DNA of 64,000 nucleotides from Tomocerus qinae (Eukaryota; Arthropoda; Collembola; Entomobryomorpha; Tomoceridae), in the NCBI GenBank assembly GCA_020055645.1, contig CM034548.1:7130001-7194000 (forward strand). Direction: 5' to 3'. Positions 1 through 64,000 of this stretch are shown here, in pieces. The position numbers were made by a program, and so were the translations under genes. A model generated the notes under the pieces. That model made no database searches and was not told where the DNA came from. It saw only the letters and a list, made by a program, of their open reading frames with translations. Numbering within the stretch: position 1 is the first letter of the stretch; each line of letters starts with the position of its first letter.

Positions 1-3000
1 TCTTTCGGTGCTCTTGTCGGTCCTCGTTGTTAAGATCACTGTTTACCACAAACACGAGTGTATTTGTAATCCACTTGGCATGAAATGCATTAAAACATCA
101 ATAACTCATGTAAAAGAGAATATCACTAGGCATGACTTATTTATCTCTGCACTGCTCACTAGTCCTTGCCAGTCCCAGGAAATAGCATTTATATAGCATT
201 ACACACCGTTTATTTACAAGTCTGTTTGCTAGCGTTTGGCTCTGGACGCAAAATGAGTTCTAATCAGTTCAAATCCTTCGGCTTCGTCTCACAGATTGCA
301 TTGAAAGAAAAGACAGCGACCTTCTCTGGTTTCATTATTATCAGATATTATTTATTAATGTTGAGCTGACGCTGGAAATTATTTGGCTTCCCCTACGCAA
401 CCTTTCTCTTAATAGGCTAACTAATGGTTATGTAAAACAGCCAGTAAGTAGTAGAAACGTCCATCTAATATATTCCTAATTTAGATCTGTTCGAACAACT
501 TTTTTGCTTTATGATATCGCTTTTCTGTCAAATACTTTATTATTAGGCATAGACATTCTACTAGCTTCCCCCTTCGCCTTACTATATCATCTTCTATTTT
601 CACTATACTCGTACATGTAAGTTGTAAACCTTTTTAATCACACTCGTCTATATGTGTATGGCTTAAGAATAGAAGATAGAATAGATCTTACATAGAGTGA
701 TACAGTGCAGATAGGACTCGATAGGAGCACATGGTAGCTTCCAGCTTAGTCGTTTAGCTCACGTTTCATGGCCGAATACGCTGGGATAACTAAAGTCAGT
801 CTTAAAATATTGGTAAGTAGCAAAGAAAGAAGTGAAACCAAAGCCGATGCGGCAAGCAATACAAATTAAAGTAGAAAATTGACTTCATCCCCCACATCTC
901 GTGCTTTAAGAATTATTACTCTTTTTCACTACGCTTGCTGTCAGGCTAAAGACCTTCATTCAAAATTTTCCCACTCCTTCCTCTCTTTTCATATCATTCA
1001 CATTTGTAACTAATTCATGTGCTATCTTACCTGTCCACCAAACAAAGATGAGCAACAGTGGAACAAAAGAAGAACACACAGCATGTACTCAATCAGGAAA
1101 TATACAAGACAACTATTTTGAAACAAGTTGCCTTCACTTGTTTCTTTATGCTTGCACCATTTTAACTGCTTGTAACACAGAAATACTATTTCCGTAGATT
1201 TCATTTGTTACCTGCTGAACTAATTCTTTAATTGGAGTCTTAATATAGAATAAATCTGATTGTCTAAGATTAGTAAACTTACGCATAGAAATGTTAGTTT
1301 CCAATAAGTCATTCTAAACTGAATCCCAATTTAAGATGTTATATTATGTGTCATGCTTGGAAATATGTAGTTATTCGATCTATTATGCAACAAATCAGTT
1401 CAATAATTTTATGTCTTTTTGACTGTACGCCTTGCAGAATTTTTCAAACCGATCTTTACGAAAAATTTGAACAACGGAATTTTTTAAATCAAAATGTCAC
1501 ATTAAAAAGTATTAAAGTATTATTAAAGCATGCTGAAAAGCATTCTAATAGTAGTAATAGTGTTTTGTCATTGTTCTCAATGCAAGATATTGTATAATAC
1601 AAAACTACACTTTTAATTTATTCAGTAAAAGGGAAAGGTCTAGCTCCTAGCATATTACAAGGAAATGTAAGGAAAATGTTAGTACATTTCCACAACAAAT
1701 TTTATGAGTGTTGGCAAAAAATGAGCTGGTTCTTAACATAGGTACCAAAAAACGAAAATGTAAAATCAGCTAAACAAGCGAAGAGAAGGATGCCATAATA
1801 TTTACCCGCCTACATTCTTACCAATCAAAGATTGGATGAATTTTAAAATAGGGGATCGTGTAGTGAGTGTACACTTAGGAAAAGGTTTGCTGAGGAATTA
1901 CTTAGCGACCGCATGCTTGACACAGTTTTGACACACTTGCTCATTTTCACGATGGCTGTGTGATGTGGAGGAACACACGCCCAGTTTTAACTAACAATAA
2001 GTGTGTACATACAATGGGCTTGGTTTAAGTCGGAGCTAAGATTCGTCTCTATTATTTCTTTATTGCTCATTACAGAAGAACAAATAAAAGAAAGTCAAGT
2101 TGAGACGGAATGACTGAGTCTTAAGTGCATCTCTCACATCACACTCCACTCAACAACCGTCTTACATATTTTCCGCTATCATATAAAGAAATGTGTTTGT
2201 ATCTATGTAAGTAGCTCCCGGTTCTGCTTCTGATTGTTTTCATTCTCCAATTTACCCCTTCATTTAATTCTCCATTTATATTGCTCTTGCTATAGACTCT
2301 GACTTTGTCTATCAATCCTATTAGCATAAATGTTATATTTTAGTAGAACAGCCGACGAAAAGGCTAGGCCCTGTCTGAATTTTATTTCGGAATCTACATT
2401 CGATGCGATGGTATCATTTCGTCCTAATAAGATTTTTTACTCTCCATCATTAATAATGAATAAGTAAATTTCAGTTCTCTCACACCTAAACTCCAGTCTT
2501 AGAAATCCAAACTCTATCAATATAAAACAATATTCCCAATCAAGAGACAGGAATTAGTTGATACCTTCAAACTTGGAATATTGTATACCGTTGAGCAACA
2601 TAATATTATGATGCATTAGTAGTCACAAAATAGACATGCATCTATGCACTCCACAATTGTTGCATTCAGATTCAGAAGTCTCGTGTTAGAGCACGCATTC
2701 TTATAGTTAATGTAGTATCCCGTTTTTATCCTGTTCATTCATTTGCTCCATTCATTCATTCGTTGTTTGGTTACTGACATGAAATTTGAGACTCAGAGAA
2801 GCACGCAAGAAAGAAACCTGAGACTTACAATCAGTCTCCACTGCACTCCCCACAACTCTACTACAGTGCAGTTATGCATGTCATGTTTATACATCTACTT
2901 CCTTATATCAGTCAGACAGAGTCAGAGCTGCGTAGCAAATAAATATCGTTGTCAGTATAGAGAAAGTAGTTGGACGCATTTATTTTCGTCAACTGGTAAG

Positions 3001-6000
3001 TCCATTGCATAGTAAAGGTAATGTGTTGTATCATAATGCTATAGCTGTAGTATAAGTACCAGGGTAGAGTGTTCTATATGTAGGTGAGTGAGCTGATTGT
3101 AAGATTTTTTGTAGGTAATGTAATTCTCATATTACTTGGCATAAAACATAGATAGGTGGAAGATGAGGCGAGTCGGCTGACTTAGGTTAGTTAATTTACG
3201 TGTTGGTTGTAGTTTGAGTGTGGAGTGTGTCATGTCATCCGGAGCTACCTGAGTTTCTACTTCACCCGCCCGCAAGAGGAGCAGCCACTCCTTCCTTTGT
3301 TACTTGCGGTCCATGTTCATCCATTCATTCATTAATGTACTTGTATTTGTTGGCCTTCCCTGCTCACACACTCGTCTTAAGAGCCCGGACCAAGTGCAAT
3401 GCAAACTCATTAAAATGGGATCTCTATCGACATTTGTACACAAAGGGAACGATTACTCCACACCATCAAAACACTTTACTACTTACCATCTCTATCTTAT
3501 CCTAAATGCATGTAGACCTAGCATTGTTATTATTCTGATGTAACTTTCCGATCAATTCCAGGATAAGTGTCACTTTTATATTTACCCTTACATATAGATG
3601 CCTTTCACCTACTTATGCACGTTACTTACCACAACGCATTATTGACACCGCCCTTCTTCTTGTCTTTACTCCATAGTAAATAAGAGCATCAAATATATCT
3701 GCATGGACGCTTAAAAGCAAATGAATCAATATGGTAAACAGTTACTTCGCAACTATATCAGTCTTAAGTATGAGATAAAATGACAATTTTATTTTACACT
3801 TAGTTTATTGGATCACATAGGTGGAGTCCAAAGAACAGTACAGTAGCAATGACAGAGATAATACAAATATCTAATAATGTATTCTTATGCTATTCATTCT
3901 CGCAGTTGGGACGTGGAAATGAATAAAGTGAGGAGCCAAGTCTCGTGTCGCGTAACACTAGTCGGCTACTTCTTTCATGAAACCAGAATAAATTTTAGGG
4001 CCACTAACGAAAAAGAAGAAATGCATAAGATGAGGGAGATGTAATGGTACTTGTTGTATGGTTGTAGTATATAAGTACCGGTAGAGAAGCGCTAATGTGT
4101 TTACTATAAGCACTCAATCTCTGTTTAATAACAAGGACTGTGAAAGTGACGCCTTTTGAACTCCTGTTTCTGATAACAAGTTTACAACTAGGGAAACCTA
4201 CTCGAAACACTCAAGTCGACAATACTTATTACAAGCTACTGGTTCTTCCCAAGGAATCTTATCTTAAAAGCACGGATTTTTGTTCAGAAATGCTTTTTAA
4301 TCAAAAGGGTTGGGTTTTATTTACATTGGAATCAAGGTGCACAAAAATACTGACTTAACATAGGTAAGGAGTGACTGAGAGTCCCATCGTACGCAGGTGA
4401 GACGCGTTTCCTTATCTGCTGCCAACACGAGTCCCCGACAATTCTTAGATACGATAAAGAAATTATTTTCTTAGATAACTACATACACTTAAGTATGTAC
4501 ATTTAATCTCTCTCCCTCTCTGTCATTGCTACTGTTTCACTCTGCAATGACCTATATTCCTATACACCTCCATTATCCTCGCTACAATTTACATAATCTA
4601 CTATCACTGGAAGAAAATCTCTCGAAACAACAAATGGTGTACATCTAGTAGATTATACCGTAGCTAAAGGTTGGACAATACTAAATGTATCTCTGCATTA
4701 GAATTCTTGAAATGAAGTAAATTATTTCTGCAATGGACTAAACAAAAGGGTTTTGTATTTAGAATATTTTGTAACCCGTTGTACTCCTTTATTATAGACA
4801 TAAGCTAAGACAGTGACAAAAATGCATAGATTATCCTCATACTTTTATCAATGACAGCATCACAATGTTCAAATGCAATTGTGTACAGCTCTGAGCCACG
4901 AAGGACATTTCCAAATTAGCAATTCCAATTTTAATGCACAATTTCACGAATAACATTTATGTACATTTACCTAAAAAATAAATTACATTTTATGCACAAA
5001 ACAAAGGATTTTACTCTTTTACAATGTGTAAACTTGTCTCCATTGCAAATTTATAGCTGTACGTTACATTCAGTTACACCAAAATTATGGCTATATTGTA
5101 TTCAATTGGAAAAGTTGTAGTCATACTCTCAATGCATTATACATCATTATTAAATCAACAACGACATTAACTTGTAGCAATATCTCAAGATATTACACAT
5201 GTAAAAACACATTGGAAGTTCCGTTCGAAACAAATTGTAAATGCAATTACAATATAATTGCCTCGTTGTCAAGCAATTCCATTTTAAAGAAAAATTTTGA
5301 AGGACACTAAAACATCTTTGCTCCTGGCGTTAATGTTAATGTACTAACACCACATTTTTGAGTCTCTGTACTTATAAGTGTCTTGCCTATCTCAAAGCAC
5401 TATCCGTGCTATGATTCTAGTAATAAACGTTACATGGGTTTACGCATGGTGTAAATATTTTGGCATGTTTTGTTACGAGAAACTTAAGAAATATGCTAGG
5501 ACATGTCTACATAATGGCATGTAAATGCATTTGACATAAATTGTTGGCCGGATGTGTACAGGTGATAATTTCTAAATAAACTATTGAGATTAGATGACAA
5601 GATTTAACTACAGCCTTGCTGATCTTGTCACTTCATTAAATATTATGCTGATTGCTAACGTATGTACGTAATCTAGAAAAATTATTAGCGTTCACGGATA
5701 ATGGAGAGCTATAAAGATAACAGGAGACAGAGGAATTCATCCTTCAGCACATATTATGAAGGTGCTCAGCTAGGTACTTTCAGTGAAGTACGTACTATAG
5801 GTAGATGGAAGAGTAGACCACCATAGAGAAAAGTGATAGAAGGTAATGTCGGTAATGTAATGGCAGTAGGTATTCAGGTAAGGATGTTTTCGCGACTCTG
5901 TCGGTTTGGCTTATCTCTGTCTGTCCTATACACGGCAGACAAAGTAAAGTAACAATCAATCTAAACAAGTAATGTTGACTGAAGCTCCTTAATCTTAACA

Positions 6001-9000
6001 GATGAGATAAGCTTAACTAAAAGATCAAATTGTTTTCATTATAATAAAGCGTAATGCATACAAACTAAGTACAACATAAAAGTATATGGCCATGGATCAA
6101 TAAATCTTGAACCATTAATATATGTGTGACTCGGAGAAATGCATCTACAGATAGTGAACACGTGAAAAAAAATTTGTGAAATAATGTTAGAGACGAAAAG
6201 GCAATTCTGTTGTGTAATCTTGAATCTGCGATGTTATTTTGGAAAATCTCAAATGAATACCGATGTACATTTCTGTTAGTTACATCAGTACTTACAGGAT
6301 GAATGTGTGAAAAAGTCAAATGTACAAAAGGTGTTTGCTGTTATTTTTTCCTTCGTACACGTTCTCATTTCCATTTAAGGACTATGAGAAAGTAATTATT
6401 CTTTCTTAGCTTACTCACATGTATAATTTCTCAACTAAGAACATGATGATGATGATCCATCCACAGGGTCTACGTACGTAACCTACTAACTATGTGGATA
6501 TAATACATTTGATCTTACCATTCATTAGTGGCCGTAGTGTTACTTATGTGACTACTCGCGCTTTCATCAGTATTCCTATGCAGACAACTATTTGAATAAA
6601 TAGTAAATGACACTTTTAATTAATAGTGTAATCCTAATGCATGTACCTTACATTTTTGCGGACGATATTTAATAGGTCCTTATTCGTAAATGTACAGTCG
6701 CCATATATGTTTAGATAAATAGTTGTCATATCTACTTGCACAATGTGCGCACATCAGAATTTTTCTGCTGCCACCGCATGACACTAAATTCTACACCAAT
6801 AATCCATGGTACTTTAGGGAGAGCTGAAATGTTAAACAGAAGCTAGATTATGCCATTAATATACAAACAATGGAATAAAACAAAAAACACTGTCTTTGTT
6901 TGACTTGGGGTACCTAACATAATATATTACTAGGTATATCCAAAATTAATAATACGAATTACCGTATAGTAGACTATTTGATAATATTTCTTACTACTTT
7001 TGCATATCATGTCCAGTTGAGTGCTTCTTAACGTAATAGACTCAGGTAGCATCATACTTGCCGTAAATTTTCTACAATATCATCCTCTTGAACACTTTTT
7101 CCTTCGCTACTGAACTAAATAGAATTAGCTATGCGTATTTAATATTTCAAAAGCAACTCAAGTTTCTATTAAGATATACATAACCATTAAATACACCTAC
7201 AGAGATGCATTGTTTTAACTTTTAGATACTAATACCCCAGTAGAGTTTAAAATGTTTAGGCTTGCATGCGGATAAGTAAACTGTAGATTTTTGGGATTAG
7301 AGATACACAATGTAATCTATGTCTGCGCTATGAAGGTATACATAATTCCTAAAACAATTGGGCTACTGTTTACTTGTTAGTTTATGCTTTAATATAACTT
7401 CAAAGGTTCAAACTCAAGACCAATTTCAATATCTTCTGATCACTCGAAGCATTATGACTACCTGTTTCAAATTTCAATTCAGTAAAAAATACTATTACGG
7501 TTGTAATGTTAAATCTAAACTGGTAGTGTAATATGGAAGCATTAGCTAAATTATACTGCTATTTGTGCAATTGATGCTATGTAATTGTAAGGATATAATG
7601 TCCTACAAATACAGATTATTTTTTTCTTCAGGATTCTCTGATATGAACCACGATTGAAAATTTAACTGGAGATGGATAAGCCTGATTGAACTCTAGTCCC
7701 AACGAGTGCATCATACGCAACTTACAATCTTTTAGCAGGTATAAACTTATACTTACAGATACTTAGGTATACGAGACAGAGTCTTAGTTTTTCTAGAGCA
7801 TCATACCGCCAAAGATGACTTGATGATGATGAAGCTGATACTTTGAATGATAATTTCGATTGTTGAAACTCATTCTTCTTTTGTTCGAGTTTAAACAGAA
7901 TTTAATCACTGCCTACTACTGCAGACCCTTCTTTCAGCACACTCCAGTCGTTTCCTTTTCTTACAATTCTTATTTCTCAACCTTACAATTTAAATAAATT
8001 TATATTACGCTTTTACAATGTTAACATAAGTTTACTTGCAGATATTTAAATCCGAACAGGGAACAAAGACTCGAAATAATTTTCAGTAAATACTAAAAAT
8101 TATCATAAAGTTACAGGAATAAAATTTTCAAGACATACAAAAGGCAATGACAAAAACCTAAGAATACATGCAGAAGTACCGTATTCAGTGCAGAAGTACC
8201 ACTTCCACTTCGTCGCATCCTTAATCCATCTGGGCATTTATTTGTACATTCACATTTTAAACTGAGAGCATTTATTTCGGAGATTATATATTTTTGGATA
8301 TGAAGTTCGGTATAATGGTAGTTAAAATTTAAAATTTTCGCAATGCTCTAGAGCTAGGGTTGTTCCTCAACTCCTTAATATAGATATCTATTAAGATACA
8401 TACCATATACCAAGTACAAGATATTGAGTTACCCCATGGTTTATCATACCTACCACAGCATTCCAAACCTATTCAATCCATCTAAAAATATGTACGTAAC
8501 AAAATAACTCAGAGGTATGCAAATTAGTTGTAGGTTGATATATCTGTTAATCAATAGCTGTGGGAGTTTGGTTCAAAATCAATTTCAATGCATTCTGGGC
8601 CAGATATTCTTAAACAGTACACAGCAAAATATTTTTTGTATCCAAGTATTCAGTTTATTATTTACCTAATTCATGCAGACAAAAAGACGAGCTGGAGTGG
8701 TTTACGTATAAGTAGCGTGGACAGAGTGATGTAAATAATTTATTGTGTGCAAGTAAGCAGAGAAGAATATTTCTACGGATGAAGCCAAGGTAAGAAGGCA
8801 AAAGTGTATATGTAAAAGGAAGAATATTTTATTGATACACATATTAAGGTTGCTGTGGATGTGAGTCCTATGTAGAGGTGAGTGAGTATGGATTAGCTTC
8901 CTCTCTTGCATACTAACAAAGAGGAAAACCAATCGCTTTCTGTCTGACAAGAAGAGCATTAGAGAGTACGAATATGATATATTTGGTGAGCAGAGGAGAC

Positions 9001-12000
9001 GTAGGAGAGTCTGAGTGAGGAACGTAAAATGTGGTAAAATAAAATATATATTATATCACGCATCGTTATTATTTATTATAGACTCACCAAGAAGCCGACT
9101 GTATAAGGAGTCAAGCATGCCGAACAGGACAATTTATGAGGATATGGCAATCTGAGTCTTTACCTTATAAGTAAACTACATAATATTCGTGGAGCTATCA
9201 ATACGCATTGCATTTATGATATATGAGTTCGAAACTAAAACACAACTGGTACTTAGAAAACGTTTTTTTCTTTTCAATTACTTCCCCTGACATTGAAGCA
9301 CTTACTAACTCTAAGTACAGATAATAATATTATGTGAAATGAATTAACCTTCCAGAAGTAGACTCCTTCTATTCATCTAGGCACTTTGAATATGTTCATG
9401 TATGGATTACTCATTATTACTACTAAATTGCTCGTTCTTTACACTATATAATTTTCTGCACTTTATATTTAAATTCCTCACGTTGAAGTTATAACATGAT
9501 ATTTGTATCTGTTCCTTGGTATAGAACTATACAGGCTTGGCAAATGAATTAAAAAAACAGTTTTTTGGAATGATCATGATTCTTAATATCGACATTGCAT
9601 ACTAATTCTGTATGGTATTAAATTAATAATTGAAGTAAAATGTTTAGAGCTCTGAGACAGCATAAGGTTATTCTAGGCAAGCGATAAATTTGGCCAGTTT
9701 AAAGTAGAAATTAAAACAGGAAGGTATGTATTTACAAATGAAGACATTATGCGTCGAAAAAAATTCCAGCGCTGGATAAAACAATCAGATATCTAGTATG
9801 GACATAAGAGAGCACATAAATTAGGTCAATCTACTAATCTTACACGATAATCTGTAGCCATTCAAATGGTATGTGCCACGTAATGTGTTTTCTCGTGAAT
9901 TAACATAGCGTGAGTTAGTTTTTTCCTCGTGGTGCCTATATAATCTACGGTTTCCCTTCACACTAGTGAAAAGAAAATTTACACAATGCATAGAGCCATT
10001 ATGTATGTTACGAAGATATCTCACTACATAAATACATACATACATGGTTACCTATATATTCCTACGTTTGGGACTTTTACGCCAGGGAATATTTACTAAT
10101 AGTATAGAATGTGTGAGGAATGTCATGGAATGAAAATAGTCCTTTTCTATAGTGATAAAGTTAGCTCCTCCTAATGAAATGGAATGAATGAGCTGTAGAT
10201 AAGTTTTAAATAATCTGAAGAAGAGGAAAGGAAGAAGGAGAGCAGAGCAGAGTGTTGTAGATCAGTCAGAGAGCAGGTGCACCTAACAAAGTAACTAACA
10301 ACAGCAACCGTTTGTACTTCAGATCACATCACATTGTGTGTGCCATAACAAACTACATCCTGGCTACATATGTAAATGCATCCCGTATAAGAAATGCACA
10401 ATAATGTTAATAGACTATATAAAGCTGAGCAACAAAAGCGATATTAAAAGTGCCTATTAAAGAAGTTGAGCAACCAGTCTTAGAACGTAAATAGAATTTC
10501 TCTCAAAGTCCAGTCCGGTTCACTTCTCCAGCTCCTTACTTATTTTGTTAGCGAACAATCTGGAATTTCTATTTACTGAGTCACAATAAGAATGATGGCA
10601 TGCACAGGTTTTAATTTAAGCAAAAAGATCACTCATCTAAAGTGGCTGATTTGCTCTCTCGTCTCATTTTCCACAACGATACAGACATGATTCTCTGGAT
10701 ACACTTAAATGCCAAACAACCTGAGGTGAAGCAGAGGCCCATGCAAATTAACCTATAAATCTTGCTCGACCATCAACATTCCATTACCCCATACAATCCT
10801 CATCCAATACAAACAGCAGCCAATGATTGGTAGAAATCTTCAGAGCTTTACTTTCCCAACTCATACAATTTACAATATTACTTATATAGGTAAATATGAA
10901 GTCGTTTTTTTGATTACTTTACTACATCCGTATGTCTTATGGCAATATGTAATAGCTTTCAGTACTTATGAATAACATAACATTCGTATGTTCTATATAT
11001 ATACCTAAAGAAAAATATTATTTATTTGTGATGTAAATTACTTAATATCATTTAAAATATTAAAATCCAGTTTGAACTTATTCAGGTGTAAGTAGACTGA
11101 CTATCAATATGCCAATAAGGTGGTAAGGAAGGAAGGTAATAATTATTTATGTAGTACTGCACTAGACACCTGTCTTTTAATAATCGGCAACATTTACGAT
11201 GCAGCGCACACTTCTCCATAACATAAAGAAATATTTATTTCCAGTGTAAATTATTGCGTGGTTTGTCATTATTTACAATTTCATTGTTACTATGTGACTT
11301 ATCGTTTAGTCCCAAGTGAACTTGGCTGCTATGAAATGTAAATTGCCTTTCTAGACATATATCATGAATGTAGGTGGTACAGCTTAACACTGAGTACTTA
11401 TGTAGTTTATGGGGATCTTCGTATGCCAAACGAATGGGCTGCGTAATCTCTAAAGTTCATCTCGAATTTATTAATTTGCAAACGTGAAATAAGTTATGAA
11501 GCAAACATACAAAGTAAATTCATTTTGTGAAACTTGCCCAATACTCGTACAATAACCATTTAATCCATTATTGAAATTACTTTGGTAAGTACTCAACCCA
11601 GAGAGAACCAATGCCACTTATCTAAAATGTTTACAGATATTACTACCAGTTCATTCTGTTTACATAAATAATAAATCCTTTCAACTCCTACTCACATTTA
11701 GTATTATCAACATATCTTTTCCTACATTTATAGTATATAATATTATGTTAGAGTATAATATCTACATTATTATAGTTGAATGTACAATATATAATCGTTT
11801 TGACCAAATGTAAAATAGTTTACGTAGCTCGGGAAACTACTCACGATAAATTCTCCAATTGCTGCCACATTTGAGAATAAAATTCAATATTAATCGACAA
11901 TATTAATCAAGACCCCCGAAAATTAACTGCTAAAGGGCTGGTGTTATAAAAATTGACCTATCGAATATATAGAATAATTTTTAGTTGTATCATACAAAAT

Positions 12001-15000
12001 TAGTAGCAATCAACGATCATAAAAGCTTATCTCAAAGTGTGCCACAAGTTTTTATTAACCAGAGAATTATGGAGTACTGGGATTTATTTGCTTAAATTGG
12101 TTTGGAAAATATTGTATCTGTATTTACATGGAAGAGGAGTTAATTATGCTTAAAGAAATAACAATAATATTTAATTTAATATTTGCACATGCCTCAATCT
12201 CACATGATTCACATAACAGCTCCTTGGCAAGTAGGCAATGTATGATGGATATTACTCAACAGTTTGTTACAATGGTGTTGAAAAGATTATGGAAGAGACG
12301 GTTGGTGGGTGATGCTCTGTCGTTCATTGCAAGAGCTGATTATGAGTGCATGGTGAAGATAGACGACCATTAGCAATAAAATAGGTAATATGCAGAAAGA
12401 TATACATAAATGGAGAGTGAGTGAAGTTGTGTGTGATGATTAGAGATATGTATGATGTGAATATGTAAATGAGCAGAGAGTAAGGATGTATTTATGTCTG
12501 TCTGATTATCTTTGTTGTGTAGTGCACTATGAATCCCATTGAGCATCAAATCAAACTATCATCTACGACAAAACATTGCACTATCAATGTGAATGAATCA
12601 AAAGACAACAGAATAACTGAAGAGGGAGATAAAGAAAGTCTGTGTACAAATATATAATAACATAATGCATATACTTTACGTCATCATACTTAGAAATGCA
12701 TATAATAGACTACATTAGTAGAGGAGAGAATGATTCGTTGGATTGAGGAGTATTTACAGCATAGAAGGATAATATGGAGGACGGGGAATTCAGTGAGAGC
12801 CCAGCATGATGTGATTCAATGAACGTTGACGTTGATGTATGATGAGATGAGGAGATGAGAGTTAAGAAGAGTGCGAGCCGAGAGATTGATGATTCACACA
12901 CCAAAAACCAAAACCCAAACATGCCGAATCTCCACAGGTAAATTTATACAGAATGAACAACAACACAACTTAACAGACAGCCAGTGACTACCTTCTGTCT
13001 TCTCCAGTTTTGTTCTCTTGTTCAATGAAAACTTCGTCGACAAGACAGCTTCTCTCTCTGCTCGGACTTCAATCCACTGCTTCTTCACATTTTACTTACA
13101 TCCTTAACACTTTTACACAATCCTATTAATACTATTATACACAACAATTATTCTATTGTTATCCAATAATCCAACAATACTAACAGCTTCACAGTCCAAT
13201 CCCTGAACTGCTCCTCCATTCTTTAGCACCCACCAAACAAATCAGCCCAATTCACCATTTATTGTAAAAAGGTGTTTGACTTTTTGACCACGAAATTTTC
13301 TACTCTTTATTATTAAATGTTTCACCATCTCTTATAAGGTAATCTCAGTCTCAAATGCTCCTAATATTCACACATACAATTATTTAGATAAATATTTAGG
13401 TTTTTACTTATGCACTGACTTTGGTTGGCCAGCTATGTTAATATCTATTATATTCATAATAACCAAATATCATTATACAACATCTTTAATTACGCATTGT
13501 TATAATATATTGATGATAATGTGAAATAATATATTATAATTAGATATATTGGTCCATTGATCCATAAATAGCCGTGCACTGTGGTGAAGTTATTAAGTAG
13601 CAAAAACAAGAACGTTATAATTGCAATAGAAAGTTATATAATTTGTGTTATACAAGTGCCCACTGAGTTTCCTTCTTAGAGTTATATGCATTGTTATTAT
13701 TCTTCAGTAAGTATACCACAACACTGGTGAATGCAAAAATGAATTTCTGCAAAATACCCCAAGTACAGTAGAAGGACACTTTCTATGCATTCTAGTTGTA
13801 GTATAGGTATAACTATACTACATGTAAATTGATGATAATCAGAGTTGGCGCACATTAAAAATAAAAAAATTCTTGCAAAATAGTTTTAATCTACTCTTGA
13901 CAGTTAATAGCCAATTTTCATGCTAAAAATAATTGCAAAAAATTATAAAATTAAAAGTAATTAGTACACCAACGATTCAAAATAGTATTTAGATAGGTAG
14001 GTAGGAGCAAATATTATACAAGGAAGTGTATAATAATGTACATTCTATAAGGTATCACATCAGTCAGTTTGTATCCATGCAATTTAATATTGTAAACCAT
14101 CGGTAGAGTTTAAACTGAAGTTAAGGTGTACAATCCAATCATATTCAATCCAATCGCTTGACCAAAAAAAGTGATTGATGTTGGGAAAGTTTAAGTCTCT
14201 CTGAGTAGGTTCTCTTTGCGGCTCTCAGCAGTCTCGCTCCTCAATTCAGTCGATTAGAAGCATTTATCATTCTATAAGTATCATTGCTTTTTACAGGAAC
14301 ATGATATGATGATCATCATTCCCATCATCACTGACCTTTTAACTCATTCCGCATCAAAAGCCAGTGTGTTCAATATTATTACCTGTATACATTATCATTT
14401 TAATATCGCTATTATATTGCGCCTGTCCTTGTATTTCCTAATAGTAAAAACGGAGATATATTCACCATTTAAATACCGTCAAGTTTACTTCAGTCAATAT
14501 GTAAGTGTTTAAAGGATTGACTGTAGTTAATTATAAAATCAAATTTTATAAGGTTTCATTACAATAATCCTAGAAAACAACTTTTCCACTACAATCTACA
14601 ATAGAGTTCAACTGAAGCCATACACCATAACATAGACTTCTATCTATAAACCCAGTCATGCATTTACCTTCATTATTGATGATAGTAAATAAATGTCAAT
14701 GCATTAGATGTGTGCCTCTGAATATGCTTGTGAGTGGCTGTGACCAGTGATTCTTAAGGGAAAAAGATAACCGATATAAAGCTCAATGAATGAAATTTGT
14801 ACTGAATGATAAGGATTTGCGATTGAGTGGGCACGTATGAAAGAAAGTTGGAAACATTTTGGTTGAGACTCGCGAGAGATGTATTTGCCCCAAGTTAAGC
14901 ATAGAAGCAACTCCAAACTATGTAAATGGAGTTCCGGAGAACCAAAAGTTGAGTACTAACTACATAATGGCGATGAGCCGTTAATAACATAGTGTCATCC

Positions 15001-18000
15001 TTCTTTTATTCACCTAGAGCTATGCTAAAAGGTTACTCTATTCAGTAGATGCTATTCAGTAGATAAGGTGTACCTAAGATAGTCATAAGATTTCGTAATT
15101 ATAATGCTTAAACCCACAATACAAAAGAAGTACCCATAGCATACTTTTTGTAATACGTCCCTACCTACCAAAAAAGTTGACGAGGACTTGAGGAAAATTT
15201 TGCAGTAGATGCGAGTCTCAATTTCAGAAATCCTTAAGAACAAAAAATTGATAAAATAGCCATAGCGAATAAATCAATGTCATCTTTCACCCTCTCTGTC
15301 CATAATTTAAAACGTTGAAGTAGAAACAAACCGCTTGTTATTATTATATTTAAAAATAACTTTTCCTATTATGTAGACTGTGATTGTAATAGATAATATT
15401 ATGGTGTTGGTACAGGGTACAGGTTACTGAAGAAGTAATAGCAAGTAAACATATAATATTATAATACTCGTATAACAATTAAATAGATGATATTAGTTTC
15501 GCTATTGTAAGTACAAAATAGTGTCTCATGTCACATATTAAAGAGTGGAGCAAATATTATTCAGTGCCTCTGCCTACCTGTATAAAGTAGAATGAGTTTT
15601 ACATGAATGAAAGTAGTAAAACGTGTGATCTTTAGAAATGGTATTTAGTAAACATATTCACTGAAAAGGTGACATCCATAAATATTAAATCCTGTGGGTT
15701 CTGCTCCTCAGAAAACTCTTTTATGAATGAACTTAACAATAGCCAACACACGAATGTGGTAAAATCTTCACAAAGCCCTTTGTGCCTTTTGGAGAGAGAA
15801 GCTTCTGTTCAAGTGTGGATTTATTCTTTCGTCTCTCAAAAGCATTTCTGCTTTCTGAAGATTTTGACAACTTTTCAGGTATGAGGTGCGATATTCCTAT
15901 TATGTGGCTACACCTTATTATCTGTTCTGTGTTGACAAAATGAATGAGAACTTTAACGGACTGACTGGGACTGCATTAAGTAGCTTCAAGACTTTCACCA
16001 TCTCTCTTCAAAATTCTTCTTTTATAGTACTACTATCCAATAATATGCTAAAAGATTACTACAAATAAAAATTTATGTCTGCTATTGTAGAAAGAATTGA
16101 TAGTATTCCTCCAAAAGCAAATGCCTTGTGTACATAGATCGTTAATGCCCTATTCACTATACATATTATAACCACGTTGACAAAATGATTACACTATACT
16201 ATATAATATACTGCTGTAGGAATAATATTACATGTAGATACAGAAACTTCTGCATAGAATTTTTTGTGATTTTCTGTTCTGTGAACATTGTTCAGTTCTA
16301 GGCTTCTCCTACGTGTTTTACATTAGTAACAATAAAAGATAGTCTCGTGTACTTCATCTGTATTTACAGTTGAAGAAATTCTTTCAACATTCATAGAATA
16401 AGCATCTATGCATTTGGGTATTTTTGTTGTTTACAAACTTATATTATGTATCTTTGCCGAGAAAAAAGAAATTGTAGTTTCTGTTTAGTGTTTTTATTGT
16501 CGTATCCATTTTTGTATGCCTTTATGCTTACCTATATAGATGGAATGAATTCATAAAGGTGTTGCCTTAAATGTTTCTTAATTTGGCTATCAAAGAAAAA
16601 GTGCAGATCTTGAGTAAAAATTATAAAGTTTTCTATTTTTTAAAAATACTTGATTTGTTTACATATTATTATGTGCATGTGCATACCTATTAATGTTTTT
16701 TTAGAAGTCAAATATGTGTTTCTTAATTATGACATTAGTATTAGAGCTTATTGGAGCCAATAAATAAATAGATTCCTGTCTATTTCCGGTCGGATTACTG
16801 TAATAAATACGAGTGGATACCCTGACAATGCAATGTGGATTACACAAAGAATCTAGCATAAGTCGACTACTGGCGTTATTATTAACTGTACACAAATTAA
16901 TGACAATACAGATATTATATTATATGGGTAATATTGAGGATACAGTAATTCATAACTTTTGGATAGCTCGCTCTGGCTCATTAAAATCAAAACCATATAT
17001 AATTTAATTTAAAAATGCAATTATGTATTATCTAATCTTTCAAGTGCAATGACATTGATACCATAAAAAGTGACTGCACCTTGTGTTGTCAGCTAATGTT
17101 GTTTTCAGTAGTAGTTATCTTAGCTACACAAACTTTAAGAATTTAAAACCATAGCATGTACACTGAGTGCCAAAATGCATTTCATGCATGCTATAAAAGT
17201 TTAGGGTTTTGTTGAAGATCCAGAATTATTATTGTTATGACTGTGGAGATTGTTGAGATTGAGGATGGGTGAAAAGCCAGAAGTCTAAGAGGTTGGTAAT
17301 TGTGTCTTATTTAGTTTATATCATATTTTGTGTCCTTCATTCAAAATGTGGAAGAACAAGTTATACATGTCTAAATAGTCAGGTCAAAAGTTGAGTTTTA
17401 TAGTTATATTATGAAAACAGATTGTCTACTCGTTAGTGTGAATAAAATTACAGAATGACATGAAATTGAATTAATACACTCAGGACGGAATGATGGGTAA
17501 TTTCAGAAATTAAAATGACAATAGGTCAAGTCACATTCACCAAAAGTTCTCAATATCAAGTTATTATGAGACAGGAAAGACAAGTACTTGACTTGAAATT
17601 AAATAACAAAAAATGAGCAGCTGTCATGTGAATGTGAATGAAATGAATCCCAAAGTTCTTCAGTCCATGTTCGCTTAAAAATAATGGCCTACCTCTATAT
17701 CAATTATGCGGTAAAGTTTATAACTGATAGACGAAAATATTAATTTATTAAAATGAAATTTCACAAACACATCAAACTCTGATGTTGCCTTGTACGAAAT
17801 GTCAGTGCCTACACAGCGCTCAGAGTAATAGGTACCTAGTTGTTTATATAATTCAGCAAACAGATAGATATTACATTACTTACATTCTAAATAATATGAT
17901 TCATATCAGGGTAGCATCTAAGAATTTTTTGGCCAATGACAAACTTTTTTGATCTCATTTTGACCAATTTTATTGTCTAGCGCAAAAAATCCAAAAGTAA

Positions 18001-18848
18001 ATACTCTTACACAGATTTTAAATAACATTTACAAAAATTGACAAGTTTCATTTGTTTTTTAAATTTACAGTCTTTCTATTTAGACAGATACATAAATAGA
18101 AAAATTCGTTAGAGACACAAAATGTGTTTACATATAAATGTAGTGATTAACACGACATCCGCCATTTAAACGTAATTTGTACTATAGTGATCCTAGTTCT
18201 ATAATTAACATATGCAAATGACTATTTCCAGGCATTGGCAAAGAAGGTGTTTGTTTCTACGTGATAATATTGTAGAATACTAATAGAAGAAAGAAATCTA
18301 AGGTGACTGAAAGTTGCTATTATGGAGAATAATAGGGCAATGGACATAATATTATCAGTTATCGTTGCAATAACATCTGCATACATGTCGTATCCATAGG
18401 ATATAAAGCAACAGGATACAAAAGTAGAATGCCAACTGTTTTAGTAGCTCTGTAAAAATGTAAATGAGTGCCAAAGTCCGGCCTTGCACTATGCATTACT
18501 AATGTGAATATTGTTTCAAGTATTTATCAGTAATTGATATTTCCATCTGATAAAGTTGTAACGTTTAAGAGAAGTCAAATGCTCATGTACAGAGAGTACT
18601 GGTCCCGTATAGCAAGTTCATTCGATTGTGTATATGCATGTAGCAAATAGTAATAGACAAGATATGCACAAGATATACTTCATTGAATATTCATTCATCG
18701 GATTCTCAGGTAAATTATAATATTACACCTTGTAGTATTAGGATAGTGAATAGACTTGGTGAAGTGACTAATACAGAGATAGATTAATAGTTGTAGCCAT
18801 GGACAGTACAAAGTACAAGTGTAGAAGTATATTTTATTGAGTAGAGGA
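1..18848. other. Gene-free AT-rich sequence
   Basis: I see no gene here. The open frames are all under about 100 codons, have no recognisable domain or motif, and are what AT-rich DNA gives by chance. No tRNA-like B box paired with an A box, no long tandem array and no transposon ends were noticed. It could be intergenic or lie inside a very long intron of a gene with exons outside the window. Transcript data would be needed to exclude tiny exons. Confidence 0.6.
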
Positions 18849-18877
18849 TTAAGGAGGGGTGGTAACTTTCAGAGCAA
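18849..18877 (+). repeat. Left TTAA duplication and terminal inverted repeat
   Basis: TTAA at 18849-18852 is followed by a 17-bp TIR (18853-18869) that reads GGAGGGGTGGTAACTTT. It matches the reverse complement of 23139-23155 at 15 of 17 positions, the two mismatches being adjacent (TA versus GG). Counting TTAA, 19 of 21 positions agree. A second block, AGAGCAA at 18871-18877, also occurs inverted at the right end (23117-23123). Confidence 0.85.
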
Positions 18878-19162
18878 GAAGGATAAATACTGTGACACTT
18901 TGCGAGGTGTGCATAAATTGCGATACAATATTATTAGCTCAATATCGTAAACAAACGCATTGAGGGTATTGCTTATTATTAGTTTGCTTTTCAAACAAGC
19001 CAAAAACTGTCCTCACTTCAATTTTGTTTGGTGATAATCTGACCTGAATCATAAATATCTGGGTAAGTACATTACTACCGTACTAACGACTTGTATCAGA
19101 TAACGTTTTTTATATCTTAAAAATATTGCGATACTGTACCTAATATACCATTTAATTTGCAG
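18870..19162 (+). promoter_or_regulatory. Probable promoter, leader exon and leader intron of the exonuclease gene
   Basis: A good donor (GG|GTAAGT, intron from 19063) and a good acceptor (TTTAATTTGCAG, ending 19162) define a 100-nt leader intron just upstream of the first coding exon. The reading frame that the downstream exons require has a TGA at 19045-19047 in this leader, so the leader is untranslated. The transcription start must lie between the TIR and 19062. A TATA-like GATAAATA sits at about 18881, but nothing proves its use. Confidence 0.4.
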
Positions 19163-19183
19163 TACAACAATGAGTCACAAAAC

Positions 19184-20580
19184 ATGTGCATCTTTGCCTC
19201 CACAAAAAAGGCAATATATTATATTCCAAAAGAGGTGGTAAGTACTTCATTCTCTCCGCCTCATTTATTACTTTTAGGCATCAATCATCACTTAAAGTTA
19301 ATTCAGTAAGAATAGTATACTTATTATTTTAAATTAACAGGAAGACATTTTGGAAATGTCAAAACATTTGACACCAGATGCTTACCACTGCCTGACTTCT
19401 AAAATTATCAAGCGTAGTCCGTGCAGCCGCATCCAAATGAACTCTGCTAAAAATCTTATCGTGGAGATTAACAAGAAGCCAAAAGCTGCTATGCCTCCTA
19501 ATGAGGGTCAGGAGACGTCTGTGAGTAGGCCCTCTAACCCGATTGACCTCGGTGCAGCACCAGTTCCTGGCCCCAAAATTTTAAATCGTGGTTTACCTCA
19601 TTTCCCTACCGTAAGTCAGTTTTAATTGAGGATGTTTAAAAATATTAAATGAGTTGGCAAGATTTTAATTACACTATTATAATTGGAAATAGGTGCCGTT
19701 TATTTACAGAGGTAATTTGGTCGCTGAAGCTAAGGAGGTTTCTTTTGACGTAGAGAAATTAGAACTCCAGGGAAGTCATAAGCAAGCAGCGTCATCAATT
19801 GCCGTGGTCAATAAAAAAGCCAAACTTTTACTGTGGGCAATTATAAATTATCCGAAAATATGCAAATATTTTACTAACCTAACAGTGATAACCAAGGAAA
19901 TGGTAGCTAATGGAAAAAAATTAGAGGAGGTTTGTGATTATCTTTTTTTAATTAATGATCTACTGGGATTACAATTACTTATTTTATGCTACTACTCACT
20001 CATGAAATTTCCACGAAATTAAATACAAATTAATTTTAACAGACATTGCCTTATATAAAGTCGTGTCTAAAAGGAAAAGTGGTCGTTGCAACTGAAATAC
20101 AAAAATATTTGGAGTCATTGGATTTGAATGCTAACACCGTTGAAGCTAGTCAACTAATCGACATTCAAGATTTTTACGTTAATATGAAAAAACAGAAAGT
20201 TGGAATGTCGTATTTAAGCAAGCATTTCTTTGGGGTCGACCGGCAAAACATAAATGGTCATCATTCGGCAATTATTGATGCCCGACTGACTATGCTGTGC
20301 TATCACCGGATGAAAAGATTTTTGAAAATCCACCCAAGTCTACAAAGTTTTCGCTGTCCTGAATTTGACGAAGAGCGATCTGCCGATAAAAAGAAAAAGG
20401 ATCATCTAAAATGGGGAAAAATGTACCTGTGGGTATGTAAAGCCGAAAAAATATCGTTCTCATCTGCAAGACCATTAGGGTATTTTTGGTAACGCAAATT
20501 CAAAACTTTTTGATGATGATAAGTGGGACTTTGGGGGATCAGCGACTCAAAGTAATGTAAATGATGACGAGTGGGAGTAA
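19184..20580 (+). CDS. Transposon-borne DEDDh-fold 3'-5' exonuclease-like protein, five exons
   Basis: Join 19184-19237, 19341-19610, 19693-19929, 20043-20432 and 20479-20580: 350 residues, no internal stop, all four introns phase 0. Donors are GTAAGT (twice), GTTTGT and GTATGT; every acceptor is AG. Exons 3 and 4 give the RNase-T/REXO/ISG20-type exonuclease fold: ExoI SFDVEKLEL (D127, E129), then an ITKEM segment, LIDIQDFY, and ExoIII GHHSAIIDA (H261, D266). The ExoII position, where the family has ...sDL, reads QKYL, so its aspartate is replaced by Y209. Residues 1-120 resemble nothing I know. A lysine cluster (about 302-306) precedes an acidic tail with two D/E-W motifs. The start is the first in-frame ATG after the leader acceptor. 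It lies inside the TTAA element and converges on the dead transposase. Substrate unknown; the exonuclease fold is fairly certain, catalysis is doubtful. Confidence 0.78.
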
Positions 20581-20625
20581 GTATTTTTATGATAACATTG
20601 GCTATTGGATGACACATGATCAAAC

Positions 20626-20631
20626 AATAAA
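20626..20631 (+). terminator. Poly(A) signal AATAAA of the exonuclease gene
   Basis: Canonical AATAAA 46 nt after the exonuclease stop codon (TAA 20578-20580), in AT-rich sequence. Its position fits a very short 3' UTR ending before the convergent transposase remnant. Confidence 0.5.
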
Positions 20632-20688
20632 ATATTATATTATAATTAAAATGAATTTATTATTTACACCATATTAGGATTGCTACCC

Positions 20689-20944
20689 AATAACATTACA
20701 TATTATTATCATGCACTTTGAAATAATGTAAAAATGTAGTAATTATAAATTTTGAATGAATTAAATTGTCACTCCGGGGTAATTACCATTACAAATCCCA
20801 CTCGTGAGGTGTAAAATTTTTGAATTTCTATCCTACACTCAAAAATTATAGTCTATAAAGTAATTGCATTCATTTCTACATCCAAATAACATTACACATT
20901 ATTGCAATTTACCATAAAATTTTTCCATTAATTAAATTGTCATT
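20689..20944. repeat. Degenerate direct repeat between the two transposon genes
   Basis: Two short blocks occur twice in the same order. AATAACATTACA is at 20689-20700 and 20885-20896. AATTAAATTGTCA is at 20759-20771 and 20930-20942. The spacing between blocks differs (70 versus 45 nt), so this is an old or patchy duplication. No coding sequence is evident between 20632 and 20944, where the missing C-terminal part of the transposase would be expected. Confidence 0.45.
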
Positions 20945-21858
20945 CAGTCATTCATTTAATCCAAATTTAGTTTTCATGGATTCTTGTACATTAACAAAAA
21001 CACTCGAATCTTGGTAAGCTATCATTTGTGAGTAATACATCCCATGCATTTCTTCACTTTTGAGAAATCCTTCGACAATTACATCTGTTTCCATAGAAGT
21101 GCTTGTTCCGTTATAGTTTTTAAAACATTTGTGCGGAGAATCAGGATGAACTAAACAAGTGTAGCAGCATTTATTTCGAATGTCGATGTGCAACAGTTTA
21201 CCAGTTCGTATTCGATGATAACCGCACAAACAGAAAGAGATTTGTATGAGTGTCCGTACGATAGCTTTCCCAACTACCGTCACAACTTATTGCTATACAT
21301 GGAATACCATTATAGTAAACAGTTTTTTCATCTTCTAGGGCTAATCGTAGTTCTTCCTTGCCATTTTCTTTTAAATTTTGAATCAAAGATAGTTCTTGGT
21401 ATTCATGTATTTTATATTCATTTGATTTGTATAATTTAAAATTAATTGGAGGGATATCCATTATTTTTAGTAAATCGAAAAGGGAAACATAGTCCCCACC
21501 AGATTCCATTGTTCCCCAAACTGCGGCAGTATTGATTGGTAAGGAATTGTTTTGAGAGTCCATCAAGACTGTAAACTGCCGACCGCAGTGGCCACATGCA
21601 ATGTGAAATCTGCGACGCAGTCCAATCCATGTCTCTTTTAAAAAATTTTAAATCACTTTTGAGGCAAACTTTCGCATGCTTTTGTGTTTCTTGGATTAGT
21701 ATTTGTAATGATTCGACTGAAACAATTCTTCTTCCATTAATGTCCCGAATTTCGTTCTCTTTCTTCCTTTGATTTTCTAGCACAACAGGAATAAGCTTTT
21801 TTGGCTTAAAGTTTTTAACTCTAGTCTTGATTGGTCTATGTCCGTATTTTTCACCCAT
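20945..21858 (-). pseudogene. Broken Mutator/Kolobok-type DDE transposase
   Basis: Reads right to left from an ATG at 21858. The first frame carries NGRRIV (about 21721-21738). It must shift near 21640, in a T/A homopolymer, to a second frame with a CxxC pair, NTAAVWG and the CDGSW motif (the D, about 21279-21281, is a likely first catalytic acid). That frame must shift near 21270 to a segment reading GKLSYGHSYKSLSV, and again between about 21240 and 21206 to a third frame with RTGK, RNKCCYTC, HKCF, a MET-D motif, EEMHG and QDSSVF, ending at a stop at 20945-20947. I recognise this motif order from Mutator-like transposase domains of arthropod elements. The region that should hold the last catalytic acid is absent. 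At least three frameshifts plus truncation make this copy inactive. It would have cut and pasted the element between the TIRs. Confidence 0.8.
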
Positions 21859-23116
21859 CGTGCAAAAAATCGTCTACCGGGGTGTAGCCGTTTGGATATC
21901 CCACTCAAACGTTTGTACGAGTATCACAATACTTCTTGTCTGACTGTCTTGTATACAATAATGTTGCCAATTAAATGAGGATTGTATATTTTGATCTATA
22001 CGTTGATGTCTTGTCGAGTCTGGCTTCTTACTCTAGTTGACCACGGTTACGTAAATATGAATAATGAGTTACACTATTCATGCTTCACGTTTTAAAAATA
22101 GGAATATCGTATCTTAATATGCAATAATAAACTATTCTGTTTACCCCGAATTGCTATGTATGCTCTTGCTCTACGACGTTTTGAGGATTGCAAACAATGA
22201 TCTTATTGGATTCCCAGTCAATTCACGCAACTAAACACAGTCGGTGACAATTACTGTTGAAATACAAAAAAACTAGTTATAATACTCCAAGATGTAGTTT
22301 ATAAAAATGATGATTTCGAAACTACTAATTTGCAGTAAGAAATCAATCTTAATTCGCAATTTTTTACCCGTATCAGCTGACGAGGATTTCAAGATCAAAC
22401 AGAATGATATTTTCGAAGGTTTGGACTCCTAGTCGAGTCTGGCTTCTAAATCTGGTTGACCACGGTGATAGTTACTGCTGAAACATGAAAATATAATTGC
22501 AAAATTTGATGCTGCTAGTAATTTATATAATTAATATGTCACCTCGAATTAGTTCTCTTATACTTACCACCTCAACTTATCCTTTTCAGATGTAGAGTTT
22601 GATGAGGGGCGAGGTCAAGAATTTTAGGGTTAAATGATTAAAAAATTAAAACTGATAGGAAAATGTCAGAAATAACATTTCGTAATTCTAAAGGAATGCA
22701 CAATCAACAATTGTACAATTGTGTTTGTTGGTTGTATTTCCACCATTATTTATGAATACTCCGTGCTGTCCTCCCGCAATTTTTATCGCAGTTCTTAGGC
22801 AAAATTTTGCATGTAAAATCTTTAAAAAATGATTTCAAGATTTTGGAAAAACTTAAAAATATAACAAAAATGCCATAAAAAAGAGGGGAAAAAATGAGGG
22901 AGAGCATGAGGCGCCTTTTTTTGAATTTGTGTCTGCAAATGTGAACAAAAATTCAAAATATATTTCTTACGTGTATTTCCCCACTCAAAATCAAAATTTT
23001 CAAATTGAATTTTCGATGACTTAAAAAATGATTTTTGAAAATTGGGCTTTCATGCTCGTTTTAAAAATCTTTGTAAATTCTGAAATAGAAAACCGCATGC
23101 CTGTACGTTTAGTCCA
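21859..23116. other. Non-coding right arm of the transposon
   Basis: About 1.26 kb between the transposase start and the right TIR. No frame here carries a recognisable motif. It contains the diverged internal repeats at 22013-22491 and AT-rich sequence with A- and T-runs. It should hold the transposase promoter and 5' leader on the minus strand. The left arm is only about 0.3 kb, so the element is asymmetric. Confidence 0.6.
22013..22491. repeat. Diverged internal (subterminal) repeats in the right arm
   Basis: A 35-nt block starting GTCGAGTCTGGCTTCT and ending GTTGACCACGGT occurs at 22013-22047 and 22432-22466 with 32 of 35 matches. A second block, of the form CGGTGA..TTACTG.TGAAA, occurs at 22242-22270 and 22463-22491, 221 nt apart. 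Together they suggest an old tandem duplication with a period near 200-220 nt. Subterminal repeats of this kind can be transposase-binding sites; that role is inference. Confidence 0.6.
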
Positions 23117-23159
23117 TTGCTCTGAGTAATATACGCTTAAAGTCCCCACCCCTCCTTAA
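23117..23159 (-). repeat. Right terminal inverted repeat and TTAA duplication
   Basis: On the minus strand this reads TTAA, then GGAGGGGTGGGGACTTT (TIR 23139-23155), then a 15-nt spacer, then AGAGCAA (23117-23123). The left end has the same two blocks separated by a single base, so the two ends share both blocks but with different spacing. Confidence 0.85.
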
Positions 23160-26100
23160 CAGAGCTAAAGCCTGACGTAGTTCCTTCAAAAGATTCGCGA
23201 AAGGAAAGAAGAGTTTTCACTTGGCAATGCAGATCATGTAGCTATATAGAGAATTGCTGTTGAGAGTTAATACGGCAAGATAATGATAATGACACGGAGG
23301 GTAGTAGTTTAAACTGAATCTGTCATGGTACATATTGCTGTTAGTGAGGGGAACGTAATGGAAACTCAAGAACATTACCAACGTCAACAATCAATTTATG
23401 TTCTCTGCAGTTAATCTAAATTAACAACGAATAATGCAATGAATGATCCAGATCAGGTTTCCTTCTTCGTTGTGGCAGGCACCTGTTGTGTTTGTGTGGT
23501 GTGTTGGCAGATAACCCTCTCTAATACTCTTTCCTTCCTTCCTATTAAAGTCATTATCACTATCTTAATTTACAAGGCCTACCTGCGTGACGTGCGCTCG
23601 CTCTACCAAAAACTAAATCTCTCCACGTCCTCCTTCGTATACCAATCATCTGTCTGCACTTACTCAACCTGCATAGTAATTATTACTACACTTTTTCATT
23701 ATTCGAAAATCTTCCTCTTTCCAGCAATTGAGACTTTCATACAATCAGACTCAGCTCTGATAGCTACTTATGTAAATCTTTATACTCTAAACCTCGATGC
23801 AAAGGACCTTTGACTCTGGTCTTTGGGTTTAAGAAAAAATTGATAAACTCCAGGTAGGTTTTAATAGTACGAGGCAAGTCATAGTCAAATCGTATAATAG
23901 TTTAGCAGATAATAATACAAAAGTCAGGTTATCTATATAATTAGCCATTATCCCATGATATGAATATGAATGGATTTGAATAGGAGCACTTATCGTCAAT
24001 AGAAGAATTGCTCCTTTTGTTAGATTTTCATGGGCAATAATAATTGAAGATTTTTACAGAGCCAACAACAAACATCACGCATTCATAAAGACGGCTTCTT
24101 TTTTCTGGCCTAATATTCTAGTTTGGTATACACTCTGCATTTATGTACTCTCTTGGCTCTCAATTGAATTTGCATGTGGAACCTATTAACTGTTTTGTGA
24201 GTATAGTCAGACGCGTTTTCTATTGTAGAAAAGATAATGTGCTAATACAAGACACACGTTCTTTGCGAATGAATGAAATATGGCAATAATCGTAAATAAT
24301 TAATAGCACTTGGTTGGACTTGCTATAAGTGCCTTTAGTATAATTACATCTTGTTTACAAAGCACACTCACAACACTCAGAAAACAATCTATTTCAATTT
24401 GTAGCTGGGCTTGTTTGATTGGCCTAATGTTTTATTTCAACTTTTTTAATTTACTGTCATTTTACCAGTTTATCAATTGGAAAAATATAAATTACTCATA
24501 TATCTACACGCAGTCGTATTATACTGACATACAACTAAAACAGAAGAGTAATAAATTACCTTTGCTATATAAATACAAGAATGTATAATATGAAGTTTGG
24601 GCATGTAGATTTTTTATAATGCGCTCTTTAAAAGTTGAGTGGACCTTGTAGTACAATATCTACAACAACAATTAGTACTTCTCTCTTGCAGATAAACGTG
24701 TTCAAAAAATACAGTTAATTTACATTACTTTAATTTATGTATGAGCACCATCTTTATAGCTGGCGCAGCTTGTATATTTTTGAGTTTCGATTTTACATTA
24801 CACTCCACATCATTTATTATCTCCTTGCTCTAACGGAAATTTGTATCAATTTGCAATTTTTCTAGCAAAGGAGAGATTTACATAATGAAAATGAGAATAA
24901 TAGAGGTTTGTTGGAAAAGGTGACATTTTTGAGGAGTGAGGTTAATTTTGATAGAAAATAAAAAGGTGTCATAAAATGGAGCGAGTTGAAACTAGATTCA
25001 GAATTTACAATCCAGAATACTGAGAAACGGATGACATGACAATTGAATTGGGCAAGAAAAGCAAGGGAACAAGTCTTGTTCTCGTTATCTCGTCAGTCCA
25101 CGCAAGTTATCTCATTAGTTTGCCCACTGACGTTTCTACAAGGGTTAGTAACTGTGATTAAATTTTACGACGATCCTGATTCCAATCCAATAACAGTACA
25201 ACATTCTCAGCAAAATAACTAACAACGGACATGCCAATGAAGTTATAATCAATATGAAGTCAGGAGCAGAGCAAGCAATTCAATGCAGCACATCAGAATG
25301 AGCCAGCAAAATGATCTCCACACTGTCAATAGGTGCCGATTGCTGTCAGTGTCAATTTTTCAATGAGACTCCTTGGCAGTCCCATCACTGCATAAACAAT
25401 GCACCAACTAACCATAATATAGCAAATGCAATGAAATGCCTTAGTTAGTAGTAATATTGTAATTCCTTGAGTTGGACGATGAAAAGTACCTGTTTGCATA
25501 GAAGTTAGCAACTTGGGAATTGCTGATCATGATCCTTCAATCCAAGCAAGTGAGTTTGATCACAAAGTGCTCACAGCAGCCTACGCATCTAATCTGGTTC
25601 AATCATCTTATCTATATCTCTCTCAAGCAACATCATCAACAATTCATCTTTTCTCCTCTTGGCTTGCTGGGCTAGAGAAGTGCAGTCAGATAAATGCTTG
25701 ATGTTACCTTACCCATTAATTTACATTCGAGCACCTGCGTTTTGTACTTATATGTAAGAACACCTACTGCACATTTTCAAGATACCAGAACAGGGCATAA
25801 TTTTACGACTTCACTTTTTTACGCATTTCAACAAACAATACCAAAATTGATTTCCATACAATGAACACATTCGAATACATAAAAATGTGGCATCAGCTTA
25901 AATCATGACACGTATACATAACCTGACAAAAGGTTTTTAGATCACACCATCACAATCTATTGCAAATTATGTCGCAGTCATAGAAAAGGTCAATGCAATA
26001 CTCGCAGCAAATTAGCAATCTTAAAAATTGACTTGCAAATGTCAATTCTTAGTCGTTTTTAATTAAAGAGATAAATTGGTCTTGGGTGAAATGGATCATG

Positions 26101-29100
26101 ATAATACTAATTAGGCTATATTTTAGTAATTAGACTACTTAAAGACAATGGACATTACTGTCGCTTGGGGATTGCAATTATTTCACCATTACCAATTGAC
26201 AAAAGACATTCATTTGGATTTTACACAGAGAAATGTAGGTTTCCTATATGCATATTTTATTTCTGATAAATATATTTATGAAAGCAGGTAATTGGATATA
26301 TCCATGAATTCTCTAAATCAATCTATTTGCAATATTAGACACAGGTGGGGTGAGTGATAAGGTGTTTAGCGTCTGTGAAAAAATAGGGACACGATGTAAA
26401 TCTGAGATAACAATGTAGCAATCAAAAGTCAACTAATGAAAGCAATAGCAGGGCATGTGAGAAGCAAATTGATAGATATCCGTTAGTTGTGCAAATGTTG
26501 TAAACATGTTAATAAATTAATTGTCATTGTCCCATTAAGAATAGTTAGCTGACCTGCATCATACATTCGCTTATGTACGACTCTTGTCATTCTGTGATAC
26601 ATAAATGTCAATCAATTTAATTTAAATCTTGTGTTTTTCACCACGAGAAAGTTAACAATGAGTCTGGCCTGATGCACTTGCCGATTGCAATTTGGATTTG
26701 CAATGCAATACACTTGCTGTCTTTTACTAATCATATCCTTAAGTAGTGATGAAATGAAGTTAACCAAAGTAAACTGAACCATCCACTAATTCATGTATTG
26801 CTAACGACTTAGTACCCAAATGGCATGCATAAGTAAGTGCAGATGCGGTATGATAGATAAAAACTTTGTGACCACTTACTCTTTATCTATAATAATAATC
26901 GCTTAAGTACATACAGTTTACGACACTCAATTTCAGTCTCAGGTACAGAGATGACATACTAAAGCTTAGGCTTGTGCATTTAGTACCTAATAATACGCAT
27001 CTCAAGCTGAGCTAAAAACATTCTAGTTCAGAACTGGAAAAAATCGTTCGTCCGTTCAATTGAACTTTAATTTGTTCCAAAAAATCCAAATTAACGTTAT
27101 AAATCAAAACTAGTATAGGGGAAATTTCTTTGTTCTTTCTTTGGTTTTCTTTCGATATTTGTCTAACACATGAAAATTATAAGGATTTCACCCGAAATTT
27201 ACACTAAATTTGTAAATTTCCATCCATTTTTAATAATTTTATTATCTGGCATCCTTAAACGTACTACGTAGTATCATTTATCGTTCGTAGAGGAACTTTT
27301 TCTTTCACTGTTTGACACAGAATAAACAAACGAACTAATTGAACTGCTCTGTCTCAAGTTATATTGTATATTCTTTGCGTGCATTATTACTGTACGTGTC
27401 CGTTGCTCTCTGTACTAATTGTAAGTGCACATGCTAACTAATAAAAAGGCAATGTATCCAAAATGTTTATCTCTGTTACTTTTATTACATTTCTCAATCT
27501 CACTTCACTTCTTACCACCATAAAACAGCAGTAACTTTTTGAGTTAGATACTAAAAGCAAAATAATATTCTATTACATATAGTACTTACAACTCTAACAT
27601 TGAGCATAAGGGAATGACAAGCACAGCGTACTAATATTTCTAATTCATTCTTAAGCAAAATTCATTCTTTTTGAATGGAAAGCGATGAAGTATTCTCATT
27701 TCTTTGTCCTATAATTTTTCATTATATACACGAATGTGGACATAAATGTTCATTAAAATAATTTTTAATATGTAAATGTTCAGCGAATTATATTATGGTC
27801 AGATTGTGTCACAAAGATACTAGAATCTCACATAAATATTCGGCTTTTATATCATAGGACTAGGCAATCATTACGCCCTTGATTTTCACAAGGCTTATGC
27901 AGCATTATTCAGTTTAATTTCGAAAGATGCTAATCCATTGCGAAGGTCTTTGTTTTACGTAATATGCATTGCATACACGCTTGCGCATTACAACCAAAAA
28001 AAGATATACCTTCCGTTATATAAGGATATTGATGCATATTTTGTAATAGAGCCGGGGGATTTTTTGCCTAAATTTGTTGTGGGAGCTTGCTCACAGAAAG
28101 CATAATATGTGTCTCTTTTGAAAGCACCCCAAATTTTCACAAAATAGAAAATACTAATTAGATTTGTTTCCGAGAAAATGTCAAACTTTATCCAAACACG
28201 ATACTGTTTATGAAAACGTTGGCTTGTTGGAAGTCTTTTCGCATAATTTATGTATGTAGTGAACAACGACAATGTTCCATATCCCTATGAAAATTCCATC
28301 GTTGAAAGCGAAGAAACGTACGAAGAATTTACCATCTGCTCAATAGTGCTAGTTCAATAGGGCCAAGCCAACGCTCAAATTGTATGGCATATATGAAAGA
28401 AAAATGTAGACCAGAATGCAAATTCCTGGTCTTGCTTGCAAACTCTAATATTCAATGGTGATCGTTTCTGTATGTTTCTTTATCTAAACATTTATCTAAC
28501 CTTGGAATTTGAGCATCGATATTATAAGTAATACGTATTGTGGTATAGTGTGATGGAACTGTTACAGTTACAAAGTTACAATACAATCATCCACTAAGGA
28601 ATTTTATTCATCGTATAGGCTACGCAAATACTGTCTGTAACATCGTATACACATGAACCAAGATACAAAAGTGACTCTTGGTATAATCTTTAATGTAGCC
28701 GTTCGCAGATTCTCAGCAGGATTTTATGAATGGATCAGAGAAAATAAATATTTATGCACGTCCTTAGCATTTATGTACAATATACAGAGTGAATGTACAA
28801 ACTGTAATGGAAGGCATAGCACAAAACCATATTTTGGGTATCTTTTTTATGGGAATCTCTGATAGAAAGTACTTATATTTCTATTGCTACCAATTTATTA
28901 TAAAATATGCTCTTATCACTTCATGAATATTTAAAGCAAGACTTACCAACATCACCCATAACTACAATTTACAATTTACCAAGCCATAGAATTAAATTTA
29001 ATCCTAAATTTAAGTAGCATGTTCTCAGTAATAAAGGAATGTATTTTACTTTTAGGGTGAAACATCAAGCGAAAGTGTTCAGCACAAGAAATCGTTTCTT

Positions 29101-32100
29101 CATACCTTAGATGGTTAGTGTTAAGTGACTATGAGTAAGTTATTTCGGCTACTGCTGTGATGAATATTACACTTCTGGTCTTGTTGCTGCATCTGAGGAT
29201 AAACTACACCTTTAGTCAGGCTCTGTAATTCATTAGGCATAAAATTAAATGTAAAAGTACAACATTAATATCCTCTTTGTTATATAAGTACATACATTGA
29301 GAGAGTTTAATGAAACTTTGTGTCAAAAATTCTAATTGAAATGAAAGAAAAGTAAAATGTAAGGTTAAATGGAGTTTTTATTCTTTGGATTAAGTAATCC
29401 CAGAGAGCACTAAGCATAAAAGGACACATCGATATAAGATATTGATTGATTGCTATTAACGTATAAAACTATTATTGTCCTTATTAATTACACATTAGTT
29501 ATAGTACGTAGCACATGTATAGTGTAAACAATCAATATATATAAAAGATAAATAGAACGATACTTGAGTTGATAGGGAGTATAGAGGCTAGGTAGTAGAA
29601 TTGAGTAGGGATAGTATATAAGCCTACGCTTTTAGAATATCATGATAATAAGGACGCACATAAAATATGTTGATAATGCAGACAGTGTACAATTCCTTAG
29701 AAGCAAGCACCACTGACAATGATGTAAACCAATCAATTCATTAAAATGATAATCGTAATCATAACCATTAAATATTTCTACATGATATCTAGTAAATAAT
29801 GCATAGAGATGCATAGTAAGAGGAAATGAACGATGCCTTGCCCACGTTATATTCATTTATAGGCATAGAGACGGGAGAAACGAATTTTCATCTGTCAATA
29901 GAATACAGGTTGTTATTTTAAATTGTAGGACATGAAGGACCTCACAAGGTGAATCAAGAAAGAAAAACTAATGCGACTCACATAAACCTACATCAGAAAC
30001 AACATCAACCTAGAGAATCAAATCCGGAATTCATCTAGATGAACAGAAGACTATCTCATCATCCATTCTAATACACATAAAAATATTCTATATTATTATT
30101 ACGCTCTTCATAACTGTGTCGTGCAACGCAGGATGGTTTTAAATGCGATCACTGAGTTTCTCTACTACCAACAACATTTACCTGCTTTGGATGCCAATAA
30201 CGATAAATATCCTTTTCCGCTTTAATGAAGCATTAGTATATCGCCCTATAAGCCAAAATCACAAATATCGACATAATATTATAGTTACTTAAAACATAAA
30301 ATGTAAGCGAATAAAAACTGACCGACACCATTTAATATTATTTGGTGTCCGTTACAAACTACTCTAATACCTCATCGATTAGTTAAAGAATGCCAAAGGA
30401 GTTTACAATAACGAAAAAGACTAGTAGCATCAGAGAATACATTTTAATTAGGCCATGAATCGTTTAACTTTTTGTAAGTAGGTATTAACTATGTGCCTTT
30501 ATTTAATGGTATTTATACATGGGTGCAACTCATCCCAACAGCTACATAAGTAAGGCAGGTGTTATAACTGCAATTAAGACGAGCAGAAAATTGAGTAATA
30601 ATTTTTTAAATTTTTGCAAAGGAATGCAAAATTTTTATCCGTTTAGTAATCCTCTGAAATATATAAGTAGAAGGATTTTGATTTAACTATGTATGTAAAT
30701 GATACACTTTAATAATTTTTATTACTTAAGTGTAACTATGCAATGTGGTGTTTGTAATTATTGACTAACAAGGATTTGTCATCATTAAGCTTCCAGTTTA
30801 TCGTTAATGAAGGGTAATTTGCAAACACGTACAAACTTATGCAACTAACCTGACTATTAGTAAACTTTGCAAATCCACATAGTCTGTGAATGCAATTAAT
30901 TTGTAAACAGGAAAAGCAGAACATTGCTATACCTTGAAAAGTTACTTGGTAGTGGTGTAGGATTAAGAGCGGAACTTTTATGGAATTACTAAAAGGATGA
31001 TGTAGGAATTGATACGGAAAGAATTTGTAGAGAAATATGTAGTTATGAATGCAAATGTAATATTTGAGTGTAAATGCTGTCTGCATTTCATTAGATTACT
31101 AAGAATGTTTGATAGTTGTATGAAATTCATTGGGGAATAAGTAGAATCTAGAGCTGAAACTAAAAATCCGTCTGGCTGATGGAAATCTGTTCAATTTCAT
31201 TTAATTGCCTCGCATTTATATGCATTGCAGTAGCCAACAATCAAAAGTAAAGTAAAGACGAGGACGACCGCAACCCTGATACGATAATTACGACAACGAA
31301 AGAACCAGACAAGAATAAGATTTGATTGTTGAGAGGAGTTAAAGAAAGGCTCGGTCAAGACGTGCCTGTGTAAGACAGAGCCGGCCACACTAATAAGCTA
31401 TGCCCTCTACTATATTTCTTTCTTCATCGCTCTATTACAATATCTATAATGTAATGCATTAATAAGCTGCTTTACATTAAATCGAATACGGCTAGTCATG
31501 GTCATAGCATATTAGTATGGCAAATGGCGCAATTGTCCTAGTTGTTTGTTCAGTTATTAGCAGTATATGTATCACATTTAGTCGCGCATCCTAATACCTA
31601 TCTATCAGCTATTATTAATAATAATATTTGCAATATGTATTGATTATGCATTGTGGATAAGTACATATAAGTATATACAGCAGATAATAATATTACGAGC
31701 AGTTTCCATGTGTAAAAGTAGGCGGTTTGTTTAGTAAGTCATAGTAATAATCATTATCTTATTGCCATTTTTCTCAATATGCGTCAGTTTACTTCAATGA
31801 AGTGTAGTGCAGTTGATGAACGTGTAGACTAGAATGTTATTTGTATGCAGGTAATGAACTAATGGCTTTCGTTCACATGCAGAGATACTTGCACTAATGA
31901 GTATATCTTATCATTACTAAGTAGGTATGTACATGAATAAATTAGCTATGTAAACATTTAGCTTCATGGGGAGCACGTATTACGGAATACTTCTTCTTTG
32001 GCGCAGGTACTTTTCCTATGCATCTCTATATCCCTACCACTTACACAGTCTCTGCATTTCAAAACTCGACATAATGTATTCACTTGGCTACACGTTTTCC

Positions 32101-35100
32101 CTCATTGACCTGAGCTTCTGTGTACCACAAAGCTGCAATTACAATTTGCAATAGAAACAAACGCACTCTAACACTATTAACGCTAACACTACGACTACAA
32201 TAGTAGATTTGAGCTGTCTTGTTTTCTCCAATCAGACTTACTCTTCATTCTATACTAGGTATCCATCTATCTACAGTGCAAGGTGCACTGACCAAAATAA
32301 ATTAGTATTACTACACCACAGCATACCTGTTTATTATAACTCAACCTCACTTGTTCACTTTCTGTTTTTTACACAAAATCGTTTCATAATTGATAATTGA
32401 CTTTCTACACAGATACAATGAAAAGCTATAATTAACATTAAAATTTATTGACCTGTCAAGTTAAATTAAGTCATTCGCTAGTGCCTACGTACATAGCGAA
32501 AGTTGCATCGCTAATTTTTTAAATTATCTCTAAAGATTAGTACGTAGCGTAATTTTAAAATAAATATATTAGTCTTTCATGCATAGTTTTCATTTTCATA
32601 AGCAGAGGTTATGGCACCAATCATTTTTGCTTTAATGTCCAAAAACAGAAATCTGTCAGCCAGTACAAATTTCTCATTATCAACCCACATAAATGCAGAT
32701 CTCTCGATCATGGGAATTGATTACACTAAAACAATATGAGATAGAACTTTACACACTTGCTGACTGTGTAACAGCTAACTTAAATTTTCTTTGATGCTCT
32801 CGTCGTATTGATTTGTTAGTAGAGTAATTAAATACCTATACGTGGCTTTTGCATTGACATTAACGCTAGCTTATGGTTATACTAAACGGATAAATAGGTA
32901 TTGACTGTTATTTTCCTCGGGCCGCTGCAATCTTAAATATCACATTTGCTCTGTTGTTTTTACATTTTATCCTGTCACGAAAAGTTTTTTTGACAACATG
33001 TTCAAATGATTTTCCCTTTATAATAAGCCATCAAATTCCTACTTTTTTTCTTTGGAAGTGAGTACTTCTGCCGGTGTCATGTGCGTACTTTGTGTATCCA
33101 GTATCAAGCTAGAAGACAGAAAAACTCTTGAAGCGGGTTTATTTCTTCCACAACTGTCTGATCTGTCAGTCTGTCCTGTCACTTTTCGATCATGGTTCTT
33201 TTGATTTAATATTCAAATTGAGAGGACAACTGAATCTGATCAAAATATAATAACTGGGACAGAGAATCAGTACAAAGGATATGGAAACATTTCTCTCTCC
33301 AATGTGTTACTTAAAAACTGTTATTCTAATGTTCCTAATATTCTATGAACTATGGAAATTACAACTAAATTAAAGTCATTTCGGGTGACCTGAATTAAAT
33401 TAAATTTTAGAAATTTTCAAACGCATTAGATCATTAACATGAAGTAAATTGTACTGCTCGAAATATTTTAGAGATGTCATATTACAGCGCTAGCAGTAAA
33501 ATAGAGTGACAGAAGATATTTCTTAGACATTTGCTCCCTACTGCTTCTGCTTGTAGATCTTGTTACCCTTGAATTGACTGGCGGCCCAAGTATGCATTCA
33601 GGAAGACAATACAGTAGCCGTCATGTCATTCTTGGCAACAACTCTGTCAACGAGTTGACATTCAATTACCAAAGGGAGTTACCTCTGCGATCAACTATTT
33701 ATATCTTGAAGTATTATTATCAAGTGTCTCAAGTACCATGTAATCCCTAAAGTTGCTTCACGTGCGAGCCAAAAATCTCAGGTCTTAAGAATACACATTT
33801 TTATTAACAAAATTGAGATTTTCAATATTAGGAACAGGATTATAATATGCTAATACACATTCATCTCCCGAATCTAGAAAAAAATGCAGTTAAAAACTCT
33901 TACGATTGTTCTATACGTACTTGGGTGTTGTATCTGCATTGTAAATTTGACATAGATTTGATATTTTGATAGTCAAGATGATATTCCAAAAGGAAATAGA
34001 AATAGCGTTGCATTCAAAAATGATAATAAAGCTCCTTAAAAGTTTTCTGTTTTATATTCAAAACTTTAAAACGTCAATATTGTCTGAAAACGGAAGATTT
34101 ATTTGCGTACAGATAGAGATAAATATTAAAGTATTTCCTACGGATAAAGAAAATATAAAGATAATATATCTTCAGTAGAACGACAATGAAGAACGTATAG
34201 AAAAATGATGGGAAAAGGTAAGGAGTCAAAAAAGGACGACATATGATTTAGAAGGGGTGCTTTGAAAGGACACTAAAACATTGACGTAATAGTATCTGTA
34301 GTAGGAAATATACTGTGAGAATTTAACAATGAGTGGATTTGAGTCGGTGGGAGAATTAGCACACAATGGGAACACAATAGTTGAGATGAGAGATGTAATG
34401 CCTAATAGTAATGCAAACTAATCTTTCCCTAATCACGGACATCAACATCGTCATCCCCTGCTACAACTTGTACGCATTATGCTCGTCATTTCGGAAAGAA
34501 ACGCGGAGGAGGAGCACTTAGCTACGTACTGATTTCCATTCAACTGTTTACCTGTGTCATTCGACAAATTGCTCCTTTCAACTATCTACATGTCTCCATT
34601 TCCAAAATCCGTTCACACAAATAATCCATCGGTCCCAACAAAAATATTGACTTAAGGCAGCAACCCACGTCTCTCTAATCTTCTCCTTACCAATCTCTAC
34701 CGCTCAGAATTGTGTTGACCACGGAGTTTGACGTCCTAATATGGACTCTTTGGCTTAGCAATAGGCAATTACAGTAGCTTTTGATAAAGCACAATCCCAT
34801 CGTCCCCTTTTTCCCTAACTTAAGCTGCCTATGGAACATTTTGTGGTTCCCACTTTGTTTTGATTTCTTCTTGTTCATATCAATTTGTAGAAACATTAAA
34901 CGGTTTTTAACAACCTATTCACTAGTTATTTTCCCGTATTTTAAATATTATGTAAATTGTATGTAGATGTGATAACGCAACGTGGACTAATGCATAATTA
35001 TAGGTATTTTCGTTGCACAAATTTGTATCAATTATTATCACATAATAACAAAGGATACTTTTTGCAAATGGTTATATCGAATCCACCTAGCAAAATTGAT

Positions 35101-38100
35101 CTTACCAAAGTCAACAAAATTGAAAGTTGCCATTCACTATTAAGAGCTGTCTCGTCTGACAGTGTGAGTTTAAAAAGACAAATTGGATCGCAAGACTGAT
35201 AGACAATTTCATAGTATACAGAAAGGTTTTCTTATAACGTAGGCTATATATTTCGTATGTTACTAAGTGCCTTGTGCTACGGCTTGGGTTAGTCTATTTT
35301 TACGTATACGTTAGCCCAAAGATAGTGGGAGTCATTGTTTGTAAGATTTCTCCATCCATTCATTGTAACTTGTTCATTCATAACGTACTTCAACCACTTT
35401 AATATAACAACAACCACTTACTTATCCAGCAGTAATTCTAATTACGAATATATTTAACAATGGCACCCACGCTGAATGTAGGCAGTTACTAATTATTTTA
35501 TGTAATACAACAGTGTAAGCTAAATGCATAGCTGTAATATGCATAATGATGCAAGCCATTTGATAGGAAGAGCGAAGTTTATGTCAAGGAGAATAGTGAA
35601 TACTAATAGCTTTATGAATGTTATATTAAACTATGACTAGCACACAAGATTCGAATTCGCCAAGAAACTTGATATCTATACCTAGCAATAATAATAATGA
35701 TTGGATATATATTGCCGTCTGTGAAAGTATTTTACGACATTGCCTAAATAAACTCACATTAGATTTCAATGACCCTAAAACTATTTACATCGCTTCACAA
35801 GCAACATATTTTTTTAAAACTTCAACTTCAAAATTTTATATTTAAAAAACTGTTGTTGGGCGCTACTGTATAGAGGTAATACATTTGAGATATGATACTA
35901 TACGATAAGCCATAAGATAAAAAAGTGTAGACATAATTATTATTCTAATGTGGTATAGTAACTTTAAATACAATGGTGTGTAACTGAGTACGTGCATCAC
36001 TGAAATATTGTAATTGTTTTGAAAAGCAAGTACGAAGTGAAATGGAATCGAATGATAACGAAGATAATTCTGTCAATAATGAGTGTGTGTAAATAATACA
36101 GAGTCAAACTTCCATATGATTAGCTGACTAAGGAAGGACCACCATGTTATTAAGATTACTAAATGTCAAAACCAAATGTATTGAATTTGTTGGCCACCCT
36201 GAAGGATCACACTTTCATGACACATTCAAACTGAATGAAATATTCCAATTTTCAATTGCTCTTGAGTCTTTGGTGTGTTTGGCTGGAGTTGAAGAAGAAT
36301 TGAAACAACTCGTAATCCTTGTATTAGTTGGACTTGTAGATATTGCAGGTACAAGGAATGATGTCAGATTAGCCTATATTACCATCATTAGCAGGTAAAC
36401 GCGTGTTGCTTCCCAGCCTTCAATTAGTAAAAAATTAGAATAGCTATCATCTCATAATTTTCACAGTATCTAATTGTATGGCTGCCCTTGTAAGCCTTAA
36501 CCATGCAGACTCCCCGGAGCAGTCTCACCTTGAGACGGATAATTCCTATCCTATTAAACGTTTTAAGGTACAAAAGCTGCTGAAATATTAGTTCTTCTAT
36601 ACAGCGTTAAATTCAATTTTCCTCTTAAACTGCTTTTATAATCCTTCCTTTTCAATGTTGGCCATTGGGTGTCTTCGCTCATAATCTAAATAAATAGTCA
36701 TCACCTATTGGTTTCTTTTTGCTTGGAATTGTAACACGGAGTAATTCAACTCGAAGAAATTTCATATTTGTGAGCTTTGTGCTTACTATGGATTTTATTT
36801 TGGGGGAGGTGTGGGAAAGAGGGTGGGGAGAGAGGTGCGTTTGGGTCACGACCTCTCGCCCTGGCGGTCCTTTTGTTCTCCCTCAGACTGGCCACTGACT
36901 CAGACTCATAAAGCACGAGGAAAAGAGCAGCCGCTCACATCCGTAATATATGGTATTTACACGCTCATTATTTATTTTCACTTTCTTCACCGTTTTTACT
37001 TACAGAAACAATTTCCAGTTCCATGTACTCCTACAGTTATCTACATACTCATCACCATACTACCGTGACCTATATAATATGTTAAATGTATCTCCCTACT
37101 ATACTTAGACTATACTGCTCTGTCCAGCAGCCCAAATTTTGGTGGTTCCCTTATCTCATACAAAAATTTACATACGCTGTAGGTGTAAATCAAATACACG
37201 AAAGTATACATGAAAATATTCCTTTATCTGTGATATGAATACTTACACTCATGTAAGTAAGGGATACAGCAGTAAGTAGCTACAAATGAATGAGTCAGTA
37301 ATAAGTAATATATTATGATGCATATAATTGCTATTCAAATGTAATAAGGACGCTTTTTATAACTTAGGCACAAAGACCCTTTCACAACTCTAATGTTTAT
37401 AGAACAAAACTTTGTACATCCTGTATTAAGTTTTCAACCCAAAAAGAATTTCTATAAATAATGGACACTTAAGTACAATTAAAGTTAACAAAGTTCACAA
37501 GTTTCTTGCACTAGGCTAAAATCCACAAAAATATAATAAACTTAATGCACGAATTTGCACTTAATTCCATGATTCCAAGACGTGCGGATAAAGGAGTTTC
37601 TTTGTCCCGTAAAATATTGTTTTTGGAAAAAGTTTGCTATTACTGCACTCTTTTAGATAATTTTAAAGTCGATTGTAGTATTTTATGTACACGTTTCTGA
37701 TAAAAGACCATGTGCAATCTATTGGCTTAGTATAGCAAATATTTATATTCATATCGTGCGTAGAGATGATTTACAATGCCAATACGTCAATGCTATCACT
37801 ATTTAATTAGTTGATATGCTTGTAAATAAATTCTCATAATGGTATGTAACTATTGGCAGAGTAAAATGTTCCACAGTGAAGATATAAATATGAATTTATG
37901 CATGTTTTGCATGTTTCTTGTTGCGTATGTACCCCTACTAAATACATGTATATAAAATAGTCAAATTTTTACGACAGGAATAGCTTTGGCAGCAGCAGGC
38001 ATGCTAATTCAGCTGAGTCCACACATAGCGATGGGTATAGAACAGACAAGAAAGTACGAGTACAGTCTGTGGCCCTTCGAATCCATTAATTACAATTGTC

Positions 38101-41100
38101 CAGATTGTACTTCCTACTTGGGACCTCCTACAGGGAGTTCTTCCAATCCAAATACTGACTCTTTATTTCTAATTTCGAAGTTCCAAATACAAAGGCATTC
38201 ACAAATGTCCTCGTTGGGATTGTTGCCTGCCTGCATATCTACTCTTATAATGATATACTGCTCATTTCAATCACTTTGTGTTGGTAATTGTAGATACGAT
38301 AATTTTATTTGTTTACTGCCTTCTACAAGACAAAGTAAAGTCTATCTCCTTGTATATCAGGTCAATAGTCAATGAAGCCGTACAGTATCTGAACTCCCAC
38401 GGTAGGGCTTTGTTACTTACCTTCCTGTTCAGTACTGTAATGAAATTTAAATATTACAATTGGAACATTATTTAGCTACTAAGGCCATATTAATACTAAA
38501 CAGTCCTTTGGATCTCCATGCTACTTAGTTAACCTTAAAAACTACTCAATGGATTATGGATTACACTTCTGTTCTCAAAGAAAGGAATGTTAATCATCAT
38601 AATGAAGAACTCAAGACATGAAGATTGTTTTCTTCTTTCAGAAATATTGAAATGTCTCCAGTCGGCAAGTCACTCAAAAGTATATCTACTTACTACTTAC
38701 TATGGAATAAAACAAAAATTTTAAACCCAACCACATTAAAATTCTTAATTTTGGGTTTTACATTTTATGTTGAATGCGTTTGCTTATCTCAATAATTAAG
38801 AAAAGGTAACGTCTTTTACTTGTTCTGTTGGCTTTCCTTCTAAGCCGAAGTTAATTTAGGTAATACTGTATTGTTTTTTGTAATGCTGAAGTTAAATTGT
38901 TTTACACGGGGCAGATTATGTCGTGGTATAGACAGGTCTAGGCTAAAAGGGTTCTTTTGTAAATCTGAGTGAGATGATCTGGGTCCTCACAGTGAGAGTT
39001 GTGCCTTTTCCTTCTTCTCCATTCATTAATTCATTCAGGTGTTCTCCTCTCTCTTTCAACTCTGTTCAATTGGAACTCTCATTGTGAGATTGTTAATTTA
39101 CCTACGGAGTATTTTCTATAGTGTCTTCACTATTCACCAGCTATTCACAATTACAATGGAATAATAAGTATTATACGCGAGCATTGTACGGTTCCATCGT
39201 AAATAGCATAACAGAAGATGGTTGTGTAATGCCATAAAGCCATGCCTTACATTGTGTTCTACAGTTTTGTTGTGTGCATTCAATTGCTCTGTGCTATTGA
39301 CCACGTCCACTGATATCCCATGTTTGGTCATAATTTGCACGATTGGGACGCCTCGTTTAGCCGTATTTGGCTCCTTTAAATTATCCTTCGTGGGGGAGGC
39401 TTCTTCATTTATTCGTCACCTGCTCTCTTCCACCACATTCGTCTCTAATAATCAAATAGCATTCAACAAACTATCCAACTTCACCTTACATCATTCATAA
39501 CGCATATACTCAACACAATTGACCATTTCTACCATTCTATCTCATTGTTTTCAATTACTGTTTCAACACGTGTCTTATGGAAATAATATTATCCTTCCTG
39601 GGGTTTTTTCACTGCTAATTAATAATCATACAGAATGAAGACTATAGACCCCCGTAAAAGACTATGAATCTAAAACCAAAAAATTCATGTAACTTATATT
39701 GGCTGTTTAAGGCTAAAAAATTATTTTGTTAAATAAAATTTTAATGGAAGAAAGGTTTTCAAAATAAGAGATATCTCATAAATTGTGGTTTAAAACTATT
39801 TTGGGAAAGTATACTATTGAAAACTGTGGAGAACAGAATTTTTATATTTTCTCCTCTTTATGGACTGTATAAAATGAAGATTGAAGAATTGTATACAAAA
39901 TAAATATTAATCTTTTGCCAAAATACGAAGTTCGAGAAACAGTCTCAAAATTTAAAAACATGACAATAAAACTTTTTGAAATTTGCTTATTTTGACATTT
40001 TAATGCTCACCCCTCCGTAAATATGTTTTATACACAATATTGCAACTATAATCTGTACTCACAAACAAAATATTGTTAGGTATTCGTCATTCGCTGCATT
40101 CTTGCTAAAATAACCGGAGTTATTCTTATACCGGTTTATTTTTACATGCACTATATTATAGTGCAGGATTTCATTTCCATCCCAATGCAATGGCTACAAA
40201 TTCGATATTGATACTATTATAAATCAATGTGATAACAGAATTTTTTTCTTCAACGAAACTAAATGTAATTGATTCTTATAAAACGAAGGTTTAGCTAAAT
40301 TTAGGGATTTTAGACTGTAATGGATTGATAAAATAGGATTGAAGGTAGTCGTAGATGGGTGGACGTAGTGAGGATAGAATGACTTGCTGCACTTAACAGA
40401 GATAAAAGAAGTTTAATTGCGTCTATTTAGTGCATTTAGTAGTTGTATAGAGAGGATAGATATTTATGATGTGGGGAATGCTGGTGACTCGAGTATTAAG
40501 AAAGAATGGACACAATGGGCAGCTAACAAGTGAAAGTCTCATTGACAGATGAGGAGAGCCAAAAGCAAAGGCCATTAAAAATTTGCACTGTCGTAATCAA
40601 GTCACTAGTTGTCAGTTGATGCATTAAAACTTAATAATGTTGTTGGAGCGACTCAATTGAGAAAGATGAGCAGGAGCGAGGAGAATAACGAACAGTCTTG
40701 CAAGTCATGAGAGAAACAAGTGTGGAAAAACTATTAGCAGTAGATTATTGTATTGTGTGTAATGTAATGTATGTACTAGATATTCCGTAGTGTACTTGCA
40801 TGTAAACGATTATAAAATTGATATGCTTACGTTGTGCTGACTTGGTGAATTTCGAGTAGGAGTATCAAATCAAGTTGAACGAAATTGTATCAAGGCAGTG
40901 TGAGCAAATATGGGCAAAATCAGTCAAATCAATCTGATTAAAACAAATTCAAGCAGATCAAGATCGGAGCATAACGTGCGTGGGTCACAAACTTCTTATT
41001 CATACAATTCCCTTTGCTGTTGCTACTAACAATACGCTCTCAAGGCATAACAACCAACTAACTACTCACTAAAATGCACACTATCTGTAATCTGTAATTC

Positions 41101-44048
41101 TGGTCAAGTCACTTTGTCTGGAATTGAACTTTTTTCTTCTTTTTAAATTGCAGCTAGGTACTTTAGTAGGCTGTCCTTCCTTACACAGAGTGTCTTATGT
41201 GTCTATTTTATTCTTGAATTATTATGCAGTGGCATAAATAAAAGACTATATAAATTGCCTCACAACAAATGCGTATTCTCTACACGCATCCTTCCACCAT
41301 TCTGTATACATTATGCAAAGTACACTGCATAATCTATACCAGCGATTAAGACAATTTTCTTGCCTAGTCCACAAACTGCAATAATAGAAACATGAATTAC
41401 GTAAAATTAAATAGGTTGCTAGTTTCTCATTTTTAGACTAGTATCGCAACATTAGCGACTCTTAAAATTGTATAAGCTATTGCTTCCAGAGAGTTGTTGG
41501 ATTTGCGAAGAATATATTTTAATAATATAAGTACATTATTCTCGTTTTTTATACGTTCATTATTATTATTACTTGTTTAAAATACAATTCTTCAACAATT
41601 CAGAATAATAATAAGGTTAAATATATTGAACGCTGTAATAATCTCTAGTACTATTAGTATGCAGTGTAAATAAAGGTTAGAGCTACTGCTCGGTAATTAC
41701 AAACAAACCATTCCTTATTTATTTGTGCATAACTACGTGCTTCACATATTAACAAACATTTTATTTTTTGAAATCTATAATTATATTCACACAAGAAAAA
41801 GAGTGCTGAAGTGTTTTGCATAATTGGCATCCTTGCACATGCTGATGTAAAAATCATACCAGTTAAAGAGTTACTACAAGTTAAAGCGTAGTAATAGATT
41901 CAACGCTAGCGAATTCTACATTGACGAGAAATACTATGAAAATATTTTATAATCATTTCGTATGTGTTAACTAATTTAAGTAATGATTTTAGAGCGAAAG
42001 AATTTAAAGGCATGACTATTTATTTGAACAATTATTTTGTGGCTATGATAAGATAAAATATACTACCAAAGATAATGTTATCAGAGCTACGGACAAATAC
42101 TAGAGAGACTAGAAACAATAAATTCATGGAAATGCAACTGTTGATACAGAAAGTGTGTTTGTAATGTTTCTATAATACTGTAAGGAAGAGAGTATCAGCT
42201 TATAAGACAGAATGGATTACCTAGACAAGGCAATATAATATAGGAAGATTCAAAGTCAAAGGATGACAAGACAGCAGCCAAGATGAGATGAGATGGACGA
42301 GAGTGGAAGAAGATACAGTTTGTTTGTTGTTGGTTGTAGAATATTGGTTTCCTAATTTGGCATAGGTTCCACAACAGACAGGTAAACATATTATTATTAC
42401 TATTAGCTACATATGTGTGTGCATGTACTAATAAGCTTGGCAGGATTATAAATGACTTAGTAAACGACAGAATGTCAGAATGTTCAATTTACAATTTAGT
42501 CAGTTCACAACTCACACGGCAAAAAAGAACAAGTAAAATGAACATGGCAAAAGAAAGAATGGAACCAGGATTCCATTTGTTTCAATATAAATATGTAGTA
42601 TAGGCACATTAATATTATAGAAAATGGGAGGTTGTGAACTAATTGTAGGTAAGCAAACAATTGTTGCTTCGCAATTACTCCACGCTATACCCTTAGCAGC
42701 TGTCTCACTCTGATCTATTTATCTGCATCATCCTTTTTCCCAACTTTAAAATTCCCAACAAAATACAAAGAGAGGTCTTTTGTATTGATTCTAGTACATC
42801 CCTTGTAGGTATTGCTGCAGCATCGAATTACATAAAGTTCCTACATAAGAACGTATGTAATGCTAGTTAACATTTATTTTTGATGACTTTTTGTAGCAAA
42901 TGGAGCTAAGGCATGTTGTAAATGTAAGGCATATATGTAGTATAAGGACATACAGTTGCATCTGATTATTAGTGTACTAGGACGGCAAGAATGAATTAGA
43001 AGGTGTTTTTCGCGTGGGAAGAAAGTACGCAAGCAAAAGCTCTCTAGCTCCTTGTTCAACTCTGTTAAGGTGCTTATTATTTCTTCCTTTGGCTAGAATG
43101 GATTTACTACGGTGTAAAAGGTGCTTCTTTTACTACACTCCACACACTAACACATGTGCACTCAAGACATAGACCATAATAAAATACCTATCTGACTATG
43201 CTAACTGCTATATTATGTCCCATATGAATCCATAATTAAACGTAAAAAGAGACACAATGATTCATTTACCCAGCAATTTATGTTGCGGCACAACTCTACA
43301 TCATAATTACACTCTTCCATTTTGCATTTTAATACGTGTCCTTTTAAGAACACATTATAAACAATTTGTAAGGGCTACGATACTTAGTATTTGTCTAGAA
43401 AATTTAATCAAACTGGCAATTAAATCTCGAAAAATATTTCGGGATACTTTTATGCACATAATAATATAGAAACTCGTAATTTATTTTTAGAACTGTTTAA
43501 AAAAATTATGAATGCATGTCAGGTTACTGTCAATAATTATATAATGACTCCGATAGTACTAGATACAAAATGACAAAAGTGTGCAGTGGTAGTCATGACT
43601 TGTGCTTAGTAGACTAGTAGATTGGTAAGCCTTGTTAATGATCAATTAGATATGGTGGTTGGGTCACTGCATTGAAAGGTTCATAACATGAAGCCCGTGC
43701 TGTAGCTTGATCAAAGCCTGACGGACATTAATTTTACCGAAAACGTTTTGTTCTTTCAAATTCATTAGGTGCTTAGCATTCTGACAACCTTTAGATTTCC
43801 ATATCGATTATCAGCCTTCTTAGTCAAGCAATTAATATGCAAGAAACGTTGTGTCATGATTATCAATATCGACTCAATGAGTTCAGGAAACTGTTTGTTC
43901 TGCACCAAATATACATAGGTACACATACATGTAGGCTTCTTGAAATCCTTGGACATGAAATACAATATTGTCATGTCTACAGAGTACTTCGCAATAATAG
44001 TGAATACCTGTAAGCGAGGCTCGAGCTCATTCTTATTCCTCTTGTGTA
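23160..44048. other. Gene-free AT-rich sequence
   Basis: No gene is supported. Open frames up to about 130 codons (for example near 23439-23813 and 37986-38375) have no recognisable domain, are rich in residues coded by AT-rich triplets and do not join to others through good splice sites that I could find. A short GC-rich patch at about 36800-36945 and a TIR-like heptadecamer near 40009 stand out and are discussed as findings. Confidence 0.55.
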
Positions 44049-44082
44049 TTTAGTCCAATCAAAAACACTTGATTGGACTAAA
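44049..44082. repeat. Perfect 14-bp hairpin, 6-nt loop
   Basis: TTTAGTCCAATCAA (44049-44062), loop AAACAC, then its exact reverse complement (44069-44082). The stem is too short for an animal microRNA precursor and no T-run or CTRR end follows. It could be the remnant of a miniature inverted-repeat element or a structured site. Function unknown. Confidence 0.6.
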
Positions 44083-47000
44083 CAAGATTTGCGGCTGCCA
44101 ATTTTCTGAATACTGATGCGAACTGCTGCTACTTATATTTAGTACGAGGCATATCTGTTGGTGTATATACCACTCATTAAACAACCAAGTGGTAATCGAT
44201 ATGAATTAATTTGTCTAACTAATCAAAACTTATTCCTTGTAATAAATATCATCCTTGTCATTGTAAAATGTCCTAGAACTCCTGATAAAAATATTTGTAA
44301 CAAGGTTGTGTTTTCATTTCATCAATTTTTGTTTCTCATTTATTTTAACTATTAAGACCTTGAACGAAACAATTGCAAAATAGGGGTAGCTAAATGGATA
44401 ATTATTCATATAAAATAATGTTTTCGGCTACATACGAAAATTTAAGTTGCAAAAGGCACCCACACATTAAAAATACTTGAATAATTGTCCATTTCTTTCG
44501 TATGGTATATTTTTCTGCAAGAAAATATTACGCTGGCTATTAAACATCTTTCAGTTTCAATGCTGTTATGTATTTACACAATCTAATGAAAAAGCTTAAT
44601 GTGACATAAAATCGAATGATTCGATGGGAGATGCAAATATATTGTGGATGAAATGACACTAGATGTAAAATAAAAGGCCGGAGGTAGGAAGAAAAGGAAT
44701 CAGAAATTCTGCTAAATGACACGGTAGCGTGACTGGAACTGGAAATGATGATATATTATTGCCGATTCCCTTCCCCCAATTGATGAACGTGTAAACAAAC
44801 ATTATTTTTACAGAGAACCGTCAGGCGTCTTCTCTCTCCTTGCATGCCAATTACAGACCTCAGTTTTTAAGTGTACTCAACTGACATGTAATGTGCAGTG
44901 AACTCTGATCACACGAAATCATAGTAATGTTCTACTATCATATTTTATACACTACGCACACACATGCTGGCATAATTTATTCGAGGCATCGTGTCTCTGT
45001 GTATATTGTACACAAATTTATATTTTGAGCTGTGGTTTTAGTTGGTGCATCTGAAAGGTATGAAATGCATGTATCTTCAGGGAAGTAGGAAGGAACTGAA
45101 GATGAACGGGTAAGTGAATTCGATTCAGAAGAAATGTTTTGTTAATGTTAATGCCAGTCGAGGCAACAATAAAGAGCAAAATGCCAGAGCCAGCCGTATG
45201 GAGCGAGCTCATCCCTTTGAGACAGACAGACTTTTGACTGCTGAACTGAACTCTCGACTGAATGATTATTTTCGACAACACACGTCATGACATCATTTCA
45301 TAATTCATAGTCATTGTGCTCGCATTTTACTCGCTTCCATAAAAGGTAGTCTTTTCCTCCCTAGACGATTTGCTTCTTTTTGACAATGTACCCTGTGAGC
45401 TGCCCTACTCTGACTCCGACTCTCGACACTCGACATTACCATACAGACATTACATATTTTATGGCATGTTAACTTCGTTCATACAGTATATGGTAGGTAG
45501 GTACTTAGGTACTGCATCGACGTGCTCTACAGATAATCTCAAAAACCCAGTCAATCTCATCTGAAGAACACTAACTCTGTTGTAGATGCTCTTTTTGCTT
45601 GCCACTTTACTACTTTCTTCAGGTACTTACACTCTCCTTTGTGTTATCGTATTATCTTGTCTATGCAGAAATCCTCTACATTGTTCTCCTACGTTCAGAA
45701 ATGACTGATGAGTCAATTGCTATTGAGAAATCAATGTTTATTTACCAAGGATACTCTGCTCCTTTGCATATCTCCTTCTATGTAGCTACAATAATCGGCC
45801 TGTAAATAAACAATAGGTATTTTATTGAATAACCAGCAAATAATATTACAATTCAGTTTGTGAGCTTCATACCTCCCTAATTCTTCTGAGCACATTTCTA
45901 GAACCTACCTATATTTTTATCATAAATAAATTAAGTTTCAAATTAACATACTACATAGATAAATATATCAACTCGTAAGGGGTGTTTAAAAAAAGTTTAG
46001 AATTTTACGAATTTTACGAATTTTACAAATAAGGTTACCAATTGTAGGTGTAGGTATTAAAATCAATTAGTTGATTATGAGCAAATCTTCTACCATTTAG
46101 TAACATAATATGTGTAATGAAAATTTCAAACGACAGTATAATAGGACCACCAAAGTTATCCAATTATTAAGAGGTGTATATTGATGTGGTTTCTACTTAG
46201 AAAATATAATTGGAAATCACCGGGGCAATTATCAGTTACTATCAATCAAGTTTGATGGTATAAATACTCCAGAATTCTCGAAAACAATTAACTGGGTTCT
46301 TTATCTGAGTTGATAATTTGGTATCTAATCCATAAGTATTACTTTAGCTGATAGATTATATTTGTTTGTAGAAAGTGGACGACTTGTCGCCCTTAATTAT
46401 CTTTGCACAACTAATGCCAAATAATGGATTCCCTTTTCGGAGTGAGAATTGTCGCCACAGACAATAGTTAACGATGCGAGAGACTGAAAAAGTGGAAGAC
46501 TTCAAATATCTAATTAGACATTCTGAATCAAGTAATCTATCAAAATATTATGAAGGGAATAATGGACACTGACTAACCACGATTGCATTTAAGGCTTCCA
46601 TTGAAAAAATTTCTGAGAAAGTTAAAGAGAATAATAATAATATAATGGATTGGAAGCCCCAGCCTTATTAGAGCTCTGCAAGTGCTCATTTTGTATATTT
46701 TTATGTTCACAATAACACTGTTCAAACAAGTTCCTAAGGTTGAACACTATGCTTCTCCCTATACATATACTAACTATGAATCAAACGCAGTAAACATTGA
46801 GAGAGGACAGACAATAAATACAAACAGAAAGAAACGGAGCGTAACATAACGAACTACATTGAGACCTGCATTAAATTTATGAATACTCCAGGGATAGAAT
46901 TCAACCTGAAATTGGAATTGTCATTTTCATTTGCTAGCTATTAAATATTAATGATTTTGTCTCTTTGGCTAACGGGAAATGAGTTATGTTTCGTCAGACG

Positions 47001-50000
47001 ACTTTCAGTCCTCTTTCTACCTTCACTTTCCACAGAGAAATACTCCACTTTTTATATCTACTCATGGCTTTACGTTTGCTTTCATCCCTTGCACATAAAT
47101 CCCTAATACTTTAGGTATTAGCTACTTGCTACACTAATGCTTCTTATGCGATGTAAATGCTATTCTTAACACTTTTTATCCCAACAAAATTATACTACCA
47201 CTAAAAGAGTGGGATTTACAGTTTATTGTAACTATTTTAGCATCCTAGTTATTACTTTCTAATATTTAAGAAATGAATTAGTTGGAGGATTAAAGAATAG
47301 CGATAAAACAAAGCCAATCTCGAGAATTATGCTTAACTTGCCATGAAAGAAAATAATAATGAACGGTAGTAACTCATTTTCAGCAGTTTTGGCATCCTTT
47401 TCTAATTTGACCGTAGTCTTATTATTTACTCTTAGTTCAGAGTGAAGGTTATCTCAAACACTTGCTAGTAATATTGTTTCTTATGTCTACCCACTTGAGA
47501 AGATGACGATGAGACAGGATTATATATATTATGCATCTATACGTATAGCTGACACACGGCAACACCAACACTCGATTGAGACTGCCGAACTTTGCTGTTT
47601 GCATTTCCCCATGCTCTATTGCATGAGTTCGTGCATATATTATTTGTTGGGTAGAGGGTAGGTATTGTATAAATAACTACAATATTGTCTTCTTATTCTT
47701 TCCTATCCTGTAATATATTATATCTACATTATATTAAACACAATTACATACATTGTACATGTACTCATAACAAAGCAAACTAATGTATTGTTTCCTCTCT
47801 TGACTTTTCTGATATTTACATTTGGAGCTTGGGTTAACTTTACCATGACTCGATTATTGCTACCTTATGAATTCGTAATGCATACCTAACGACTCTCCAT
47901 ATTATACCTACACACATCTTTTTATTTTTCGAGTACAGAAGAGACACTAATGACTTTTCTTTGTTTCTGATATAGGATAATGGTTACAAAAGTTGAGGAT
48001 TAGAATTTTACATTTCATTTATTTATTTAGCTACCACTAAGCGCTCAATGCTTGCTTCAAGGAAGCCTTACATCACTCAGAAAGAACGAGTGCGTACTTT
48101 GCTCTCAATGTTTTCATTACTTTAACATTACCATACCTTAAATAATCCTACACATTTACAGTGGACATGCTTCAAATTCAGAAACAAATAACACGGCTAG
48201 AAATAAAATGATTATACACGTCACATTACTCTGCACCATGAAAATTAAATTACTTACCTTTGGATATTCTGGATGAGTGCTTGGCTTCGTTAAACCTGAG
48301 TTACCCTGCACTTGAATGCATCTATCCTCATTCTTAGCACCCCTAAGATGGGATAACTTCATTCTAGCCGGTTTCTAATAAGGACGTAGACGTCCGCTGC
48401 ACAAGCCAATTGCTACAAATACAAAGAGGTAAGACTGTGACATGCTAGTCCATTAACGATGACGATCAGGTTAATGGTTATGTTTAATTCTATTAGCAAT
48501 CTATTGGATTTATGGGTTAAAGGTAGAATTCTCAGTTTTAATTTTTTTAATCTGATTCAAATGTAGTCTCTAACTGTTATTAAATATTATCAAATTATAA
48601 TTTTGTTAACATTACATCTAACGACATCTTTTTAAGAATTTTTTTTAATTTTGAGTAGCGGATATGAAAATGAAATTGAAAATGAAACACGAAAAGAAAA
48701 GAAAAGTTTAAAAACCGTCTCATAATGTATAACTAGTTTTTGTTTTGACAAGTTGTCTGAGTAGACTCGTGCTTAGAGAATCATCCTAAATTATACTACA
48801 TTAAATTTTCCTTCTCTTGTTATATGTAGTACCAAGCTGTAATTTGTATAGCCTATTGTCTACTATACTGCATCCATCCATTCTTCGGTGCATAAATCAA
48901 AATAACTTGAAGTGGATATATAAAGCATTCCGTTACATTGTTAACTTCTATACTATTTACTTCCTTACATATAACATAGTATATATCTATTTCGTTTTAT
49001 ACGAAGTAAATATAATAAGGGATGTGTTTTGATATTTATGTATGTAAATAGTGGTTAAATTATTCAAATTTGATGGAAGAAGCTGACGTGAGCGACACAG
49101 AATTGTCTACACGAAATCATAACATAGGAAGCGATCTGAGATAATGGAGTCTACACATTATAACAACTGTTTTAGTTATAAGACAAGGCAAAGTCCCCAT
49201 GGAATTGGTAAACGTGTGTAGATCGGGGCTTCTGACTGTGTGACATCACAAGACAACGGTTAAGCACATGGAGACAGGTACCTTGACATAACTGACTGTG
49301 GCGAGTTACACTGACATCGCATCGTAATACAATCACTACACAAATTCACCTAATCCTTACAACAAATACAAAGTATTAAACAAAACAAACAAAAATGATT
49401 TTTATCTTCCATCTCCACTTGACTGAATTGAATCAGACTGACTGCATCAATGACTCAATTGAGCTTACATGCCATAATATCATTTTTTACATCATACAAA
49501 TTGGTAGGTAGTTAGATCTATAGCTAGTAGCTAGCTATTTAACTCGAGAAGTGACTTGTCTGTACTTAAGTACATCTGTAAGGGAATATTATACACAAGT
49601 ATATAGCATGAAGACTTTTTAGCTCTGTCACCGGTACTTACAACGTTTACTGTCTCCCTTCTTATTTCGTTTGTTTGAGTTTGGATAGCCTTACTGTCAA
49701 GTTTACATTGCACAAGATCACGAATCAGCTCCTGTCTGTCAACAACATGGAGAAATGATATCAAATGCCCACTTTATTTTTTATGGACAAACAAAACACA
49801 TTCGTGATGTGATGACAATGACAACAAAGAAATGTTGACGGGAGACGGGAAGATGAGAAAGACTACTTGACTTGTTACTCTAACCATTATTATTATTACT
49901 ATCCACACACCACCAGCTATAATATTATTTATTGCTTTTATACTACCAATAAGTAGTAGGTTATAAAACTATCTGCCGATCTCGTCTCACAAATGCACAT

Positions 50001-53000
50001 CCTAAGCGTATTGTAGTAGCCATTGGTATGAGTGACATTGTTTATTCGTCCTACTATGATTTTAGTAGTGAGATTGTATCTACAATAAAATGTGGACCAC
50101 TTTAGTATAATATAATCTCCAATTCCAATTGACAAAAGGGATTTGTGAGTAAGAAGATACAATACAATCATCTCTGTCCGAGCATGAAAATTAAGGAGGT
50201 TTAATTCTAGTACACAATAAAATAGGAAGTAGGAGCATCAAGTGTAGTAATGACATGGGTAGCCAGCAGAATGGTATAAAAATGTAAAGGTGCTTTGCTT
50301 AAAGGCAGATATAGCAGTAGATATGTATCCCTATACTTAAGATGCCTCCTCCGTTAGCACAAATAAATACAAAATAAATTATTAGGAGAACAGGACAGGA
50401 AAAGACGTCTAGTTAGTACAGGTACGAGTTTTATGGGCATAGCAGTACAGTACTGTAATGGAGTAGTAAAGAAGTAGCAGTTAGTTATGATAAATGCAGT
50501 AAAAGGGCATTATGCACATTATTATAATACATAAGTGTTGTAAAGTAAATTCATGGGGAAGTTGACTTGGTATGATATGTTAAGCTAAGTATTCATTGGA
50601 TTGGATCAGATAGAGTGGACAGTCTGCAGCGGTTGTCGGCAATTTCACTTTGTCGGCAACTAGTCTCACTAATCACCTGACAGAGCAGTCCATACACATG
50701 TCAATATACATTTGCATTTCTTCATGCAAACAAAGTTTTGACTGAACACAACAGAATGGAGCCATTTCCCTTTATTACGTCTACTTTATTAAGAAAACGT
50801 AATTCCCATACTTATGTACCTTTTCTACATATTATAGTATATATTCCTGCCTGACTGACTATATCTATATCGGACTGTAATGATACAATCATTATCTTTT
50901 CACCGCCTCAAGAAGATTATCAGTTCAGTCAGTCCGCTTCATTCAGCTACTTATTTATTTATATTTTAGACTTATAAGGAGGAAACTTTGGAATTTGATT
51001 CCATCATCAACAATACTCTTGCACGATCAGAGCACAGATAAGTAGCAAGCCTTATGCACAGAGCCAAATGATATTATAATAATGCCAGTAGCTCCCTGCT
51101 GTATCCATATAAATTAATACCTACGTGAATGATAAGACTCAGTGACCGTAGTAGTAGCCACATTCTATATGTAGTAATGGAGCCGAACATTATTCATCGT
51201 AGAGCGAGCTGTTTATCTACTCGACTCGCTCTTGCCGTTTGATTAACGACTCTAAACTGTATCAATAATCTAATAACCCTGTTGTGTCAGTGCGGGTTGG
51301 CTAAACAATGGATGATACCTTGTAAAACATTCGTAAAGGTTTTATAAGCCGCTGTTGACGTTGCAAATCTTTCCGTCGACAATCAAATTCAACTTTGGTG
51401 TCCGTATCACTATCTATAATTCTCCTAAGTCAAACAAAAAGTTGAATGGGCATTTGAACATTCAAAGAAATCAAGTTCACTGTCAACACTGAACTTATTA
51501 CGTACGCAGATATTTACGGCTGGCGGATGTACTACATTCGTACATGCACACACTCATGTAATGAAAATAATAAAATACCTAATTGATACTAGAGGTTTCA
51601 ACTGGGAGCATTAAATCTACCCAAGCATTTCAATTGTGATTTATAATAGGACGACCAAACTATTTTACTATACAGGTGCAATAAAAGACCAAGTGCGAGT
51701 GAAAGTTGGGCAAGTTTTTATATTTATTTATGTCTTGTATCAAAACGTGGGTCGTTAATGCTTCAAATGACATTTACTTATACCGACTCGTCAACAATGA
51801 GAGCCACTATCTATCGTCCTTAATTCACAGTCAGCACTAGTCAACGCTTAATTAACGAAATCCTTAATACCGTAATTCTCAAAACATGCCTTCTTAAATT
51901 ACTACAGTATAATACATACAAACATAGGCATTCCATATAAACTATAATAATACAAATATGTCGTAGGTACCTACAGATATAAGTAATTCGCCCTTAATTA
52001 TAGTAGACAGCATTGTCTATTGTGATGTTTCCCTGAAACTAAATAGCTAAATATTTTGATTTACAGTTTAAAAAGCAGTATAGGTATTGAGTTGTGCTAA
52101 GCAAAAAGCTGAATATCTAGAAATATTATAGATATTCATGTTTTTAGATAATATACCTCGAAGAAAAGAGCAAATTTTTTAATTCCGAGCCACATTAATA
52201 TAGTAAGGACTGTGAAATTGAAAAAGATTCATAACTATTACAGATTTATGTAGAGCATTTACCTTTATTTTATATAAATTGAAAAGGCAGTTAATGCACT
52301 ATACTCAGTAGTATATATGCATTAACATTTTTAAAGTAAATACACTGAAAGACCTTTGACCCACCTGGTTGGTGAATCTCAATTGTACACTGCGGCTTAT
52401 ATTCGAGATTTGTAAGTGTTAAATAAGTATAATAATAATATATATAAGGTGGTAGTATTACTTTATTAAAAATGCATTGTTTGGGATGGAAAGTTATGAA
52501 TGAAGTCAACAAGGTGCTTTAAAAAGTTATGTGGAGTGTCTCCTGTCGTCATAGGTATGTGTAGTTTATGCTTGAATCTTGACACAGAGTTGAAGATATG
52601 TAGATATTAGATGAGTGTAAAAGTCAAGGAGATATCCAGCCTGGAGTGATTTATGGGACGGAATTCTTACGATGTGCAGAGAAACCGGACCGGACATCTC
52701 TGATTGTGCTGTGAGTGCGAGAAGTTCTGATTTAAATTAAACTTTAATAAATAAAATACTGTGAAGAATCGACTCAACTGTGCGAAACCAGATCAGCAGA
52801 TGAAGAAACCAGTCAAAGTCATCGACAATGTAATCAGGTCTAATCGTTAAAGCCTGCAGATCTGCATACTAGCCACAAACGGACGTAGGTATAGCGTCTT
52901 CTTGACTTGTCTGACATGGAATATCACCTACAATAATAATAACATTAGAGATTAGAGTGAGTCTGGCCTGACTCTGTCATCTTGTCTAAACCTCATGGCA

Positions 53001-56000
53001 AATTGAGCATTTTCCTGAGTATTCTTTGTACATGTGAGTGAGTGTACAGTACCGAACCTTTGTTGCCCCTTCTTCGTACTCACACTACTCTACACACTCA
53101 CCTACTACTACTATCTTGTCAGACAGAAGAGTCAAACACATATAAAAGCATGGGTTGGTAGGTACTTTTGAATTTGCTCTGAATTGCTTTGCTGTCGACT
53201 CTGAAAAACAAGATAAGCTGTAAGCTACTTTATATTGGGTTACTTTATTGGTTTGGAGCACATCTGTCCATCTCTCTTTTTCGTCTTCATTACGATAGAA
53301 AATTATTACGGTCCTATTTAGATATTTAGATATAACATATAGATAAGATTTCATATTCACTATAGGGAGACTTTTTTGTCAAAAGTATATTTTTATAGCA
53401 GACTTTGTCAGTCCATTTACTCTTCCACTCAGAAACAAGTAAATATCACAAAATATATAAGAAAAGCATCAAAAGTTCAACTTTATCTTGTCAGTGTCAT
53501 ATAAGAATTCAGCATACCATTTAATTGTTAACACTACCCTTCAACAAGTAATTTATTTATTACAATAGACATCTACTGTGTAAGAATATACATTCTGTAT
53601 TAGTACGTGGGTAAAAATGCAAGTACAATATGATCTCGGGTGGATACTTTTCTTAAGATTAGTGAAAACGAGTGAATTTGGCCTTCTGCTGTTAATCTAA
53701 TCATGAGCCTATCACCTCTAGCAAAAGTCGTCGACACATCACAGACGAGAAACGATACATGACCCCTATTGTTAATAGTTAATACGGCTGTTTTTACATG
53801 CGTTGTTGATCTGCTATATTGTGGAGTGCTGTAGATGGACCAATTCAACTTGGTACTTAAATCTTATACATAAGTACATAATATTTCAAACAAGATTTCT
53901 TATTATTATTACCTATTTATTTCATTTAGATATATTCATTGCTCTACATGAACATGTTTTACATACAGGTAGAGCTACACATGATATCCAATTACTCGAT
54001 ATTTGGCCACAGCAGTATTGTGGATGGGTGCAAATACGACTACACGTAAGATGATATACAAATGCGACACATTTATGAATGGAATCTAATGCTACGTGAG
54101 AAATCGGGGATGATATAATATATAGAAGGTAGGGCTTACTAATAGGGATGCCGGTACACAATTAAATGAAGAGCAACAGATGTCTACTGTGAACTCAGCC
54201 CTGACCAGTCTCACCAATCTAATAACAACTATACGTTTTCTTCAATTGCCATGTGTGAATAGGCTTGATTGCAAATTTGACTAGCTAGATGCCAACTTAC
54301 ATAGTATTAGTATGCAGAACCGTAGCTAGAAACATATCGGGAGGTTTTTCTTAAAACGACGACTTAAATGTAATTCAGGTATCATAATTGATAATTTATT
54401 CAACCCTATTAGAACAGAAGGAGATATCTGTGGGCCCCTGAAGCCCTAAAACAGCTACTACACAGTCTGAAATTATGTTGTGTTATGATTACCTAGAGAG
54501 GTACTTGTTTTTAAAACGTTTAGAAACAGCATGCCTTCGCATTCTCAAATAGGTACCCTTATTATTGTGCAACATCAACGATCAAAGTTTGTTTTATAGT
54601 GGCAATGAAATGATAAGTTAGTTATAAAATTAAAATTTGTAACGCTTCACGGGATACTCCATCTTGAGTCAGAGTTAATGCATAATAAAATACTCTGCTT
54701 TGGCATAAAAAATATTTGCTATAATAATGATGGCTGTATTTGATTGCCAAAGTCTGACAGGTGCGATGTAATGTTTTTTACTACTTCATATATTCATTAA
54801 CTAACCTTTCCGCTTTTAGAGCTACACTTGCGATAATACTGTTGTAAATCAAATGCTTATAAATATAAACATCGGCACTTGTTGTCTATGAAGTGGAAAT
54901 GCTCTTTGAATTCAATTGTCATTTATATTATAACGGAAGCGTAAGCAAGTATATTATACTTGTCTTGTACTAAATAAGTACATGGACATGATTTATTTTG
55001 CAGAATGATACAAGTACATCTGAAATACATACAAACATTTAATGAACACATTGCCAAACTGAAATAAATCTTATGCTAATGTGAAGTATGTTATGCATAT
55101 ATCCATAGAGCTGAATTATTGCATTGTTTCCATGTCATGTTGGCCAACTCACTTATTTATATGCAATTCTTATTAACTGACAATAAGCGAGCCTTCGCAT
55201 TTGTTTCCATATTATAGCTGTAGTCACATCTTTCACTTGGGTACCTCCACAACAACGGCTTGCAGCAGCCCGACTTAAAATGCATTTAGAGAATTGAGGC
55301 GACGACGACCAAGTCCAATCTGTCTCAAAATCAGGGAAGATCCTCATACATACTTGGTCGTCTCATGCCATACCATTCTTGTATAAGATACGTATATCCA
55401 GATGCACTAAGTGTTTTAGCTAGCCAAGAAACCAAATATACAATCAGGGTACCGTTCCATACTGCATTTCATATATAGTAAGCACTATAATAATAGCCTT
55501 CGCTTTAATGCGACAAACATACAAATCCTTTCATATCCTCAATGGCCGACTAGATAACTTAGTTCTAACAAGCAGAATAGAATTAAATCTATCTTTTGAC
55601 TTGCATTGTGTCTTTTGTGTACTTTTTATACAGGTATCTATAAGTAGAAAAGTGTGTGTGCTATATAAACTAGGATTTGCATACACAAGCATATAAAATA
55701 TAGCATCACTACTGCTTGGCTTAGATTTGTTTACTGGGATGTTGAGCTAAACGGCATTATAAATGGATACATAATACATAAGTGTAGAAATAGTAGAGAA
55801 GAGTAAGAAGGAAGGAATAGTTAAACATATGAATAGGATAATACTATAAGATTGTACATAAGGAGGATACACAAATACTCGTTTACCACTATGATATGCT
55901 CTTATCCTCACAATATTATTAACTGCCTGTGTACTTCAGATACATTCAGCAGTTGCATTCGAAACACACAAGCCGTTTGGGCAGGGTCGTTTTAACTTTT

Positions 56001-57700
56001 ATAACATAACATGTAACGTTAGTTAAACTGACATGCATATTAGATGCATTTCTCCTCAAAAAGGTGCGTGAGGCCACAAAATGCATCGCGGCTTTTCCTC
56101 ACTCACAATTCAGACCGCTCTTTTACACATCTTCTTCCGAATTGGGAAATAGGACACATTGACATACCACTAATATAAAGTAGAAAAAGTGTTGCTTGAT
56201 AATTTTATCCGATATTACAATTAGGTAATCCATTCCATTAACAATATCATTATCCCCTTATATTTTAACACCTTTTGCATAACGTAAAAGATAGAAAAAC
56301 TAATGACAGTTTATGGAAGTAAAACCGCTTAGCAAATAGTGGAGAACAAATTCCAACTTTATTATTCTCAACAAGGGTGTTTGTAGAAGACTTTATCTTA
56401 TGAATGCGAAAAGTGACTTATTTACGATTGCTCAAATGATATTGACAAGGATATTAAGGTAGAAGAAACTTGAGACTTATTTTTAAGTGCATTGTGTAAT
56501 GAAAATTCTTACAGGTGACGCAGAATGTTTTTTCTTCCCTTTTACTATCAACTATAAAACGCCCTTGTTAACAAAACCGTTTATTTATTTTATACTTTAA
56601 AAAGAAAACGTAGTATTAAATGTTTTTTAATCCGTTTGATGAGAGGTGTCTGGGAGACTTTCATTTGGCAAATTATAGTTAGTAAAACGAAAACATTGTT
56701 TTAGGGACCATTAAACTTTTTAATACAGGGTTCTAACTCAAAATACTAATGGTACGTTTACCATGTCTTCTCGCAACGAAACGTTGCCTGTCCTAATACA
56801 GAAATTGTTTGTATACTTCATAAAATCCGAAGGATAAGCGATTTGAGAGAGGAGAAGGGAAAGGTAAGGAAGAAGTGTTAAGACTCTTAATCCCATTGAA
56901 TGCACAGAAATTAACAGAATGATATGATAATAATAATATTGTGAGTGAGTCCTTTTGAACATAATTTCATATGCCTATTATGACAACGCATGTAATGTAG
57001 TGTAACAGTGTAATAATGTAGGTAAGTGCACTTATATTGTTGGAAAGGTGTGGGCACCTGTTGTACTCACTGATTGGTTTCCCCTGCGGAATTAACATCA
57101 ACATGAGTCGAGCTGGACTTGACTTGGCCAAAGCTAAACTACTACTACTACTATATCCATTATAATATAGTGCGTATTACGTATAAGCACCTACTTATAA
57201 TAATATGTATGTTTAGATACTTACTTAGTATGTATAGTATGTATTAGATTGTATATAAAAGTGTGCATGTAAAATGTGTAGCTGCTCTGAGCAATTCAAA
57301 AGCAGAGGACATAGCAACACTAATATGATGACTACTTATAATAGCGAGTTCTATTAGTAGCAGTGGATAGAAGTATCTGTCCGTATTATAATATGAGTAT
57401 GACATGACACACCAATATCAAAGCAAACGAGACCAGGTAGAGCGGTACAGGTACCTTTGCATTGTAATTGTATTTGGTTGAATGTGAGTCTGTTGAGTTA
57501 TAATATTGGAGTGAGTGTGTCTGTCTGTTCTGGGCTTGTGAGTTTCTCTCTTGCAGACTGAGTTCTGCATGTAGTACATGCATGGGTAGTACTACTCCCA
57601 GAAGAACAGGTAAAAAAGATATACTTTGTATGTGATAGCTAGCACATTGCAGGCAGGCAGACCTTATTAGACCTTTTTGCATTTATTAGAGAGATAGATG
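44083..57700. other. Gene-free AT-rich sequence
   Basis: No supported gene. Open frames are short and featureless. The only local oddities are the 9-bp tandem repeat at 46001-46027 and a few codons near 46474-46515 that faintly resemble a LINE reverse-transcriptase C-terminal motif. Confidence 0.55.
46001..46027. repeat. Short tandem repeat, 9 bp x 3
   Basis: AATTTTACG is repeated as AATTTTACG, AATTTTACG, AATTTTACA without spacing. It is too short to be a satellite. Confidence 0.6.
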
Positions 57701-58306
57701 GAGAGAAGTGCTGAGGACTGAACTGGCTGCTCTCACTCACTCACCTTTACCTCCACTTCCAATCATCTTGACTTCTTCTCTCATTCATTTCTTTCATTCA
57801 TAACACTGAGAGTATAGAATCAACATCATCACTTGGATCCAATCTTTTCTCTCCCATATGCAACGCATTCATGCACTTATTCTTATCTCAACTAATGCAA
57901 CTTTGGTTCAATTACTAGTCCGTTTAGGACAGTTTCTGTGACAAGAATACTAGTTCCGAGTGGAGATCTTCAAATCCTCTACTCAAACTGAATTTTAATT
58001 AAAGTGAAATCATTTATTGTAACCTGAGTGTGATTCAGTATGATTCAGAACGTGGTCATTCAGTGCTAGAACTTCATTGCTCTCGTTTCCAAGACACAAC
58101 TCGACTTTCATTTAACTGGGAGATCCTCCGGGGTGAAGTAAAATTTTGTGATCTTGTACTATATCTTCAAAAGTGAGACGTGGTTTGCCATTTGATATAG
58201 TTCGTGACATAGAGGATACATTTATCGTCTTCTCATTTGATTGCCCACAATAGAATTTGTGACAAATTGAAATATGAAAGTGAATTTACTGCACCAACAA
58301 TAATTA
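57701..58306 (+). promoter_or_regulatory. Possible promoter/5' UTR of the KLF gene
   Basis: This stretch is less AT-rich than its surroundings, with CT-rich sequence at 57720-57860, and directly precedes the probable first coding exon. Arthropod initiator-like TCAGT occurs at 58035-58039 and 58060-58064, but without a TATA box at the right distance or a well-placed DPE. The in-frame TAA at 58301-58303 shows the KLF frame does not extend upstream here. The call rests mainly on position. Confidence 0.25.
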
Positions 58307-58441
58307 ATGTCTTTAACACTAACGGCATCAATCCCAGTCCCAAATTCTGTTACTTATCAAGCCCCAATGATTATGCCAATAAAACCAGTTCAGTATTCTA
58401 CTTGCCTGCAAGTTACCATGACTGAATATCCGGATGTTAAT
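58307..58441 (+). CDS. dar1: Probable first coding exon of the KLF gene (45 codons)
   Basis: From ATG 58307 a frame of exactly 45 codons runs to a good donor (AAT|GTAAGA, intron from 58442) and joins in phase 0 to the last exon at 60741, giving a continuous 681-residue protein. The peptide is proline/valine-rich at first, then ends ...TEYPDVN, which runs into [13 protein letters not shown] of the next exon. An in-frame stop lies two codons upstream, so either ATG 58307 is the start or the exon begins at a downstream AG. A competing frame on the same strand meets a stop at about 58425, before the donor. This is inference from splice signals and phase, not homology. An extra 5' non-coding exon further upstream remains possible. 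Confidence 0.55.
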
Positions 58442-62651
<4,210 letters not shown>

Positions 62652-64000
62652 ATTTTAAGATTGATTTGAATTGATGGAAATAATTATAATGAGAATCCGA
62701 AGTGGGTGGAAACCTAAAAATGTATCAATGAACTGTCTGCTGCTGTACTAAATTGCGATAGGACTAAACCGAATTTAATTGATAAGGCGTCTCAAAATAT
62801 AATCTTAGGATTTCTGTTGGTAGAGCAGAAATCAACAAAACGATAAACAGGACGAAACTTGAGGGAATATAACACTTGATGTTATTTGCCACCAAATAGT
62901 TATCATGCTTCAATACAAATCCATTGAATTAAATATAGATAAAGTGAGCATACGGTAGACGATTTCACGAATATACCACAAAATTATGTATATTTTATTT
63001 CGTACAGCGGGAAAAGTTTAGTATAGACAGTTTTATATACTGCTAGTTTCTAGTGCTCATTAGGAAAGGTAGATGTACTACAAATTAAGTATTGACGAAA
63101 ATAAACACCGAGGTACATAAATCAAAGTACTGAATGCTAATTTTACTATTTCCGTAACTCAGTTTTGTTATCTGAGATTATTATTGCGTACCATTTTTAT
63201 CTTTCTGTTACTTTTTGCAGTTGTTATCGATAGTACTTATTTAGTGTCATTTAAACCAAAGTTCATTTACTTTTCAGCATTTACCATTTAGTAGCAGCTA
63301 GATATTCATGTTTGATGCAGCTGTTTTCTTTTGCAGGTTAAAAACTTGGATTTTACGATCTCATCTTGCAGTCTAATGACTAACACAGGCGCGAATATAT
63401 TTTAGAAGACGAATTAATCAAATATTAAATCACACACTTTATGGCTAGTAATCATTTCTCATGTTTACTTACTTATTTAATAAAAATGCTCTATTTACTA
63501 TTAATAATTCATAGAAACTAATTAGATATTAAACATGATCTTATGTATTTACATCCTAACAAACGCTGTGTAACCCTGCCCTGTTAATTAATTAGTGCAA
63601 ATGTGTTAACATTTTTACATAAACTATGATTTTCCTCTCTTATCCAATATTTGACAAAATTAATTAACAATTAGGTAATGGTTTTGTTCCTAAACTTGCT
63701 TTTTGTCATATTACACCATAAAAACGTCTACGATTTCCCCATAAAATTAAAATGATTTACATGCACTTCTTATTTTATGTATGTATACTATTTGTGCTAT
63801 ATCTGTGCTAAAATATTACTATCTGTGGGTATTTAAATTTCAATTTCTGATGGAAAGACTGCTGCCGTCATGATTTATTCTTATCATTGTCACAAAAACC
63901 GAGTGTTTAAGAGTTAATTTACCACGAATAGGATTAAGTGTGTAGTTGTTATGAGTGTTATTGGTGTATATTTAAAAGTGGATGTGTATCATAAATCATA
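62652..64000 (+). other. KLF 3' UTR and downstream flank
   Basis: Begins after TAG 62649-62651. It is AT-rich, with ATTTA-type elements and AATAAA signals at 63100-63105 and 63479-63484; either could end the transcript. No further coding region is seen before the window ends. Confidence 0.5.

Follow-up and report, generated by a model that had tools for sequence, protein, structure and literature searches.

Kolobok elements that encode a DEDDh exonuclease were named KolobokD by Kojima and Bao in 2022 (PMC9587614). As far as the accessible part of that paper goes, KolobokD is reported from molluscs, arthropods and cnidarians, its exonuclease is likened to Exuperantia, TREX and ERI1, DNA intermediates are proposed for this enzyme, and DEDDh and lambda-type nucleases are assigned to separate lineages, KolobokD and KolobokE, respectively. 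The accessory exonuclease that the original prediction took to be undescribed had thus already been reported.

We analysed a 64,000-nucleotide stretch of the Tomocerus qinae genome (the window), which holds a member of a recently multiplied family of 4.3-kb KolobokD-type DNA transposons. Its ends (18849-18869 and 23139-23159) each comprise TTAA and a 17-bp terminal inverted repeat (TIR) and agree at 19 of 21 positions, as predicted. The left target-site duplication (18849..18852) is followed by the plus-strand TIR, which starts with GG (18853..18869), and the minus-strand TIR (23139..23155) precedes the right duplication (23156..23159). When the window was scanned for TTAA-anchored TIR pairs 300-10,000 bp apart, only this pair reached 19 positions and one other reached 18; in 20 dinucleotide shuffles, the best pair stopped at 18. 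The TIR pattern occurs three times in the window, where 0.14 matches were expected; the element's own ends account for two of the three. A TIR-like match at 40007-40020 with two mismatches was dismissed as chance, there being no facing TTANGGAGGGG partner in 38000-42000. The family shares TTAAGGAGGGG ends.

The genome search and copy comparison that had been suggested to check the element confirmed these ends. At least 35 matches at 97-100% identity, the window's own counted, were found in the same genome (of 330 candidates from the first look, 32 were scored for this number); 34 of them cover nearly the whole query, and one lacks the first 89 bases. Both exact TTAA-TIR ends were present in 32 of the 35 fetched copies, again including the window's. 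TTAA also stands at both ends of two longer relatives, L046 and L047; no empty allele was seen. Inside the TTAA, the window family, L046 and L047 all begin with GG and end with CC, in agreement with the 5'-RR...YY-3' termini of Kolobok. The 12 printed flanking bases differ between copies, except at junctions inside tandem pairs. The 32 aligned copies, 4275-4319 bp long, form two subfamilies of 11 and 21 members with mean internal substitutions of 0.23% and 0.30% and maxima of 0.45% and 1.58%, respectively, and because divergence is this low within both, the amplification is recent.

The transposase lies on the minus strand (20948..21873) as a remnant of three overlapping frames that lacks the C-terminal part and converges with the exonuclease gene. 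Two of the minus-strand frames match PF20700 with E-values of 3.3e-18 and 1.3e-16, which supports the Kolobok-type assignment made earlier. By eye, we placed the first catalytic Asp at 21279-21281 and, 3' of it as in KolobokD, a CCHC zinc finger at 21125-21166; the remnant ends before the C/DxxH motif, which reads CVNH in L045, L046 and L047 (also by eye). The missing part is explained by an internal deletion at 20840..20956: some 1.8 kb present in the 6-kb relative L045, comprising a YqaJ nuclease gene and the transposase C-terminus, is absent there. Window positions 18849-20839 align to L045 2339-4303 at 94.2%, and positions 20956-23155 align to 6127-8336 of the joined L045+L048 stretch at 95.9%. 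That the element is of KolobokD type and arose by deletion from a type of about 6 kb is nearly certain. At 4275-4319 bp, the members of the family are too short to hold the missing C-terminus. Only one 6-kb copy that shares the window's ends, L045, was read; its transposase is split over two frames, and its right end adjoins a tandem copy at a damaged junction, so that no fully intact partner was present among the copies read.

The exonuclease gene, on the plus strand, was examined by comparison with the relatives' open reading frames and in an alignment of 32 copies. Exon 1 (19170..19237) is out of frame compared with L045 and is followed by exon 2 (19341..19610), exon 3 (19693..19929), which encodes the ExoI Asp and Glu at 19747-19755, and exon 4 (20043..20580), which carries a frameshift towards its 3' end. 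The five-exon structure proposed originally did not survive this comparison, because the frameshift creates a false intron: the supposed fourth intron (20433-20478, 46 bp) is coding in L045. Exon 4 retains the His (20262-20264) and the ExoIII Asp (20277-20279) and has Tyr at the ExoII position (20106-20108). This Tyr was found in 32/32 aligned window-family copies and Asp in 0/32, and because a catalytic residue is replaced throughout, the exonuclease of this family is probably dead. An exonuclease kept intact by selection beside a decayed transposase was dropped as an explanation in view of the frameshift and the same 32 Tyr codons.

The predicted exonuclease-like nature of the protein was nevertheless recovered. 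The spliced protein matched RNase_T (PF00929) at E 3.9e-4, under Pfam's cut-off, whereas single exons gave no match to this model; PolC-type models matched at E 1.4e-7, which falls far short of the cut-offs set for them, and a PHROG exonuclease at E 1.1e-4. No relatives turned up when viral contigs were scanned for the exonuclease, for two pieces of the transposase and for the TIR pattern, or when a genome contig collection was scanned for the exonuclease and a single piece of the transposase, and Rfam (at gathering thresholds) and tRNA scans of the window returned nothing.

The exonuclease belongs to the transposon, as the original prediction held. In L045, L046, L047 and L051, a DEDDh gene faces a transposase gene and an adjoining gene for a lambda-type YqaJ nuclease, and TTAA-TIR ends surround all three genes in L046 (6242 bp, 13/14 TIR positions), L047 (6745 bp, 13/14) and L051 (6268 bp, 12/14). 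The claim of exactly two convergent coding units consequently holds for the deleted window copy and fails for its longer relatives. In L045, L046 and L047, the transposase (PF20700 E 4.9e-69, 9.3e-71 and 1.6e-70, covering positions 1-327, 9-357 and 1-357 of 357) and YqaJ (PF09588 E 3.3e-16, 1.5e-17 and 1e-14) are separate open reading frames, with YqaJ just downstream. The genome holds 180 exon-level exonuclease matches, and among the matches listed an exonuclease lies within 6 kb at 19 of 44 compared YqaJ loci, on the opposite strand in all 19. A captured or exapted host gene lying by chance in a Kolobok remnant, an option raised at the outset, could draw on the exon 4 frame being marginally longest in the window copy (150 aa; next, 149 aa). 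Set against the number of matches, the pairing with YqaJ, and the frameshift and lost catalytic residue of the window copy, this origin is scarcely credible, and neither a shorter TIR element without the exonuclease nor a single-copy syntenic host gene without TIRs was seen.

Over the domain, the exonucleases of L047 and L046 share 42-54% identity with that of the window element, and all five DEDDh residues are retained in four of five aligned sequences (L044-L047), the window's being the exception. Exon 4 showed pN of 0.27-0.42 versus pS of 0.72-0.84 in 6/6 pairs among the four relatives, with dS saturated in 4/6, and YqaJ and the transposase showed a similar pattern. Exon 4 frames are open in sequences that agree at 37-58% of their amino acids and whose pS is nearly saturated. 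Together with the retained catalytic residues, this makes it improbable that even in long elements the gene is a passenger without a role, although the window family spread with Tyr in 32/32 copies and L052, a transposase-YqaJ element, keeps only a trace of the gene.

A profile built from five DEDDh sequences matched ISG20 (E 1.4e-9), ISG20L2 (6.8e-8), SDN1 ('Small RNA degrading nuclease 1'; 4.6e-5) and the PolC proofreading exonuclease (9.2e-4). Exuperantia, TREX and ERI1 were not among these four matches at E 0.01, and as candidates for the closest solved relative they were rejected, being absent also from the three single-domain matches at E up to 10. The substrates of ISG20, ISG20L2 and SDN1 are mainly RNA, and because the profile lies closest to these enzymes, a role on RNA is no poorer a fit than the trimming of DNA. 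The DEDDh protein could accordingly be an RNA exonuclease that removes silencing small RNAs or their precursors, as SDN1 acts on small RNAs in plants. We consider this rather unlikely, since resemblance to a profile leaves the substrate undecided and the DNA enzyme PolC was matched too, while the pairing with a lambda-type nuclease and the DNA intermediates proposed by the 2022 authors (PMC9587614, accessible part) point to DNA. A division of labour in three-enzyme KolobokD-type transposons, the ISG20/SDN1-like enzyme destroying silencing small RNAs or transcripts and the lambda-type enzyme handling DNA ends, seems unlikely to us; if true, such an element would be a DNA transposon equipped with a nuclease of its own against silencing.

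We favour as the likely overall reading that the window copy is a deleted KolobokD-type element, moved in trans, with a passenger DEDDh gene, and that its long relatives encode three enzymes that may process DNA ends. The window family would move in trans because the longer relatives' transposase would recognise its TTAA-TIR ends, as the shared ends suggest, and its own DEDDh gene would be a decaying passenger, dispensable in cis since copies with a broken gene still multiplied. DEDDh enzymes act 3'-to-5' and lambda-type enzymes 5'-to-3' in known relatives. In the long elements, the transposase may cut at TTAA, the lambda-type enzyme may resect the DNA ends and the DEDDh enzyme may trim 3' ends or flaps, such that donor gaps or excised ends would be processed in the element's favour. 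This end-processing role of the nucleases is proposed tentatively, at slightly under even chances. A DNA transposon family that encodes, besides its transposase, two exonucleases presumed to be of opposite polarity would amount to a compact natural toolkit for steering the repair of cut DNA, and several families with open frames occur in one genome, where such steering can be tested.

Compared with the described systems, so far as the accessible part of PMC9587614 characterises them, the window element shares with KolobokD a transposase in which a CCHC finger follows the first Asp, TTAA sites, RR...YY ends and a DEDDh gene, the latter minus one catalytic residue, and differs in lacking the transposase C-terminus; it is itself an ordinary deletion derivative. 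The published likeness to Exuperantia, TREX and ERI1 contrasts with our profile matches to ISG20, ISG20L2, SDN1 and PolC. KolobokP resembles it in that a nuclease gene lies downstream of the Kolobok transposase on the opposite strand, but this nuclease is of the His-Me finger type and KolobokP carries long direct repeats at its termini, neither of which the window element shows. Whereas a Kolobok element with a DEDDh exonuclease is already known, KolobokD is described with one accessory nuclease, to which the relatives here add the YqaJ/lambda-type enzyme, and our literature search found no paper describing DEDDh and YqaJ nucleases together in one element; the combination of a transposase with two nucleases was thus not found in the literature searched. 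KolobokE, described in the accessible part of the paper with a transposase, a lambda-type nuclease downstream of it and no DEDDh exonuclease, is matched by L053, in which both lie in a single 825-aa open reading frame with no DEDDh match, while its YqaJ feature, absent from the window copy, is present as a separate frame in L045, L046 and L047. The three-gene relatives suggest that the KolobokE and KolobokD types may be related by one added gene.

Both ends of the TTAA element at 18849-23159 of the window share an identical first 14 bases (TTAAGGAGGGGTGG) and match at 19 of 21 positions overall, and a shuffle control gave a comparable end pair in none of 20 shuffles. We searched the T. qinae genome (334 Mb, 115 contigs, with the window at C3:7130001-7194000) and obtained at least 35 matches at 97-100% identity, the element's own copy counted. 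All 35 copies were fetched, and 32 have both exact ends; L019 lacks its first 89 bases, and the ends of L012 and L043 are slightly damaged. The 12 flanking bases vary between copies, except in two head-to-tail pairs. Because exact ends, near-identity and differing flanks occur together, the element with matching ends that was originally predicted is confirmed as real, mobile and recently amplified. The head-to-tail pairs (L030/L036, C2:36477279-36485900, and L040/L041, C2:66309127-66317737) each consist of 4.3-kb copies with one TTAA common to both at the junction, as if one copy had entered the other's target site or a tandem dimer had formed. Two further copies lie head to head at C5:20963003-20971581, with approximately 21 bp between them. 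Elsewhere in the window, a zinc-finger gene (60729-62651) has a long exon and three C-terminal C2H2 fingers and is KLF-like by eye.

The exonuclease domain has at least 180 exon-level matches in the same genome, from which four divergent relatives (L044 to L047) were fetched first. PF20700 transposase ORFs of 370 aa (L045, with a second fragment of 171 aa), 541 aa (L046) and 567 aa (L047) are followed downstream by a separate YqaJ ORF of 340-354 aa (E = 3.3e-16, 1.5e-17 and 1e-14, respectively), and the DEDDh gene lies on the other strand, facing both. A profile built from these YqaJ ORFs matches exonucleases of solved structure: 3syy (4.4e-18) and that of lambda, 1avq (3.6e-9). L044 is more decayed, but fragments of the transposase, YqaJ and DEDDh genes are arranged in it as in the other three; non-LTR reverse transcriptase-like ORFs (5657-7999, by eye) adjoin it. 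The three genes are bounded by TTAA-TIR ends in L046, L047 and the YqaJ locus L051, showing that the set is conserved in elements elsewhere in the genome. L045 has a TTAA at its left end only, and its right side runs into a second, tandem copy; in the joined stretch of L045 and L048 (8300-8370), this 6-kb relative is likewise head-to-tail, with the junction CCTCC-AA-GGAGG, lacking the TT of TTAA.

Compared with L045, the window element lacks approximately 1.8 kb, the part that encodes YqaJ and the C-terminal end of the transposase, and the remainder is 94-96% identical, showing that the window family is a mobile element without an internal stretch of its longer relative. Its Mutator-like transposase (PF20700), on the minus strand, is legible in pieces; the match reaches only as far as position 264 of the 357 in the profile, so the domain lacks its C-terminal portion. 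The exonuclease, on the plus strand, gives when spliced a weak RNase_T match below the cut-off (E = 3.9e-4) and fits PolC-type models better (1.4e-7), yet far below their cut-offs; no single exon in the window, nor exon 4 of L045, L046 or L047, matched RNase_T. The fifth exon of the original prediction was wrong, as exon 4 of L045 continues to a stop and the window subfamily (11 copies) has a common frameshift there. In an alignment of 32 copies, which left out the three without both exact ends, a stop at codon 279 is present in 20, and the ExoII catalytic position is Tyr in all 32; it is Asp in L044 to L047. The window family has thus lost the transposase C-terminus and one exonuclease active-site residue.

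The L046 YqaJ protein has 108 matches in its own genome, and the best 46 represent 44 loci (two are second pieces of loci already counted), with the remaining 62 outside the comparison. For the exonuclease, 74 entries condensed by hand from the matches listed correspond to 73 loci, one having been entered twice. Among the matches listed, an exonuclease lies within 6 kb at 19 of the 44 YqaJ loci, always on the opposite strand with 3′ ends facing (19/19). Measured against the best 46 of 108 YqaJ matches, no YqaJ entry lies near 54 of the 73 exonuclease loci, as would follow if many of them were deletion derivatives like the window element. The other 25 YqaJ loci have no exonuclease nearby among the matches listed; three were read, and L051 contains a complete exonuclease gene, though outside those matches, and L052 a transposase, YqaJ and a mere trace of the exonuclease (E = 2.3e-4).

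Compared pairwise among L044, L045, L046 and L047, exonuclease exon 4 gave pN of 0.27-0.42 and pS of 0.72-0.84 in all six pairs (saturated in four), which supports selection on the protein in the long elements; transposase and YqaJ comparisons (three pairs each) resemble this result. A five-sequence exonuclease profile matches ISG20 (1.4e-9), ISG20L2 (6.8e-8), SDN1 (4.6e-5) and PolC exonuclease (9.2e-4). Because RNA exonucleases predominate among the nearest solved relatives, we keep in view a role on RNA instead of DNA end processing, improbable as we consider it. We favour end processing, in which both nucleases of the long elements would act on DNA ends following TTAA cleavage; the window family would be mobilised in trans.

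A Kolobok-type element with an exonuclease, at first not known to be described, was already named KolobokD in 2022: the part of Kojima and Bao 2022 (PMC9587614) available to us describes such DEDDh-carrying elements from molluscs, arthropods and cnidarians, proposes that the exonuclease degrades DNA intermediates, and places the lambda-type nuclease under KolobokE. Both names occurred only in that paper in the literature searched, where the combination of YqaJ, DEDDh and transposase was not found and lambda exonuclease, DnaQ and DNA transposon led to PMC9587614 alone; the two-nuclease architecture may already sit, unnamed in the text, in its supplementary data. In L053, the third YqaJ locus read, no DEDDh match was found on reading the locus, and transposase and YqaJ are fused in one 825-aa ORF (1595-4069), which is the KolobokE pattern within the same genome.
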